DNA of 64,000 bases from assembly GCF_002261345.1 (NCBI RefSeq), contig NZ_NEVT01000007.1, positions 1 to 64,000 on the forward strand. Direction: 5' to 3'. The translations under genes were made by a program, and so were the position numbers. Position 1 is the stretch's first letter, and every line of letters begins with the position of its first letter. The notes under the pieces are model-generated. The model was not told where the DNA came from and ran no database searches. It saw only the letters and a program-made list of their open reading frames with translations. Below are positions 1-64,000 of the stretch, piece by piece. The DNA comes from Bordetella genomosp. 2. Its GTDB lineage: Bacteria; Pseudomonadota; Gammaproteobacteria; Burkholderiales; Burkholderiaceae_B.

Positions 1-1198
<1,198 letters not shown>

Positions 1199-1327
1199 GG
1201 GCGGATTGTAGAGCCAGTTGCGCGCGGCCGGCGCGCCGGAAATGCAAAGGGGCGCCGCAACCAGGGCGCGGACTGCATGACCGGCATGACAATCCGTTCC
1301 GATTACGGCGCCCCTTTGGGGAAACCG

Positions 1328-1427
1328 GTGGGGCGAGCCTTACTCCGGCACTGATCCTAAACGACTATGGCTGCTTCGTTCCCGACCTGACCAGGTTCAC
1401 CGCCGAACCATGCGAAGGGGCCCGCCA
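1328..1427 (-). ncRNA. ffs: 4.5S RNA, small bacterial signal recognition particle RNA
   Basis: The RNA partner of Ffh in co-translational targeting of membrane proteins. On the minus strand the conserved distal hairpin is clear: CCTGGTCAGGT, a GGAA tetraloop, then CGAAGCAGCCATAG. The pair closing the tetraloop is G-C rather than the common C-G, a compensatory swap that supports a real RNA. The ends pair as well: GGCGGGC near 1420-1426 with GCTCGCC near 1333-1339. End positions are estimated from this closing helix and could shift by a few bases. A TAGAAT hexamer at about 1441-1436 is a plausible -10 element, and it sits inside the long palindrome at 1417-1487. Confidence 0.9.
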
Positions 1428-1487
1428 CCTCGAATTCTAACAGAGCGGCCGGGAGGCCGCCTGTTGGAATTCGAGGTGGCGGGCCCC
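1417..1487. repeat. Near-perfect 71-bp palindrome overlapping the ffs promoter and 5' end
   Basis: Arms of 27 bp at 1417-1443 and 1461-1487 are complementary with one mismatch (T1438, which would form a G-T pair). The 17-bp centre contains a second hairpin, GCGGCC / GGCCGC around GGGA. The left arm includes the first bases of the 4.5S RNA and its probable -10 element. Both arms contain an EcoRI-type GAATTC or its one-base variant. No T-tract follows, so this is not a standard terminator. The 1488-1647 stretch to the left of the OsmC gene holds only C- and G-run-rich hairpin-prone DNA. Confidence 0.85.
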
Positions 1488-1647
1488 GGGGGCTGTATGG
1501 GGGCTCCCTCCCCCCGCCCTCCCCCCCGAGGGGGAGGGGGCTGGCGGCGGCGAGTGATGCGGGACGGGTTGTTTGCTTGCGTGGCGTCAGGCTGCTGGGC
1601 TGCAGCGGCGGTATTGCTGTCGCCGGTGAAGTAATGCGCCGGGCGGA

Positions 1648-2043
1648 CTACGTGGGTGTCATGGTTATCGTGGGCATGTTGATGCGTACGGGCTTTGAGA
1701 GGGTCTGGGCGACGGGGGAGTTTTGCGCGGCCTGGCGGACGAGGTCCTGGTGTTCGGGCGAGAGCGGCGCCTGGAAGCGGATGGCGACATGGAAGGCGGT
1801 CTGGTGATCCAGGCGCTCGATGTCGACCTCGACGGTGTGTTCGGCAAGCGCGATGCCGTGGCGTTCGGCGGCCATCTCGATGGATATGCACAGGCATGCG
1901 GCGAGCGCGCTTTCCAGCAATTCGTGAGGACGCATGCCGGCGTCGCCGCCCCTGCCCGCCTTGCGGGTATCGGCAAGCAACTGATGGCGCCCGTTGGTGA
2001 TCGAGACAGCATAGGGTTCGCGCTTGCGGGTGGCCGTGACCAT
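1648..2043 (-). CDS. OsmC-like protein
   Basis: A 131-residue protein of the OsmC/Ohr superfamily, whose members reduce organic hydroperoxides or have related thiol roles in the cytoplasm. The motif MRPHELLESALAACLCISIEM places the peroxidatic-type cysteine on the central helix, and the fold length is normal. In classical OsmC the second redox cysteine lies in a CPV motif; here the equivalent reads NSPVAQTL, so that cysteine is a serine. A standard two-cysteine peroxidase mechanism is therefore doubtful. The start at 2043 has a good Shine-Dalgarno (AGGAGG). It stands alone, about 115 bp from the helicase gene end on the same strand. Confidence 0.85.
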   Translation of the reverse strand: MVTATRKREPYAVSITNGRHQLLADTRKAGRGGDAGMRPHELLESALAACLCISIEMAAERHGIALAEHTVEVDIERLDHQTAFHVAIRFQAPLSPEHQDLVRQAAQNSPVAQTLSKPVRINMPTITMTPT

Positions 2044-2158
2044 ATCGTCCTCCTTCTCGACAGAGGTCGACAGCCTACGCGTGAATGTCGCGGCCGGGCA
2101 GGCAAGCGCCCATACTGGTACAGGCGCTGACAGCCTGGGCCCGCGCCGCGTGCGGCTG

Positions 2159-5100
2159 CTATAGGTCGATCCAGAGCTGGGCGCGCGGGAAATACAGCGC
2201 CGCGCGGGCCGGCCGGGTGTCCAGGGCGGTGACCTGGGCGCAATAGCGGGCCAGTTGCTCGGCGTGACGCTGGCGCATGCGGGCGGCGAAGTGGGCGGCG
2301 GACTCGCCCGGATGCGGGCGGGCCGTCTTGTAATCGACCACCAGCCAGCCGTCTTCGGTGCTGAGGGCCAGGTCGATCACCGACACCCGGCCGGCCGCAT
2401 CGATGAGCGGCCACTCGCGGCGCGCGCCGGATTGCGACAGCAGCCAGCGGCCGCGTTCGTGCTCCAGCGTGGCCAACAGCGTATCCAGCACCGCCTGGGC
2501 CGCCTCGGGCGCCTGCGCGGCGGGCAGGCCGGCGCGGGTCAACTGCCGTTGCATCGCCGGCAGATGGGCGCGCAGGGCCTCGGCCGGCCAGGCCTGCAGG
2601 CCATCCTGGCCGATGCGCGCCAGCCAGGCGTGCGCCAGCGTGCCGATGGCCGCGTCGTAGGCGGTTTCCAATTGCCACGCGGGATGTTCGGCGGCATCGC
2701 CGGCCGGCGCGAAGCCGGCGCCGGACGCGGGAAGCGCCGCGCCGAGGGTCGCGATGGCGGCGTCGGCCAGGCGGCGCAGCGGCTCGCCGCGCACCTGGAC
2801 GGCGCCCTCGTCGTCGGCCGCGGCCTCGCCCTGCCAATCGGCCGGGGGGACCTTCTGGTCGGCCGGCAGCCAATCCCACAGGCGGCCCAGCAGGCTGGCC
2901 GCCGGCGGCGGCTTGGGCTGTCCGGTGGCGCGGTCGACCGCCACATTGCCCACCAGGTGCAGCCGGTGACGCGCGCGGGTGGCGGCCACGTACAACAGGC
3001 GGTCGGTCTCGAACGCGGCGCGGCGCTTCTCGCGCAGCCCGAGGTAGCGCGAGACCGGATCCGGCTCTTTGTCGGCGCGCGGCTTCACCGGCCCGAACAG
3101 CACGCGCTCGCCGCTCTGCTCGAAGCTGACCAGCGGCGCGCGGTCGGCGCGCGGCGCGCGATGCAGCCCGTACAGGATGACCGTGTCGAACTGCAGGCCC
3201 TTGGACTTGTGCATCGTCATGATCTCGACCACGCTGCCATCGCCCGCGCCGCCCTCGGGCGCGGCGAACAGGCGGGCCAGCGCGGCATCCAGCCGCGCCG
3301 GGTCGAGTCCGCCGTGCGGCGCCAGGCGCTCGATCAGCAGGAACAGGCTTTCCGCGTCTTCCGCGGCGCTCGGGCTGGCATACAGGGCCGCGCCGCCCAG
3401 GCGTCGCCACAGCGCCTCCAGCCAGGCTGCCAGCGGCATGGCGCCGCTGGCGTTGGCCGCGTCGAGCAGGATGGCGCCGGCGTGGCGCAGGCGCGCGAAT
3501 TCGCCGGCCGGCAGCAGGCGCTCCGCGGGGCACGGGGCCGCGGCGGGCGAGCCCCATAGCGGCAGGGTCTGCCCGGCGGCCGGCTCCGGCTCGGCGCGCG
3601 GCGCGCGCAACGCCTCGGCCAGCAGCACCGGCACCGGCGTGGCCAGGTCGTGGCCGAACAGGGCATGCAGGGTATCGAGCGTGAGCCCGCACCAGGGCGC
3701 CCGCAAGACCGACAGCCAGGCCAGCCGGTCGGCGGGATGCGACAGCGCGCGCACCAGCTGCACCAGGTCGGACACCACCGGACGCTGCGCCAGCGGCACC
3801 AGGTCGACCGCGCGGCAGCGTATGCCCGCTTCGGTGAGCCGCCGCACCAGTTGGCCCAGGTGGCCGCGCGCGCGCACCAGGATGGCCACGGGATGCCGGC
3901 TGTCCGGATCGCGTTGGTCGAGCGCCTGGCGCACCAGTTGCACCGTCAAGGCTTCGGCGGCGGCATCGGCCGCCGCCGCGCCCTCCGCGCTGAATGCGGC
4001 ATGGAAGCACACCGGCTCGCCCGGCAGGGCCGGATTGAAGGCGGCCGAATCGGTGTAGGCGATGGCGCCCGCCGCCGCGTCGTTGCGCGCGGGCAGCAGG
4101 CCCCGGAAGGTGGCGTTGACCCATTCGACCACGCCGGCCTGCGAACGGAAATTGTCGGTCAGCTGCAGGAAGTCGGGCGCGATTTCGCCCACGCCGCGCT
4201 CGGCCGCCTGCAGGAACAGCCCCACTTCGGCCTTGCGGAAGCGGTAGATGGACTGCATGGGATCGCCCACCAGGAACAGCGTGCGGCCATCGCCCGGCTG
4301 CCAACCGGCGGTGAGCGTGGCCAGCAGGTGGATCTGCGTCAGGCTGGTGTCCTGGAACTCGTCCACCAGCAAGTGGCGTATCGAGGCGTCCAGTTTCAGC
4401 AGCAGCTCGCCGGGGTCGTCGGCGCTGCCCAGCGCGTGCGTGGCGCGCTGCGCGATCTCGATGAAATCGACTTCGCCGGTTTCGGCGAAGCGCAACTGCA
4501 ATTGGGCGACCGCCAGCTTCAGGGTCATGAGCTGCGCGCCCAGCACGCGCCATTGCGCATCGGTGAATTCGGCCGGCGGCACCTTGTCCACCGCGTCCAG
4601 CATCCAGATCCAGGCAGCCTTCGGATCGGCCGCGTCGAGCCACTGGGTGAAGACATCCTTGTGGTCGCACTTGGGCGGGAAGCCCAGCTTCTTGTTGACG
4701 CCGCGCGCGCTGCGCAGGCCGCCGGTGGCGGTCAACAGCAGGTGGCGCACCGCTTTCCAGTGGTCCAGCCAGGCCGCGTCGGGCTCGAGCGGCGCATCCC
4801 AGTCGCGCAGCGGCGCCAGGGCATGCGGCAGGCCTTCCGCGTCGAGCGCGGCTGCCGCCATGCGCGCCGGCCAGCGCAGCGCGTCGTCCCAGCCCGGCGG
4901 CATGGCCCGGGCCAGCGCCCGCAGGTCTTCGCCGATCGCCTCGGCCAGGGCATCCTGCAGGGCCAGGCGATCGCTGCCGCGCGACAGCAGCGGCAGCCAC
5001 TGGTCGCGCTGGCCCAGCATCGCGGCAATGGCTTCGGCAGCCGCCTGCGTATCCACGTCGAGGTGCGCCAGCAGTATGCGCACGGCTTCGAAATCATCCG

Positions 5101-5590
5101 CCAGCGCCAGGGTGGCGCGCGCGGCGGCATCGTAGTGCGCCTGCGCGTCGTCGGCGATGCCGGGCATGCCGCCCAGTTCGGACAGCCATGGCATGCCGCG
5201 CACCAGCCCGGCGCAGAATGAATCGATGGTACGGATGGACAGGCGCGCCGGGTGCTGCAGGAGCTTCCACCCCAGCGCGTCGTTGCGCGCCAGGGCGGCG
5301 CGCGCCAGCTCCCAGCTGCGCCGGCCATGGTCAGTGTCGGGCATGAGGCCGTTGCCGTCGCGCAGCTTGCTCAGCACGCGCGCGTGCATTTCAGATGCCG
5401 CCTTGCGAGTGAATGTGATGGCCACGATTTCCTCGGGCCGGTTCACCGTGGCAAGCAGCGCCAGGATGCGGTCGGTGAGCAGTTCCGTCTTGCCCGAGCC
5501 GGCCGGCGCCTGCACCAGGAACGAGGCGGCCGGGTCCAGCGCGCGGGCGCGCGCCACGTGGTCGGAGGGTTGGCGGGCGGATCCGCTCAT
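2159..5590 (-). CDS. UvrD-like helicase/exonuclease, AddA (RecB-type) subunit
   Basis: A 1143-residue superfamily 1A helicase with a C-terminal nuclease, of the RecB/AddA type that processes double-strand breaks for recombination. Visible in order: Walker A (APAGSGKTELL, near residue 30), motif Ia region (ITFTRKAASEM), Walker B (HLLVDEFQDTS), motif III (GDPMQSIYRFRKAEV), motif V (MTMHKSKGLQFDTVI), motif VI (LLYVAATRARHRL) and a PD-(D/E)XK nuclease core (VIDLAL...WLVVDYKT) near the C terminus. Its start overlaps the upstream gene stop as ATGA, so the two are translationally coupled. AddA-like naming is by architecture; RecB-like naming would be equally fair. Confidence 0.92.
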   Translation of the reverse strand: MSGSARQPSDHVARARALDPAASFLVQAPAGSGKTELLTDRILALLATVNRPEEIVAITFTRKAASEMHARVLSKLRDGNGLMPDTDHGRRSWELARAALARNDALGWKLLQHPARLSIRTIDSFCAGLVRGMPWLSELGGMPGIADDAQAHYDAAARATLALADDFEAVRILLAHLDVDTQAAAEAIAAMLGQRDQWLPLLSRGSDRLALQDALAEAIGEDLRALARAMPPGWDDALRWPARMAAAALDAEGLPHALAPLRDWDAPLEPDAAWLDHWKAVRHLLLTATGGLRSARGVNKKLGFPPKCDHKDVFTQWLDAADPKAAWIWMLDAVDKVPPAEFTDAQWRVLGAQLMTLKLAVAQLQLRFAETGEVDFIEIAQRATHALGSADDPGELLLKLDASIRHLLVDEFQDTSLTQIHLLATLTAGWQPGDGRTLFLVGDPMQSIYRFRKAEVGLFLQAAERGVGEIAPDFLQLTDNFRSQAGVVEWVNATFRGLLPARNDAAAGAIAYTDSAAFNPALPGEPVCFHAAFSAEGAAAADAAAEALTVQLVRQALDQRDPDSRHPVAILVRARGHLGQLVRRLTEAGIRCRAVDLVPLAQRPVVSDLVQLVRALSHPADRLAWLSVLRAPWCGLTLDTLHALFGHDLATPVPVLLAEALRAPRAEPEPAAGQTLPLWGSPAAAPCPAERLLPAGEFARLRHAGAILLDAANASGAMPLAAWLEALWRRLGGAALYASPSAAEDAESLFLLIERLAPHGGLDPARLDAALARLFAAPEGGAGDGSVVEIMTMHKSKGLQFDTVILYGLHRAPRADRAPLVSFEQSGERVLFGPVKPRADKEPDPVSRYLGLREKRRAAFETDRLLYVAATRARHRLHLVGNVAVDRATGQPKPPPAASLLGRLWDWLPADQKVPPADWQGEAAADDEGAVQVRGEPLRRLADAAIATLGAALPASGAGFAPAGDAAEHPAWQLETAYDAAIGTLAHAWLARIGQDGLQAWPAEALRAHLPAMQRQLTRAGLPAAQAPEAAQAVLDTLLATLEHERGRWLLSQSGARREWPLIDAAGRVSVIDLALSTEDGWLVVDYKTARPHPGESAAHFAARMRQRHAEQLARYCAQVTALDTRPARAALYFPRAQLWIDL

Positions 5591-8307
5591 GCCGCGTCGT
5601 CCTCGTCTTCCAGGTGCAGCCGCAGGAACGGCATGGCATCGCAGTATTTCAGGTCATCGCGCCGGTAGGCCAGGTTGGCGGCATGGCCGCTGGCGTACTC
5701 GTCGGCCAGCGCTTCGACCGCCGCGCGCCAGCGCCGCAAGATGTCGCCCCAGGCCTGGCCTTCGAACGCCTTGCTGGCGCCCGCTTCGATCACGCCGTCG
5801 AGGCCCAGGTCGGCATCGGCCAGCCCGCTGGCGCCCACCTGGCGCGCGTGCACCTGGGCCAGCACCAGCGCGGCTACGCCGGCATCCGACGCCTCGCCGG
5901 CCAGCACGGCGGCATAGAACGGCAACTGCAGATTCACGGGCCGGGCGCGCGCCCAGTCGGACTCGGGATTGCCCGGCGCCATGCCGGTCTTGTAGTCGAC
6001 GATGGCGGCGCGGCCGTCGGCCAGCCGATCCAGGCGGTCCAGCCGCACGGTCAGGGCCAGCGGGCCGCGCGACCAGCGGTGCGTTTCCTCGACCTGCGCC
6101 ACCTCGAACGGCAGCCGGCGCGCCTCCAGATCCAGCCAGTCGGCCAGCACGCCGCGGGCCCGCGCGCATTCCAGTTCGCGCAGGGCCGGCGGATAGGCGT
6201 GCAATTCTTCGTCCGCCGCCTGTTCGACCGCCGTGCCGACCAGGTCCCCGAGACGCGCTTCGGCGATCGCCTCATGCAATTGTTCCTGGCCGGACAGCAT
6301 GCGCCAGACGAGCTCCAGCGCGCGGTGCAGGAACTGCCCGCGCACATTCTGCGCCGCGACGTCCGCGTAGTCGGCCAGCGCCCGCCCCCCCAGCCGGTGG
6401 CGCACGAAGGCCCACAAGGGATTGCGCGCCTGCGTGTCCAGCACGTCGAGCCCGCCCGAGGCGCCCGCGGCCGCGCCGTCGCCGGAAGGCGGCGCCAGCG
6501 CCGGGCCGCGCTCGTCGTCCAGCACTTGCTGCGGCAGGAGCCCGGCCGGCGCAGCCGCCGGCATCTGCCACGCGGCCGGCGGCAGATCGGCGATCAACGG
6601 CGAGGGCCGCAGCTCGCGCTCGCCGTCGAGATGAGGATGGCTGACGACAATATCGGGCGCGCAGCGGCACAGCGCGGCGAACAGCGCCTCGGCCCATTGC
6701 CGCTCGCGTTCGGGCGTGGCGCGCGGCGCGCCGGCCTGGCGCAGCACGGTCAGGGGCAGCAGCGGATTGGGCTGCGGCGTGGCCGGCAGCACATCGTCGG
6801 TGAGCCCGAGCATCCACACGCCATCCCAATGGCCGCCCTCCGCTTCCAACAGGCCCAGCACATCCAGCCGGGCCGACGGATCGCGCTGCGGCTGGAACGA
6901 GGCCGCGGCGGCGGCGCTGGCCAGCAGCCGGACGGCGGCGCGGCCGTCGAGCGGGCCGGCCGCCGGCGCCAACGCGGCATACCGGCCCAGCAATTCCCCG
7001 AAGGCGCCCATGACCTGGTAGCCGACGCTGTCCAGCGGTCGCTCGCCAGGGAATCCCAGCGCCACCAGCGCCGCGCGGATCGCCGGCATCCACAGGTCGC
7101 AGGTGGCGTGCCGGCCGACAGCCAGCCAGGCGTCCAGCGCCGCCGGCCAGGCCGCCGACAACGCCGCGCAATCGGCCAGGTCCTTGCGCCAGCGCGCGGC
7201 ATCGATGCGCACCCGGGCCTGGCGGCGCCAGCGCGCGTCGATGGCGGCATGGCGCCCGAGGTCGCGGCGATCGCCGGCACAGTGTCCGGCCAGCAGCGCG
7301 GCGCCCAGCACGGGCGCCTCGGCCTCGCCGGCCTGGGCCATTTCGGCCAGCGCGCGCAGCCAGGCCAGCGCCGCGCGCACGGCGGGCCACTCGTCCAGCG
7401 GCCGGCCGACCGCCACGTTGAAGGGATGCCCGCCCGGGGCCAGCGCCTGGCCGACCACGCGGCGCGCGAACGGCGACTCGGCCTGCAGTTGCGCCGAAAC
7501 GATGGCAAAACGCCCGGTCGGCTGCTCGGCCAGCCGCTGCGCGGCCCAGGCTGCCGCGGCGCGCCATTCGGCGCCGGCGTCGGCGGCGCAATAACGCACC
7601 GGCAGCGCCGCGTCGGTGAGCACATCGCGCAGCCACGCGAGCTGCGCCCCCGCTGCCTCGAACGCATCCAGCAAGGCGGCGAAGCGCGGCGACACATCCG
7701 TGAACCCGGCCAGCACCAAGTGCCGGGGCGCGGACACGACGCCTTGCTGCAGGGCGCGCAGCACCCGTTCGTAGCCCTGGTTGGCATCTTCGGCATCGAT
7801 CTCGCGCAGCCGCTCGCGGTAGCGCCGGCGCCAACGCGAGAAGCCCCGGTACTCGTCGGTATCGGCGCCCGCCGGCACCGCCAGGCGCCATTCGTCCATC
7901 AGCGTGTCGGCGTCGCTGGCCAGCGCCGCCGCCTGCCGGGTATCGAGCAATACGCGGCCGGCCTCTTCCGCGCCGATCGCATCGGCCCAGACCATCTGGG
8001 CGGCAAAGCTGTCGAGCCTGTAGGCCGGCAGGTCGGCCTGCGGCGCGAAGGCCAGTTCGCCGGCCGCTTCGGCCAGCCAGGCCGCCAGCGGCAGCACGCG
8101 CGGCAACTCGCTGACCTGGCGCTCGCGCCGCAGCTGGCCGGCCAGGTCCAGCGTCAGGCGGCGCGCCAGCCGGTTGTTGACGGTGAGCACCAGCGTCCCC
8201 GCGGCCGGCAACTGCCCGGCTTGTTCAAGAGTAACGAGGGTGCGCGAATCCGGTTCGTGGGGCATGCCGTGGTCAGCGCCGCCAGGGCCGGCGCATCGGT
8301 CGTTCAT
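5587..8307 (-). CDS. AddB-like nuclease subunit (probable DNA repair protein)
   Basis: A 906-residue partner of the downstream AddA-like helicase, resembling the proteobacterial AddB-like family usually annotated as probable DNA repair protein. The C-terminal quarter contains a PD-(D/E)XK nuclease signature, AIVDYKTGMAPG, preceded by LTVRLDRLDRLADG. The N terminus (TLVLTVNNRLARRLTLDLAG) lacks a Walker A loop, so this subunit should not hydrolyse ATP through a standard P-loop. I also see no clear four-cysteine iron-sulfur set like that of Bacillus AddB. The start is uncertain: the ATG at 8307 or the internal ATG at 8265 (MPHEPDSRTLVTLEQ); neither has a strong Shine-Dalgarno. Confidence 0.85.
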   Translation of the reverse strand: MNDRCAGPGGADHGMPHEPDSRTLVTLEQAGQLPAAGTLVLTVNNRLARRLTLDLAGQLRRERQVSELPRVLPLAAWLAEAAGELAFAPQADLPAYRLDSFAAQMVWADAIGAEEAGRVLLDTRQAAALASDADTLMDEWRLAVPAGADTDEYRGFSRWRRRYRERLREIDAEDANQGYERVLRALQQGVVSAPRHLVLAGFTDVSPRFAALLDAFEAAGAQLAWLRDVLTDAALPVRYCAADAGAEWRAAAAWAAQRLAEQPTGRFAIVSAQLQAESPFARRVVGQALAPGGHPFNVAVGRPLDEWPAVRAALAWLRALAEMAQAGEAEAPVLGAALLAGHCAGDRRDLGRHAAIDARWRRQARVRIDAARWRKDLADCAALSAAWPAALDAWLAVGRHATCDLWMPAIRAALVALGFPGERPLDSVGYQVMGAFGELLGRYAALAPAAGPLDGRAAVRLLASAAAAASFQPQRDPSARLDVLGLLEAEGGHWDGVWMLGLTDDVLPATPQPNPLLPLTVLRQAGAPRATPERERQWAEALFAALCRCAPDIVVSHPHLDGERELRPSPLIADLPPAAWQMPAAAPAGLLPQQVLDDERGPALAPPSGDGAAAGASGGLDVLDTQARNPLWAFVRHRLGGRALADYADVAAQNVRGQFLHRALELVWRMLSGQEQLHEAIAEARLGDLVGTAVEQAADEELHAYPPALRELECARARGVLADWLDLEARRLPFEVAQVEETHRWSRGPLALTVRLDRLDRLADGRAAIVDYKTGMAPGNPESDWARARPVNLQLPFYAAVLAGEASDAGVAALVLAQVHARQVGASGLADADLGLDGVIEAGASKAFEGQAWGDILRRWRAAVEALADEYASGHAANLAYRRDDLKYCDAMPFLRLHLEDEDDAA

Positions 8308-8360
8308 TCAGTTGGGGCCAACACAGGCCGTAGGATAACGCCGCCCGCCCGCGGCGCGCC

Positions 8361-8495
8361 TCAGAAGCCGCACATCGCGGCCAGCGTTTCCCAGTTCAGG
8401 CGCAGCTCGGGCATGGTATAGCCCGCGAAACCGAGCGCCAGCACGCCGGCCAGCACGACGCCGCCCAGCACGCGCCAGATGCGGCGGCGCGCCAC
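8361..8495 (-). CDS. Small single-pass membrane protein (44 aa)
   Basis: A GTG-initiated frame two bases after the TGA of the MFS transporter gene. It encodes a basic start (MARRRIWR), one hydrophobic helix (VLGGVVLAGVLALGFAGYT) and a short tail ending NWETLAAMCGF. The N-terminal arginines suggest an N-in, C-out orientation by the positive-inside rule. The tight spacing to the transporter suggests co-translation. I do not recognise a family. It is too short for most gene finders. Support is the coherent basic-hydrophobic-polar layout and the spacing, not homology. Confidence 0.5.
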   Translation of the reverse strand: MARRRIWRVLGGVVLAGVLALGFAGYTMPELRLNWETLAAMCGF

Positions 8496-8496
8496 G

Positions 8497-9702
8497 TCAG
8501 GCCCCCTGCCCCTGCAGCGCGGGCTGCTGCAGCGGCTGCTCGCGCACCGGCAGGCACAGCGCCGCCGCGACCACCGCCAGGATCACGCCGATCCACCACA
8601 TCAGGTCGTAGTTGCCCGTGCTGGCATACACGTAGCCGCCCAGCCACACGCCGATGAAGCTGCCCACTTGGTGCCCCAGGAAGGCGATGCCCGACAGCGT
8701 GGCGGCATAGCGCAGGCCGTAGATCTGGCCGATCAGGCCCTGGGTGAGCGGCACCGTGCCGAGCCAGAACAGGCCCATCCAGGCGGCGAAGGCATACAGC
8801 ACCCACGGCGACAGCGGCAGCGCCAGCAGCAACAGCATGCCGAAGGCGCGCAGGCCGTAGACGCCGGCCAGCAACAGCTTCTTGCTGTGCCGGCCGCCCA
8901 GCTTGCCGGCATAGAAAGAGCCCAGCACGTTGAACAGGCCGATCAGGGCGATGGCGGTCGCGCCGTGGCTGGCATTGAGGCCGCCGTCGACGACGTAGGC
9001 CGGCAAGTGCAGCGTGATGAAGGCGGTGTGGAAACCGCAGACGAAGTAGCTGCCGTACAGGAAATGGAAAGAAGGATGGCGCATGGCCTGCCGCACCGCC
9101 GCCGACAGCGATTGCCCGCCGGCGTGCGCGCCGGGCTTGCCGCGCAGGAAATACGCCAGCGGCGCGCCCGCGGCCACCAGCAGCGACAGCGCCCACAACG
9201 CGCCGGACCAGTCCAGGCCGGTGATCAGCAACTGGCCGGCCGGCACCACCAGGAACTGCCCCAGCGACCCGCCCGCGCTGGCGATGCCCATCGCGGTGCT
9301 GCGGTAGGCCGGCGGCACCGAGCGCGCCACCACCGGCAGGATCACCGGAAACGTGGTGCCCGCCTGGCCCAGTCCCACCAGCAGCCCGGCGCTGAGATAC
9401 AGGCTCAGTTCATCGGTGGCGAAGCGCGTGCCGATCATGCCGGCCACATACAGCAGCGCCCCCAGCGCGACGGTGCGGCCCGAACCATAGCGGTCGGCCA
9501 GCATGCCCATGAGAATGCTGGCCGCCCCCCACACCAGGTTCTGCAGCGCGAACGCCATGGAAAAGACGTCGCGGCCCCAGCCGTGCGCCAGGCCCATGGG
9601 CTGCATGAACAGCCCGAACGTGGCGCGCACGCCCATCGCGAGCAGCACGACCAGCGTACCCAGCAACACGGTACGCAACGAAATGGATTGCGGATTGGAC
9701 AT
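8497..9702 (-). CDS. MFS transporter, oxalate/formate-antiporter-like
   Basis: A 401-residue inner-membrane protein with about twelve hydrophobic segments. The MFS loop 2-3 signature appears as GMLADRYGSGRTVALG near residue 65. The opening segment (LLGTLVVLLAMGVRATFGLFMQPMG) and the sequence after it resemble the NarK/oxalate-formate/monocarboxylate branch, so an organic anion is the likely substrate, but it cannot be named. It is probably co-transcribed with the 44-residue membrane protein that follows. A Crp/Fnr-type regulator lies just upstream on the same strand, separated by 126 bp. Confidence 0.85.
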   Translation of the reverse strand: MSNPQSISLRTVLLGTLVVLLAMGVRATFGLFMQPMGLAHGWGRDVFSMAFALQNLVWGAASILMGMLADRYGSGRTVALGALLYVAGMIGTRFATDELSLYLSAGLLVGLGQAGTTFPVILPVVARSVPPAYRSTAMGIASAGGSLGQFLVVPAGQLLITGLDWSGALWALSLLVAAGAPLAYFLRGKPGAHAGGQSLSAAVRQAMRHPSFHFLYGSYFVCGFHTAFITLHLPAYVVDGGLNASHGATAIALIGLFNVLGSFYAGKLGGRHSKKLLLAGVYGLRAFGMLLLLALPLSPWVLYAFAAWMGLFWLGTVPLTQGLIGQIYGLRYAATLSGIAFLGHQVGSFIGVWLGGYVYASTGNYDLMWWIGVILAVVAAALCLPVREQPLQQPALQGQGA

Positions 9703-9828
9703 CTGGCTTGCCTGCCTGGCGGTTGTATCGTTGTTGGCGCCCCGTTCTCCGTGGGGCGGTTCGCGCGCAGCGGAACACGCACATCAGTATACCCAGCGGC
9801 GCGCCGCCGGACCGGCGCGGCGGCCGGT

Positions 9829-10605
9829 TCAGATCTGGTCGAGTCCGTAGCGCCGCAGCCGGTCGGGATCGAGCGCGGTGATCTGGTTGTAGGCCAGGGC
9901 CAGTATGCGCTGGTCGGCCAGCATCTGCAGGGCCTGGTTGACGCGCTGGCGCGACAGCCCGGTGAGGAAGCCGAGCTCTTCCTGGGAGATGGCCAGGCTG
10001 GCGCCGGCCGGCGCGCGCGGGTGCGGCCGCAGCAGCCGCGCCAGCGCCTGGGCCACGCGCGCGTCCGGATCGAGCAGGCGGTGGTTCTGGATGGAGGCGA
10101 TGAATTCGCCCATGCGGTCGTTCATCTGGCCGATGACGAAATGCGCGAATGGCAGGCTGACGGCCAGCAGGGCCAGGAACGTGGCCGCCGGCACCTGCAT
10201 GACGAGTGACGGCCGCAAGGCGACCACGTCGTACTTGCGCAGCTCGCGCTTGATGACGCTGCCTTCGCCGAACCAGCAGCCCGGCGGCACGCCCGAGAAC
10301 GTGCAGCTGCGTCCGGATTCGTTGTAGACCGACAGCTTGAGCAGGCCGCTGTGCACGCCCAGCCAGTAATCGGAGGGCGCGTTGCGACGCGCCACCCAGG
10401 CGCCGCCGGCGACGTGCTCGGCACGCGCGGTGGACAGCACCAGGTCCTGGTGTTCGGCGCTCAGGTCGGCGAACCACGCGCAGCCGTGGAACAGCTCGGC
10501 AAGCGCGGCGGAAGAAACACAGTGGGCGGCATCGGACATGGAAACACGCTTCGTTTGAGCGCCGCCAGCGGACGGCGCCTCTGTCGTGCTGGCGACAGAC
10601 GCCAT
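9829..10605 (-). CDS. Crp/Fnr family transcriptional regulator
   Basis: About 258 residues: an N-terminal cyclic-nucleotide-binding-type beta-barrel (LFHGCAWFADLSAEHQDLVL through FAHFVIGQM), a dimer helix and a C-terminal winged helix (ISQEELGFLTGLSRQRVNQALQML) whose recognition helix is of Crp type. There is no N-terminal Fnr cysteine cluster, so an oxygen-sensing iron-sulfur centre is unlikely. The ATG at 10605 is preferred because AGGAGG lies nine bases upstream; a GTG two codons earlier sits too close to it, and an internal ATG at 10539 is possible. It is divergent from the acyl-CoA ligase gene and may regulate it, but no operator is obvious. Confidence 0.88.
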   Translation of the reverse strand: MASVASTTEAPSAGGAQTKRVSMSDAAHCVSSAALAELFHGCAWFADLSAEHQDLVLSTARAEHVAGGAWVARRNAPSDYWLGVHSGLLKLSVYNESGRSCTFSGVPPGCWFGEGSVIKRELRKYDVVALRPSLVMQVPAATFLALLAVSLPFAHFVIGQMNDRMGEFIASIQNHRLLDPDARVAQALARLLRPHPRAPAGASLAISQEELGFLTGLSRQRVNQALQMLADQRILALAYNQITALDPDRLRRYGLDQI

Positions 10606-10707
10606 TTTCACGCCCCTCCTATCCTAGGGCAACGAGCCAGATCAAACCCGGGCCGGCGGTCCGCCCCGCCCCGCGACCGCCTCACGGCCCGCCCAGGAGA
10701 CAAGCGC

Positions 10708-12363
10708 ATGTCCAGCATGTTCAGCCGCGGCCTCGAACGCCGTTCCGCCAACCACGAGCCCCTCACCCCGGTCGATTTCATCGCCCGCGCCGCCGAAGTC
10801 TACGGCCACCGCCTCGCCATGGTGCACGGCGCGGTACGCCGCACCTGGAGCCAGACCTACGAGCGCGCCCAGCGGCTGGCCGGCGCGCTGGCCCAGGCCG
10901 GCGTGCGCCGCGGCGATACCGTCGCCGTCATGCTGCCGAACATCCCGGCCATGGTCGAGGCCCATTTCGGCGTGCCCATGCTGGGCGCCGTGCTCAACAC
11001 GCTCAACACGCGCCTGGACCTGCCCAGCGTGCTGTTCATGCTGGGCCACGGCGAGGCCCGCGCGCTCATCGTCGACACCGAATACGCCGAGATCGCGCGC
11101 CGCGCCCGCGCCGAGTTCCCGCACCTGGTCGTCATCTCGGTGCACGACCTCCCCGAGGCCCCCGCCACGCTGCCGGGCGCCACCGACTACGAAGCCTTCC
11201 TCGCCGCCGCGCCGGCCCGCTTCGACTGGCAGCCGCCGGCGGACGAATGGGACGCCATCGCCCTGAACTACACGTCCGGCACCACCGGCGACCCGAAGGG
11301 CGTCGTCTACCACCACCGCGGCGCCTACCTGAACGCCATCAGCAACATCCTCGAGTGGGACCTGCCCAAGCACCCGGTCTACCTGTGGACCCTGCCGCTG
11401 TTCCACTGCAACGGCTGGTGTTTCGCCTGGACCCTGGCGGCGCGCGCGGGCGTGAATGTCTGCCTGCGCAAGTTCGACCCGCAAACCGTCTTCGACCTGA
11501 TCCGCGCCGAGCGCGTCACCCATTACTGCGGCGCGCCCGTGGTGCAGAGCGCGCTGGCCAACGCGCCGGCCGAGATGCGGGCCGGCATCTCCCACACGGT
11601 GCGCACCATGGTGGCCGGCGCCGCGCCGGCGCCCTCGGTCATCGCCCGCATGCGCGAGATCGGCTTCGACCTCACCCACGTCTACGGCCTGACGGAAGTC
11701 TACGGGCCGGCCGCGGTCTGCGCGCCGCAAGACAGCTGGGGCGCGCTCGACGAAGACCGCCGGGCGCTGCTCATGGCCCGCCAGGGCGTGCGCTACCACC
11801 TGCAGGCCGGCATATCGGTGCGCGACCCGGACACCATGCAGCCCGTGCCGGCCGACGAACAGACGGTCGGCGAGATCATGTTCCGCGGCAACATCTGCAT
11901 GAAGGGCTACCTGAAGAACGAACGCGCCACCGAGGCGGCGTTCCGCGGCGGCTGGTTCCATACCGGCGACCTCGGCGTGCTGACCGCCGACGGCTACGTA
12001 CGCATCAAGGATCGCAGCAAGGACATCATCATCTCCGGCGGCGAGAACATCTCCAGCATCGAGGTCGAGGACGCGCTCTACCACCATCCCGCGGTCGCGG
12101 CGGCGGCGGTGGTGGCCATGCCCGACCCGAAATGGGGCGAGACGCCGTGCGCCTTCATCGAGCTCAAGCCCGGCGCCGGCGTCACTGCCGAGGAAATCAT
12201 CGCGCACTGCCGCCTGCTGCTGCCCGGCTTCAAGGTGCCCAGGACGGTGCGCTTCGGCGAATTGCCCAAGACATCCACCGGCAAGATCCAGAAATTCGAA
12301 CTGCGCGCGGCGGTCGGCGGCACGCGCGCCATCGATCTGGCCAACCCCGACAACCCCGCCTGA
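10708..12363 (+). CDS. Acyl-CoA synthetase (AMP-forming), DmdB/AlkK-like
   Basis: A 551-residue ANL-superfamily ligase that activates a carboxylic acid to its CoA thioester through an acyl-adenylate. The P-loop-like AMP motif YTSGTTGDPKGVVYHH lies near residue 190, the A5 region reads YGLTEVYGPA, the hinge motif is GDLGVLTADGYVRIKDRSKD, and the catalytic lysine is in KTSTGKIQ near the C terminus. The ATG at 10708 is chosen for its AGGAGA box at 10695-10700; the open frame further upstream is spurious. A long acyl-CoA dehydrogenase follows after 25 bp, so the pair probably handles one acyl substrate. Medium-chain fatty acids or 3-methylmercaptopropionate are candidates. Confidence 0.9.
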   Translation: MSSMFSRGLERRSANHEPLTPVDFIARAAEVYGHRLAMVHGAVRRTWSQTYERAQRLAGALAQAGVRRGDTVAVMLPNIPAMVEAHFGVPMLGAVLNTLNTRLDLPSVLFMLGHGEARALIVDTEYAEIARRARAEFPHLVVISVHDLPEAPATLPGATDYEAFLAAAPARFDWQPPADEWDAIALNYTSGTTGDPKGVVYHHRGAYLNAISNILEWDLPKHPVYLWTLPLFHCNGWCFAWTLAARAGVNVCLRKFDPQTVFDLIRAERVTHYCGAPVVQSALANAPAEMRAGISHTVRTMVAGAAPAPSVIARMREIGFDLTHVYGLTEVYGPAAVCAPQDSWGALDEDRRALLMARQGVRYHLQAGISVRDPDTMQPVPADEQTVGEIMFRGNICMKGYLKNERATEAAFRGGWFHTGDLGVLTADGYVRIKDRSKDIIISGGENISSIEVEDALYHHPAVAAAAVVAMPDPKWGETPCAFIELKPGAGVTAEEIIAHCRLLLPGFKVPRTVRFGELPKTSTGKIQKFELRAAVGGTRAIDLANPDNPA

Positions 12364-12388
12364 ATCCCCCTCTTCCAGAGTACCCGCC

Positions 12389-14155
12389 ATGCCTTACGTC
12401 GCCCCCGTGAAAGACATGCTGTTCGTGATGCACCGGCTGGCGGGCCTGGCCCAGGTGGCCGCCCTGCCCGGCTTCGAGGACGCCAGCCCCGACACGGCCC
12501 AGGCGGTGCTCGAACAGGCGGCCCAGTTCGCCGGCGCGGTGGTGGCGCCGCTGAACCAGCCCGCCGACCGCGACCCGGGCGCCTGGCACGACGGGCACGT
12601 CCGCACCGCCGCCGGCTTCCGCGAGGCGTTGCGCCAGTATGCCGATGCCGGCTGGCAGGGCATGAGCCATCCGGTGGCCTACGGCGGCCAGGGCCTGCCC
12701 GGCCTGGTCGCGGCACCCTGCGCCGAAATGCTCAATGCGGCCAACCTGTCGTTCGCGCTGTGTCCGCTGCTGACCAACGGCGCCATCGAGGCCCTGCTGG
12801 CGGCCGGTTCGCCCGAACTGCGCAGCCGCTACCTCGAGCCCCTGATCGCCGGCCGCTGGACCGGCACCATGAACCTCACCGAGCCGCAGGCCGGCTCCGA
12901 CCTGGCCCTGCTGCGCGCGCGCGCCGAGCCGGCCGGCGACGGCAGCTATCGCATCCGCGCCACCAAGATCTTCATCACCTACGGCGAGCACGACCTGGCC
13001 GAGAACATCGTGCACCTGGTGCTGGCGCGGCTGCCCGGCGCGCCGGGCGGCATCCGCGGGCTGTCGCTGTTCCTGGTGCCCAAGTTCCTGCCTGACGCCG
13101 CGGGCGCGCCAGGCCCGCGCAACGACGTGCACTGCGTGTCCATCGAGCACAAGCTCGGCATCAAGGCCAGCCCGACCGCGACCATGCAGTTCGGCGACGC
13201 CGGCGGCGCCGTCGGCTACCTGGTGGGCCAGGAAAACCACGGCCTGGACGCCATGTTCGTCATGATGAACGCGGCCCGCTTCGCCGTCGGGCTGCAGGGC
13301 GTGGCCATCGCCGAACGCGCTTACCAACGCGCGCGGGCGTACGCCGCCGAGCGCGTGCAGAGCCGGCCGGTGGACGGCTCGTCGCGCCAGGCCGTGCCCA
13401 TCGTCGAACATCCCGACGTCCGCCGCATGCTGGGCGTCATGCGCGCGCTCGGCGAGGCCGGCCGCGCGCTGGCGTATTGCACCGCCGCCCACGCGGACCA
13501 CGCCCACGCCGCCCCCGACCCGGCCGAGCGCGCGCGCCACCAGGCGATACACGCCTTCCTGGTGCCGATCGTCAAGGGCTGGTGCACCGAAATGTCCATC
13601 GAGGTCGCCAGCCTGGGCATCCAGGTGCATGGCGGCATGGGCTACATCGAGGAAACCGGCGCGGCCCAGTACTACCGCGACGCGCGCATCCTGACCATCT
13701 ACGAGGGCACCACCGCCATCCAGGCCAACGACCTGGTGGGCCGCAAGACCCTGCGCGACGGCGGCGCGGTGGCGCGCGGGCTCATGGCCGAAATCCGCCA
13801 GACCGAGGCCCTGCTCGAGACGCGCGCCGAACCGGCCGCCCAGCGCATGCTGGACCCGCTGCGCCAGGGCCGCGAAGCCCTGGGCGAGGCGGTCGATTTC
13901 GTGCTGGCCCATGCGGCCGGGCATCCCAATGCCATCCACGGCGCGGCGGTGCCGTACCTGATGCTGGCGGGCACGGTGCTGGCCGGCTGGCAAATGGCCC
14001 GGGCGCTGCTGGCCAGCCTGGACACGCCCGAGGATCCGGCCTTCCACCAGGCCAAGATCGCCACCGCCCAATGCTATGCCCTGCACCGGCTGACCCAGGC
14101 GCCGGGGCTGGCCGCCGTGGTGCTGGGCTCGATCGACTACGCCGTGCAGCCCTGA
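12389..14155 (+). CDS. Acyl-CoA dehydrogenase, long DmdC-like form
   Basis: A 588-residue FAD enzyme that introduces an alpha-beta double bond into an acyl-CoA. The flavin/substrate signature MNLTEPQAGSDLALLRARAE and the motif KIFITYGEHD are clear, and the active-site region reads IQVHGGMGYIEETGAAQYYRDARILTIYEGTTAIQ. It is about 200 residues longer than standard acyl-CoA dehydrogenases. The extra C-terminal helical domain is the layout seen in DmdC, the 3-methylmercaptopropionyl-CoA dehydrogenase, and in FadE-like relatives. It follows the acyl-CoA ligase by 25 bp and is presumably in the same operon. The substrate is inferred only from family resemblance. Confidence 0.9.
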   Translation: MPYVAPVKDMLFVMHRLAGLAQVAALPGFEDASPDTAQAVLEQAAQFAGAVVAPLNQPADRDPGAWHDGHVRTAAGFREALRQYADAGWQGMSHPVAYGGQGLPGLVAAPCAEMLNAANLSFALCPLLTNGAIEALLAAGSPELRSRYLEPLIAGRWTGTMNLTEPQAGSDLALLRARAEPAGDGSYRIRATKIFITYGEHDLAENIVHLVLARLPGAPGGIRGLSLFLVPKFLPDAAGAPGPRNDVHCVSIEHKLGIKASPTATMQFGDAGGAVGYLVGQENHGLDAMFVMMNAARFAVGLQGVAIAERAYQRARAYAAERVQSRPVDGSSRQAVPIVEHPDVRRMLGVMRALGEAGRALAYCTAAHADHAHAAPDPAERARHQAIHAFLVPIVKGWCTEMSIEVASLGIQVHGGMGYIEETGAAQYYRDARILTIYEGTTAIQANDLVGRKTLRDGGAVARGLMAEIRQTEALLETRAEPAAQRMLDPLRQGREALGEAVDFVLAHAAGHPNAIHGAAVPYLMLAGTVLAGWQMARALLASLDTPEDPAFHQAKIATAQCYALHRLTQAPGLAAVVLGSIDYAVQP

Positions 14156-14240
14156 GCCGGATGCTAGAATTGCCCCCTTGCAGGGTTCTGGCGCCGCCCA
14201 TAATGGGCTTTGTTTTCAGCAACTTGCGAATCCCGGGCTG

Positions 14241-14315
14241 CTCGCCGTAGTTAAATGGATATAACCGGCCCCTCCTAAGGGTCAATTGGTGGTTCGATTC
14301 CACCCGGCGAGGCCA
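14241..14315 (+). tRNA. tRNA-Arg, anticodon CCT
   Basis: The cloverleaf folds cleanly. The acceptor stem CTCGCCG pairs with CGGCGAG and the D arm is GTTAAATGGATATAAC. The anticodon stem GGCCC pairs with GGGTC around loop CTCCTAA, with anticodon CCT at 14274-14276. The T arm GGTGG/CCACC surrounds TTCGATT, and CCA is encoded at 14313-14315. It closely matches E. coli tRNA-Arg(CCT). It sits between the acyl-CoA dehydrogenase and the PBP7-like gene. No integrase or duplicated 3' tRNA end is visible nearby. Confidence 0.97.
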
Positions 14316-14373
14316 TCTTCCCGCCCCTGGGGCGCCCCTTCCGCACACGCGCTTGCCCAGCTGTTGAAAAAGC

Positions 14374-14402
14374 TGTTTAAATTCTGCGCGTAAGCCTATA
14401 AT
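14374..14402 (+). promoter_or_regulatory. Probable sigma-70 promoter of the pbpG-like gene
   Basis: A perfect -10 hexamer TATAAT lies at 14397-14402, with a weak -35 (TGTTTA, 14374-14379) at 17-bp spacing, or TTTAAA at 15 bp. The local AT-rich stretch stands out from its GC-rich surroundings. Transcription would start near 14409 and give a leader of about 70 bases before the ATG at 14479. Confidence 0.6.
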
Positions 14403-14478
14403 TCATCTCGCTTTTTCCGGCTCCGCTCCAGCCACCTCGGTCGTTCGGTCACGCATCTTTTTTTACCCCGCTTTAATT

Positions 14479-15723
14479 ATGGTCTTTTCCTGGAAACGTG
14501 CCCTCGCGACCACCCTGGCGCCCCTGGCGCTGGTATTGGGCATGCTGCCGTTCGCCGCGCATGCGGCCAAGACGACCGACCCCTGCAAGACCAACGCCAA
14601 ATCGGCGGCCTGCAAGGCCGCCAAGGCCAAGGCGGCCAAGACGAGCAAGAAATCGACCGCCGCCACCGCCAGCAAGAAAGCCGACGCCAAGAAATCGGCC
14701 GCCAGGACCACCAGCGCCAAGACCGCCTCCAGGCAAAGCGCCTCGAAGAAGGCGGCGGCGACCAAGACCGGCGGCAAGACCGCCACGGCATCGAAAAAGA
14801 CTGCCCGGAAAACAGCGTCCGCCAAGGGCGCCGCCAAGAAGACGGTCGTGGCCTCCAAGAACAAGGCCCGCAAGAGCACTATCGTCTATCGCCAGAATGC
14901 GCGCGCCAAGGCCAGGACGGCCCAGGCCCGCGCCGAGGCGGCCCTGCCGCCACCGGCCGCCTCCGTGCGCGCGGAAATCAACGCCCTGCGCTCCAATACG
15001 GCCTACGCGCAAGATCTCGAAACCTCGACCGTGCTGTTCGCCAAGAACGACAACGTGGTGCGGCCGATCGCCTCGATCTCCAAGCTGATGACGGCGCTGG
15101 TGGTGGTGGACGCCAACCAGCCCATGGATGAAATGCTGGAGATCACCGAGGACGACGTCGACACGCTGAAGCACACCACGTCGCGCCTGCGCGTGGGCAC
15201 CCGGCTCAGCCGCGGCGACATGCTGCACCTGGCGCTGATGTCGTCGGAAAACCGCGCCGCGCATGCCCTCGGGCGCAACTACCCGGGTGGGCTGCCGGCG
15301 TTCGTCGCGGCCATGAACCAGAAAGCGCGGGCGCTGGGCATGAGCAGCACCCGCTTCGTCGAACCCACGGGCTTGTCCAGCCAGAATGTTTCCTCGCCGC
15401 GCGACCTGGCGCGCCTGCTGCGCGCCGCCGCGCAGCGCCCGCTGATCCACCGCTATTCCACCGACGACGAATACGAAGTGGACGTGGCCGACCGCACACA
15501 GGTGTTCCGCAACACCAACCTGCTGGTGCGCAAGGCCGATTGGGACATCAAGGTGTCCAAGACCGGCTTCATCAACGAGGCGGGCGAATGCCTGGTGATG
15601 CTGGCGCGCATCAACGGCCGCGACGTGGCCATCGTGCTGCTCGACTCCCAGGGCAAGCTGTCGCGCATCGGCGACGCGGTGCGCCTGCGGCGCATCCTGC
15701 AAAGCGACGTGGCCATGCTGTAG
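14479..15723 (+). CDS. pbpG: D-alanyl-D-alanine endopeptidase, PBP7/PbpG-like, with Ala/Lys-rich linker
   Basis: A periplasmic penicillin-binding enzyme that cleaves peptidoglycan cross-links. A signal peptide is evident (MVFSWKRALATTLAPLALVL, ending AHA). The three active-site motifs are intact: SISK with nucleophile Ser199, SEN at 256-258 and KTG at 361-363. Between the signal peptide and the catalytic domain are about 120 residues dominated by Ala, Lys, Thr and Ser (AAKAKAAKTSKKS and similar), resembling histone H1 tails. This tract is absent from E. coli PBP7. The basic tract could bind anionic cell wall polymers; that is inference. A TATAAT promoter precedes the gene. Confidence 0.9.
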   Translation: MVFSWKRALATTLAPLALVLGMLPFAAHAAKTTDPCKTNAKSAACKAAKAKAAKTSKKSTAATASKKADAKKSAARTTSAKTASRQSASKKAAATKTGGKTATASKKTARKTASAKGAAKKTVVASKNKARKSTIVYRQNARAKARTAQARAEAALPPPAASVRAEINALRSNTAYAQDLETSTVLFAKNDNVVRPIASISKLMTALVVVDANQPMDEMLEITEDDVDTLKHTTSRLRVGTRLSRGDMLHLALMSSENRAAHALGRNYPGGLPAFVAAMNQKARALGMSSTRFVEPTGLSSQNVSSPRDLARLLRAAAQRPLIHRYSTDDEYEVDVADRTQVFRNTNLLVRKADWDIKVSKTGFINEAGECLVMLARINGRDVAIVLLDSQGKLSRIGDAVRLRRILQSDVAML

Positions 15724-15735
15724 CGCGGCGCCGCC

Positions 15736-16116
15736 TCAGGCGGCGACCCGGCGCGGCGTCGCGCCGTCGTGCCAGGCGTCCGGCAGCCCCGCCAGCACCG
15801 CCTGCGCGTCCAGCGAACGGATCGGCACGGCGACATCGGCCGGAATGCGCCCGTCGACCTGCAGCAGCTCGTAGCGCAGGCAGCACACGCGCAGGAACGA
15901 CGCGAAATTGGCGGCCTCGCCGCGATAATCCACCAGTTCGTCGTACAGGCGCTCGATCAGCTGATTGACGCGCATGCCGTCGCGCGCGGCGATTTCCTCC
16001 AGCACGGACCAGAACAGGCGTTCGAGCCGCACGCTGGTGGCGACGCCATGCAGGCGCAGCGAGCGGCTTTCGGGCGTGTATGAGTCCGGGTTGGCGCGGA
16101 TGAAGATTTCGCACAT
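15736..16116 (-). CDS. Ribbon-helix-helix domain protein (RHH_4-like)
   Basis: A 126-residue cytoplasmic protein. Residues from about 18 read SRSLRLHGVATSVRLERLFW, followed by EEIAARDGMRVNQLIERLYDEL, the beta-strand plus two-helix layout of a ribbon-helix-helix fold. This suggests a DNA-binding homodimer, although proteins of this subgroup are mostly uncharacterised. The ATG at 16116 is preferred over longer upstream extensions because GGAGCC lies a few bases upstream and the family starts with a MCEIF-like segment. It converges with the pbpG-like gene, the two stops being 13 bp apart. Function unknown. Confidence 0.75.
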   Translation of the reverse strand: MCEIFIRANPDSYTPESRSLRLHGVATSVRLERLFWSVLEEIAARDGMRVNQLIERLYDELVDYRGEAANFASFLRVCCLRYELLQVDGRIPADVAVPIRSLDAQAVLAGLPDAWHDGATPRRVAA

Positions 16117-16250
16117 GGCAGTGGCTCCTGGTGGGATGTCCCACTGTACGATCGGCGCCCGGCGCGCGGCAAGCGCCGCCCGCGGCCGACGCGGCGGCCA
16201 GGCGCGGCGTCGCGCGCGCAGGCGGGCGCCTGCGCGCCGCGTTTGCCGGC

Positions 16251-16829
16251 TCAGTGCGTGATGCGCGTGCCCAGCACCGCCAGGAACTGCGCCAGCCAGG
16301 CGGGATGCGCCGGCCAGGCCGGGGCGGTGACCAGGTTGCCGTCGGTATGCGCCTGGTCGATGGCGATCTCGGCATACGTGCCGCCGGCCAGCCGGACTTC
16401 CGGCGCGCAGGCGGGATAGGCCGAGCAGGTGCGCCCTTCCAGGATGCCGGCGGCCGCCAGCAGCTGGGCGCCGTGGCACACCGCCGCGATCGGCTTGCCG
16501 GCGCGGTCGAACTGCCGCACCAGTTCCAGCACCTGTTCATTCAGGCGCAGGTACTCGGGCGCGCGTCCGCCCGGAATCACCAGGCCGTCGTAGGCATCGG
16601 CGTCGGCCTGCTCGAAGTCCTGGTTCAGGGTGAAATCGTGGCCGCGCTTTTCGCTGTAGGTCTGCGCGCCCTCGAAGTCGTGGATGGCGGTGGCCACGCG
16701 GTCGCCCGACTTCTTGCCCGGGCAGACGGCGTGCACGGTGTGTCCCACCGCCTGCAGCGCCTGGAACGGCACCATGGTTTCGTAATCTTCGGCGTAGTCG
16801 CCCAACAGCATCAGCAGTTTCTTGCCCAC
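16251..16829 (-). CDS. DJ-1/PfpI family protein
   Basis: A 192-residue class I glutamine-amidotransferase-like protein. The nucleophile elbow reads [14 protein letters not shown], with a conserved Cys-His pair near residue 115, and an acidic partner appears in [13 protein letters not shown]. Family members act as proteases, glyoxalases or chaperone-like deglycases, and the exact activity cannot be told. The start is a GTG at 16829, supported by AAGGAG six bases upstream and by the typical opening [16 protein letters not shown]; the upstream open frame has no family resemblance. It is flanked by an RHH gene and ybaK on the same strand but with gaps over 130 bp, so not clearly an operon. Confidence 0.87.
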
Positions 16830-16989
16830 AGCGGTCTCCTTGGGGTTCGGGAGGTCGGCACGATCGGATGCGTGCGGGCCGGCAAGCGCCATGCCCGGGC
16901 GCGGCGGACGCCCGACATCTCCGGGTAGTGACCCACCGATTGTGCGGCAGGCCCGGGCGCGGCGGGTGGTAAAGGAATACCGCCGGTGC

Positions 16990-17478
16990 CTATTCCAGCG
17001 CCACCGAGACCGGGCGGGCATCGAGCAGGCTGACCAGCACCTGGGGGTCGATGCCGATCAGGTAGCCGCGCCGCCCGCCATTGATGTAGACCACGGGGTA
17101 GTCGAGCACCTGCGCCTCGACCCACACGGGCATCCGCTTGCGCGTGCCGAACGGCGACGTGCCGCCCACCTGGTACCCGGAGTGCCGCTGGGCCACCTCG
17201 GGATGGCAGGGCGCCACTTTCTTCAAGCCGGCCTGCCGCGCCAGGTTCTTGGTGGACACTTCGCGGTCGCCATGCATGACCACCACCAGCGGACGCGCGG
17301 CCTCGTCTTCCATGATGAGCGTCTTGACCACGGCGTGCGGGTCCAGGCCCAGCTGGCGGGCGGCCTCGCCGGCGCCACCGTGGTCGACATAGTCGTACGT
17401 ATGTTCGGTATAGGAAATGTGGTGCCGCTTCAGCATCTGCGTGGCGGGCGTTTCGGAAACGTGGCGGGCTTTGCTCAT
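16990..17478 (-). CDS. ybaK: Cys-tRNA(Pro)/Cys-tRNA(Cys) deacylase YbaK
   Basis: A 162-residue trans-editing enzyme that removes cysteine mischarged onto tRNA(Pro). Length and sequence match YbaK/EbsC. The segment [12 protein letters not shown] contains the conserved lysine, and [21 protein letters not shown] and [14 protein letters not shown] are typical family blocks. It starts at the ATG at 17478 and is separated by about 100 bp from xerD on the same strand. Confidence 0.92.
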
Positions 17479-17581
17479 GGCTGCGTGCGGGACCGGGCGG
17501 GACGTGCGGCAAAGGCGCTAGTTTAGGGCCTGTCCGCCGCGCAGGCAGCCCCGCCCCGGCGGGCGGGCCGGGCCGCAGGCG

Positions 17582-18550
17582 TCACGCGCGCGGGTGGTGT
17601 GCGGCGTGCAGCGCCTTCAGGCGCTCGCGCGCCACGTGGGTGTAGATCTGCGTGGTGGAAATATCGGCGTGGCCCAGCAGCATCTGCACCACCCGCAGGT
17701 CGGCGCCGTGGTTGAGCAGGTGCGTGGCGAAGGCATGGCGCAGCACATGAGGCGACAACGGCGCGCGGATGCCCGCGATGACGGCGTACTTCTTGATGAG
17801 CTGCCAGAACGCCTGGCGCGTCATGGGCTGGGCCCGCGCGGTCAGGAACAGCGCGTCGCTGACGCGCGCGCCGGCCAGCTCGGGCCGCGCGCCCTGCAGG
17901 TAGCGGTCGATCCAGTGGGCGGCCTCGGCGCCCAGCGGCACCAGGCGGTCCTTGCCGCCCTTGCCCATGACCACGCGCACCACGCCTTCGTTGAGGCTGA
18001 CCTCCAACACCTTGATATTGACCAGCTCCGACACGCGCAGGCCGGTGGCGTAGAGGGTCTCCAGCATGGCGCGGTCGCGCAGCCCGCGCGCCGTGTTCAG
18101 GTCGGGCGTGGCCAGCAGGGCCTCGACCTGCGCTTCCGACAGGGTCTTGGGCATGCGCGGCGGCTGCTTGGCCGCGCTGAGCGTCAGGCAGGGGTCGCGC
18201 TGGGCGCGGTGCTCGCGCAGCGCCCAGGCGTAGAAGCGGCGCAGCGCCGCCAGGCGCCGGTTGGCGGTGGTGGCGCGGCTGTCGGCGTGGCGCGCGGCGA
18301 ACCAGGCCTCGATATCGGCCGTGCCGGCCTCGCGCAGCTGCCCCGCCGAGGCCGCGCCGCCGTGCTCGCCGGGGTTTTCGAGCCAGTGCGCGAAAGCGGT
18401 CAGGTCGCGCCGGTAGGCGGCCAGGGTGTTGGCCGCCAGCCCGTCCTCGAGCCAGACGGCGTCGATGAAGGCATCGATATCGGCCTGCGAGGCCAGCGGA
18501 TCGGCAGCGGAAGACATGCGGGAGGAACCCATGGGCGGATGCGCGCTCAT
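17582..18550 (-). CDS. xerD: Site-specific tyrosine recombinase XerD
   Basis: A chromosome-dimer resolution recombinase that acts with XerC at dif. The N-terminal SAM-like domain (ANTLAAYRRDLTAFAHWL) precedes a catalytic domain with all active-site residues visible: Arg in YATGLRVSEL, Lys in GKGGKDRLVP, His and Arg in LSPHVLRHAFATH, His in LLGHADISTT and Tyr in TQIYTHV. The length of 322 residues is slightly above XerD. An internal ATG at 18517 (MSSAADPL) would give 311 residues and is an equally good start. Housekeeping context and the XerD-like N terminus argue against a phage integrase. Confidence 0.93.
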   Translation of the reverse strand: MSAHPPMGSSRMSSAADPLASQADIDAFIDAVWLEDGLAANTLAAYRRDLTAFAHWLENPGEHGGAASAGQLREAGTADIEAWFAARHADSRATTANRRLAALRRFYAWALREHRAQRDPCLTLSAAKQPPRMPKTLSEAQVEALLATPDLNTARGLRDRAMLETLYATGLRVSELVNIKVLEVSLNEGVVRVVMGKGGKDRLVPLGAEAAHWIDRYLQGARPELAGARVSDALFLTARAQPMTRQAFWQLIKKYAVIAGIRAPLSPHVLRHAFATHLLNHGADLRVVQMLLGHADISTTQIYTHVARERLKALHAAHHPRA

Positions 18551-18598
18551 TCTACGGGACGGGACGCCTGCGCAAGCAGCGCCCGGGCGGGCCCGGCG

Positions 18599-19489
18599 TC
18601 AGGCGGCCGACTTCAGCCAGCCCTCGAACGCCTTGAGCGCGTCGGAGCGCTCGTCACGTTGCGGATAGCCGAAGTAGTAGCCCTGCCCCACTGCCAGCGC
18701 CTCGGGCACCGGCTGCACCAGCGTGCCCGCCTGCAGCGCCGGCTGCGCCAGGAAATGCGGCACCAGGCCCACTCCCAGGCCGGCCTGCGCCGCCGCCAGC
18801 ATCATGGTGAACAGCTCGTAGCGCGGGCCGCCGGCGGCCTGCGGACCGTAGGGCTGGCGGTTGGCCGCATACCACTGGCGCCACGCGTCGGGGCGCGAGC
18901 TCAGGTGCAGGTGGGTCAGGCCGGCCAGGCCCTCGCCGGCGCGGCGCGGCAGGTGCGGCGCGCACACCGGCACCAGCTCTTTTTCGGGAAACAGCAACAC
19001 CCCCTGCGTGCCGGGCCAGATGCCGCTGGCGTGGTACAGCGCGCCGTCGAATGGCTGGTCCTTGAACTGGAACGGCAGGGTCCGCACCGACAGGCTGACG
19101 GTGATGTCCGGGTGGCGCTGCTGGAAGCCGGCCAGGCGCGGGATCAGCCAGGTCGTCGCCAGGGTGGGCACCACGGCGATGTGGATGCTGCGGCCCATGC
19201 CGGTGCGGCTGACCAGGCCGAAGGTGTCTTTCTCGATCTGGTCCAGATGATGGCGGATGCGGCCGGCGTATTCCGCCCCGTGGTCGGTCAGCACGATGCG
19301 GCGCCGCACGCGCGTGAACAACTGCACGCCCAGGCGCGCCTCCAGGCTGGCCACCTGCCGGTAGACGGCGCTGTGCGTCAGCGCCAGTTCCTCGGCCGCG
19401 CGCGAAAAGCTGCCCAGCCGGGCCGACGCCTCGAAGGCCTGCAGGGCGCTCAGATTGGGTATGCCGTTTCTCATGGGAAAACCTGTCAT
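18599..19489 (-). CDS. LysR family transcriptional regulator (GcvA-like)
   Basis: A 296-residue regulator with an N-terminal winged helix (LSALQAFEASARLGSFSRAA...) and a C-terminal periplasmic-binding-protein-like effector domain beginning IHIAVVPTLATTWLIPRL, characteristic of the GcvA/AmpR branch. It is divergent from the thiamine-diphosphate enzyme and glutaryl-CoA dehydrogenase genes and probably controls them; the co-inducer is unknown. The ATG at 19489 or at 19474 (MRNGIPNLSAL) could be the start. Between it and the target genes lie two palindromic repeats and a candidate operator. Confidence 0.9.
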   Translation of the reverse strand: MTGFPMRNGIPNLSALQAFEASARLGSFSRAAEELALTHSAVYRQVASLEARLGVQLFTRVRRRIVLTDHGAEYAGRIRHHLDQIEKDTFGLVSRTGMGRSIHIAVVPTLATTWLIPRLAGFQQRHPDITVSLSVRTLPFQFKDQPFDGALYHASGIWPGTQGVLLFPEKELVPVCAPHLPRRAGEGLAGLTHLHLSSRPDAWRQWYAANRQPYGPQAAGGPRYELFTMMLAAAQAGLGVGLVPHFLAQPALQAGTLVQPVPEALAVGQGYYFGYPQRDERSDALKAFEGWLKSAA

Positions 19490-19557
19490 TCAGGGGCCGG
19501 GCTCCCGCCTGGTTGCCGGACACCGCTAGTATTGAGCCGACATGGCGCGCCTTCAAA

Positions 19558-19627
19558 GGTGCCTGACACCCGGACGGGTGTCAGGCATCTGGCCCGAGCC
19601 GACCCTCCCGTCAAGGTGCCAGGCACC
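19558..19627. repeat. GGTGTCAGGC-type palindromic repeats, site A
   Basis: The first copy is a perfect 12-bp inverted repeat, GCCTGACACCCG (19561-19572) and CGGGTGTCAGGC (19575-19586), with a two-base loop. A shorter second palindrome, GGTGCC A GGCACC, follows at 19615-19627. The same core recurs at 22.7 kb and 26.1 kb. It is located between the LysR gene and its divergent target. Confidence 0.8.
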
Positions 19628-19678
19628 CAGCCGGGCCCGCGGCCCTTTGGGGGGACGACGTGCCGGCAGGTCAATATA

Positions 19679-19708
19679 TTGTGCAATTTTATCAATTGCC
19701 TTGTGCAA
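19679..19708 (+). promoter_or_regulatory. Candidate LysR-regulator operator: paired TTGTGCAA boxes
   Basis: Two identical TTGTGCAA octamers at 19679-19686 and 19701-19708 are 22 bp apart (two helical turns) in a short AT-rich island otherwise rare in this DNA. They lie 42-70 bp upstream of the ATG of the thiamine-diphosphate enzyme, where a LysR activator would be expected to bind. This is inferred from position and symmetry only. Confidence 0.45.
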
Positions 19709-19749
19709 CCCAGGAACATTATGCTCGACGGCTTGAACCCCGGTTGATT

Positions 19750-21447
19750 ATGACGACACCTACCTCCTCTTCTCCCGCCTCCCGCCTGGGCGGCCATATC
19801 CTGGTCGACCAACTGGCCGCCCATGGCGTCAAGCATGTGTTCTGCGTGCCCGGCGAAAGCTACCTGGCCGTGCTGGACGGCCTGCACGACGCCCGCATCG
19901 ACGTCACCGTCTGCCGCCAGGAAGGCGGCGCCGCCATGATGGCCGACGCGCACGGCAAGCTCACCGGCGAGCCGGGCATCTGCATGGTCACGCGCGGCCC
20001 GGGCGCCGCCAATGCCTTGGCGGGCGTGCACATCGCCAAGCAGGACTCCACCCCCCTGATCCTGTTCGTCGGCCAGATCGAGCGCGGCATGCGCGAACGC
20101 GAGGCCTTCCAGGAAATGGACTACCGCGCGGTGTTCGGCACGCAGGCCAAGTGGGTCACCGAGATCGACCAGGTCGAACGCATTCCCGAACTGGTGTCGC
20201 GCGCCTTCCACGTGGCCACCTCGGGCCGGCCCGGCCCGGTGGTGATCGCCCTGCCGGAGGACATGCTGACCGAGACTGCCAGCGTGGCCGACGCGCCGCG
20301 CTATGAAGTCATCGACGCCGCGCCCGCCGCCGCGCAGCTCGACCAGTTGCAGGCGCTGCTGGCCCAGGCGCGCGCGCCCATGGCGATCCTGGGCGGGTCG
20401 CGCTGGAGCGCCGAGGCCGTCGCACAGTTCGCCGATTTCGCGCAGCGCCTGGCGCTGCCCACCGCCGTGTCGTTCCGGCGCCAGATGCTGTTCCCGGCCG
20501 ACCATCCCTGCTTCATCGGCGACGTGGGCCTGGGCCTGAACCCGGCGCTGGCCAAGCGCGTGACCGATGCCGACCTGATCCTGCTGGTGGGCGGCCGCAT
20601 GTCGGAAAGCCCGAGCCAGGCCTATACGCTGCTGGACATTCCGGTGCCGCGCCAGAAACTGGTGCACGTACACCCCGACAGCGCCGAACTGGGCCGGGTC
20701 TACCGCCCCAGCCTGGCCATCAACACCTCGCCGGCCGCGTTCGCGCAGGCGCTGGCGGGCGTGCAAGGGCCGGCGCAGCCGGCCTGGGCCGAAGGCACCG
20801 CGGCCATGCGCCAGTCGTACCTGGCCTGGAGCGACCCGGCGCCGGTGCGCACTCCCGGCGCGCTGCAGATGGGCGAGATCATGGCGTACCTGGAAAAAAC
20901 CCTGCCGCCCGACGCCATCATGACCAACGGCGCGGGCAACTACGCCACCTGGCTGCACCGCTTCCACCGCTTCACCCGCTACGGCACGCAATTGGCGCCC
21001 ACCTCGGGCTCGATGGGCTACGGCCTGCCCGCCGCCGTGGGGGCCAAGCGCGTGCAGCCCGACAAGACCGTGGTGTGCTTCGCCGGCGATGGCTGCTTCA
21101 TGATGCACGGCCAGGAATTCGCCACCGCCGTGCAGTATGGCCTGCCCATCATCGTGGTGCTGGTCGACAACGGCATGTACGGCACCATCCGCATGCACCA
21201 GGAAAAACACTACCCCGGCCGCGTCTCGGCCACGTCGCTGCAGAACCCGGATTTCGCCGCCTATGCGCAGGCCTTCGGCGGCCATGGCGAGCGCGTCGAG
21301 CGCACCGAACAGTTCGCGCCGGCGTTCGAGCGCGCCCTGGCCAGCGGCAAGCCCGCCATCCTGCACTGCCTGATCGACCCGCAGACCATCACCCCGTCGA
21401 CCACACTCGAGAAAATCCGCGCCGCGGCGCTCCAGGCCGGGCAATAA
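19750..21447 (+). CDS. Thiamine-diphosphate enzyme, acetolactate-synthase-like
   Basis: A 565-residue member of the acetolactate synthase/pyruvate oxidase family. It has an N-terminal pyrimidine-binding domain with catalytic Glu58 (VCRQEGGAAMM), a central domain and a C-terminal pyrophosphate domain with motif GDGCFMMHGQEFATAV...DNGMYG near residue 446. The substrate is a 2-oxo acid, but true biosynthetic acetolactate synthase is unlikely because no small subunit accompanies it and it is followed 57 bp later by glutaryl-CoA dehydrogenase. The ATG at 19750 is used because the open frame upstream covers repeats and the operator. Decarboxylation of 2-oxoadipate or a similar acid is a guess from the neighbour. 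Confidence 0.85.
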   Translation: MTTPTSSSPASRLGGHILVDQLAAHGVKHVFCVPGESYLAVLDGLHDARIDVTVCRQEGGAAMMADAHGKLTGEPGICMVTRGPGAANALAGVHIAKQDSTPLILFVGQIERGMREREAFQEMDYRAVFGTQAKWVTEIDQVERIPELVSRAFHVATSGRPGPVVIALPEDMLTETASVADAPRYEVIDAAPAAAQLDQLQALLAQARAPMAILGGSRWSAEAVAQFADFAQRLALPTAVSFRRQMLFPADHPCFIGDVGLGLNPALAKRVTDADLILLVGGRMSESPSQAYTLLDIPVPRQKLVHVHPDSAELGRVYRPSLAINTSPAAFAQALAGVQGPAQPAWAEGTAAMRQSYLAWSDPAPVRTPGALQMGEIMAYLEKTLPPDAIMTNGAGNYATWLHRFHRFTRYGTQLAPTSGSMGYGLPAAVGAKRVQPDKTVVCFAGDGCFMMHGQEFATAVQYGLPIIVVLVDNGMYGTIRMHQEKHYPGRVSATSLQNPDFAAYAQAFGGHGERVERTEQFAPAFERALASGKPAILHCLIDPQTITPSTTLEKIRAAALQAGQ

Positions 21448-21504
21448 GCCCGGCGCCGGCGCCGCATCGCACCCCGCATCCCAGACATACGCACGGAGAT
21501 CCAC

Positions 21505-22698
21505 ATGTCCTCGAACCCCTCCTTCCACTGGCAAGACCCGCTGCTGCTCGACCAGCAGCTCACCGACGAAGAGCGCATGGTGCGCGACGCCGCCGCGGCC
21601 TACGCGCAGGACAAGCTGGCGCCGCGCGTGCTCAATGCTTTCCGCAACGAGCAGACCGACCCGAAGATCTTCGCCGAGATGGGCGAGCTGGGCCTGCTGG
21701 GCGCCACCATTCCCACCGAATACGGCGGCGCCGGGCTGAACTACGTCAGCTATGGCCTGATCGCCCGCGAGGTCGAGCGCATCGACTCCGGCTATCGCTC
21801 GATGATGAGCGTGCAGTCCTCGCTGGTGATGGTTCCCATCAATGAATTCGGCAGCGAAGCCCAGAAACAGAAATACCTGCCCAAGCTGGCCAGCGGCGAA
21901 TGGATCGGCTGCTTCGGCCTGACCGAGCCCAACCACGGCTCCGACCCCAACGGCATGGAAACCCGCGCCGTGCAGACCGGCAGCGGCTACAAGCTGTCGG
22001 GCAACAAGATGTGGATCACCAACTCGCCGATCGCCGACGTGTTCGTGGTGTGGGCCAAGTGCGTGGGCGGCGACTACGACGGCAAGATCCGCGGCTTCAT
22101 CCTGGAAAAGGGCATGAAGGGCCTGTCGGCCCCGGCCATCCACGGCAAGGTGGGCCTGCGCGCCTCGATCACCGGCGAGATCGTCATGGACGAGGTCGAA
22201 GTGTCGGCCGAGCAGATGCTGCCGGAAGTGTCCGGCCTGCGCGGCCCCTTCACCTGCCTGAACTCGGCGCGCTATGGCATCGCCTGGGGCGCCCTGGGCG
22301 CGGCCGAGGCCTGCTGGCACACGGCCCGCCAGTACACGCTGGACCGCAAGCAATTCGGCCGTCCGCTGGCCGCCAACCAGCTCATCCAGAAGAAGCTGGC
22401 CGACATGCAGACCGAGATCACCCTGGGCCTGCAGGGCTGCCTGCGCCTGGGCCGCATGAAGGACGAAGGCACGGCCGCGGTGGAAATCACGTCCATCATG
22501 AAGCGCAATTCGTGCGGCAAGGCGCTGGACATCGCCCGCCTGGCCCGCGACATGCTGGGCGGCAACGGCATTTCCGACGAGTTCGGCGTGGCGCGCCACC
22601 TGGTGAACCTGGAAGTGGTCAACACCTACGAGGGCACGCACGACGTGCACGCGTTGATCCTGGGCCGCGCGCAGACGGGCATCCAGGCGTTCTGCTAA
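21505..22698 (+). CDS. gcdH: Glutaryl-CoA dehydrogenase-like acyl-CoA dehydrogenase
   Basis: A 397-residue flavoenzyme expected to convert glutaryl-CoA to crotonyl-CoA plus CO2 in lysine, tryptophan and aromatic degradation. The family-specific blocks are clear: [53 protein letters not shown] and the C-terminal [19 protein letters not shown], whose Glu (about residue 376) is the catalytic base position. It starts at the ATG at 21505 behind GGAGAT and probably shares a transcript with the upstream thiamine-diphosphate enzyme. Its stop is followed by palindromic repeats that may act as a boundary. Confidence 0.9.
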
Positions 22699-22725
22699 GC
22701 CGCGGCGCGCTGCCCAGGTCGAGCC

Positions 22726-22816
22726 AGGTGTCAGGCTCCCGCCAGGGCGCCTGACGCCGTACGGCTGAGACAGTCTGGGCACACAAGGGTGTCAGGCACC
22801 TGCGGAGCCTGACACC
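22726..22816. repeat. GGTGTCAGGC-type palindromic repeats, site B
   Basis: Two copies lie in the 139-bp gap between convergent gcdH and the MaoC gene: AGGTGTCAGGC (22726-22736) with GCGCCTGACGCC (22748-22759), and GGTGTCAGGC (22788-22797) with GCCTGACACC (22807-22816). The second is a perfect 10-bp inverted repeat around nine bases. There is no T-tract, though hairpins here could still limit read-through from both sides. Confidence 0.8.
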
Positions 22817-22837
22817 TGTAAGCGACCGGGCAGCCCG

Positions 22838-23281
22838 TCAGTTGCCGCCGCCCAGGTCGAACAGGCTGGTGGCGTCCAGCTCGAGCACGGCTTCGTCGTG
22901 CTGGTTCAGGACGATCCAGTTCCAGGAGATGATGCCGAGGTCCGCCCGCGAGGTGGAGCGGCGTACCGCCTGCACCCGCGCCTCCAGGCGCAATGCGTCG
23001 CCCGGCCTGACCGGCACGCGCCAGCGCACTTCCCCCAGCCCCGGCGAGCCGAACGATTCGGAATCGTGCAGCGCGGCCTCGACCGCCATGCGCATGGCCA
23101 GCGCGCAGGTATGCCAGCCGCTGGCGATCAGGCCGCCCCAGCGCCCTTGCGCGGCGCGCTCGACATCGGTGTGGAACCATTGCGGGTCGTACTGGCGGGC
23201 GAAATGCAGGATCTCGGCCTCGGTCACGGTGACCGGCCCGGCCTTGATCAGCATGCCTTCTTTGAATTCGGCGAACTTCAT
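22838..23281 (-). CDS. MaoC-like hydratase
   Basis: A 147-residue hot-dog-fold protein of the MaoC/R-specific enoyl-CoA hydratase group. The catalytic-type segment reads ILHFARQYDPQWFHTDVERA (Asp and His present), followed by GGLIASGWHTCALAMRMAV. Such enzymes hydrate 2-enoyl-CoAs. The ATG at 23281 (MKFAEFKEGM) fits the family better than the longer upstream frame. It sits just downstream of boxA (88 bp) on the same strand, so it may be the last gene of the box operon and could act on a ring-opened box-pathway intermediate, which is inference. Confidence 0.85.
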   Translation of the reverse strand: MKFAEFKEGMLIKAGPVTVTEAEILHFARQYDPQWFHTDVERAAQGRWGGLIASGWHTCALAMRMAVEAALHDSESFGSPGLGEVRWRVPVRPGDALRLEARVQAVRRSTSRADLGIISWNWIVLNQHDEAVLELDATSLFDLGGGN

Positions 23282-23368
23282 TTCGGCTTCTCGAATGACA
23301 ACCGGCGTGCCTGGCACGCCGGTGATCGTGGTGTCGGCTGGCGCCGGCGCGCGTGGCGGCGACGCCGG

Positions 23369-24625
23369 CTAGTAGGTTTCGAAGTGCAGCCGCCCCTCGC
23401 GGCGCAGCGCATCATGCAGGATAGACCAATCCTGCCCGGCTTGCACGACGACATCGCGCAGCGCTTCCAGCACCCCGGTTTCCATCCCCTTCAGGCCGCA
23501 CACATAAATGCAGGTGTTGGCGTCGGCCAGCAGCGCCAGCACATCGGCGGCGCGCTCGCGGATCATGTCCTGCACATAGCGCCTGGGCTGCGACGCTTCG
23601 CGCGACAGCGCCAGGTTGATGTCGATGAAGTCGCGCGGCAGTTTCATCAGCGGCCCGAAATAAGGCAGCTCGCGCTGGGTGCGCGCGCCGAAGAACAGCA
23701 TCAGCCGGCCGTTGGTGCCGCGCGCGATGCGGCGCCGGTAGCGCTCGGTCATGGCCCGCATCGGCGCCGAGCCGGTGCCGGTGCAGATCATCATCAGATT
23801 GGCGCCGGCGTGGTTGGGCATCAGGAAGGTATTGCCGAACGGGCCGATCACCTGGACGGTATCGTTCTTGGCCAGGTCGCACAGATAGTTGGAGCACACG
23901 CCGCGCGCCGGCCGGCCCTGGTGGTCCTCGGTGACGCGCTTCACCGTCAGCGACAGGTTGTTGTAGCCGGCCCGCTCGCCGTCGCGCGGACTGGCCAGCG
24001 AGTATTGGCGCGCATGGTGCGGCCGGCCCTGGGCATCGGTGCCGGGCGGCAGGATGCCGATGGACTGGCCCTCCAGCACGGGAAACGGCACGTTGCCGAA
24101 ATCCAGCACGATGTGGTGGATATCGCTGCCGGTATCCTCGTCGGTGACCCGGTAGTTGCCCACCACGGTCGCGCTGGCCGGCGCCTTGTGGGTATACAGG
24201 TTCACATACGGATGCGCGGCCGACCACGGCGGCACGCTGGCGCCTGGCAGCGACGGCGCGGGCGCGGCCGGCGCCGCTGCCACGGCGGCCGGCGGGGATG
24301 CGCCGGCCGGGGCGTCGGCCGGCGCGCCCTCGGCCAGGTTCCCCGGCAACGGTTTCTCGCCCGGCAGCTCGTCCCAGCCGAATTGCTCCTGCACGCTGTA
24401 GGCCTCCGACCGCAGCACCAGCCGCCAGTTGTCGATCGACCCGGTGGGACACGGCGGCACGCAGGCCATGCAGCCGTTGCAGATGTCCGGATCGACCACG
24501 TAATTGGTGCCGTCGTGCGTGATGGCGTCGATCGGGCAGGTTTCCTCGCAGGTATTGCAGCGAATGCAGATTTCCGGGTCGATCAGGTGCTGCTTGAGCA
24601 CTTCGGGCGGCAAGGGCGCGTTCAT
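23369..24625 (-). CDS. boxA: Benzoyl-CoA 2,3-epoxidase reductase component BoxA
   Basis: A 418-residue iron-sulfur flavoprotein that passes electrons from NADPH to the BoxB oxygenase. Residues about 17-60 hold two ferredoxin-type clusters ([12 protein letters not shown] and [12 protein letters not shown]). An Ala/Pro-rich linker of about 50 residues follows, then an FAD-binding domain with [14 protein letters not shown] and an NADP-binding domain with [15 protein letters not shown] and a C-terminal Tyr (HFETY). This two-cluster plus ferredoxin-reductase build is characteristic of BoxA. It lies 16 bp downstream of boxB in the boxC-boxB-boxA order. Confidence 0.95.
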
Positions 24626-24641
24626 TGCCGGGCTCCTGTTC

Positions 24642-26069
<1,428 letters not shown>

Positions 26070-26142
26070 GTCTGCTCTCTCCTTGGTGGACGGCATGCGG
26101 GCCGTCGCCGGGTGAATTGGGGGGATACCGTTTTTCCTGGGG

Positions 26143-26280
26143 AGGTGTCAGGCACCTTCGGAGCCTGACACCTGCTCAATGCCGATTCGTCTGGGGGGGT
26201 GCCAGGCATCTTTGGAGCCTGGCGCCTGCTCAATGCCGGACTTTCTGCCAGGTGTCAGGCGCCTCGGGCGCCTGACACCT
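26143..26280. repeat. Three tandem GGTGTCAGGC palindromes inside the box operon (site C)
   Basis: Copy 1: AGGTGTCAGGC (26143-26153) with GCCTGACACCT (26163-26173). Copy 2: GGTGCCAGGC (26199-26208) with GCCTGGCGCC (26217-26226). Copy 3: AGGTGTCAGGCGCC (26250-26263) with GGCGCCTGACACCT (26267-26280), a 14-bp perfect stem with a 3-base loop that overlaps the boxC stop codon. The first two copies are each followed by CTGCTCAATGCCG, so the repeat unit is about 54 bp. They separate boxC from boxB and could tune the relative expression of the two by RNA folding. Confidence 0.88.
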
Positions 26281-27937
26281 ACACACGGTTCCAGTCGAAG
26301 GCGGCCTGCTCGCCCTTGCCGTAGAGTTTCAGCGCGCCCTTTTCGCCGGCGGCGTTGGGACGGTTGAAGATCCAGTTCTGCCAGGCGGTCAGGCGGCCGA
26401 AAATGCGCGTCTCCATGGTTTCGCGCCCGCCGAAGCGCAAGTTCGCTTCCAGGCCGGTCAGCGCGTCCGGCGACAGGGCGCGCCGCTCTTCGAGCGCCAG
26501 GCGCACTTCATCGTCCCAGTCGATGCTGTCGGGCGCGAAAGTGACCAGGCCCAGCTCGAGCGCGCGCGCGGCCGGCAGCAGTTGCCCGGCGGCCGCGCGG
26601 ACCGCCTCCAGCGGCAGCGTCTCTTCGTAAAAGCGCCGCTGCAGGCGGCTCTGCCCGCTGACCAGCGGATAGGCGCCGAAATTGCGTTCGCCCACCACGA
26701 TCTGCGCCGGGCTGTCGGCATCCTCGTCGTCGAGCATGTAGATGCGGTCGGCCGCCAGGGCCAGCTCGAACAGGGTGCCGGCGAAGCAGGAGCCCGGCTC
26801 GATCAGCGCGAAGATCGAGCGCGAGGTCACGTCCAGCCGCGCCAGAGTGCGGCGCAACATGCCGGCCGTCTCGCGCACGAACCAGTGGTCGCCGTGCTGC
26901 TGCAGGGCCGCGTCGGCCGCCAGCACGGCCTGGATGTCGCCCTCGGTCTTGAAGACCCAGGTGCCCAGGTCGGGCTCGTTGGTGCGCAGGCTCAGGATCG
27001 CGTCATCCAGCTCGCGCGCCATCTGCAGCGGCCACCAGGCCGCGCCGGCCGCGACGATGGCGTCCAGCTCCTGCTCCACCGGCGCTTGCGGCGCCCGCAC
27101 CGTCCAGGTGGCCAGCCGCTTGTCGCGGTCGAACACCACCTCCACGTAGCGATAGGACAGGCGGTCTTCCTCGATGCGGCGCTCCAGCGGCGTCAACGTC
27201 ACGCCGCGCGCCTGCGCCGGCCGGTCGCTGCCGGCGGCCAGTTCTTCGGCACGCGCGCGCACCGCCGCCTCGAACTGGGCCGGCTTGACCACCTGGCCCA
27301 CCAGCCGCCAGTCCTTGGCGCGCTGTCCGCGCACCCCTTCCACCAGGGTGCAGAAGATGTCGGCATGGTCGTGCCGCACCTTGCGCTTGTCGGTGACCCG
27401 CGTGAGCCCGCCGGTGCCCGGCAGCACGCCCAGCAGCGGGACTTCCGGCAGGGCCACGGCCGACGAGCGGTCGTCGACCAGCACGATCTCGTCGCAGGCC
27501 AGCGCCAGTTCATAGCCGCCGCCGGCGCACGCGCCATTGAGCGCGGCGATGAACTTGAGCCCGCCGTATCGGCTGGAATCCTCGATGCCATTGCGCGTCT
27601 CGTTGGTGAACTTGCAGAAGTTCACCTTCCAGGCGTGCGACGACAAGCCCAGCATGAAAATGTTCGCGCCCGAGCAGAAGATGCGGTCCTTCATGCTGGT
27701 AACGACGACCGTACGCACCTCGGGATGCTCGAAGCGGATGCGCTGCAGGGCATCGTGCAGCTCGATATCCACCCCCAGGTCGTACGAATTGAGCTTCAGC
27801 TTGTACCCCGGCCGCAGCCCCCCGTCCTCGGCCACATCCATCGCCAGCGTGGCGATGGCGCCATCGAATTTCAATTTCCAGTGCCGATACCGGGCCGGCT
27901 CCGTCTGGAAGTCCACGCGGGTGGCGGGGCTGCTCAT
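26279..27937 (-). CDS. boxC: Benzoyl-CoA-dihydrodiol lyase BoxC
   Basis: A 552-residue enzyme of the crotonase superfamily that opens the epoxidised or hydrated ring of benzoyl-CoA, releasing formate and 3,4-dehydroadipyl-CoA semialdehyde. Crotonase-type segments are visible: [40 protein letters not shown] (oxyanion-hole glycines) and [22 protein letters not shown], with a second related half C-terminal. The start at 27937 is supported by AGGAGA. It is first in the boxCBA transcript, 50 bp from a well-formed promoter. Confidence 0.95.
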
Positions 27938-27965
27938 GATGCGTCTCCTGGCGTATGAACAATAC

Positions 27966-28038
27966 TGCATTAGATGAATTAAAGTGCAGATTAGTGCAGA
28001 AAAAAAAGCCCGTCAAGCACCAGATGCACAAAAATGCA
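27966..28038 (-). promoter_or_regulatory. boxC promoter with overlapping BoxR-type operators
   Basis: On the minus strand TTGACG (28016-28011) and TAATCT (27993-27988) are spaced by exactly 17 bp. Five TGCA elements surround them, at 27966, 27985, 27995, 28025 and 28035. Two pairs show TGCA-N6-TGCA, the half-site arrangement described for the related regulator BzdR. GTGCTTGAC spans the -35 and TGCACTAAT leads into the -10, so repressor binding would block RNA polymerase. Benzoyl-CoA would be the expected inducer, by analogy. Confidence 0.75.
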
Positions 28039-28072
28039 GTTTCAATCAATCCATACGGCACCACAACCCAAT

Positions 28073-28107
28073 GCGCGCCCAGGCCGCGCAGGGCGGCCTG
28101 GGCGCGC
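28073..28107. repeat. 14-bp perfect hairpin between boxR and boxC
   Basis: GCGCGCCCAGGCCG (28073-28086) and CGGCCTGGGCGCGC (28094-28107) pair perfectly around a seven-base loop. No T-tract lies on either strand. Because it lies upstream of the boxC promoter and downstream of boxR, it may help stop boxR read-through into the boxC control region. Confidence 0.75.
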
Positions 28108-28200
28108 GGCCCCGCAAGACGCTCCTCTTTTCCTCCCCCGTAGCAACGAAGCGCAAGAACCCCTGCCTGCCCCGCGGCGCTTGCCATGTGTCCACTGCCA

Positions 28201-28363
28201 GTCGCCGGCGGGCGGCGGGGCGGGCGGGGCGCCTCGGGGCCGAGCGAGCGGATGCCGTAGGGAGGCCCGAAGGGGCCGGACGAGGCGAGCGTAGCGATTC
28301 CGGGCGCGCGGGGCGCCCGGACGGCGCCGTGAAGCCCCGCCCGCCCCGCCGCCCGCCGGCGAC
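28201..28363. repeat. 163-bp element bounded by perfect 30-bp inverted repeats
   Basis: The arms 28201-28230 and 28334-28363 are exact reverse complements over 30 bp, G/C-only apart from one position. The 103-bp interior contains at least two further hairpins: GGCCC/GGGCC around 28264-28277, and CCGGGCG/CGCCCGG around 28300-28320. The whole could fold into one closed stem with internal arms. It lies between boxR and the boxC promoter. No open frame in it looks like a gene, and it encodes no transposase. With the 28073 hairpin it accounts for most of the 483-bp boxC-boxR gap. Confidence 0.85.
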
Positions 28364-28420
28364 GCCAATAGAACACCAACACCCGACCAGCCAACCAGCC
28401 CGACAGACAAGCTCCGCTTG

Positions 28421-29329
28421 CTACAACGGCAACCCGCAAGCCTTGCGAACCTGCGCCCGCAGCCCCCCGAAGCTTTCCTGCAGGCTCAGGTTGCTGGTCA
28501 CCCAGGTCAGGTCGGCCTTGGCGTAGAACGCCTCGCGTCCGGCCAGGATGCGCTTGAGGTCGGCCATGGCTTCGTTGTTGCCCGACATGGGGCGGAAATC
28601 CCCCTGCGCCATGACCCGCGCCATATGCTCGTCGGGCATGGCGCGCAGCCATACCGTGTAGCAATGGGCCAACAGCAGGTTCAGCGTGGCCGGTTCGGAC
28701 ACCAGCCCGCCCGGCGTGGCCAGCACCATCTCGGGGTAGATCTGCACCGCCTCTTCGAGGGCGCGGCGCTCGTAGCGCCGGTAGGCATTGGGCCCGTACA
28801 GGTTGTGGATCTCGAGGATGCTGCAGCCGGCCACCCGTTCGATCTCGCGGTTGAGCTCGACAAACGGATAGCCCAGGTCGTCGGCCAGCATCTGCCCCAG
28901 CGTGGACTTGCCGGCGCCGCGCAGCCCGATGAGCGCCACGCGCTGGAACCGGTTGGGGCGCTGCGCCCCGCCGCCGACCCCGAACAGCTGCGTCAGCGCC
29001 TCGCGGGCGCGCTGCAGGTCGGACTCGGTGCGGCCGCTGAGCAATTCGCGGATCAACAGCCAGTCGGGCGATTCGGTGGTGACGTCGCCGACCAGTTCCG
29101 CCAGGGCGCAGTTGAAGGCCTTGGCGATCTGCAGCAGCACCAGGATGGAGGCGTTGCCCACGCCGTGCTCCAGGTTCGCCAGATGGCGCTCGGACACGCC
29201 GGTGGCCTGGGACAGGCTCTTGCGCGTCATGCCGCGTATCGCGCGCAGGCGCCGCACGCGCTCGCCCAGCGCCACCAGGAATGGTTCGCGGCGCGGCTCC
29301 GATGATTCCTTGTCTAGCGCTTGGATCAT
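28421..29329 (-). CDS. boxR: Transcriptional regulator BoxR (HTH plus shikimate-kinase-like domain)
   Basis: A 302-residue regulator with a distinctive two-part build. The N-terminal lambda-type helix-turn-helix (LGERVRRLRAIRGMTRKSLS...ERHLANLEHGVGNAS) is followed by a shikimate kinase-like domain with an intact P-loop (GLRGAGKSTLGQML, about residue 140). This is the architecture of BzdR/BoxR, repressors of anaerobic and aerobic benzoyl-CoA pathways in which the kinase-like domain binds benzoyl-CoA. It sits between the two box operons it presumably represses. A GCACTATAGTGC palindrome 40 bp upstream suggests autoregulation. Confidence 0.95.
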   Translation of the reverse strand: MIQALDKESSEPRREPFLVALGERVRRLRAIRGMTRKSLSQATGVSERHLANLEHGVGNASILVLLQIAKAFNCALAELVGDVTTESPDWLLIRELLSGRTESDLQRAREALTQLFGVGGGAQRPNRFQRVALIGLRGAGKSTLGQMLADDLGYPFVELNREIERVAGCSILEIHNLYGPNAYRRYERRALEEAVQIYPEMVLATPGGLVSEPATLNLLLAHCYTVWLRAMPDEHMARVMAQGDFRPMSGNNEAMADLKRILAGREAFYAKADLTWVTSNLSLQESFGGLRAQVRKACGLPL

Positions 29330-29368
29330 GCGATCGACTCCGAGGAAACCCTCATTTTCAGCGTTTTA

Positions 29369-29410
29369 TGCACTATAGTGCTTGACTGCGGTGGTGTGAA
29401 GCACTATTTT
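29369..29410 (+). promoter_or_regulatory. boxD-operon promoter with BoxR-type operator
   Basis: TTGACT (29382-29387) and TATTTT (29405-29410) are spaced by 17 bp. The perfect palindrome GCACTATAGTGC (29370-29381) abuts the -35, producing GTGCTTGAC, and GCAC precedes the -10. This is the same layout as the boxC promoter. The palindrome also lies within the likely boxR promoter region on the other strand, so one bound repressor could control both directions. Confidence 0.75.
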
Positions 29411-29509
29411 TCTTCAAACCAACCACTGGTGCGCGCAAAACCTCATAAAAAAGCAATTGATTGCATGCGCCGCGACCAGTGCGCCGACAGTGTAAAGGAC
29501 GAGACAAGC

Positions 29510-29980
29510 ATGAAACCTCCGGCGTCATTCCATCAATTGATGCGCAGCATCACCGCCCCCATCGCCGGCCTGCCGCTGGACCAGGCGCTGCAGGAACGGC
29601 TCAATCGCGACATGGGCGCCGCCAGCCAGCAGTACCGCGAGGTGTTCGCCGCCTGTCGGCAGGGCGTGGCCGAGGGCTGGCTGTGCGGCCGGGAAGGCGG
29701 CGGCATCCGCTACGGCCGCGCCTTGGCGGCCGACGACGAACTGGCGGGCTTTTCGGTCGACGTGGTGGAGATGCCGAGCCTCGCCGGCCCGCACCATGCC
29801 CATCCGCACGGCGAGATCGACCTGATCATGCCGCTGGACGAGGCGGCGCGCTTCGACGGCCATCCCGCCGGCTGGCTGGTCTACGGCCCGGGCAGCGCGC
29901 ACCGCCCCACCGTCAGCGGCGGCCGCGCCCTGGTGCTGTACCTGCTGCCGGGCGGCGCCATCGAATTCACGCGGGCATAG
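29510..29980 (+). CDS. DUF4863 family protein
   Basis: A 156-residue cytoplasmic protein resembling the DUF4863 family, members of which include 4-hydroxylaminobenzoate lyase. The central segment EMPSLAGPHHAHPHGEIDLIM is rich in histidines and has the H-x-H...E spacing of a cupin-like metal site, followed by GWLVYGPGSAHRPTVSGG with another histidine. It is the first gene of the boxD operon, 4 bp before boxD, so a role in the benzoate pathway is likely but undefined. The ATG at 29510 gives a leader of about 90 bases from the promoter. Family assignment is from memory. Confidence 0.7.
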   Translation: MKPPASFHQLMRSITAPIAGLPLDQALQERLNRDMGAASQQYREVFAACRQGVAEGWLCGREGGGIRYGRALAADDELAGFSVDVVEMPSLAGPHHAHPHGEIDLIMPLDEAARFDGHPAGWLVYGPGSAHRPTVSGGRALVLYLLPGGAIEFTRA

Positions 29981-29984
29981 CGAT

Positions 29985-31529
29985 ATGGAGCGACTGCACA
30001 ACTACGTGGCGGGCCAGTGGCAGGCCGGCCAGGGCGACGGCGCGGTATTGCGCGACCCGCTGTCGGGCGCCGCGCTGGCCGCGGTCGACAACACCGGACT
30101 GGACTTGCCCGCCGCCTGCGACTGGGCCCGCCGCACCGGCGGCGCGGCGCTGCGCGCCCTGTCTTACGCCGAGCGGGCGGCGCTGCTGGGACGAGTGGCG
30201 GAGGTGCTGCAGGCCAACCGCGACAAGTACTACGACATCGCGCTGCGCAATTCGGGCACCGTGAAACAGGATTCCGCGGTCGACATCGAGGGCGGCATCT
30301 ATACCCTGTCGTATTACGCCAAACTGGGCGCCGGCCTGGCCGAGCGGGGCTTCCGCGCCGACGGCCCGGCCGACACGCTGGCGCGCGACGGCGCCTACCA
30401 GGTGCAGCACATCGCGGTGCCGGTGCGCGGCCTGGCGCTGCTGATCAACGCCTTCAATTTTCCGTCCTGGGGCCTGTGGGAGAAAGCCGGCCCGGCGCTG
30501 CTGTCGGGCGTGCCCATCGTGGTCAAGCCGGCCACCGCGACCGCCTGGCTGGCCCATGCGATGGTGGCCGACGTACTGGCCGCCGGCGTCCTGCCGGCCG
30601 GCGCGCTGACGCTGGTATGCGGCAGCTCGGCCGGCCTGCTCGACGCGCTGGCCCCGGGCGACGTGCTGTCCTTCACCGGCTCGTCGGACACGGCCGCCCT
30701 GCTGCGCGCCCATCCGCGCGTAGCGCGCGACGGCGTGCGCATGAACGCCGAGACCGACAGCCTGAACTGCGCGCTGCTGGGCCCGGACGCGGCCGAGGGC
30801 GGCGCGGCGTTCGACGCGCTGGTGCGCGAAGCGGTGCGCGAGATCACCGTGAAATCGGGCCAGAAATGCACGGCCATCCGCCGCATCCTGGTGCCGCGCG
30901 CGGCCTACGCGCGTGCGGCCGAGGCCATCGCGGCGGCGCTGGCGGACATCGCGGTCGGCGACCCGCGCAACCCCGCGGTGCGCATGGGCTCGCTGGTCAG
31001 CCGCGCGCAGCACGACGACGTGCAGGCCGGCATCCAGGCCCTGCGCGCGGGCAGCGAGGTGCTGTTCGACGGCGGCCGCGTGCAGTTGCTGGATGCCGAC
31101 CCGGCGATCTCCGCCTGCGTGGCGCCCTGGCTGCTGGGCGCGCCGGATCCCGATGCGCATCCGCTGGCGCACGACCGCGAGGTGTTCGGCCCGCTCGCCA
31201 CCCTGATGCCCTATCGCGACGCCGGCCACGCCTACGAGCTGGCGCGGCGCGGGCAGGGTTCGCTGGTGGCGTCGGTCTACAGCGACGACACGGCATTCCT
31301 GGCGCGCAGCGCGCTGGAACTGGCCGACAGCCACGGCCGCGTGCACCTGGTCAGCCCCGAGGCTGCCCGCACGCATACCGGCCACGGCAATGTGATGCCG
31401 CAGGCGCTGCATGGGGGTCCGGGCCGCGCCGGCGGCGGCGAAGAGCTGGGCGGCCTGCGCGCGCTGGCCTTGTACCACCGCCGCGCCGCCATCCAGGGCG
31501 CGCCCCAGCGCCTGCAGGCGCTGGCGTGA
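29985..31529 (+). CDS. boxD: 3,4-dehydroadipyl-CoA semialdehyde dehydrogenase BoxD
   Basis: A 514-residue NADP-dependent aldehyde dehydrogenase that oxidises the BoxC product to 3,4-dehydroadipyl-CoA. It resembles the aldehyde dehydrogenase half of PaaZ. INAFNFPSWGLWEKAGPALL and the glycine motif FTGSSDTAALL bind the cofactor, the general-base Glu lies in MNAETDSLN, and nucleophile Cys295 in KSGQKCTAIRR. There is no fused hydratase domain. It is four bases downstream of the DUF4863 gene. Confidence 0.94.
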   Translation: MERLHNYVAGQWQAGQGDGAVLRDPLSGAALAAVDNTGLDLPAACDWARRTGGAALRALSYAERAALLGRVAEVLQANRDKYYDIALRNSGTVKQDSAVDIEGGIYTLSYYAKLGAGLAERGFRADGPADTLARDGAYQVQHIAVPVRGLALLINAFNFPSWGLWEKAGPALLSGVPIVVKPATATAWLAHAMVADVLAAGVLPAGALTLVCGSSAGLLDALAPGDVLSFTGSSDTAALLRAHPRVARDGVRMNAETDSLNCALLGPDAAEGGAAFDALVREAVREITVKSGQKCTAIRRILVPRAAYARAAEAIAAALADIAVGDPRNPAVRMGSLVSRAQHDDVQAGIQALRAGSEVLFDGGRVQLLDADPAISACVAPWLLGAPDPDAHPLAHDREVFGPLATLMPYRDAGHAYELARRGQGSLVASVYSDDTAFLARSALELADSHGRVHLVSPEAARTHTGHGNVMPQALHGGPGRAGGGEELGGLRALALYHRRAAIQGAPQRLQALA

Positions 31530-31566
31530 CCGCGCGACGACGACAGCCGACCATCGGAGAGAGACC

Positions 31567-33126
31567 ATGAACCCCTGCCCCACCGAGCTGAACTTCGCCA
31601 GCCACCTGGCCGCGCTGAATGCGCCGCGCGCCGCCAAGACGGCCTATGTCGACGACACCCGCCGCATCACCTACGGCGAACTGGCTGAGCGGGTCGCGCG
31701 TTGCGCCGGGGCGTTGCGCGCGCTAGGCCTGCGCCGCGAAGAACGCGTGCTGCTGCTGATGCACGACAGCGTCGACTGGCCCGTGGCGTTCCTGGGCGCG
31801 CTGCATGCCGGCGTGGTGCCGGTCGCCGTCAATACTCTGCTGACCCCGGACGACTACGCCTATATCGCCGGCCATTGCCGCGCCCGCGCCGCGTTCGTGT
31901 CCGGCGCGCTGCTGGGCACGCTGCAGACCGCGCTGGCCAAGGCTCCGCACGAGATCGAACATCTGCTGGTCGCTCAGCCGGCCGGCCCGCTGCCGCCCCA
32001 GGCGCGCGAATTCGAAGCCCTGCTGGCGGCGGCGCCGCTGATGCCGGCGGTGCGCACGCTGGCCGACGAGATCGCCTTCTGGCTGTATTCGTCCGGCTCC
32101 ACTGGCAAGCCCAAGGGCGTGGTGCACACCCACGGCAACCTGTGGCACACGGTGGAGCTGTACGCCAAGCCGGTGCTGGGCATCCGCGAGGACGACGTGG
32201 TGTTCTCGGCGGCCAAGCTGTTCTTCGCCTATGGCCTGGGCAACGGGCTGAGCTTCCCGTTGTCGGTGGGCGCGACGGTGGTGGTGATGAGCGAGCGCCC
32301 CACCCCCCAGGCGGTATTCAAGCGGCTGGTCGAGCACCAGCCGACCGTGTTCTATGGCGTGCCCACGCTGTATGCCAGCATGCTGGCCAGTCCCGACCTG
32401 CCGGCGCGCGAGCAGGTCGCGCTGCGCGTCTGCACGTCGGCCGGCGAGGCCCTGCCGCGCGACATCGGCGAACGCTTCACGCGCCAGTTCGGCTGCGAGA
32501 TCCTGGACGGCATCGGCTCGACCGAGATGCTGCACATCTTCATCTCGAACCAGCCGGGCCAGCTGCGCTACGGGACCACCGGCAAGCCGGTGCCCGGCTA
32601 CGAGGTCCAGTTGCGCGACGAGGACGGCCGCCCGGTGCCGCCCAACGTGATCGGCGATCTCTACATCAAGGGCCCCAGCACCGCGCTGATGTACTGGAAC
32701 AACCGCGACAAGACCCGCCAGTGTTTCCAGGGCGAATGGCTCAAGAGCGGCGACAAGTACCTGTGCGACGCGGACGGCTACTACACCTACGCGGGCCGCA
32801 GCGACGACATGATCAAAGTGAGCGGCCAGTACGTGTCGCCGGTGGAGGTCGAGAACGTGCTGATCCAGCACGAAGCCGTGCTGGAGGCCGCCGTCATCGG
32901 CGTGCCCGACCACGAAGGACTGGTCAAGACCAAGGCCTACGTGGTGCTGCGCCCCGGCTTCCAGCCCGATGCCGACACCGGGGCGGCGCTGCAGCAGTAC
33001 GTCAAGCAGCACCTGGCCCCGTTCAAGTACCCGCGCCAGATCGACTTCACCGAAGAGCTGCCCAAGACCGCCACCGGCAAGATCCAGCGGTTCCGCCTGC
33101 GGCAGCTGGAAGAGGCGGCGCTGTGA
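31567..33126 (+). CDS. bclA: Benzoate-CoA ligase
   Basis: A 519-residue AMP-forming ligase that converts benzoate to benzoyl-CoA, the entry step of the box pathway. The AMP-binding motif YSSGSTGKPKGVVHTH is near residue 175, followed by FFAYGLGNGLSFPL and FYGVPTLYASML, blocks typical of benzoate- and 4-hydroxybenzoate-CoA ligases. The hinge and catalytic lysine are in GRSDDMIKVSGQYVSP and KTATGKIQRF. The start at 31567 has GGAGAGAGACC just upstream. Its stop overlaps the next start as GTGA. Confidence 0.94.
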   Translation: MNPCPTELNFASHLAALNAPRAAKTAYVDDTRRITYGELAERVARCAGALRALGLRREERVLLLMHDSVDWPVAFLGALHAGVVPVAVNTLLTPDDYAYIAGHCRARAAFVSGALLGTLQTALAKAPHEIEHLLVAQPAGPLPPQAREFEALLAAAPLMPAVRTLADEIAFWLYSSGSTGKPKGVVHTHGNLWHTVELYAKPVLGIREDDVVFSAAKLFFAYGLGNGLSFPLSVGATVVVMSERPTPQAVFKRLVEHQPTVFYGVPTLYASMLASPDLPAREQVALRVCTSAGEALPRDIGERFTRQFGCEILDGIGSTEMLHIFISNQPGQLRYGTTGKPVPGYEVQLRDEDGRPVPPNVIGDLYIKGPSTALMYWNNRDKTRQCFQGEWLKSGDKYLCDADGYYTYAGRSDDMIKVSGQYVSPVEVENVLIQHEAVLEAAVIGVPDHEGLVKTKAYVVLRPGFQPDADTGAALQQYVKQHLAPFKYPRQIDFTEELPKTATGKIQRFRLRQLEEAAL

Positions 33127-33950
33127 GCGGGACGGTGGCCGCCGACGCCACGGCCTGGGCCGGACTGCGCGCCCTGGGCCGCGACCTGCGCCTGGAGTAT
33201 CGCTGGATCGCGCCGGCGCGGCGCGACGCCCCATTGCTGGTCTTCCTGCATGAAGGCCTGGGCTCGGCCAGCATGTGGAAGGACTGGCCGGAGCGCGCCT
33301 GCGACGCGGCGGGCTGCCGCGGCCTGGTGTATTCCCGCTATGGCTACGGACGGTCGACGCCGCGGCCGCCGGACGAGCAATGGCCGGTGCACTTCATGCA
33401 CGACCAGGCGCGCGATGTGCTGCCCGCGCTGCTGCGCACGCTGGGCGTCGACGCCGCGCGCGACCGCCCGGTGCTGTATGGCCACAGCGACGGCGCCTCG
33501 ATCGCGCTGCTGTACGCCGCCATGCACCCCGAGGCGATAGCCGGCGTGGTGGCGGCGGCGCCGCACATCATGGTGGAGGACGTCGCCATCGCCAGCATCC
33601 GGCAGGCGCGCCGCGCCTACCTGGAAACCGATCTGCCGGCCCGGCTGGCGCGCTATCACGCCGACCCCGGCTCGGCATTCTGGGGCTGGAACGACATCTG
33701 GCTGGATCCGGCGTTCCGCGCCTGGGATATCCGCGACTACCTGCCGCGCATCCGCTGCCCGCTGCTGGCGCTGCAAGGCGTGGACGACGAATACGGGACG
33801 CTCGAGCAGATCCGCGGCATCCGCCGGCTGGCGCCGCAGACGCGCCTGCTCGAGATCCCCGCTTGCGGCCATGCGCCGCACAAGGATCAACCCGACACGG
33901 TCATCGCGGCCGTCGCCGATTTCGTCGGCGGCCTGAGCAAGACCGGCTGA
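33123..33950 (+). CDS. Alpha/beta hydrolase of the box operon
   Basis: A 275-residue alpha/beta hydrolase. The nucleophile elbow is GHSDGAS (Ser in a G-x-S-x-G-like context with Asp), the oxyanion region reads VFLHEGLGSASMWKDWP, and the catalytic His is in ACGHAPHKDQPD. The start is a GTG overlapping the benzoate-CoA ligase stop, so the two are translationally coupled. A role as thioesterase or lactonase relieving stalled CoA intermediates is plausible from context but not shown by the sequence. Confidence 0.82.
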   Translation: MSGTVAADATAWAGLRALGRDLRLEYRWIAPARRDAPLLVFLHEGLGSASMWKDWPERACDAAGCRGLVYSRYGYGRSTPRPPDEQWPVHFMHDQARDVLPALLRTLGVDAARDRPVLYGHSDGASIALLYAAMHPEAIAGVVAAAPHIMVEDVAIASIRQARRAYLETDLPARLARYHADPGSAFWGWNDIWLDPAFRAWDIRDYLPRIRCPLLALQGVDDEYGTLEQIRGIRRLAPQTRLLEIPACGHAPHKDQPDTVIAAVADFVGGLSKTG

Positions 33951-33988
33951 GCCCGCGCGGCCGGCCGACAATAACCAGGAGACAAACC

Positions 33989-35149
33989 ATGCACCACGCC
34001 CTGACCCGCGCGCTCGCCGCCGGTATGCTCGCACTGGCCGCCGGCGGCGCCTCGGCCGCCGACAAGATCAAGGTCGGCTTCATGCTGCCCTACAGCGGCA
34101 CCTATGCCGCGCTGGGCGCAGCCATCGAGAACGGCTTCAAGCTGTACGTCGCCGAACAGGGCGGCAAACTGGGCGGCCGCGAGATCGAATACTTCAAGGT
34201 GGACGACGAATCCAATCCGGCCAAGGCCTCCGAGAACGCCAACAGGCTGATCAAGCGCGACCAGGTCGACGTGCTGATCGGCACGGTGCATTCGGGCGTG
34301 GCGATGGCGCTGGCCAAGGCCGCCAAGGGCAGCGACACGACGCTGATCGTCACCAATGCCGGCGCCGACGCGATCACCGGGCCGATGTGCGGGCCGGGCA
34401 TCTTCCGCACCTCGTTCTCCAACTGGCAGCCCGGCTACGCCATGGGCCCGGTGGCGGCGGCCAAGGGGCACAAGACCGCGGTAACCATCACCTGGAAGTA
34501 CGCGGCGGGCGAGGAGCAGATCGGCGGCTTCCGGGAAGGTTTCGAGAAGGCCGGCGGCAAGGTCGTCAAGGAGCTGACCCTGCCCTTTCCCAACGTGGAA
34601 TTCCAATCGCTGCTGACGGAAATCGCGGCGCTCAAGCCCGACATGGTGTTTGCGTTCTTCGCCGGCGGCGGCGCGGTCAAGTTCGTGCAGGACTACCATG
34701 CCTCGGGCCTGCAGAAGAGCATTCCCCTGTACGGCACCGGCTTTCTCACCGACGGCACCCTGCCGGCCCAGGGCGAGGCGGCGCAGGGCCTGCTGACCAC
34801 GCTGCATTATGCCGACGGCCTGGACACGCCGCGCGACAACGCGTTTCGCGCCGACTATCGCAAGGCCTACAACATGCAGCCCGACGTATACGCCGTGCAA
34901 GGCTACGACGCGGCGCAATTGATGCAGGTGGGCCTGCAGGCGGTGCAGGGCGATATCGCCAACAAGACGGCCTTCCGCGACGCCATGCGCGGCGCCACCA
35001 TCGACAGTCCGCGCGGCAAGTTCACGCTGTCCCCGTCCGGCAACCCGGTGCAGGACCTCTACCTGCGCCAGGTGGCGGGCCAGGAGAACAAGGTGGTCGA
35101 CGTCGCGGTCCGGCAGCTGGCCGACCCGGCGCGCGGCTGCAAGCTCTGA
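33989..35149 (+). CDS. ABC transporter substrate-binding protein, branched-chain/aromatic acid type
   Basis: A 386-residue periplasmic binding protein of the Leu/Ile/Val type. The signal peptide is MHHALTRALAAGMLALAAG...ASA, and the mature part starts ADKIKVGFMLPYSGTYAALG, typical of family 4 binding proteins. It starts a complete transporter cassette (binding protein, two permeases, two ATPases) within the boxD operon, so benzoate or a related aromatic acid is the probable ligand. The ATG at 33989 follows AGGAGA and the adjacent signal peptide confirms it. Confidence 0.9.
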   Translation: MHHALTRALAAGMLALAAGGASAADKIKVGFMLPYSGTYAALGAAIENGFKLYVAEQGGKLGGREIEYFKVDDESNPAKASENANRLIKRDQVDVLIGTVHSGVAMALAKAAKGSDTTLIVTNAGADAITGPMCGPGIFRTSFSNWQPGYAMGPVAAAKGHKTAVTITWKYAAGEEQIGGFREGFEKAGGKVVKELTLPFPNVEFQSLLTEIAALKPDMVFAFFAGGGAVKFVQDYHASGLQKSIPLYGTGFLTDGTLPAQGEAAQGLLTTLHYADGLDTPRDNAFRADYRKAYNMQPDVYAVQGYDAAQLMQVGLQAVQGDIANKTAFRDAMRGATIDSPRGKFTLSPSGNPVQDLYLRQVAGQENKVVDVAVRQLADPARGCKL

Positions 35150-35171
35150 CGCGCCCCGGGCGGACCGCGAC

Positions 35172-36053
35172 ATGGACGCGAGCATCTTCCTCATCCAGTG
35201 CCTGAACGCCTTGCAGCACGGGCTGCTGCTGTTCCTGGTGGCCAGCGGCCTGACGCTGATCTTCGGCATCATGGGCATCATCAACCTGGCCCACGGCAGC
35301 TTCTACATGATCGGCGCCTACATGGCCTTCGCCCTGGGGCCGCTGGTGGACCGCTGGCTGGGCGGCGGTTTCGCGCTCACCCTGGTCCTGTGCGTGCTGC
35401 TGGCCGCCCTGCTCGGCTACCTGCTGGAAGCGGTGTTCTTCAGTTTCCTGTACCGGCGCGACCATCTGCAGCAGGTGCTGATGACGTACGGGCTGATCCT
35501 GGTCTTCGAGGAAGTGCGCAGCCTGCTCGTCGGCAACGACGTGCACGGCGTGCCCGTGCCGGCGTGGCTGGCGGGCACGGTGTCGCTGGGCGGGGTGATG
35601 ACATACCCGGTGTACCGGCTGTTCATCTCGGCAGTGGGCATCGCGGTCGCGCTGCTGCTGTACTGGGTCATCACGCGCACCCGGCTGGGCATGATGGTGC
35701 GCGCGGGCGCCAGCAACCGCGAGATGATCGGTTCGCTGGGCATCGACATCAACCGCCTGTACCGCATCGTGTTCGCCGCCGGCGTGGCGCTGGCCGCGCT
35801 GGCCGGCACCATCGCGGCGCCGGTATCGTCGGTCTATCCCGGCATGGGCCACGGCGTGCTGATCGTGTGCTTCGTGGTCGTGGTCATCGGCGGCATCGGG
35901 TCGATCCGCGGCGCGTTCCTCGCCGCCATGCTGGTAGGCGCGGTCGAGACCTTCGGCCAGGTGCTGTTCCCGGCCGCGGCCGGCGTGCTGGTGTACCTGC
36001 TGATGGCATTCATTCTGCTGTGCAAGCCCGAAGGGCTGTTCAAACAGGGCTAG
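35172..36053 (+). CDS. Branched-chain-type ABC transporter permease (LivH family)
   Basis: A 293-residue inner-membrane permease with about eight hydrophobic helices. It opens IFLIQCLNALQHGLLLFLVA and contains GLTLIFGIMGIINLAHGSFYM, the LivH signature. The C-terminal half has VVVIGGIGSIRGAFLAAMLV, the conserved glycine-rich coupling segment. It follows the binding protein by 22 bp and pairs with the LivM-like permease four bases downstream. Confidence 0.92.
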   Translation: MDASIFLIQCLNALQHGLLLFLVASGLTLIFGIMGIINLAHGSFYMIGAYMAFALGPLVDRWLGGGFALTLVLCVLLAALLGYLLEAVFFSFLYRRDHLQQVLMTYGLILVFEEVRSLLVGNDVHGVPVPAWLAGTVSLGGVMTYPVYRLFISAVGIAVALLLYWVITRTRLGMMVRAGASNREMIGSLGIDINRLYRIVFAAGVALAALAGTIAAPVSSVYPGMGHGVLIVCFVVVVIGGIGSIRGAFLAAMLVGAVETFGQVLFPAAAGVLVYLLMAFILLCKPEGLFKQG

Positions 36054-36057
36054 CGCG

Positions 36058-37107
36058 ATGCACCACGCAAGCAAACTGATCCCCATAGCCGTCCTGCTGG
36101 CGCTGGCCGCCTTCTATTGGACAGGCGCCGACTACTACACCGGGCTGGCCGTGAAGATCATGATCTACGCGATCTTCGCCCTCAGCCTGCAACTACTGGT
36201 GGGCGGCGCCGGCCTGATCAGCCTGGGGCACGCGGCCTTCTTCGGCATCGGCGCCTATGCGGCGGCGCTGCTGTCGCCCGATTCGGGGGCCGCCGCGCTG
36301 CCCGCCCTGCTGGCGGCCGCGGTCGGCGGCGCGGCGCTCTATGCGCTGCTGACCGGCGCGCTGGCGCTGCGCACGCGCGGCGTGTATTTCATCATGGTGA
36401 CGCTGGCGTTCTCGCAGATGGCGTACTACATCTTCCACGACACCGAAGTCGGCGGGGGCAGCGACGGCATCTACCTGTACTTCCGGCCGCAGTTGACGCT
36501 GGCGGGCTGGATGCCGTTCGACCTGGACGCGCCCGGCACCTACTATTTCTTCGTGCTGGGCTGCCTGGCGCTGGTATGGGGCTTCCTGGCCATGCTGGGC
36601 CGCTCGCCCTTCGGCGCCGCGCTGGCCGGCATCCGCATCAACGAGCAGCGCATGCGCGCGGCCGGCTACTCGACCTTCCCGTACAAGCTCGCGGCCTATG
36701 TCATCGGCGGCGCGCTGGCAGGGCTGACCGGGTTCCTGTATGCGCTGAAAGACGGTTTCGTGACGCCCGAGCTGCTGGCCTGGGAACAGTCCGGCCTGGT
36801 GCTGCTGATGGTGATCCTGGGCGGCATGGGGCGGCTGGGCGGCGCGGTGCTGGGCGCGGCCGCGCTGATCCTCTTGCAGGAATTGTTCCAGTCGCAGGCC
36901 CTGCTGGGCGACTACGCCAAGCACTGGCACCTGCCCCTGGGGCTGGCCATCATCGCGCTGGTGGCGCTGCTGCCGGACGGCTTGGCCGGCCTGCCGGCGC
37001 AATGGCGCGCCCGCCGCGCGGCGGCGCGCCGGCAGGCGGCGCCGCCAGCCGAGCCCGGCGTCCCCGCCGCGCCGCCGCTCCCCTTGTCCGGAGGCCCCCA
37101 TGCCTGA
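36058..37107 (+). CDS. Branched-chain-type ABC transporter permease (LivM family)
   Basis: A 349-residue permease with about nine membrane segments. LLVGGAGLISLGHAAFFGIG is the LivM signature, and GGMGRLGGAVLGAAALILLQE is the cytoplasmic coupling motif. The final 30 residues are Arg/Ala/Pro-rich and cytoplasmic. The end overlaps the ATPase start by eight bases. It works with the LivH-like protein to form the membrane channel of the probable benzoate importer. Confidence 0.92.
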   Translation: MHHASKLIPIAVLLALAAFYWTGADYYTGLAVKIMIYAIFALSLQLLVGGAGLISLGHAAFFGIGAYAAALLSPDSGAAALPALLAAAVGGAALYALLTGALALRTRGVYFIMVTLAFSQMAYYIFHDTEVGGGSDGIYLYFRPQLTLAGWMPFDLDAPGTYYFFVLGCLALVWGFLAMLGRSPFGAALAGIRINEQRMRAAGYSTFPYKLAAYVIGGALAGLTGFLYALKDGFVTPELLAWEQSGLVLLMVILGGMGRLGGAVLGAAALILLQELFQSQALLGDYAKHWHLPLGLAIIALVALLPDGLAGLPAQWRARRAAARRQAAPPAEPGVPAAPPLPLSGGPHA

Positions 37108-37858
37108 AGCCATGCTTGCCGCGCGCGGCATCACGCGCCGCTTCGGCGGCCTGGTCGCGGTCGACAATGTCTCGCTGGAACTGCACCGCGGCACCGTGCA
37201 CGCCGTGATCGGCACCAATGGCGCCGGCAAATCGACCCTGATCAACATCTTGTCGGGAGAGCTGGCCGCCAGCGCGGGCGAGGTGCTGTTCGAAGGGCGC
37301 GACATCACCGCCTGGCCGCAGCCGCAGCGCGCGCGCGGCGGCCTGGGCCGCAGCTACCAGCGCTCGACCATCTTCCCGGCCCTGAGCGTCTACGAGAACT
37401 GCCGCCTGGCGGCGCAGGCCGGCCGCCAGCAGTTCTGGCGCTGGTGGCGGCGCGCCGCGGACTGTCCGCACAGCGCCGAGCGCGCGCGCCACGCGCTGGA
37501 GCGCACCGGCCTGGCCGGCAGCGCGGCGCTCCCGGCCGGGCTGCTGCCGCATGGCCACAAGCGCCAGCTCGAGATCGCCATGTGCCTGGCCGGCCATCCA
37601 CGCGTGCTGCTGCTGGACGAACCGCTGGCCGGCATGGGGCCGGAAGAGACCGAGCGCATCCTCGGGCTGCTGCAGGACTTGAAGACGGAGCACGCCATCC
37701 TGCTGGTGGAGCACGACATGGACGCGGTATTCGGCAATGCCGACATCATCACCGTGATGGTCAACGGCGCGGCCATCGCCTGCGGCACCCCGGCGCAGAT
37801 CCGCGCCAATGCCGAAGTGCAGAACGCCTACCTGGGAGACGACGCATGCACGCATTGA
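37100..37858 (+). CDS. Branched-chain-type ABC transporter ATPase (LivG family)
   Basis: A 252-residue ATP-binding subunit. Walker A is GTNGAGKSTLINIL near residue 38, a Q-loop-like segment reads GRSYQRSTIF, Walker B is RVLLLDEPLAGMG and the switch histidine is in ILLVEHDMDAVFG. The signature motif is atypical: the usual LSGGQ position reads LLPHGHKRQLE, with PHGHK in place of the SYG(E/D)Q form often found in LivG. It overlaps livF by 13 bases. Confidence 0.92.
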   Translation: MPEAMLAARGITRRFGGLVAVDNVSLELHRGTVHAVIGTNGAGKSTLINILSGELAASAGEVLFEGRDITAWPQPQRARGGLGRSYQRSTIFPALSVYENCRLAAQAGRQQFWRWWRRAADCPHSAERARHALERTGLAGSAALPAGLLPHGHKRQLEIAMCLAGHPRVLLLDEPLAGMGPEETERILGLLQDLKTEHAILLVEHDMDAVFGNADIITVMVNGAAIACGTPAQIRANAEVQNAYLGDDACTH

Positions 37859-38556
37859 TCGACGCCAGCGGCCTGCACAGCTACTACGGCGCCAGCCACG
37901 TGCTGCGCGGCGTGGACGTGCGCATCGCGGCAGGCGAATCGGTGGGCCTGGTGGGCCGCAACGGCATGGGCAAGACCACCTTGATCCGCACCTTGATGGG
38001 CCACGTGCGCAGCCGCCACGGCCGCCTGTCGGTGGCCGGCCGCGATTGCACGCGCGCCGCGCCGCACACGATTGCGCGCCTGGGCGTGGCCTACGTGCCG
38101 GAAGGCCGCGGCATCTTTCCCAACCTGAGCGTGCGCGAGAACCTGCTGGTGGCGGCCCGCCCGGGTTCGCGCGGCCAATGCGACTGGACCTGCCCGCGCG
38201 TGCTGGCGACCTTCCCGCGCCTGGCGGAGCGCCTGGGCCATGGCGGCCAGCAGTTGTCGGGCGGCGAACAACAGATGCTGGCGATCGGCCGCGCGCTCAT
38301 GACCAATCCCGACCTGCTGATCCTGGACGAGGCCACCGAAGGACTGGCGCCGCTGATCGTGGCGGAAATCTGGAAGATCGTCGCCGCCATCCGCGCCACC
38401 GGCATGTCGACCTTGATCGTGGACCGCAACTACCGCGCGGTGCTGGCCCACACCGACCGCTGCCTGGTCATGGAAAAAGGCCGCATCGTGCACCAGGGCG
38501 CCAGCCCCGGGCTGGCGGCGCAGCCGCAGCAGCTGGCGCGCTACCTGGGCGTGTGA
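37846..38556 (+). CDS. Branched-chain-type ABC transporter ATPase (LivF family)
   Basis: A 236-residue ATP-binding subunit. Walker A is GRNGMGKTTLIRTL, the signature is QLSGGEQQMLAIGRAL and Walker B is DLLILDEATEGLAP. LivF-type VPEGRGIFPNLSVRENL is present. The switch-loop histidine is replaced: where LivF normally has a V-E-Q/H segment, this reads TLIVDRNYRAVLA, which is common among LivF proteins. It is the last gene of the rightward box operon and ends 24 bp before a convergent transporter gene. Confidence 0.92.
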   Translation: MHALIDASGLHSYYGASHVLRGVDVRIAAGESVGLVGRNGMGKTTLIRTLMGHVRSRHGRLSVAGRDCTRAAPHTIARLGVAYVPEGRGIFPNLSVRENLLVAARPGSRGQCDWTCPRVLATFPRLAERLGHGGQQLSGGEQQMLAIGRALMTNPDLLILDEATEGLAPLIVAEIWKIVAAIRATGMSTLIVDRNYRAVLAHTDRCLVMEKGRIVHQGASPGLAAQPQQLARYLGV

Positions 38557-38579
38557 CTCGCGGGCCGCGCCAGGCCGGT

Positions 38580-39332
38580 TCAGGACAGGATCTGCCCCAG
38601 GAAGGCGCGCGCCCGCTCGCTGCTGGGGGCGCTGAAGAACTGCTCCGGCGCGCCGGTCTCGACGATGCGGCCGCCGTCCATGAACACCACGCGATCGCCC
38701 ACCTCGCGCGCGAACCCCATTTCGTGCGTGACGCACACCATGGTCATGCCCTCGCGCGCGAGCGCCACCATCGTGTCCAGCACCTCTTTCACCATCTCGG
38801 GGTCGAGCGCCGAGGTCGGTTCGTCGAACAGCATGATCTTGGGCTGCATGCACAGGGCGCGCGCAATGGCCACGCGCTGCTTCTGGCCGCCCGACAACTG
38901 CCCCGGATACTTCGAGGCATGCTCGGGAATGCGGACCCGTTCCAGGTAGTGCATGGCGCGCTCGGCGGCGCAGGCCGCGTCGATTCCTTTCACCAGGCGG
39001 GGCGCCAGCGTGCAGTTCTCCAGCACGGTCAGGTGCGGGAACAGATTGAAGTGCTGGAACACCATGCCCACTTCGGCGCGGATGCGCTCGATGTTCTTCA
39101 GGTCGTCGGTCAGCTCCACGCCGTCGACCACGATGCGTCCTTTCTGGTGCTCTTCCAGCCGGTTCAGCAGCCGGATGGTGGTCGACTTGCCCGATCCCGA
39201 CGGGCCGCACAGGATCACCTTCTCGCCCGCATGCACGTCCAGCTCGAGGCCGTCGAGCACCTGGAAATCGCCATACCATTTACCTACGTCGCGCATCATG
39301 ATGATGGGCGCCGCGCCGTTCGCTCGATCCAT
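38580..39332 (-). CDS. Polar amino-acid-type ABC transporter ATPase (GlnQ family)
   Basis: A 250-residue ATP-binding subunit of the polar amino acid uptake family. Walker A is [19 protein letters not shown], the Q-loop region is [16 protein letters not shown], the signature is [15 protein letters not shown], Walker B is [15 protein letters not shown] and the switch is [15 protein letters not shown]. These are textbook GlnQ/HisP features. It is the last gene of a leftward run: ureohydrolase, binding protein, permease, ATPase. Confidence 0.92.
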
Positions 39333-39335
39333 GAT

Positions 39336-40028
39336 TCAGGCCTTGGAAATATCGTGGCTCTCGCCGCCGCCGCTCCAGTAGCCCGGCACCGTGAGGCGCT
39401 TCTCCGAGCGGCGGAACAGGTACGACAGCACGGCGCACATGCAGAAGTAGATGATGCCGACCAACGTGTACACCGTGAGCGCCTGGAAGGTGGCGCCCGC
39501 CAGCATCTCGCCGGCGCGCATCAGTTCGTACACGCTGATCACCGCCACCAGCGAGGTTTCTTTCACCAGCACCAGCGCATAGTTGCCCAGGGCCGGGAAG
39601 ATGGTGCGCAGCGCCTGCGGCAGCACGATGTTGCGCAGGCGCTGGACCTTGCCCAGCCCCAGCGCGCGCGCCGCCTCGTACTGGCCCGCGTCGACCGACT
39701 GGATGCCGCTGCGGAACAGCTCGGCCAGGTAGGCGCCAAAGTTCAGCGTCAGCCCCAGCACGCCGGCCACGAAGGCGTTGATCACTACCCCCAGTTCCGG
39801 CAGGCCGTAATAGATGTAGAACAGTTGCAGCAATAGCGGGGTGCCGCGGATCACCTCGATATAGCAGCGCGCGGCGCGGCTCAGCACCGGCGAACGCGAC
39901 AGCCGGCACAGGCACACCAGCAGGCCGAGCGCGACGGCCAGGAACGCCGAACAGAAGAACAGGGCCAGCGTCCACAGCGACCCTTCGGCCAACGGCGCCA
40001 GATAGATGCGCAGCGTGTCGAGATCCAT
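39336..40028 (-). CDS. Polar amino-acid-type ABC transporter permease
   Basis: A 230-residue permease with about five membrane helices. It has the HisMQ-type coupling motif EAARALGLGKVQRLRNIVLPQAL and the upstream segment FRSGIQSVDAGQYE. One permease gene is present, so the transporter probably uses a homodimer. It is three bases before the ATPase gene. The substrate is expected to be a cationic or guanidino compound because of the adjacent ureohydrolase. Confidence 0.9.
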   Translation of the reverse strand: MDLDTLRIYLAPLAEGSLWTLALFFCSAFLAVALGLLVCLCRLSRSPVLSRAARCYIEVIRGTPLLLQLFYIYYGLPELGVVINAFVAGVLGLTLNFGAYLAELFRSGIQSVDAGQYEAARALGLGKVQRLRNIVLPQALRTIFPALGNYALVLVKETSLVAVISVYELMRAGEMLAGATFQALTVYTLVGIIYFCMCAVLSYLFRRSEKRLTVPGYWSGGGESHDISKA

Positions 40029-40053
40029 GGCGAACTCCCAGGTGGTTGCGTGG

Positions 40054-40845
40054 CTATTTGCTGATCAGGTCGGCCACGCCCCATTTCTGGCCGATCGCGG
40101 CGAGCTCGCCGTTGCGCTTCATTTCGGCCAGCGCGGCATTGACCGCGTCGAGCAGCTCGCGATTGCCCTTCTGCACCGCCATGCCGACCTGCCAGGTCTT
40201 TTGCGGCCGATACGCGGTGTCGAGCTTGACCCCCGGGATGTTCTTGGTCTTGATCTGGTAGATGATGCTGGGCGGGTCGATCACGCCCAGGTCGATGCGG
40301 CCGGCCCGCACATCGGCCAGCAGGGTGGAGTAGTCCTGGTAGGTCGATACCTTGGTGTCGGGCATGTCCTTGATCATGTTGAACTGCACCGAATCGATCA
40401 GCACCCCGACCCGCTGGCCCTGCAAGTCCTCGAAGCGCGTGTACGACTTCTTGGCCTTGGCGCCGACCACGATGCCTTCGCCCCATTCATATACCGGCGC
40501 CGAGAAATCGATGGCCCTGGCGCGCTCCTCGGTGATGAAGAGCGGCGCCGACATGACGTCGGCGCGCCCCGATGTCAGCGTCGGGATGAGACCCGAGAAC
40601 GGCACGTCGGTCAGCTTGTGGCGGACCTTCAAGTGCTTGGCCACGGCATCGGCCACATCCACCATGATGCCTTCCAGCCGGTTGCTGGCGGGGTTCTTGA
40701 AGCCGTGCGGCGGCGCCGACGCCGTCGTGACGATGGCCAGGCTGCCGTCCGCCTGGATCTCGGCCAGCGTGCGCGCGGCCGCGCCCGCCGCCGACATGGC
40801 CAGTCCCACGGCGGCGAGGCCGACCAGCAGTGTCTTGATATTCAT
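40054..40845 (-). CDS. Polar amino-acid-type ABC transporter substrate-binding protein
   Basis: A 263-residue periplasmic binding protein of family 3. It has a signal peptide (MNIKTLLVGLAAVGLAMSAA, ending ARA), then LAEIQADGSLAIVTTASAPP, and the conserved segment GIMVDVADAVAKHLKVRHKL near residue 60. It is 36 bp downstream of the ureohydrolase on the same strand and precedes its permease and ATPase. The ligand is unknown; guanidino acids or agmatine-like compounds are suggested by the neighbour only. Confidence 0.9.
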   Translation of the reverse strand: MNIKTLLVGLAAVGLAMSAAGAAARTLAEIQADGSLAIVTTASAPPHGFKNPASNRLEGIMVDVADAVAKHLKVRHKLTDVPFSGLIPTLTSGRADVMSAPLFITEERARAIDFSAPVYEWGEGIVVGAKAKKSYTRFEDLQGQRVGVLIDSVQFNMIKDMPDTKVSTYQDYSTLLADVRAGRIDLGVIDPPSIIYQIKTKNIPGVKLDTAYRPQKTWQVGMAVQKGNRELLDAVNAALAEMKRNGELAAIGQKWGVADLISK

Positions 40846-40881
40846 GTGGTTCCCCTTGTCGTATGTGGCGAGGAGCGGCGC

Positions 40882-41862
40882 TCAGGCCGGCCGGCCCTCG
40901 GGATACGCCTGTACCGCGACGGCGGCCAGCGCGCAGAATTCCTGCATCACCGTCGCCGCCAGGAACGCGGTGGCGCCCTGCACATCGTGCGGCGGCGACA
41001 CCGTGTTCACATCGAAAGCGACGAAATTCATGCCCTGGAGCTGGCGCAGCAGCGCCAGCCCTTCCTTGGCCGACAAGCCGCCCCATTCCGGCGTGCAGAC
41101 GCCGGGCGCGCAGGACGGGTCGAAGATGTCCATGTCGAAGCACAAGTAGACGGGGCGGCTGCCGGTGCGGCGGCGGATCTCCGCCAGCGTGGCCTGCGGA
41201 TCGCGGTCGAACTCGTCGAACGGCACGACCGTGTAGCCGACCTCGCGTCCATATTCGATGATGCCGCCCATGAACGAATTACCGCGCGTGCCCACATGGA
41301 AGCTGGCCGCCACATCGAGCACGCCTTCTTCGGCGGCGCGGGTGAATGTGGTGGCCGTGTTGTAGCCCGGGATCGGGTAAGTGTCGGTGTGCGAATCGAA
41401 GTGCACCACCACCAGGTCCGGATGGCGGCGCGCCACGGCGCGCAGTTGCGGCAGCGTCACGGCGCCGTCGCCGCCCATGGTCACGGGAATGGCGCCGGCC
41501 TGCAGCACCGTGTCGATGGCGGCCTCGATCAGCGGAAACGCCGCGTCCGGGTCGCCGGGATGGCAGGCGACGTTGCCCAGGTCGACGGCCCGCAGGAAAT
41601 CCACCGGATTGGCGACGCCCCCGCGCTGGAACGGATCGAACGGGCGCAGCAGCCGCGATTGCTCGCGGATGGCGTCCGGCCCCTGGCGCGCGCCCACGCG
41701 GAACGGATGCGTGCCGCAATCGAAGGGGATGCCCACGACGCACGCGCGCGGCGCCGCGCCCGCGCGGCTGCCGGGCAGGCCCATGAATCCGGGCACGGGA
41801 TGAAAGGGATTGCCGTTCGCCTGCAAGGCCTGCTCCTTCAGAAGTTCCTGGACTAGTTTCAT
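40882..41862 (-). CDS. Ureohydrolase (agmatinase/arginase family), atypical metal site
   Basis: A 326-residue arginase-superfamily protein, expected to hydrolyse a guanidino compound to urea plus amine. The motifs are VVHFDSHTDTYP (Asp-x-His-x-Asp, metal ligands), CFDMDIFDPSCAPG (D-x-D) and AFDVNTVSPPHD. In place of the usual GGDHS, whose His binds the first manganese, it has GGDGAVTLPQL, so that ligand is missing. The start is set at the ATG at 41862, since an upstream ATG at 41892 would place the coding region across a perfect operator-like inverted repeat. It leads an operon with an ABC transporter and is preceded by an IclR gene. Confidence 0.85.
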   Translation of the reverse strand: MKLVQELLKEQALQANGNPFHPVPGFMGLPGSRAGAAPRACVVGIPFDCGTHPFRVGARQGPDAIREQSRLLRPFDPFQRGGVANPVDFLRAVDLGNVACHPGDPDAAFPLIEAAIDTVLQAGAIPVTMGGDGAVTLPQLRAVARRHPDLVVVHFDSHTDTYPIPGYNTATTFTRAAEEGVLDVAASFHVGTRGNSFMGGIIEYGREVGYTVVPFDEFDRDPQATLAEIRRRTGSRPVYLCFDMDIFDPSCAPGVCTPEWGGLSAKEGLALLRQLQGMNFVAFDVNTVSPPHDVQGATAFLAATVMQEFCALAAVAVQAYPEGRPA

Positions 41863-41866
41863 TTCA

Positions 41867-41889
41867 ATCGTATCGTTGGGCGATACGAT
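41867..41889. promoter_or_regulatory. Candidate IclR operator: ATCGTATCG-N5-CGATACGAT
   Basis: A perfect 9-bp inverted repeat (41867-41875 and 41881-41889) with a five-base spacer lies immediately upstream of the ureohydrolase start, just after AT-rich candidate -10 sequences (TATATT near 41905-41900). It is suited to repression. The IclR gene is 85 bp away. Confidence 0.6.
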
Positions 41890-41974
41890 CATGTTGAAAT
41901 ATAGATTATCAAGTCGAGCAAATACCCGCCTATTAGGGAAATCCCGTCAGGCAACCAACAAATAGCCGATTAAT

Positions 41975-42862
41975 TTAGTCTGGAATATCGTCCTGGCCGG
42001 GCGCCGGGACAGCCCCGCCCCGGCGCCCGCCGAGCAGGCTGCCGCCAGGCGGCTCGAGCTCGAAGAATGGGCGGCTGCGGCCCACCGTGCGCGATGCGCC
42101 GATCGCGTGCGCGGTTTCCAGGACCTGCGGCCCGAACACGGCCTGGGCCTGTTCGAACGACCAGCGGCTGGAAGGCACCGAGACATTGACCGCCCCCACG
42201 GGCGTGCCGCCGGCGTCGAGCACCGGCGCGCTGATCGTGATGTCGCCGGGATAGTACTCGCCATTGGAACGCGCGTAGCCATGGCGCCGCGCGAAATCCA
42301 GCTCGGCCAGCAGGGCGTCCATGTCGGTAAGCGTGCCCGGCGTATAGGCGATGCGCTCGCGGCGCTCCAGCAACTCGCGCGCACGCGGCTCGTCCAGGCG
42401 TGACAACACGGCCCGCCCCGCCGCCGTGCAATACAGGGGCAGCCGCATGCCCACCGGCATGTTGACGTACATTTCCTTGTGGGTGGCAAAGCGCGCCACG
42501 TAGACCATGTCGCCGCCTTCCGGCTCCGCCAGGCTGCAGGTCTCCTGGCTGGTGCGGTTCAGCGCATGCAGGAACGGGCTGCCGCCCAGCACCAGCGCGC
42601 TGGTGCGGGCGTATTTCATGCCCAGCTCGAGCGACCACGGCGCCAGCGAGAATTTCTTGGACAGCGGATCCTTGCGCAAGTAGCCCAGCGTCCAGAGCGT
42701 GTGCGCGAAACGCTGCACCGCGCTCTTGGTCAGGCCGGTGGCCTCGGCCAGCTCGGGCAGCGTCATGGCCGGCCGCCCCTCGGTGAAAGCGGTCAGCAGC
42801 GAAATACCGCGCGCCAGCGCGGCGACGAACAACGGCGAATCTTCGGGTGCGGTGGCGGTCAT
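41975..42862 (-). CDS. IclR family transcriptional regulator
   Basis: A 295-residue regulator. The N-terminal winged helix reads GISLLTAFTEGRPAMTLPEL through LTKSAVQRFAHTLWTLGYL. The effector domain contains PLYCTAAGRAVLSRL, RRHGYARSNGEYYPGDITIS and PVGAVNVSVPSSRW, all standard for IclR. The ATG at 42862 is preferred over an upstream TTG. The C-terminal 40 residues are Gly/Arg/Pro-rich and not family-typical. It probably controls the ureohydrolase-transporter operon through the inverted repeat at 41867. Confidence 0.88.
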   Translation of the reverse strand: MTATAPEDSPLFVAALARGISLLTAFTEGRPAMTLPELAEATGLTKSAVQRFAHTLWTLGYLRKDPLSKKFSLAPWSLELGMKYARTSALVLGGSPFLHALNRTSQETCSLAEPEGGDMVYVARFATHKEMYVNMPVGMRLPLYCTAAGRAVLSRLDEPRARELLERRERIAYTPGTLTDMDALLAELDFARRHGYARSNGEYYPGDITISAPVLDAGGTPVGAVNVSVPSSRWSFEQAQAVFGPQVLETAHAIGASRTVGRSRPFFELEPPGGSLLGGRRGGAVPAPGQDDIPD

Positions 42863-42957
42863 GGCGAGCACGCTAGTCGGCAAAGCCGATAGCGTACTGC
42901 ATCATGAACCAACCGTATCGCAGCCCGATTGCCAGGCGCCGCCGCGCCGCGCAGGCG

Positions 42958-44517
42958 TCAGATCAGCGCCTCGATCAGGAATGGCCCCTTGCGCGCCAGC
43001 CCGGCCTGGACGGCCTTGGTGAAGGCCTCGACGGTGTCGACGCGCACGGCTTCCACGCCCATGCCGGCGGCCAGGCTGACCCAGTCCAGGCTGGGCTCCT
43101 GCAGATCCAGCATGCGCTTGGCGTTGCGGCCCGGTTCCTGGACGCCGACGTTCTTCATTTCGCCGTGCAGCGTGGCATAGGAACGGTTGGCCAGCACGAT
43201 GGTGAGGCAGTCCAGGTTCTCGCGCGCCTGGGTCCACAGCGCCTGTACCGTGTACATGCCGCTGCCGTCGGCCTGCAAGGTGATGACCTTGCGGTCCGGG
43301 CACGCCACCGCGGCGCCGGTGGCCAGCGGCAGGCCGATGCCGATCGCGCCGCCGGTGAGCTGCAGCCAGTCGTGCGGCGCCGAAGTCGCGCTGATGGCGG
43401 GGAACTCGCGGCCCTGGGTGACCGACTCGTCGCACACGATGGCGTTCTCGGGCAACAGGCGCGCGGTGATGATGTTGACGGCGGTGCCGGTCAGCGCGCC
43501 GGCGCGCGGCATGTCGGCCGGCGCGGCCGACGGCAGCAGGACCGGCGCGGTCGCGGCGATGCCCAGCTCGTCGGCAAGCCACTCCAGCGCCTGCAGCAGG
43601 TCTTGCTCCGGCGTGGCCAGCACGATGGGCGCCTGGTCTTGCGGCGCCAGCAGGCTGGGCTTGCCGGGATAGGCGAAGAACGCCACCGGGGCGCTGGCGC
43701 CCACCAGGATCAGCTGCCGCACATCCTTCAGCAGGGCAACGGCCTGGTCCACCGGATACGGCACGCGGGTGACCGGCGTGCGGTTGACGCCGCGCTCGGT
43801 GCGGCGGTTGGAGGTGGGCGACAGCAGCCGCACGCCAGTGGCGCGGGCGATGCGGCCGGCCACCGTCAGCGCCGGTTCGCGCAGGGCCATGCCGCCCAGC
43901 ATCAGCGCCGCCCCCTGGCCCGCGCGAATGGCCTGCGCGGCGGCGCGCACGGCGTCCCGGCTGGTGCTCGGCGCGGCGGCCGGCGACGCGACCGGCGCCG
44001 CCGGCGTATCGGCGGGCAGTTCGCCCCAGGCGGCGTCGGCCGGCAGGATCAGGGTGGCGATGTTGCCCGGCGCCTGGCGCGCCACGCGCACCGCCTCGGC
44101 GGCGTCGGCGGCCAGCTCCCCGGCGGTCAGCGTGCGCCGCACCCAGTGCGACATGGGGCGCGCCACCCCTTCGACGTCGCTGGTCAGCGGCGCGTCGTAT
44201 TGCACGTGGTAGGTGGCGTGATCGCCCACCACGTTGACCATGGGAGTGCGGGCGCGCTTGGCGTTGTGCAGGTTGGCCAGGCCGTTGCCCAGGCCGGGCC
44301 CCAGGTGCAGCAGCGTGGCCGCCGGCTTGTCGGCCATGCGCGCGTAGCCGTCGGCCGCGCCGGTGACCACGCCCTCGAACAATCCCAGCACGCAGCGCAT
44401 GCGCGGCTTGCGATCGAGCGCGGCGACGAAATGCATTTCCGACGTGCCCGGATTGGCAAAGCAGACGTCCACATCGTTGGCAAGCAGGGTATCGCAAAGG
44501 CTGTCGGCGCCGTTCAT
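42958..44517 (-). CDS. Thiamine-diphosphate enzyme, acetolactate synthase large-subunit-like
   Basis: A 519-residue enzyme of the acetolactate synthase/benzoylformate decarboxylase group. The catalytic Glu is residue 48 in LGLFEGVVTGAADGYAR. The cofactor motif reads QADGSGMYTVQALWTQA...ANRSY, with Ala in place of the usual first Gly. The first block, FANPGTSEMHFVAALD, is nearer decarboxylases than biosynthetic acetolactate synthases, and no regulatory subunit is adjacent. The ATG at 44517 is chosen because the upstream open frame crosses AT-poor non-coding DNA. It lies upstream of the IclR gene with a 95-bp gap, so shared transcription is possible. Substrate unknown. Confidence 0.85.
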   Translation of the reverse strand: MNGADSLCDTLLANDVDVCFANPGTSEMHFVAALDRKPRMRCVLGLFEGVVTGAADGYARMADKPAATLLHLGPGLGNGLANLHNAKRARTPMVNVVGDHATYHVQYDAPLTSDVEGVARPMSHWVRRTLTAGELAADAAEAVRVARQAPGNIATLILPADAAWGELPADTPAAPVASPAAAPSTSRDAVRAAAQAIRAGQGAALMLGGMALREPALTVAGRIARATGVRLLSPTSNRRTERGVNRTPVTRVPYPVDQAVALLKDVRQLILVGASAPVAFFAYPGKPSLLAPQDQAPIVLATPEQDLLQALEWLADELGIAATAPVLLPSAAPADMPRAGALTGTAVNIITARLLPENAIVCDESVTQGREFPAISATSAPHDWLQLTGGAIGIGLPLATGAAVACPDRKVITLQADGSGMYTVQALWTQARENLDCLTIVLANRSYATLHGEMKNVGVQEPGRNAKRMLDLQEPSLDWVSLAAGMGVEAVRVDTVEAFTKAVQAGLARKGPFLIEALI

Positions 44518-44712
44518 AGGTAGTTCCGTAAAGCAATTGGTGGGAGGGATGCGGCCGGCGGCCGCGGACGGTAAGGCATCATAGGAAGGGAATACCCGCC
44601 GGGGTAGGTCCATTCCGGGCCCCAAGGATAGAACCATTGGCGCGCCCGCGCCAAACCGCCGGTCGGTTCAATGCGCTCCAGATGGTGGCCGCCCCTCTCC
44701 TTGAGTGTCCTT

Positions 44713-44886
44713 AGGTGTCAGACACCCCTTGAGAGAGCCTGGCAACCTGCCGGCCATCTCCCGGGGTGTCTGACACCTGATCGCATCGCCGGCCCCATTG
44801 AACAGGAGCGCCCATCCTTAGGTGTCAGACACCCCTTGAGAGAGCATGGCAACTTGCCGCCCCCTCCCCGGGGTGTCTGACACCTG
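44713..44886. repeat. 107-bp tandem duplication carrying AGGTGTCAGACACC palindromes
   Basis: Two units with a 107-bp period start at 44713 and 44820. Each begins AGGTGTCAGACACCCCTTG, continues GAGAGAGC-TGGCAAC-TGCC with few changes, and ends CCGGGGTGTCTGACACCT, so each forms a large stem of about 16 bp with smaller internal TGTCAGACA palindromes. The flanking CCGGCCCC-TTGAAC is duplicated too. The rest of the 588-bp gap between the leftward thiamine-diphosphate gene and the rightward TctC gene has no convincing gene; it should carry both divergent promoters. Confidence 0.85.
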
Positions 44887-45105
44887 GGGATGCATCCCGG
44901 CCCCGTTGAACCCATGCGCCAGGCGGGCATGGACGCGCCAAGTTCGGTCATCGAACATAAAAAACCGGGCCGCTATGCGAGCCGGGAGCAAGTCGCGCAT
45001 ACTTTTCCCGCGACACCGTTCGCTCAACAACATAAACCGGCAGACGCCGGGCCGCCGGCCGCTGGCCATCGTCCCGGCTCATGCCCTACAGGCGGAGACA
45101 CATCC

Positions 45106-46113
45106 ATGCCCAATACCTTCCCCCGCGCGGCCCGGTCGCGCCGCGCCGCGCTGGCCGCGCTGCTGTCGGCCTCGGCCGCGCTTGCCGGCGCCACCCTGGC
45201 CGGCCCGGCGCTGGCGGCCGATGCCTGGCCGAACAAGCCGATCAAGGTCATCGTGCCGTACACCCCGGGCGGCGCCACCGACACCACCACGCGCATCGTC
45301 ATGGACAAGCTGGCGCAGCGGCTCGGCCAGACCATCATCGTGGAAAACCGGCCGGGCGCCAACAGCACCGTGGGCTCGGCCATCGCGGCCAAGGCGGACC
45401 CCGACGGCTATACCTTCCTGGCCATGCTGCCGGCCTATGTGATCAACACCCACCTGTACAAGCTGAGCTATTCGCCATCGCAGCTCGAGCCGGTGGTGCA
45501 CATGGCCGACCTGCCACTGTTCCTGTTCGTCAGCAAGGACTTGCCGGTCGACAGCGTGAAAGAACTGGTCGACTACGGCCACAAGCACCCCGACACCCTC
45601 ACCTACGCCTCCAGCGGCACCGGCTCCAGCGCCCACCTGACCGGCGCCGATTTCGCCCTGCAGGCCAAGCTGAAGATGACGCACGTGGCCTACAAGGGCA
45701 GCGCGCCGATCCTTGCCGACCTGCTGGCCGGGCGCGTGTCCATGGTGTTCGACCCGGTGCTGGTGCCGATGCAATACGTCAAGGAAGGCCGCCTGAAAGT
45801 GCTGGCGTTCACCGGCAAGCAGCGCTGGCCCACCGAGCCCGAGGTCCCCACCATGGAAGAAGCCGGCTTCCCCGGCTTCGTGACGGGCTCCTGGGCGGGC
45901 CTGCTGGCGCCCGCCGGCACGCCCAGGCCGATCATCGAGCGCATGGCCAGGGAAATCAGCGACATCGTGCACGAGCCGGACGTCACCGAGAAATTCCTGG
46001 CCGCGGGCTTCCTGCCCACCGGCAGCACGCCGGCCGAGTTCGGCGAACTGATGCGCAAGGACTCCCAGCGCTACGCCCAGATCATCAAGGAAGCCAACAT
46101 CACCGCCAACTGA
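45106..46113 (+). CDS. TctC/Bug family tripartite tricarboxylate-type binding protein
   Basis: A 335-residue periplasmic binding protein of the Bug family, greatly expanded in Bordetella. The signal peptide (RSRRAALAALLSASAALAG...ALA) precedes WPNKPIKVIVPYTPGGATDT, the hallmark N-terminal motif, followed by YTFLAM and YKGSAPILADLLAGRVSMVFD. These proteins bind carboxylates or other small solutes and work with TctAB, which is not encoded here. The ATG at 45106 gives the cleanest signal peptide; the longer frame is spurious. It precedes a CoA-transferase pair by 18 bp, so its ligand may be the acid activated by that enzyme. Confidence 0.92.
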   Translation: MPNTFPRAARSRRAALAALLSASAALAGATLAGPALAADAWPNKPIKVIVPYTPGGATDTTTRIVMDKLAQRLGQTIIVENRPGANSTVGSAIAAKADPDGYTFLAMLPAYVINTHLYKLSYSPSQLEPVVHMADLPLFLFVSKDLPVDSVKELVDYGHKHPDTLTYASSGTGSSAHLTGADFALQAKLKMTHVAYKGSAPILADLLAGRVSMVFDPVLVPMQYVKEGRLKVLAFTGKQRWPTEPEVPTMEEAGFPGFVTGSWAGLLAPAGTPRPIIERMAREISDIVHEPDVTEKFLAAGFLPTGSTPAEFGELMRKDSQRYAQIIKEANITAN

Positions 46114-46131
46114 CCCGGAGGGGCGCGCATC

Positions 46132-46812
46132 ATGATCGACAAATTCATGGCATCGACCGCCGAGGCGGTGGCGGACATCCCCGATGGCGCCACCCTGCTG
46201 ATCGGCGGTTTCGGCGGGGCCGGCATGCCCACCGACCTGATCGACGCCCTGATCGACCAGGGTGCGCGCGACCTGACGGTGGTCAACAACAATGCCGGCA
46301 ACCATGAAACCGGGCTGGCCGCGCTGATCAAGGCGGGGCGCGTGCGCAAGATGATCTGCTCGTTCCCCAAGGCCTCGCATTCGTGGGTCTTCAACGACCT
46401 GTACCGGCGCGGCCAGATCGAGCTGGAATGCGTGCCGCAAGGCACCATCGCCGAGCGCCTGCGCGCCGCCGGCGCCGGCCTGGGCGGCTTCTACACGCCC
46501 ACGGCCTATGGCACCGAACTGGCCGCCGGCAAGGAAACGCGCGAGATCGACGGCCGCCACTATGTCTTCGAGAAACCCCTGCACGGCGACTTCGCGCTCG
46601 TGCAGGCCGACCGCGCCGACCGCTGGGGCAACCTCACCTACCGCATGAGCGCCCGCAACTTCGGGCCGGTGATGTGCATGGCGGCGGCCACCACCATCGT
46701 GCAGGTGCGCGAACGCGCCGAACTGGGCGACCTGCCGCCCGAGGCCATCGTCACCCCGGGCATCTTCGTGCACCGGGTGGCAGTGGTGCCCAACCCGAGC
46801 TTCTCGAGCTGA
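46132..46812 (+). CDS. pcaI: 3-oxoacid CoA-transferase subunit A (PcaI-like)
   Basis: A 226-residue alpha subunit of a succinyl-CoA:3-oxoacid CoA-transferase. The signature GATLLIGGFGGAGMPTDLID lies near residue 20. RWGNLTYRMSARNFGPVMCMAA and VTPGIFVHRVA are typical of the family. It probably attaches CoA to 3-oxoadipate (beta-ketoadipate) in aromatic degradation, but acetoacetate transferases look similar. It is eight bases before the beta subunit. Confidence 0.85.
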   Translation: MIDKFMASTAEAVADIPDGATLLIGGFGGAGMPTDLIDALIDQGARDLTVVNNNAGNHETGLAALIKAGRVRKMICSFPKASHSWVFNDLYRRGQIELECVPQGTIAERLRAAGAGLGGFYTPTAYGTELAAGKETREIDGRHYVFEKPLHGDFALVQADRADRWGNLTYRMSARNFGPVMCMAAATTIVQVRERAELGDLPPEAIVTPGIFVHRVAVVPNPSFSS

Positions 46813-46820
46813 ACAGCGCC

Positions 46821-47477
46821 ATGACCGCAACCCCGACATTCCGGCCCCTGACGCGCGCCGAGCTGGCGCAGCGCGTGGCCCGCGACATTCCCGAAGGCAG
46901 CTACGTCAACCTGGGCATCGGCATGCCGGTGCTGATCGCCGCCTGCCTGCCGCCCGGCCGCGAGATCATCCTGCACAGCGAGAACGGCATCCTGGGCATG
47001 GGGCCGCCGCCGGCGCCGCAGGCGGCCGACCGCGACCTCATCAACGCCGGCAAGCAGCCCGTCACCCTGCTGCCGGGCGGCGCGTTCTTCCATCATGCCG
47101 ATTCGTTCGCGATGATGCGCGGCGGCCACCTGGACATCTGCGTGATGGGCGGCATGCAGGTCTCGGCGCGCGGCGACCTGGCCAATTGGTCGCTGGGCCG
47201 CGCCGGCGAACCGCCCGCGGTGGGCGGCGCCATGGACCTGGCGGTGGGCGCGCGGCGCGTCTACATCATGATGGAGCACAACTCGAAAGACGGCTCGCCC
47301 AAGATCGTCGAGCGCTGCACCCTGCCGCTGACCGGCGCCGGCGTGGTCAGCCGCGTGTACACCGACCTGGCCGTCATCGACGTCACGCCCGGAGGCCTGG
47401 TGGTTCGCGATATGATCGACGGCCTGACCCTGGAAACGCTGCAGTCGCGCACCGGCGCGCCGCTGCGCGCCGCCTGA
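46821..47477 (+). CDS. pcaJ: 3-oxoacid CoA-transferase subunit B (PcaJ-like)
   Basis: A 218-residue beta subunit. It contains the catalytic-glutamate motif SENGILGMGP near residue 55 and the glycine signature LGIGMPVLI. DICVMGGMQVSARGDLANW and GAMDLAVGARRVYIMMEH are diagnostic. The start at 46821 lies eight bases after the alpha-subunit stop and the stop overlaps the IclR start as TGATG. The pair would supply 3-oxoadipyl-CoA for thiolysis, meeting the box and protocatechuate pathways at a common product. Confidence 0.87.
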   Translation: MTATPTFRPLTRAELAQRVARDIPEGSYVNLGIGMPVLIAACLPPGREIILHSENGILGMGPPPAPQAADRDLINAGKQPVTLLPGGAFFHHADSFAMMRGGHLDICVMGGMQVSARGDLANWSLGRAGEPPAVGGAMDLAVGARRVYIMMEHNSKDGSPKIVERCTLPLTGAGVVSRVYTDLAVIDVTPGGLVVRDMIDGLTLETLQSRTGAPLRAA

Positions 47478-48304
47478 TGCGCAACCCGCCGCCCCCGCCC
47501 GACTACGCCGCGCCGCTGCCCGCCGACGAACACCCCGACCGCTTCCGCGGCGACCCGGATTTCATGCTGACGCTGTCGCGCGGCCTGCGCGTCATCCGTG
47601 CCTTCGGCGAACGCCGCTATCCGCAGACCGCCGCCGACCTGAGCCGGCGCGCCGGGTTGCCGCGCGCGGTCACGCAACGCTGCCTGCACACCCTGATCCG
47701 CCTCGGGTTCGCCGAACGGCACGGCCGCCACTACGTGCTGACGCCGCTGATCCTCAGCCTCGGGCACGCCTATTTTTCGTCCACGCCGTTCGTGTCGCTG
47801 GCCCAGCCGGTCCTGGAGGAGCTCAGCGCCACCGTCAACGAGACCTGCGCGCTGGCCATCCTGGAAGGCAACGAAGTTCTCTACCTGGCGCGCTCCGAAG
47901 TGCATCGCATCCTGGCCACCACGCTGGGGCTGGGCAGCCGCCTGCCGGCCTATTGCACCACCATCGGACGCGTCATGCTGGCGCAATTGCCGCCGGCCGC
48001 GCTGGACCGCTATTTCGACACGGTGGAGCTGGCGCCCTACACGGAATTCACCGAGACCTCGCCGGCGCGCCTGCGCGAGATCATCGCGCGGGTGCGCGAA
48101 CAGGGCTACGCGGTGGTGGACCAGGAAATCGACTTGAATGTGCGCGCCATCGCCGTGCCGGTGCGCGCGGCCAGCGGCAAGGCGTGCGGCGGCCTCAACG
48201 TGAGCGTGAAGTCGTCGCGCGTGCCGCTGGCGCGGCTGACCGGCGAGTTCCTGGCGCCCATGCAGGCCGCCGCGGACCGGCTCGGCCAGTTCCTGGTGCT
48301 GTAG
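47477..48304 (+). CDS. IclR family regulator, PcaR-like
   Basis: A 275-residue IclR protein. The winged helix is LSRGLRVIRAFGERRYPQTAADLSRRAGL..., and the effector domain has ARSEVHRILATTLGLGSRLPAYCTTIGRVML and EQGYAVVDQEIDLNVRAIAVPV. These resemble PcaR/PobR, activators of protocatechuate and 4-hydroxybenzoate genes. It starts inside the pcaJ-like stop (TGATG), so it is made from the same transcript as the CoA-transferase. Control of this operon by its own product is likely. Confidence 0.88.
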   Translation: MRNPPPPPDYAAPLPADEHPDRFRGDPDFMLTLSRGLRVIRAFGERRYPQTAADLSRRAGLPRAVTQRCLHTLIRLGFAERHGRHYVLTPLILSLGHAYFSSTPFVSLAQPVLEELSATVNETCALAILEGNEVLYLARSEVHRILATTLGLGSRLPAYCTTIGRVMLAQLPPAALDRYFDTVELAPYTEFTETSPARLREIIARVREQGYAVVDQEIDLNVRAIAVPVRAASGKACGGLNVSVKSSRVPLARLTGEFLAPMQAAADRLGQFLVL

Positions 48305-48325
48305 CGCGGGCCGGCCGGCCCGCGC
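48304..48325. terminator. 22-bp perfect palindrome between convergent genes
   Basis: GCGCGGGCCGG followed directly by CCGGCCCGCGC lies right after the IclR stop and eight bases from the end of the convergent binding-protein gene. It can act as a hairpin for both directions. No T-tract is present, so intrinsic termination would be weak without factor Rho. Confidence 0.5.
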
Positions 48326-48332
48326 CGGCCAA

Positions 48333-49355
48333 TCAGCGGATCGGCCAGGGGTACATGGCGCCGCCCTGGTTCCACAGCGCGTTGGTGCCGCGCTCCAGGC
48401 CCAGCTTGCTGCCCTTGCCGACGTTGCGCTCGAAGATCTCGCCGTAGTTGCCCACCGCCTTGATGGCGTTATAGGCCCACTTCTCGTCCAGGCCCATGTT
48501 CTTGCCGGCGCCCGGCGTCACGCCCAGGATGCGCAGCACGTTCGGGTTGGCGCTCTTGGTCATCTCGTCGACGTTCTGCTGGGTGATGCCGTATTCCTCG
48601 GCTTCCATCAGCGCGAACAGCGTCCAGCGCACGATGCCCAGCCAGTTCTCGTCGCCCTGGCGCACCATGGGGCCCAGCGGCTCTTTCGAGAAGCGTTCGG
48701 GCAGGATCTGGTAGTCGGCCGGGTTGGCCACCTGGGTGGCGCGCACCGCGGCCAGTTGCGAAGCGTCGTCGGTGAACGCGTCGCAGCGGCCCGATTCGAA
48801 CGCGCGCACCACTTCGGTGACCTTGTCGATGACCACCGGCGTGAACTTGATGCCATGGGCGCGGAACCAGTCGGCCAGGTTCAGCTCGGTGGTGGTGCCG
48901 GGCTGCACGCAGATGGTGGCGCCGTCCAGTTCCTTGGCGCTCTTGACGCCCAGCGCCGTGCGCACCAGCACGCCCTGGCCGTCGTAGAAGCTCGGCGCCA
49001 CCGCGGCGAGGCCCAGCGAGGTGTCGCGCGTCTGCGTCAGGGTGACCGTGCGCAGCAATACATCGACTTCGCCCGATTGCAGCGCGGTGAAGCGCTGCTG
49101 GGTGGACAAGGCGGTGCCCTTGAACTTGCCGGCGTCGCCGAACACGGCCGCGGCGACCGCGCGGCAGATGTCGACGTCCATCCCTTCCCATTCGCCCTTG
49201 CTGTTGGTGGCGCTGAACCCCGACACCCCGTCGGTCAGGCCGCACTGCACGAAACCCTTGTTCTTGACCGCATCCAGGGTGGGGCCGGCCAGGGCCGCCT
49301 GGGATACGCATGCCAGCGCGATGGCGCCGGCGATCGAGGCAATTTGCCGCTTCAT
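48333..49355 (-). CDS. General L-amino acid ABC transporter binding protein (AapJ-like)
   Basis: A 340-residue periplasmic family 3 binding protein, longer than the usual 250-270 and matching AapJ/BztA in length. A signal peptide (MKRQIASIAGAIALACVSQA) precedes GPTLDAVKNKGFVQCGLTDG and FSATNSKGEWEGMDVDICRAVAAAVFG. AapJ-type RNVGKGSKLGLERGTNALWNQGG closes it. No permease or ATPase is adjacent, so it is an orphan binding protein or its partners lie elsewhere. The ATG at 49355 is preceded by AGAGGAGTAGCGACC. Confidence 0.9.
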   Translation of the reverse strand: MKRQIASIAGAIALACVSQAALAGPTLDAVKNKGFVQCGLTDGVSGFSATNSKGEWEGMDVDICRAVAAAVFGDAGKFKGTALSTQQRFTALQSGEVDVLLRTVTLTQTRDTSLGLAAVAPSFYDGQGVLVRTALGVKSAKELDGATICVQPGTTTELNLADWFRAHGIKFTPVVIDKVTEVVRAFESGRCDAFTDDASQLAAVRATQVANPADYQILPERFSKEPLGPMVRQGDENWLGIVRWTLFALMEAEEYGITQQNVDEMTKSANPNVLRILGVTPGAGKNMGLDEKWAYNAIKAVGNYGEIFERNVGKGSKLGLERGTNALWNQGGAMYPWPIR

Positions 49356-49495
49356 GGTCGCTACTCCTCTCTTAAAGTTCGAGCGCGGCCCGGACCGCCT
49401 TGTGGGCGGCGCAGGACGCATGGTTGTCCGGCCCGGGCGTGCCGGGCGGTCAGCAAATGTACGCCAAGTCGGTCGGCAAGAACAGAGCCGCGGCG

Positions 49496-50551
49496 TCAGG
49501 TGCCCGGCAGGCCGGTGGTGTCGAGGGAGAAGGCGGCCGCGGCGCGGCCGATGCGGTCGTTGACGGCGCTCCAGGCGGCGTCGGCGGGCGGCGCCTGGAC
49601 CAGAATGCGGGCATGGCCGGCGCCGTCGAGTTCGCGCAGCAGCGCGTACAGGTCGTGGGCATAGCGGCGCGGGTCGGCCGCCACCTGGCGCCAGGCGATG
49701 CGCCGGTCCAGGCCGGCCGGCGGCGGCTCGAAGGCGACCACCGCCACGCTGCCGGCCGGCAGTCGGCTGCCGCGCGCCGCCTCGGCCAGCCGCGCGGCGG
49801 CGACCAGCTCCAGCGGCGTATGCGGGGCGTAGTGCGCCTTCAAGGTGCCCGAGGCGCGCGGCGCGGCGGCATCGGGCAGGCCTACCGGCTCGCCCAGCAC
49901 AGCCTCGATCTGGGCCGCCGTGACGTGGCCCGGACGCAGCAGCACCGGACCCACGCCGCGCGCCAGCCGCGACAGGTCGAGGATGGTGGACTCGATGCCG
50001 ACCTCGGCCGGCCCGCCGTCCAGCACCGGCATGCCCTGCGCCACTTCGAGGGGAAATTCGCCGCGCACATGCTCCGCGCGGGTGGGCGAGACCTGGCCGA
50101 ACTTGTTGGCCGAGGGCGCGGCCACGCCGCCATGGCCCCCCGGCCTGCCGGCCGCAAAGGCTCGCAGCAGCGCCTGCGCCACCGGGTGCGAGGGACAGCG
50201 CAGGCCGATGCTGTCCTGTCCGCCGCTGACGGCCGCGCCGATGCCCGGCGCGCGCGGCAGGATCAGGGTCAGCGGGCCGGGCCAGAAGGCGTCGATCAGG
50301 CGCCGCGCCTTGGCGGGCACGTCGGCGGCCCAATAGCCCAGGTCAGCCCCGGGGGCCAGGTGCACGATTACCGGGTGATTGGCGGGCCGGCCCTTGGCCG
50401 CGTAGATGCGCGCCACGGCCTGCGGGTTCTCGGCATCGGCGCCCAGGCCGTATACCGTTTCGGTGGGAAAGGCCACCAGTTGGCCGGCCAGCAGCCGCGC
50501 CGCGGCATGCGCGATGGCCGGATCGCCGGCGGAGGTCGGATGGCTGGACAT
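49496..50551 (-). CDS. L-threonylcarbamoyladenylate synthase, Sua5 type
   Basis: A 351-residue enzyme that makes threonylcarbamoyl-AMP for the t6A modification of ANN-decoding tRNAs. The N-terminal YrdC domain has FPTETVYGLGADAEN and KGRPANHPVIVH, and GVAAPSANKFGQVSPT is diagnostic. The extra C-terminal Sua5 domain (from about residue 230) distinguishes it from the short TsaC. The domain linker GTLKAHYAPHTPLELV contains the conserved KHYAP-like motif. It is nine bases downstream of purK. Confidence 0.93.
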   Translation of the reverse strand: MSSHPTSAGDPAIAHAAARLLAGQLVAFPTETVYGLGADAENPQAVARIYAAKGRPANHPVIVHLAPGADLGYWAADVPAKARRLIDAFWPGPLTLILPRAPGIGAAVSGGQDSIGLRCPSHPVAQALLRAFAAGRPGGHGGVAAPSANKFGQVSPTRAEHVRGEFPLEVAQGMPVLDGGPAEVGIESTILDLSRLARGVGPVLLRPGHVTAAQIEAVLGEPVGLPDAAAPRASGTLKAHYAPHTPLELVAAARLAEAARGSRLPAGSVAVVAFEPPPAGLDRRIAWRQVAADPRRYAHDLYALLRELDGAGHARILVQAPPADAAWSAVNDRIGRAAAAFSLDTTGLPGT

Positions 50552-50560
50552 GGCGGACGC

Positions 50561-51754
50561 TTACGCCGGCGCGGCCATGCCCAGCGCCGCCGCCACGCGC
50601 GCCGCGTCGGCGCGCGCCTGCTCGAGCGTGGCGGCCACCACGGTCACGTGGCCCATCTTGCGGCCGCGGCGCGCCTCGTGCTTGCCATACAAGTGCAGCT
50701 TGGCCGAGGACACGGCCAGGGCCGCCGCCCAGTCGGGCTCGCGCGGCGCATCCGCGCCCGGCGCAAACCAGATGTCGCCCAGGATGTTCAGCATGACGGC
50801 CGGCGCCAGCAAGGCCGTGCTGCCCAGCGGCAGGCCGGCCATGACGCGCGCTTGCTGCTCGAACTGGCTGGTCAGGCAGGCATCGATCGTGTAGTGGCCG
50901 CTATTGTGCGGGCGCGGCGCGATCTCGTTGACCACCAGGCTGCCGTCGGTCAGCACGAAGAACTCGACGCACAGCACGCCGTGGTAGCCCAACCCCTGCG
51001 CAATCGCGCGCGCGGCGTCGGTGGCCTGGGCCTGGCGGCGCGCATGGGCCGCGTCGGCGTCGGTCGTGGCCACGGTGGACACCGCCAGGATGCCGTCGCG
51101 GTGCAGGTTGCGCGCCACCGGAAACACGACGTCGCCGCCGTCGAAACCGCGCGCCAGCACCACCGAGATCTCGTAGTCCAGCGGCATCAGGGCCTCCAGC
51201 ACGCACGGCACGCCGCCGAAGTCGGCGTACGCGGCCAGCGCCTCGTCGCGCGAGGCCACGCGCGCCTGGCCCTTGCCGTCATAGCCCAGCCGGGCCACCT
51301 TGAGAATGCCGGGGAACAGCGCATCGGGCGCGTCGCGCAGGTCCTGCGGCGCGCGGATGGCGGCATGCGGCGCCACCGGGATGCCCTGCGCGGCGATGAA
51401 CGTCTTTTCGGCGATGCGGTCCTGGACGATGGCCACCGCGTCGGCCGCCGGGCTGACCCGGCACTGCCGCGCCGCCAGGGCGCGCAGGCTGTCGGCCGGC
51501 ACGTTCTCGAACTCGGTGGTCACCGCGCGACAGGAGCGCGCCAGCTCCGCCAGGCCGGCGGGATCGTCGTAGGCGGCCTGGATGTGGCGGTCGGCCACCA
51601 TGGCGGCCGGGCCATCGGCGGCCGGATCGAGCACGGCGACCCGGTAGCCCAGGCTTTGCGCCGCGTGGCAGAACATGCGGCCGAGCTGGCCGCCGCCGAG
51701 CAGGCCCAGCCAGTCGCCCGGCGCAATCGTGAAGGAAGCGGAGGATGAAGTCAT
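50561..51754 (-). CDS. purK: N5-carboxyaminoimidazole ribonucleotide synthase PurK
   Basis: A 397-residue ATP-grasp enzyme of purine synthesis that carboxylates [21 protein letters not shown] is the typical N terminus, ATP-grasp segments include [13 protein letters not shown]-like [16 protein letters not shown], and [35 protein letters not shown] forms the metal and substrate site. The ATG at 51754 is used. It acts directly before PurE, whose gene lies 37 bp upstream on the same strand. Confidence 0.95.
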
Positions 51755-51791
51755 TCGTCGATGGCGCGCCCGCGACGGGTGCGCGGCAGGT

Positions 51792-52313
51792 TCAGGGCTG
51801 GGGAGGCACGGCCATGTTGCGGGCCGCTTCGGTCTGGCGGGCGCGGAACGCCACCAGCCTGGCGTGCAGGGCGTCGTCGGTGGCGGCCAGGGTGGCGATG
51901 ACGTGCAAGGCCGCATTGGCCGCCCCCGCCTCGCCGATGGCGAACGTGGCCACCGGCACGCCCTTGGGCATCTGAACGATGGACAAGAGCGAATCCTCGC
52001 CGCGCAGGTAGCGGGACGGGACCGGCACGCCGAAGACCGGCACTTCGGTCAGGGCGGCCATCATGCCGGGCAGGTGGGCGGCGCCGCCGGCGCCCGCGAT
52101 GATGCCGCGCAAGCCGCGCGCGCGCGCCGCGGCGCCGTAGTCGGCCATGTCCTGCGGCATGCGGTGGGCGGAGATCACGCGGGCTTCGTGCGGCACGCCG
52201 AATTCCTCCAGCATGGCCACGGCATGCTTCATGATGTCCCAGTCGCTGGATGAACCCATGATCACGCCCACCACGGGAGTGGCCGGCGCGGTTGCGGAAG
52301 AAGAAGTCGTCAT
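51792..52313 (-). CDS. purE: N5-carboxyaminoimidazole ribonucleotide mutase PurE
   Basis: A 173-residue enzyme that rearranges N5-CAIR to [35 protein letters not shown] and [15 protein letters not shown] are the canonical active-site blocks. The ATG at 52313 is preferred over a TTG at 52328. It leads the purE-purK-sua5 run. Confidence 0.95.
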
Positions 52314-52412
52314 GGCGGAGGTCGGCAAGGCGGAAGAAGGCGCCGGCGCGCACGGCGCGGGCGACGGAAAACCCGGTATTTTACCCGGCCCGGCACGCGG
52401 CCGGCCGGCCGG

Positions 52413-52967
52413 CTAGGCCCCGCCCTGCCTCTGCGCCGCCGGGACGGCGCGGCATTCGCCCAGTCCGCACTCCAGCGAGGCGGCGCCGACGTTGAGCAGA
52501 ATGGCCAGCAAGAACAGCCCCATGACGATCAGCGCGGGCAGCGACACGGGCTTCTTCAGGGCGTTGTCGCCCCATTTGCGGTCGGCGGCCAGCATCAGCA
52601 CGCAGAACACCAGCAGCCCGCAGAACAACAGGAATGCCCAGGAATACACGTGCATGCCGAACAGCGGCGGCGCGGCGGGCGCGGACGGCGCCAGCAACTG
52701 GTTGCCGGCCGCGACCAGGCCGCCCAGGGCCGCCGCGATCACCATGGCGTAATGCAGCGGCGACGGTCCCAGCCGGATATTCAGCAGCAAGCCCACGCCG
52801 GCCATGATGAAGGCCGCGCGCTGCAGCAGGCAGAGCGGGCACGGCCCCGCGCCGGACAGCAGTTGCCAGGCGAAGGCGGCATACAGGGCGACGCTGACTC
52901 CCAGCAGCGCCAGCGTATTGACGATGCGCGAACCGCGCGCCGGGTTGAGCGAAAAAATGACGCTCAT
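52413..52967 (-). CDS. dsbB: Disulfide bond formation protein B-like, divergent cysteine layout
   Basis: A 184-residue inner-membrane quinone reductase-type protein. The first redox pair is intact: Cys43 and Cys46 in GPCPLCLLQR. The second periplasmic loop (about 91-108, APSAPAAPPLFG) has no cysteine, unlike classical DsbB, which needs a second pair there. A fifth hydrophobic segment (about 144-162) follows, and the C-terminal tail has a Cys167-x4-Cys172 pair (CGLGEC). With five helices that tail would face the periplasm and could replace the missing pair. The start directly abuts the stop of a DUF5993-like gene. Confidence 0.85.
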   Translation of the reverse strand: MSVIFSLNPARGSRIVNTLALLGVSVALYAAFAWQLLSGAGPCPLCLLQRAAFIMAGVGLLLNIRLGPSPLHYAMVIAAALGGLVAAGNQLLAPSAPAAPPLFGMHVYSWAFLLFCGLLVFCVLMLAADRKWGDNALKKPVSLPALIVMGLFLLAILLNVGAASLECGLGECRAVPAAQRQGGA

Positions 52968-53126
52968 CTACAAAGCCGGCATCAGCGGCTGGACCAGATG
53001 CAGCCGCGCCCCGGCGACGAACACCAGCAGGGTCGCCAGCCACAGCGTGAAGCACGGCCGGCGCTTGCCGAGCATGCCGTACAGCACCGCCAGCGCGCTG
53101 GTCAGAAAGGGCAACATCATGATCAT
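52968..53126 (-). CDS. Small membrane protein, DUF5993-like (52 aa)
   Basis: A 52-residue frame from the ATG at 53126, with GGAGG ten bases upstream. It encodes two hydrophobic stretches, MIMMLPFLTSALAVLYGML and LWLATLLVFVAGARL, joined by a basic GKRRPCFT. Its stop codon is immediately followed by the dsbB ATG, so the two are coupled. Tiny two-helix DUF5993 proteins often neighbour DsbB-like genes, and this fits. A single cysteine lies in the loop. An ATCGT-T-ACGAT palindrome at 53150-53160 is a candidate promoter element. Confidence 0.7.
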   Translation of the reverse strand: MIMMLPFLTSALAVLYGMLGKRRPCFTLWLATLLVFVAGARLHLVQPLMPAL

Positions 53127-53254
53127 CGCGATCGATCCTCCGGAGGTCGATCGTTACGATACGAAATATTTTTTTGCCCTGGCCGGCAAACAAGCGGGGC
53201 AAAGCGCCCTATTTCCGCCGATTGGCCGGCGCCGCGCGCCGGCCGGCGGCGGCC

Positions 53255-54136
53255 TCAGGCCATCAGGCGGTCGAGCGCCTCGCGGTACTTGGCCGCGGTT
53301 TTTTCCAGTACGTCCCGCGGCAGGCGCGGGGCAGGCGGGGTTTTGTCCCAGTCCTGGGTTTCCAGCCAGTCGCGCACGAACTGCTTGTCGAACGACGGCG
53401 GGCTGATGCCGACGCGATAGCCGTCGGCCGGCCAGAAGCGCGAGGAATCCGGCGTCAGCACTTCGTCCATCAGGTAGAGCCGGCCATCGTCGTCCAGGCC
53501 GAATTCGAACTTGGTGTCGGCGATGATGATGCCCTTGGTGGCGGCGAACTGCGCGGCCTCGGTATACAGGCGCAGCGTCACGTCGCGGATGCGTTCGGCC
53601 ATTTCCTGGCCGACCTCGTTGACGACATGGGCGAAGTCGACGTTTTCGTCGTGCATGCCGAATTCGGCCTTGGCCGCCGGCGTGAAGAGCGGTTCGGGCA
53701 GCTTGCTGGCCTGCTGCAGGCCGGCCGGCAACTGGATGCCGCACAGCGAGCCGGTGGCCTGGTAGTCCTTCCAGCCGGAACCGATCAGGTAGCCGCGCGC
53801 CACGGCCTCGACGAGGATCGGCTTGAGGCGCTTGACCACCACCGCCCGGCCGCGCACCTGGTCGAGCTCGTCGGCCGCCACCACGTCTTCGGGCCGCACG
53901 CCGGTGGAATGGTTGGGCAGGATGTGCGCCAGCTTGCGCAGCCAGAATTCGGTCAGTTCGGTGAGCACCTGCCCCTTGCCGGGAATGGGGTCGTCGAGGA
54001 TCACGTCGAAGGCGGAAATGCGGTCGGTGGCGACGATGAGCAGTTTGTCGTCGCCCACGGCGTACATGTCGCGCACCTTGCCGCGACCCAGGAGCGGCAG
54101 GGACTTGATGCTGGATTGGTGCAGGGCGGAAGTCAC
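53255..54136 (-). CDS. purC: SAICAR synthase PurC
   Basis: A 293-residue enzyme that ligates aspartate to CAIR in purine synthesis. [32 protein letters not shown] is the ATP-binding N terminus, and [19 protein letters not shown] and [16 protein letters not shown] are typical of the longer PurC form. The GTG at 54136 ([17 protein letters not shown]) is selected over an ATG nine codons upstream because it gives the family-length protein. Confidence 0.94.
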
Positions 54137-54204
54137 GAATCGGCCTATGGCAAAAATGAGCATAGATTACTGCAAATGCCGCCGCCCCGCAGATCCGTTA
54201 GCCT

Positions 54205-54236
54205 AGGGCCTGTTCCCTCTAAAAGGAACAGGCCCT
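54205..54236. repeat. 12-bp perfect hairpin in the leader of the GFA-family gene
   Basis: AGGGCCTGTTCC (54205-54216) and GGAACAGGCCCT (54225-54236) flank CTCTAAAA. It lies between divergent purC and the GFA gene, 24 bp before the latter's ATG, and could be an operator or an RNA hairpin in its leader. Confidence 0.7.
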
Positions 54237-54260
54237 GCCGCGCAACCGAGGAGTCCAGCC

Positions 54261-54689
54261 ATGACCGCAAGCCCGTCCTTTTCGCCGCTGACCGGCGGCT
54301 GCCAGTGTGGCGCCGTGCGCTACGAGATCACCGCCGAACCGCTGACCACCGCCACCTGCCACTGCCGCGATTGCCAGTACGCCAGCGGCGGCGGCCCGGC
54401 GCATGCCCTGCTGCTGGCGCCGCAGGCGCTGGCCGTGCGGCGCGGCCAGGCGCGCGAACACCGCTACCTGGGCGACTCCGGCAATACGGTGGTGCGCAGC
54501 TTCTGTCCGGACTGCGGCACGCCGCTGTTCGGGCATACGGAAGGCCAGGACTACGTCATCGTGAAAGCGGGGTCGCTGGACGACCCCGCGGCGTTCCGCT
54601 CGCGCATGACGCTATGGGCCGATTCGGCCCCGCCATGGCATCACGTGGATACGTCGGTGCCCTGCCACGGCGGCAAGGCGGCGGGCTGA
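54261..54689 (+). CDS. GFA family (glutathione-dependent formaldehyde-activating-like) protein
   Basis: A 142-residue zinc protein of the DUF636/GFA fold. The metal-binding cysteines are visible: GGCQCGAVRYEI, TCHCRDCQYASG and SFCPDCGTPLFG. Family members were first linked to S-hydroxymethylglutathione formation, but most have unknown substrates. It starts at the ATG at 54261 after GAGGAG. It converges with fba across a GC-rich hairpin. Confidence 0.88.
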   Translation: MTASPSFSPLTGGCQCGAVRYEITAEPLTTATCHCRDCQYASGGGPAHALLLAPQALAVRRGQAREHRYLGDSGNTVVRSFCPDCGTPLFGHTEGQDYVIVKAGSLDDPAAFRSRMTLWADSAPPWHHVDTSVPCHGGKAAG

Positions 54690-54705
54690 GGCGCCCGCCT
54701 GGCGT

Positions 54706-54727
54706 CCGGGGGCCGGGCGGCCCCCGG
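54706..54727. terminator. GC-rich hairpin between convergent GFA gene and fba
   Basis: CCGGGGGCC (54706-54714) pairs with GGCCCCCGG (54719-54727) around GGGC, in the 46-bp gap between the two stops. It is a probable shared transcription boundary; no T-tract follows on either strand. Confidence 0.5.
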
Positions 54728-54735
54728 GCGACGGC

Positions 54736-55800
54736 TTACTGCACCACCTGGGCGAGCTTGCCGGCGGCGTACTGCTGGGCCATGTCGGTCAGCGGCAGGG
54801 GCTTGATCTTGCTGGCGTTGCCCGCCGTGCCGAACTGGGTGTAGCGCTGCACGCAAATGGCCTTGGCGGCCGCGCGGGCCGGCTTCAGGTATTCGCGCGG
54901 GTCGAACTTGCTGGGGTTCTCGGCGAAGAAGCGGCGGATGGCGCCGGTCATGGCCAGGCGGATGTCGGTGTCGATGTTGACCTTGCGCACGCCGAACTTG
55001 ATGGCTTCCTGGATTTCCTCGACGGGCACGCCGTAGGTTTCCTTCATGTCGCCGCCGAATTCGCGGATCTCGGCCAGCAAGTCCTGCGGCACGCTGGAGC
55101 TGCCGTGCATCACCAGGTGGGTGTTGGGCAGGCGCGCGTGGATCTCCTTGATGCGCGAGATCGACAGGATGTCGCCGGTGGGCTTGCGGGTGAACTTGTA
55201 GGCGCCGTGGCTGGTGCCGATGGCGATGGCCAGCGCGTCGAGCTGGGTCTTGCGCACGAAGTCGGCGGCCTGCTCCGGATCGGTGAGCAGCTGCTCGCGG
55301 GTCATGGTGCCCTCGGCGCCGTGACCGTCTTCCTTGTCGCCCTTCATGGTTTCCAGCGAGCCGAGGCAGCCGAGCTCGCCCTCGACCGTGACGCCCACTT
55401 TGTGGGCCATGTCGACGACCTTCTTGGTGACCTCGACGTTGTAGTCGTAGTCGGCGATGGTCTTGCCGTCTTCTTCCAGGGAGCCGTCCATCATGACGCT
55501 GGAGAAGCCCAGGTCGATGGCGCCCTGGCAGACCTTGGGCGACTGGCCGTGGTCCTGGTGCATGACCACGGGAATGTGCGGATAGGACTCGACCGCCGCC
55601 TGGATCAGGTACTTCAGGAAGCCCTCGCCCGCATATTTGCGCGCGCCGGCCGACGCCTGCATGATCACCGGGCTGTCGGTTTCAGCGGCGGCTTCCATGA
55701 TGGCCTGGACCTGTTCCAGGTTGTTGACGTTGAACGCGGGAATGCCGTAACCGTGCTCGGCAGCGTGGTCGAGCAACTGGCGCATGGAAACTAGGGCCAT
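54736..55800 (-). CDS. fba: Fructose-1,6-bisphosphate aldolase, class II
   Basis: A 354-residue zinc aldolase cleaving fructose 1,6-bisphosphate in glycolysis and gluconeogenesis. The zinc and substrate motifs are [39 protein letters not shown] and [11 protein letters not shown]. The insert [18 protein letters not shown] and overall length place it in the subtype also found in Calvin-cycle bacteria. The ATG at 55800 is preceded by AGGAGGACC. It is transcribed away from the phn cluster's end; the 219-bp upstream gap shows nothing else recognisable. Confidence 0.96.
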
Positions 55801-56019
55801 GGTGGTCCTCCTGATAGGCAATGGAATGATTGGTTGGAGCCTTGCTGAACAGCGGGATTTTAGCCGGGATTCCGGCCGCCTCCCGGCGCGGGGCCGGCCA
55901 GGACGTAACCAACTTCATCAAAAGGACGGCACGCGGGCGCCGCGCTTGTCAGGGCTTGACCGTCTGTAAGGAATTTGCGCGGGCGCGACAGACAGCCGCG
56001 CCCGCGCCCAGGCGGCCGC

Positions 56020-57207
56020 TCAGGCGGCCACCGCCTCGCGCTGGACGGCGCGCGAAGCCGGGTGGTAGTGGGCGGCGAACACCAGGCGGCCGGCCGACCA
56101 GGCGCGGCTGACCAGCGGCAGTTGGCCGACCAGCGCGACCGCCACCAGGTCGGCGCGCAGCCCCACGGCGATGCGGCCGCGGTCGTCCAGGCCGCAGGCG
56201 TCGGCCGGGTTGGCGGTGACCAGGGCCACCGCCTGCGACAGCGTCAGGTCGCTCTGCGCCGCCACGGCGAACGCCGCGGCGATCAGGGTCGAGGGCTGGT
56301 AGTCCGAGCACAGGCAGCTCGCCACGCCGGCGCGCACCGCGTCGATGGCCCGCATCGAGCCGCTCTGGCTCTGGCCGCGCAGCACATTGGGCGCGCCCAG
56401 GATGGTCGGCAGGCCGCAGGACACCGCGGCGGTGGCGGTGTCCAGGTTGATCGGGAATTCGCTCATCGACACGCCCAGGTTGCGCATGGTGGCGATGCGC
56501 TGCACCGAATCGTCGTCATGGCTGGCGGTCGGCACGCCCAGGCGGCGCGCATGCGCCAACAGGGTCTCGACCCGCAAGGCGGCGCCGTCGCGCGCGCGCA
56601 GCTTGGCGCGGGCGGCTTCCTCGGCCTCGTCGCGGCTCATGGCGTGGTTGCCCATCATGTATTGCAAGTAGGCTTCCAGGGTCTTGAACTGGCCTTGCCC
56701 CGGCGAGTGATCCATGACCGACAGCAAATCGACCACGCCGTCGTCGAGCAGCGCCTGCAACACCGGCATGGCCGTCTCGTCGGTGATCTCGTAGCGGCAG
56801 TGCACCCGGTTGTCCACCAGGCTGTGGGCGCGGAAGGCATGCAGCGCGCGCGCCACCTGGGCGGCGGTCTGGTTGTTGCGCACGCCCCATTCGTTATTGG
56901 CGAACGACAGCGCGTGAAATGGCGTGGTGATGCCGGCCGCGGCGTTGCGGCGGTCCACCTGGGCCACGGCGAAATCCAGCGGGAACAGCACGCGCGAGCG
57001 CGGCTCGGCTTCCTTCTCGATGGCGTCGCAGTGCACGTCGATCAGCCCGGGCAGCAAGGTCTGGCCTTCCAGGTCGATCTCGGCCGCGCCGCGCGCGCCG
57101 TCGGGCTCGATGGCGGCGATCACGCCGTCCTCGATCAGCAGCGCGGCATCGGACAGTACCGCGTCGGGCAGGACGACGCGGGCATGGGTCAGGTACAGGG
57201 CGGACAT
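56020..57207 (-). CDS. phnM: RPnTP hydrolase PhnM, copy 1
   Basis: A 395-residue amidohydrolase-superfamily enzyme that removes pyrophosphate from alpha-D-ribose 1-methylphosphonate 5-triphosphate in the C-P lyase pathway. The metal motif is LIDVHCDAIEKE (His-x-Asp), with LLSVMDHSPGQGQF, PTASHDDDS and the CSDYQPSTL block that corresponds to SSDYYP in E. coli PhnM. It is the last gene of phnGHIJKLM, two bases after phnL. A second phnM-like gene occurs across the divergent promoter region at 62827. Confidence 0.92.
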   Translation of the reverse strand: MSALYLTHARVVLPDAVLSDAALLIEDGVIAAIEPDGARGAAEIDLEGQTLLPGLIDVHCDAIEKEAEPRSRVLFPLDFAVAQVDRRNAAAGITTPFHALSFANNEWGVRNNQTAAQVARALHAFRAHSLVDNRVHCRYEITDETAMPVLQALLDDGVVDLLSVMDHSPGQGQFKTLEAYLQYMMGNHAMSRDEAEEAARAKLRARDGAALRVETLLAHARRLGVPTASHDDDSVQRIATMRNLGVSMSEFPINLDTATAAVSCGLPTILGAPNVLRGQSQSGSMRAIDAVRAGVASCLCSDYQPSTLIAAAFAVAAQSDLTLSQAVALVTANPADACGLDDRGRIAVGLRADLVAVALVGQLPLVSRAWSAGRLVFAAHYHPASRAVQREAVAA

Positions 57208-57209
57208 GG

Positions 57210-57926
57210 TTACTCCAGGGCGTCGGCCGGGACGGCCGGACGGATGGGCAGGATACGCGTGGCGACCTGGTCGCGCACGGCCTCGTCATGGAAAATGCCG
57301 ACCAGGCAGCGGCCGGCGGCCACCGCCTCGCGGATCAGGGCCACCACCACCGCGCGGTTGTCGGCGTCCAGCGAAGCGGTGGGTTCGTCCAGCAGCAGCA
57401 CCGGGTGGCCGCCGATGAAGCCGCGCGCGATGTTCACGCGCTGCTGCTCGCCGCCGGAGAACGTCGCCGGCGGCAGGTTCCACAAGCGTTGCGGCACGTT
57501 CAGGCGCGCCAGCAGCTCGGCCGCCCGGTCGCGCGCCTGGCCGGCGTCGACGCCGCGCTCGCGCAGGGGCTCGGCCACCACGTCCAGCGTGGCGACCCGC
57601 GGAATCACGCGCAGGAACTGGCTGACGTAGCCGATCACATCGCGCCGCAGGCGCAGGATGCGCTGCTCCGGCGCGCCGGTCAGCTCGACCCAGTCGGCGC
57701 CGTCGCGCACGCGGATGCTGCCTTCGGTGGCCAGGTAGTTGCCGTACAGGCAGCGCAGCAGCGTGCTCTTGCCGGTGCCGGACGGACCCGCCAGCACCAG
57801 GCAGTCGCCCGGCCCGGCCTCGAAGTCCACGCCTTGCAACACGGGCAGCCGGATGCCGCCCTGGTTGTGCAGCGTGAACATTTTGCCCAGGCCGCGCACC
57901 TCGATCAGGGAAGTAGAGGCATTCAT
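57210..57926 (-). CDS. phnL: C-P lyase system protein PhnL (ABC-type ATPase)
   Basis: A 238-residue ABC-type ATPase needed for phosphonate conversion to RPnTP with PhnGHI. It has Walker A GPSGTGKSTLLRCLYG, signature TFSGGEQQRVNIARGF and Walker B VLLLDEPTASLDADN. No membrane partner is encoded here; PhnK and PhnL associate with the C-P lyase core complex instead of a transporter. It starts four bases after phnK stops. Confidence 0.93.
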   Translation of the reverse strand: MNASTSLIEVRGLGKMFTLHNQGGIRLPVLQGVDFEAGPGDCLVLAGPSGTGKSTLLRCLYGNYLATEGSIRVRDGADWVELTGAPEQRILRLRRDVIGYVSQFLRVIPRVATLDVVAEPLRERGVDAGQARDRAAELLARLNVPQRLWNLPPATFSGGEQQRVNIARGFIGGHPVLLLDEPTASLDADNRAVVVALIREAVAAGRCLVGIFHDEAVRDQVATRILPIRPAVPADALE

Positions 57927-57930
57927 CGAA

Positions 57931-58707
57931 TCAACTCTGCAAAATGGAGGACACCAGCAACTGGGTGTAGGGATGCTGGGGGTCGTCGAGGATCTGGTCG
58001 GTCAGGCCGCTTTCGACCACGCGGCCGCCCCGCATCACCAGCGTGCGGTGGGCCAGCAGCCGCGCCACGGCCAGGTCGTGGGTGACGACGATGGCCGCCA
58101 GCTTCAGGTCGGCCACCAGTTGGCGCAGCAGGTCGAGCAGGCGAGCCTGCACCGAGACGTCCAGCGACGCCGTGGGCTCGTCCATGAACACCATGCGCGG
58201 GTGCGTGACCAGGTTGCGGGCGATCTGCAGGCGCTGCTGCATGCCGCCGGAGAACGCCGCCGGAGCATCGTCCAGGCGGCCGGCGTCGATCTCCATCTTG
58301 TGCAGCCAGCTGCCGGCCACGCGCCGCAATTCGCCGTAGTGGCGCCCGCCCACGGCCATCAGGCGCTCGGCGATATTGGCGCCGGCGCTGACCTGCATGC
58401 GCAGGCCATCGCGCGCATTCTGCCGCACGAAGCCCCAGTCGGTCCGAGCCAGCACGCGCAGGTGCGCGGCCGACAGCGACGCCAGGTCGACGAAGCCGCG
58501 GTCGCGGGTGTCGTACCAGACACTGCCGGACTCGGGCCGGGCCTGCCACGACACTGCCTGCAGCAGCGTGCTCTTGCCCGAGCCGGACTCGCCCACCACG
58601 CACAGCACTTCGCCGGGGTGCAGGTCGAAGCTGATGTCGCGGCAGCCGTGCACGCCGTCCCAGGTGCAGGTCATGTCGCGCACGGAAAGCAGGGGTTGGC
58701 TGTTCAT
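57931..58707 (-). CDS. phnK: C-P lyase system protein PhnK (ABC-type ATPase)
   Basis: A 258-residue ABC-type ATPase that binds the PhnGHIJ core. Walker A is GESGSGKSTLLQAVS, the signature AFSGGMQQRLQIARNL, Walker B MVFMDEPTASLDVS and the switch VVTHDLAVARLL. Sequence and position identify PhnK. The start overlaps phnJ's stop as ATGA. Confidence 0.93.
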   Translation of the reverse strand: MNSQPLLSVRDMTCTWDGVHGCRDISFDLHPGEVLCVVGESGSGKSTLLQAVSWQARPESGSVWYDTRDRGFVDLASLSAAHLRVLARTDWGFVRQNARDGLRMQVSAGANIAERLMAVGGRHYGELRRVAGSWLHKMEIDAGRLDDAPAAFSGGMQQRLQIARNLVTHPRMVFMDEPTASLDVSVQARLLDLLRQLVADLKLAAIVVTHDLAVARLLAHRTLVMRGGRVVESGLTDQILDDPQHPYTQLLVSSILQS

Positions 58708-59606
58708 GCTGCGGCCTCCGGAGCGGCCGGCGCGGCGGCGCCGAGGTGGCCCTGGGCGCGGCGGTCGGCGCAGTACTCGGTATCCGAGCAGACGAAACGC
58801 CGCGTGCCCTGGTCATCCAGGATGATCTCGTCGAGGTAGCTTTCGCGCGAGCCGCACAGGTCGCAGCACTGGTCCCACTGCTCGACGCGGAACGGGTGGT
58901 CGTCGAAGTCCAGGCTCTTGACGCGCGTATACGGCGGCACCGCATACACGCGCTTCTCGCGGCCGGCGCCGAACAGCATCAGCGCCGGGCTGCGGTCCAG
59001 CTTCGGATTGTCGAACTTGGGGATCGGCGATGGCCGCATCATGTAGCGGCCGTTGACGATGACCGGGTAGTCGTAAGTGGTGGCGATGTGGCCGTGCTGC
59101 GCGATGTCCTCGTACAGCTTGACGTGCATGCTGCCGTACTCGGCCAGCGCATGCATGGTGCGGGTCTCCGTCTCGCTCGGCTCCAGCCAGCGCAGCGGCT
59201 CGGGAATCGGCACCTGGTACACCATGATCTGCCCTTCGCACAGCGGCGTCTCGGGAATGCGGTGGCGGGTCTGCACGATGGTGGCCGCGCGGGTGGACTC
59301 GGTGGTGCGCACGCCGGTGACGCGGCCGAAGAAACGGCGGATGTTGATGGCGTTGGTGGTGTCGTCGGAACCCTGGTCGATCACTTTGAGCACGTCGGCC
59401 GGCCCGATGATGGCCGCCGTGACCTGGATGCCGCCGGTGCCCCAGCCGTAGGGCAGCGGCATTTCGCGGCTGCCGAACGGCACCTGGTAGCCGGGGATGG
59501 CGACCGCCTTGAGCAGCGCCCGGCGCAGCATGCGCTTGGTGGACTCGTCCAGGTACGCGAAGTTGTAGTGGTCGTCGCGCGCGACCGTCTGTGTAGCGGA
59601 ATTCAT
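58704..59606 (-). CDS. phnJ: Carbon-phosphorus lyase PhnJ
   Basis: A 300-residue radical SAM-type enzyme that cleaves the C-P bond of ribose 1-alkylphosphonate 5-phosphate. The cysteine cluster is intact: QCCDLCGSRESYLDEIIL contains the C-x2-C ligands and RRFVCSDTEYC carries the further ligand and the C-terminal catalytic-type Cys. FAYLDESTKRMLRRALLKA and VPFGSREMPLPYGWGTGG are standard PhnJ blocks. The C-terminal 20 residues are Ala/Pro-rich. It overlaps phnI by four bases. Confidence 0.95.
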   Translation of the reverse strand: MNSATQTVARDDHYNFAYLDESTKRMLRRALLKAVAIPGYQVPFGSREMPLPYGWGTGGIQVTAAIIGPADVLKVIDQGSDDTTNAINIRRFFGRVTGVRTTESTRAATIVQTRHRIPETPLCEGQIMVYQVPIPEPLRWLEPSETETRTMHALAEYGSMHVKLYEDIAQHGHIATTYDYPVIVNGRYMMRPSPIPKFDNPKLDRSPALMLFGAGREKRVYAVPPYTRVKSLDFDDHPFRVEQWDQCCDLCGSRESYLDEIILDDQGTRRFVCSDTEYCADRRAQGHLGAAAPAAPEAAA

Positions 59607-60751
59607 GACGACAGGGCCTCGTCGGCGAGGGTGGCGGGGGCCGCGGCGGGCGCGGCGGCGGAGGGCGCGGGCGGCGCGGCGGCGGCCTGTTCCTGGCGCA
59701 GGCGGCGCAGCAGTTCCAGGTTGGCCTGGAAGTCCACGTAATGCGGCAGTTTCAAGTGCTGCACGAAGCCGGAGGCCTCGACGTTGTCGCTGTGATACAG
59801 CACGAACTCGTGGTCATTGGCGGGCGAATCGGCGGCCTCGCCCAGCTCCGCGGCCTTGAGCGCGCGGTCGACCAGCGCCATCGACATGGCCTTGCGCTCG
59901 CCATAGCCGAAGGTCAGCCCGTAGCCGCGCGTGAACTTCGGCGGCTCGTGGGCATTGCCGGCGAACTGACTGACCATCTGGCATTCGGTCAGCTCGATCT
60001 CGCCCACGGTAACGGCGAAGCCCAGTTCTTCGATGAACATCTCCACCTCGAGCGTGCCATAGCGGATCTCCGCGGCGAACGGGTGGGTATTGCCGTAGCC
60101 GCGCTGCGTGGAATAGCCCATCGACAGCAGAAAGCCCTCGTCGGCGCGCGCCAGGTTCTGCAGGCGCGCATCGCGCCCGGCGGGAAAGGCAAGCGGCTGG
60201 CGCGTCAGGTCGAACGGCGCCGGATCGCCCGGCGGCACCGGCTCCTGGTCGATCAGGTCGTCGTGCTGCAGCAAGTCGGTGACGCGCGGCATGGACGCGG
60301 GCAAGGGCTGGTCGGCCGGCGCCAGCGGCTCGGCGGCCGCGCCCTCTTCTTCCAGCGAGAAATCCAGCAGCCGCTGCGTGTAGTCGTAGGTGGGGCCGAG
60401 TATCTGGCCGCCCGGCACATCCTTGAAAGTGGAAGAAATACGGCGCGCCAGGCGCATGCGCGCCGTGTCGACCGGCTGCGTATAGCCGAAGCGCGGCAGC
60501 GTGGTGCGATAGGCGCGCAGCAGGAACACCGCCTCGATCACATCGCCGGCGGCCTGCTTGATGGCCAGCGCGGCCAGTTGCGGATCGTACAGCGCGCCTT
60601 CGGCCATGACGCGCGACACCGCCAGCGGCATCTGCTGGCGGATCTGCGCCAGCGTCAGCTCGGGCACGCCGGTATCGCCGCGCCGGTAGGCGTCCAGCAT
60701 GCGGTAGGAATTCAGGATGGCGCGCTCGCCCCCTTTGACAGCGACGTACAT
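59603..60751 (-). CDS. phnI: C-P lyase core subunit PhnI
   Basis: A 382-residue core subunit with the nucleosidase-like role of coupling phosphonate to the ribose of ATP. It starts MYVAVKGGERAILNSYRMLD, the canonical PhnI N terminus. RISSTFKDVPGGQILGPTYDYTQRLLDFSLE and MSMALVDRALKA are characteristic. It is somewhat longer than E. coli PhnI because of an Ala/Pro-rich tail (from about residue 360). The junction with phnH repeats the same GAGGACTGACATG seen at phnG/phnH. Confidence 0.95.
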   Translation of the reverse strand: MYVAVKGGERAILNSYRMLDAYRRGDTGVPELTLAQIRQQMPLAVSRVMAEGALYDPQLAALAIKQAAGDVIEAVFLLRAYRTTLPRFGYTQPVDTARMRLARRISSTFKDVPGGQILGPTYDYTQRLLDFSLEEEGAAAEPLAPADQPLPASMPRVTDLLQHDDLIDQEPVPPGDPAPFDLTRQPLAFPAGRDARLQNLARADEGFLLSMGYSTQRGYGNTHPFAAEIRYGTLEVEMFIEELGFAVTVGEIELTECQMVSQFAGNAHEPPKFTRGYGLTFGYGERKAMSMALVDRALKAAELGEAADSPANDHEFVLYHSDNVEASGFVQHLKLPHYVDFQANLELLRRLRQEQAAAAPPAPSAAAPAAAPATLADEALSS

Positions 60752-60752
60752 G

Positions 60753-61361
60753 TCAGTCCTCCACGATGACCGTGCGGGGCAGCCCGCACAGCCGGTTGCC
60801 CTGGATTAGGAACACGTCCACGCCCAGCGGAAACAGCTGATGATTGGCGCGCCACTGCGCCCAGAAGCCGGCCGGCAGGCCGGCCGCGCGCAGCGTGCGC
60901 CGGGTCGCGATGCCGGGGCCGGCAAGCGTCACGGCCGCGCCCGCCGCGAGCGATTCCACTTCCAGCAGCACGGTGGCCGACAAATCGGGATAGGCCGGCT
61001 CGCCCGGATGGCAATGCGCCAGGTCGGGCGCCGCCGCGCCGGCGGGCGCCACGACGAAGCGGGCCTGCGCCGGTTCGTCGACCAGCGGGCAGCCGCAATG
61101 AAAGCGCAGGAAGCGCCGCACTGCCTCGTCCACGCCGGCCGGCAGCCAGACGGGCGTGTCGACGTCGGCCAGGGCCAGCAGCATGGCCGTCATGGCGGGC
61201 GACAGGCCGGGCGGCACGCCGCATTCGGCGGCGATCTCCTGGATATCGCCGGGATGCGCCAGCGCATGCAGGGCGGCGCGGAAGGTTGCCTGGGACTGCG
61301 CCACGGCATCCTGGAAGCCGGGCAGCGGCGCGGCCTCGACGGCGCTCGATAAGGTTTGCAT
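60753..61361 (-). CDS. phnH: C-P lyase core subunit PhnH
   Basis: A 202-residue core subunit of the PhnGHIJ complex. It begins MQTLSSAVEAAPLPGFQDAV, and AQSQATFRAALHALAHPGDI and ANHQLFPLGVDVFLIQGNRL match PhnH. The start codon is one base after the phnG stop, with AGGAC eight bases upstream; the longer open frame upstream is the phnG region in another frame. Confidence 0.93.
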   Translation of the reverse strand: MQTLSSAVEAAPLPGFQDAVAQSQATFRAALHALAHPGDIQEIAAECGVPPGLSPAMTAMLLALADVDTPVWLPAGVDEAVRRFLRFHCGCPLVDEPAQARFVVAPAGAAAPDLAHCHPGEPAYPDLSATVLLEVESLAAGAAVTLAGPGIATRRTLRAAGLPAGFWAQWRANHQLFPLGVDVFLIQGNRLCGLPRTVIVED

Positions 61362-61362
61362 G

Positions 61363-61830
61363 TCAGTCCTCGCCTCGCACCATGGTGAAGAATTCCACTT
61401 GCGTCCGGGCCGCCACGCGCGAGCGCTGCTCGGCGCGCTCGGCCAGGTCGCGCGAAAGCGGCTCGATGACCTCGGCTTGCACCCTGGCGCGCCAGTCGTC
61501 GCGCTGCAGCAGCGCGTCCAGCAGCGCCGCCTGCTCGGCATGGCGGCGTCCGCGCCCGGGCACGTAGCTCACGCCCATGACGCCGCCGTCCAGCGTGACG
61601 GCGCAGCGGGTCACGCTCATTTCGCCCAGGTTGAACTGTGCGCCGGTGCCGCCGCTGCGGGCGCGCACCATGGCCATGCCGTTTTCGGCCGCCCGCAGCG
61701 TGCGGTGCGCCGGCAGGGGCCCCAGGCCTTGCACGGCCCGCTCCAGCGCGGCCGGCTCGGCCAGCGCCAGGACCCGCATCCAGGCAGCGCGAGCCGCCGT
61801 GTCGGCGGAGAGTGTCGGAGTCGCTTGCAT
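61363..61830 (-). CDS. phnG: C-P lyase core subunit PhnG
   Basis: A 155-residue core subunit, first gene of the leftward phn operon. RAAWMRVLALAEPAALERAV, GGTGAQFNLGEMSVTRCAVTL and GVSYVPGRGRRHAEQAALLDALLQ are PhnG hallmarks. The leader contains two TCTAGAC-like sites just after a TATCAT -10, indicating repression by the divergent PhnF. Confidence 0.93.
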   Translation of the reverse strand: MQATPTLSADTAARAAWMRVLALAEPAALERAVQGLGPLPAHRTLRAAENGMAMVRARSGGTGAQFNLGEMSVTRCAVTLDGGVMGVSYVPGRGRRHAEQAALLDALLQRDDWRARVQAEVIEPLSRDLAERAEQRSRVAARTQVEFFTMVRGED

Positions 61831-61848
61831 TCGTTGGCTTCCTCTAAA

Positions 61849-61876
61849 CGTCTAGACGACTAGATGCGCTATGATA
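61849..61876 (-). promoter_or_regulatory. phnG promoter and candidate PhnF operator
   Basis: On the minus strand a -10-like TATCAT (61876-61871) is followed downstream by CTAGT and the perfect 10-bp palindrome CGTCTAGACG (61849-61858). TCTAGA and CTAGA are repeated. TCTAGA also occurs in front of the second phnM-like gene at 62785, so it is a good candidate for a shared operator of the GntR-type PhnF. No convincing Pho box was found next to it. Confidence 0.55.
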
Positions 61877-61978
61877 CGAAAGGAATGGCGGCCAGTACAC
61901 CATCGGCGCGTGAATTTTTGATGACACCGTGGCAAGCTGTCACAGCGCCCCACGAAGGCGCGCGACTGATGCACAATC

Positions 61979-62749
61979 ATGGCCGTCCAGCATGAAGCTG
62001 CCATTACGGAACGGATTATCACCATGGTCGAACGAGGCTCCGGTGTCGCGGTATGGCGACAAATCGGTGAACTGCTGGCGGACGAGATCCGCAACAAGCT
62101 CTACGCGCCCGGCGAACGCCTGCCGCCCGAGCCCGAGCTGGCGGCCAAGTTCTCGGTCAACCGCCACACCATCCGGCGCGCCATGGGCGAACTCGAGCAA
62201 AGCGGCCTGGTGCGCATCGAGCAGGGCCGCGGCACTTTCGTGCAGGAACACGCCATCGACTACGCCATCGGGCGGCGCACGCGCTTTTCCGAGAACCTGC
62301 GCAGCCAGGGCATGCTGGGCTACATCGAGGTAATGGGCAGCCAGAGCGTGCGCGCCGCCGAGGCCGCGCGCCACCTGGGCCTGGCCCGCACCGCGCCGCT
62401 GCTGCGCGTGCAGTCGCTGGGCAAGGCCGAGAACCGCTGCATCGATGTCTCGGAACACTACCTGGACGAAAGGCGCTTCCCGGATTTCGCCGACATCCTG
62501 CGCAAGCTGCGCTCCATTTCGCGCGCTTACGCCCACTATGGCGTGTCGGACTACACGCGCAAATGGTCGCGCATCACGGCGGCCATGCCCACGCCCGAAG
62601 TCGCGCGCCTGCTGGGCCAGCCCAAGACCCGCCCCATCCTGCAAGTGGAGTCGCTCAACGTCGACGGCGACGGCGCGCCCCTGCAATACAGCGTGACGCG
62701 CTTTGTAGGCGACTGGGTCCAGTTGATGGTGTCCGACGAGGCCGCCTGA
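61979..62749 (+). CDS. phnF: GntR-family regulator PhnF
   Basis: A 256-residue HutC/FarR-type GntR regulator. The N-terminal winged helix is VWRQIGELLADEIRNKLYAPGERLPPEPELAAKFSVNRHTIRRAMGELEQ, and the C-terminal UbiC-like effector domain (from about residue 105) ends TRFVGDWVQLMVSD. It lies divergent from phnG and upstream of a phnM-like gene. PhnF homologues repress phosphonate genes, and the TCTAGA sites on both sides support the same here. The first ATG at 61979 is used; ATG codons further in (MVERGSG) are possible. Confidence 0.92.
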   Translation: MAVQHEAAITERIITMVERGSGVAVWRQIGELLADEIRNKLYAPGERLPPEPELAAKFSVNRHTIRRAMGELEQSGLVRIEQGRGTFVQEHAIDYAIGRRTRFSENLRSQGMLGYIEVMGSQSVRAAEAARHLGLARTAPLLRVQSLGKAENRCIDVSEHYLDERRFPDFADILRKLRSISRAYAHYGVSDYTRKWSRITAAMPTPEVARLLGQPKTRPILQVESLNVDGDGAPLQYSVTRFVGDWVQLMVSDEAA

Positions 62750-62784
62750 ACGCGCACGGGCCCGCGCCCGTCCGCCTATATTCA

Positions 62785-62815
62785 TCTAGACATCCGGCTG
62801 TCATAGAACCTCGAT
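62785..62815 (+). promoter_or_regulatory. Candidate operator and partial Pho box before second phnM
   Basis: TCTAGA at 62785-62790 lies just after a TATATT -10-like element (62777-62782). CTGTCAT at 62798-62804 matches the first half of a Pho box, but the second half (CCTCGAT) matches poorly. The TCTAGA motif is the better-supported element, because it recurs at the phnG promoter. Confidence 0.4.
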
Positions 62816-62826
62816 AAATTGCCCGC

Positions 62827-64000
62827 ATGAACCCCGACTCCCCCTCCCCCGCACTGGCCGGCATCTCCGGCAATCGCGTGTTGACGCCCGCCGGCCTGGG
62901 CGGCAGCCACCTGGTTTTTCGCGACGGCCGCATCGGCGATCCCGGCACGGCTCCCGCCGCCGGCGGCGCCTGGCTGGATGCCGGCGACCTGCTGGTGCTG
63001 CCCGGCATCGTCGACCTGCACGGCGACGCTTTCGAACGCGCCGTCATGCCCCGCCCCGGCGTGACCTTTCCGTACGACGCTGCCCTGCACGACGTCGACC
63101 GCCAGCTGCTGGCCAACGGCATTACTACCGAATTCCACGGCGTCACGCTGTCCTGGGAAGGCGGGTTGCGCGGCGAGCCTTACGCCGAGCGCATGTTCGA
63201 ATGCCTGGAACGCATGCGCGAGGCGCTGGGCGCGCGGCACCACGTGCACCTGCGCTTCGAGACGCATCACGTCGACGGCGTGGGCATCGCGCAGCAGTGG
63301 ATACGGGCCGGCCGCGTGCAATTCCTGGCCCTGAACGACCACTTGCCCGGCATGGCCCGCCGCCTGGGCGACGACCGCAAGCTGCTGCAATACGCCGACC
63401 GCGCCGAATGCGACCTGGACACCTTCCAGGCGCGCATCCGGCAAGCCATGGCGGCCGCCGACGACGTGGGCGACGCCATGCGCGAACTGGCCCGCAGCGC
63501 GCGCGAAGCCGGCCTGAGCGTCGCCTCGCACGACGATCCCGATGCGGCCACGCGCCGCTATTACCATCAGTTGGGTTGCCGGGTGGCCGAGTTCCCGCTT
63601 ACCGCCGAGGCGGCCCGCGTGGCGCGCGACCTGGGCGACGCCATCGTGTTCGGCGCGCCCAACGTGGTGCGCGGCCGCAGCCACACCAATGCCCCCAACG
63701 CCGCCGAAATGGTGCGCGCCGGGCTATGCGACATCCTGACCTCCGACTACTACTATCCCGCGCCGCTGGCCGCCGCGCTGCGCCTGGCCGACCAGGGCAT
63801 CCTGCCGCTGCCGCAGGCCTGGCGGCTGGTGTCGGCCAACCCGGCGCGCGCCGCCGGCCTGGCCGACCGCGGCACGCTGGCGGCGGGCCAGGCGGCCGAC
63901 GCCATCGTGGTCGACGACAGCCTGCCGGGCCTGCCGCGCGTCTGCGCCGCCATCGTCGGCGGCGTGCTGCGCCATGCCACGCGCAGCTTCGAGGCCGCGC
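62827..64000 (+). CDS. PhnM-like amidohydrolase, copy 2 (truncated by window end)
   Basis: At least 391 residues of a second RPnTP hydrolase-like protein, open at the right edge. It is divergent from copy 1: the metal motif reads VDLHGDAFERAVMPRPGVTF, the catalytic histidine region is SVASHDDPDA, and TSDYYYPAPL is closer to E. coli's SSDYYP than copy 1. GITTEFHGVTLSWEGGLRG and LALNDHLPGMARR replace copy 1's MDHSPGQGQF segment. It starts at the ATG at 62827, downstream of the candidate PhnF operator, and probably begins another phn transcript (possibly with phnN or transport genes beyond the window). Confidence 0.88.
   Translation, partial: MNPDSPSPALAGISGNRVLTPAGLGGSHLVFRDGRIGDPGTAPAAGGAWLDAGDLLVLPGIVDLHGDAFERAVMPRPGVTFPYDAALHDVDRQLLANGITTEFHGVTLSWEGGLRGEPYAERMFECLERMREALGARHHVHLRFETHHVDGVGIAQQWIRAGRVQFLALNDHLPGMARRLGDDRKLLQYADRAECDLDTFQARIRQAMAAADDVGDAMRELARSAREAGLSVASHDDPDAATRRYYHQLGCRVAEFPLTAEAARVARDLGDAIVFGAPNVVRGRSHTNAPNAAEMVRAGLCDILTSDYYYPAPLAAALRLADQGILPLPQAWRLVSANPARAAGLADRGTLAAGQAADAIVVDDSLPGLPRVCAAIVGGVLRHATRSFEAA

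Follow-up and report, generated by a model that had tools for sequence, protein, structure and literature searches.

A structured, non-coding repeat between boxR and boxC in Bordetella genomosp. 2 is probably half of a dispersed, MITE-like element

The hairpin between boxR and boxC

The window analysed here, a stretch of 64,000 nucleotides from Bordetella genomosp. 2 (contig NZ_NEVT01000007.1), carries minus-strand genes in the order BoxR (ending at 28421), BoxC, and then BoxB and BoxA. A first-pass annotation, made from the letters alone, had described a 163-bp non-coding element with exactly complementary 30-bp arms around 103 nt, and without a T-tract, between the first two of these genes. 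Matches to NF006015 and TIGR03222 bear out this position, and the features of the interval are given in Table 1.

The arms are confirmed, and both their length and the stability of the fold lie beyond shuffled sequence. Among perfect inverted repeats of the 64-kb window with arms of at least 13 bp and at most 220 nt between them, the 30-bp arm is the longest (the runner-up is 21 bp), and when the 2 kb around it was dinucleotide-shuffled 300 times, the best perfect arm was only 15 bp. Likewise, the RNA fold of window positions 28191-28373 reaches -145.7 kcal/mol against a mean of -109.7 over 200 dinucleotide shuffles, none of which folded as well (z -7.84). The perfect arms of this hairpin far exceed chance.

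A simple codon-position gene caller placed zero genes over the hairpin, and the overlap of open reading frames with it is purely mechanical, so its description as non-coding stands. The reported lack of a T-tract also holds, since a terminator scan of 27900-28500 returned 0 sites with a GC-rich hairpin directly followed by a T-run. No sigma-70-like promoter pattern was found in the same interval. An Rfam scan of 27900-28700 with E up to 10 returned nothing over the hairpin; it gave four matches, all far under the gathering scores, two of which overlap the small hairpin or spacer described below.

Table 1. Features of the boxR-boxC interval in the window
Feature	Position	Strand	Description
boxC	26279..27937	-	TIGR03222, 966.9 bits; start side towards small hairpin
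Inter-block segment at boxC-boxR locus	28040..28421		382 bp in window
Small hairpin	28073..28107	-	35 nt; perfect 15-bp stem, 5-nt loop
Spacer	28108..28200	-	93 nt, partly conserved; minus strand GGTTCTTGCGCTTCGT ... GGAAAAGAGGAGCGTCTTGCGGGGCC
Large hairpin	28201..28363	-	Perfect 30-bp outer arms 28201-28230 and 28334-28363; branched 103-nt interior
Outer flank	28364..28373	-	TTCTATTGGC (minus-strand reading); conserved; boxR-facing side
boxR	28421..29329	-	NF006015, 448.7 bits; stop codon towards large hairpin

A two-hairpin unit that occurs in facing pairs

Although the 163-bp hairpin is real, it is only part of a larger unit, whose second hairpin and spacer the first-pass annotation had missed. 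A geometry scan of the window found one such unit, composed of the large hairpin, the 93-nt spacer and the small hairpin. The same scan of loci L001-L100 found 34 distinct units, or 33 after the one at L100 was dropped as an unrelated palindrome array near a Y1_Tnp gene. Across these 33 units the spacer measures 89-104 nt and the small hairpin 34-38 nt, with a 15-16-bp stem that carries one mismatch in 8 units. L044, L047 and L050 come from three further genera of the host's family; they are more diverged in sequence and keep the geometry. Beyond the arms, many aligned copies carry a motif like the outer flank, and the pair copies of genome G081 discussed below have one at a single end.

Alignment A1 has 31 rows, the two L047 units being omitted because their hairpin is longer, and alignment A2 has 33. 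Two separate models, one of the large hairpin and one of the spacer with the small hairpin, were searched over 75 sources (451 kb; some build loci overlap). The large-hairpin model gave 183 matches, of which 108, from 73 of the 75 sources, were kept by hand; those dropped were a duplicate locus (L111 is L190), opposite-strand shadows, and weak or partial matches including L033. For the spacer/small-hairpin model 99 of 110 rows were kept, ten of the others having matched the hairpin part alone and one sitting on a large hairpin. For 89 of the 108 large-hairpin matches, a spacer/small-hairpin match on that strand lies 1-31 nt to the inner side, and a facing second unit is present for 76 of the 108 large hairpins in the loci examined. 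Pairs of two large hairpins (n = 35) span 521-1284 nt, with a median of 786 nt. We think it probable, jointly with the MITE-like explanation as a whole, that the full element consists of two face-to-face units, large hairpins outward and small hairpins inward, and is typically about 0.8 kb long. The window contains one unit alone, with no partner facing it.

No frame was called over the units in most of the loci checked for coding capacity. A called frame crosses the hairpin at three of the 30 loci of one set (L080, L087 and L092), and these frames are taken as gene-caller errors. The middles of two long pairs hold only short or overlapping ORFs, and no autonomous version was met among the pairs examined.

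Copies in the genome and taxonomic range

A BLAST search with the 163-bp sequence hits 12 places in the genome at E < 1e-12, the window included. With 150 candidates scored for each, the large-hairpin model gives 11 strong copies (E < 1e-27) and the spacer/small-hairpin model 12 (E < 1e-13); weaker large-hairpin matches are also present, the best at 3e-6. The first-pass annotation had named a lack of further copies combined with no conservation at orthologous loci, or membership of a longer coding frame, as grounds against an element; other copies exist, and no gene was called over the hairpin.

At E <= 0.001 the profile matches all nine genus genomes, and at least 56 of 250 genomes from at least 14 of 43 genera in the host's family, the candidates scored being capped at 10 for each genome. 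In a survey of the order, with at most six candidates scored per genome, at least 4 of 399 genomes match and the matches listed all come from the host's own family, a range from which distant forms are missed because the model was built mostly from the host's genus. Window positions 28040-28380 have no match among plasmids and phages at E 1e-5, and the core pattern is absent from the viral contigs searched, the same exact pattern also missing five of the nine genus genomes. Carriage as plasmid or phage cargo was rejected on these results. The 22-base core pattern was also seen at L064-L069 (an alphaproteobacterial MAG, two Roseicella, Dankookia, an Acidobacteria MAG and a Verrucomicrobia MAG), where the geometry scan finds no two-hairpin unit.

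Stems keep their pairing while their sequence drifts

Several copies with conserved arms had been named on first reading as what would support an element. The interior and the spacer are indeed conserved among the copies, but the arm sequence is not, and what is kept is the pairing. Changes on both sides with pairing retained occur at 38 of 50 pairs of the large stem and 14 of 15 pairs of the small stem, counts that are inflated because the units of A1 and A2 were chosen by a geometry requiring paired arms. The covariation score is 0.543 for the large hairpin (0.130 shuffled) and 0.767 for the small one (0.138 shuffled), and slid controls lose most of the covariation. In model-found hairpins, taken in their best register, a perfect 26-bp arm is present in 56 of 101 and an arm with one mismatch in 28, a count that avoids the selection bias only partly, since the model was built from those units and the register is the best of many.

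For the composition of these arms, seven of the 108 hairpins were dropped as shorter than 150 nt, and then one of the 101 with more than six mismatches. The 100 usable arms that remain contain 2524 Watson-Crick pairs, 10 G-T, 30 A-C and 36 other mismatches; the two alignments combined contain 13 G-U and 25 A-C. That the arms differ and yet are paired, with G-T not favoured, points to structure that is DNA-level or formed by both strands, or else to templated correction. If the constraint acted only on RNA of the gene-sense strand, G-U would be expected, but G-T was counted 10 times against 30 for A-C, and such a constraint is not favoured. The excess of A-C may fit folding of the opposite strand, although the copies are related.

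Substitution types were flips (143), double transitions (80) and other double transversions (69) in the large stems, and 62, 42 and 48, respectively, in the small stems; being near saturation, these counts carry nothing firm. Arm-to-arm identity (0.72, against 0.60 shuffled and 0.79 in the interior) is rough, and the self-pairing of 0.87 in the same comparison is an underestimate, the arm window having overrun by 1-3 bases. Sites shared between species have arms that are different and largely paired. For example, at the site shared by L142 and L153, which are about 94% identical by eye, a change in one arm mostly has its counterpart in the opposite arm, and a few mismatches are left.

Dispersal, ends and the empty gap in relatives

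In both genus searches, G081 gave more element matches than any other of the nine genus genomes. Nine of its pair copies, each of about 0.8 kb, were aligned; eight are 82-95% identical to the first, and their flanks differ. Since the copies are similar and lie in different flanks, the family disperses. The pair copies start with GAGT(T/G)CT(A/G)TTGGACGTCGA and finish with its near-complement, and thus have terminal inverted repeats. Their left end is sharp. The right end is less so: the common part stops about GTCCAATAAGCAC, and L131, L137 and L140 share a further AAACCTCTGA some 25 nt outside. No target-site duplication was seen by eye in the nine copies, and the box-locus sites are too diverged for this comparison. 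Some G081 contigs also have units at their ends.

At the box locus, the gap that corresponds to the inter-block segment of the window measures 29 bp in G123, 40 bp in G141, 7 bp in G053 and 161 bp in G081, lengths that leave no room for a unit, and none is present. The gap is therefore without the element in all four relatives that have both genes adjacent; boxR and boxC lie apart in G103 and G156, and G171 and G015 have no box match. As judged from this comparison of sequences, the distribution fits a gain of the box-locus copy in the host's lineage, and its loss in the relatives is a possible alternative. The further copies in the genome, the dispersed copies in G081 and this empty orthologous gap together support the mobile non-autonomous element that the first-pass annotation had proposed as one of three readings; the other two, a structured RNA and a transcription boundary, are possibilities, and the mismatch spectrum speaks against a constraint on gene-sense RNA alone.

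A comparison of 37 element-bearing loci from seven genomes revealed several sites that are common on both flanks across species. L028 shares its site with L143 and L151, L133 likewise with L143 and L151, L029 with L152, L142 with L153, and L144 with L150, while L149, L155 and L160 share theirs mutually; the window site is not among them. Because such sites are common to two to four species, movement is not frequent everywhere. The last of the sites listed, intact in G123, G171 and G053, has its two flanks at two different elements (L146 and L148) in G103, either because the repeat was a point of rearrangement or through a join made in assembly.

Placement relative to genes

Both neighbours were called for 90 hits; the flanking genes converge in 50 cases, run in the same direction in 40 and diverge in none. 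A simple gene caller was used for this count, 18 of the 108 hits had a neighbour uncalled, and frames reaching more than 45 nt into the hairpin were not taken as neighbours. The gene on the outer side has its stop codon towards the large hairpin in 72 of 100 cases and its start in 28, and the median distance from stop codon to stem among the stop-facing genes is 55.5 nt. It should be noted that these context counts are not independent, because some of the sites are orthologous. Placement at gene ends fits both a terminator-like function and placement where harm is least.

Other palindromes in the window and near the copies

Palindromes of the GGTGTCTGACACC type were observed in the window at 44714-44884 (four) and at 19558, 22788 and 26144, amounting to 11 strand matches with at most one mismatch against 0.04 expected. 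The same type surrounds the genome's one Y1_Tnp gene (L100), and it therefore looks like a separate RAYT/REP family. A 71-nt hairpin with perfect 21-bp arms lies at window positions 1417-1487. REP-type palindromes were also seen within 400 nt of some large hairpins (L143, L144, L151, L154, L155 and L189).

Competing explanations

The explanation we prefer, and regard as probable, is that the structure in the window is a solo half-unit, and that the family to which it belongs is a dispersed MITE-like repeat, non-coding and non-autonomous, that is tolerated at gene ends. The same hairpins could instead be a functional 3'-end element, acting as a bidirectional transcription barrier or as a protector of mRNA 3' ends, notably between convergent genes, and selected as RNA on both strands. 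This is a real possibility, although a somewhat doubtful one. It would account for the 72 of 100 outer genes whose stop codons face the large hairpin at that short median distance, for the lack of any hit between divergent genes, and for sites common to several species; folding on both strands would also remove G-U, in line with the mismatch counts. However, the locus has no T-tract terminator pattern, and the absence from the box locus in four relatives, together with the many matches in G081, looks more like a mobile element. Moreover, a tail-to-tail bias is described for MITE-like repeats, where it is explained as the least-worst location (PMC2718517), and stem-loops in general are reported to cluster at gene 3' ends (PMC1590033).

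Two further alternatives appear much weaker. A family of structured non-coding RNA genes acting in trans would suit the complex conserved interior and the strong covariation, but it is improbable given that no Rfam model matched the large hairpin at E up to 10, that no sigma-70-like promoter pattern lies in 27900-28500 and that G-U pairs are not preferred. We consider it more improbable still that the element is REPIN-like and owes its movement to a REP-associated tyrosine transposase (RAYT). Inverted pairs of extragenic hairpin units do resemble REPINs, and the genome carries one Y1_Tnp gene; however, the locus of that gene carries a different 33-nt palindrome, of the AGGTGTCAGACACC type, and of the nine genus genomes searched for Y1_Tnp, six gave one match each while G081, G103 and G015 gave none, so that the genome with the most element matches is among the three without. 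A RAYT was rejected as the mobiliser on the absence of Y1 from G081 and on the different palindrome at the host's own Y1_Tnp locus, and no mobilising enzyme came to light.

From the anatomy, copies, dispersal and covariation observed, we infer a mobilising step, a cause of the near-perfect pairing and an effect on boxR or boxC along the following lines. The MITE-like element would be moved in trans by an enzyme recognising its end hairpins as folded single strands. Alternatively or additionally, templated copying during DNA synthesis (quasi-palindrome correction) may maintain the pairing of the arms. Copies would survive where a very stable hairpin is least harmful, at gene 3' ends. Here the unit probably does no more than set boxR apart from the control region of boxC, as a passive structured 3' region. 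A more specific proposal, that the ends of a mobile element are both recognised and rewritten as folded single-stranded DNA, arm templating arm during DNA synthesis so that the stem sequence would drift fast and pairing would stay near perfect, with an undescribed mobiliser that is not a RAYT, is offered as speculation that we hold to be rather unlikely.

Relation to known repeat families

REP sequences and REPINs are dispersed extragenic palindromes, arranged in inverted pairs and associated with RAYTs. The unit described here is much larger, at about 300 nt, and no Y1 transposase was found in the copy-rich G081. Elements of the IS200/IS605 type have hairpins near their ends and no obvious target duplication; in contrast, no transposase gene was found with the element here, and its end hairpins are far larger.

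A close likeness in description is to the Pseudomonas fluorescens families R0, R1, R2 and R6, intergenic repeats of which some are MITE-like (PMC2718517). These repeats are 80-177 bp long with inverted repeats of 24-43 bp, occur in tens to hundreds of intergenic copies with a tail-to-tail bias in most families, and are suggested to move in trans (PMC2718517), so that size, inverted repeats, intergenic copies, orientation bias and a suggested movement in trans are all shared. Their description as read gives no two-hairpin unit with a fixed spacer and no covariation of the arms, and the bacteria are different (PMC2718517). In the genus itself, Bor-2 of Bordetella bronchiseptica is listed as a stem-loop family of 167 bp with 17 intergenic copies and a predicted structure (PMC2267715). 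Its size and host fit the large hairpin and it may be the same family, a likeness by description only; that description as read mentions neither a spacer nor a small hairpin, nor units in pairs (PMC2267715). Other reports give Bor repeats of 26-30 bp (PMC1590033) and mention REP-like families in Bordetellae (PMC3733652). No description of the two-hairpin unit appears among the titles and abstract openings surveyed, a scope with most subscription journals outside it. We regard this as a new, or newly unified, family of dispersed structured repeats, set against Bor-2 by description only.

Significance

Large intergenic hairpins in the host's family are easily filed singly as oddities; here they form one family of fixed geometry, whose stems are maintained by pairing more than by sequence. 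The family offers a natural test of how near-perfect long palindromes are kept up, whether by RNA selection, DNA selection or templated correction, and its mobilising enzyme, if found, may represent a new way of moving structured DNA.
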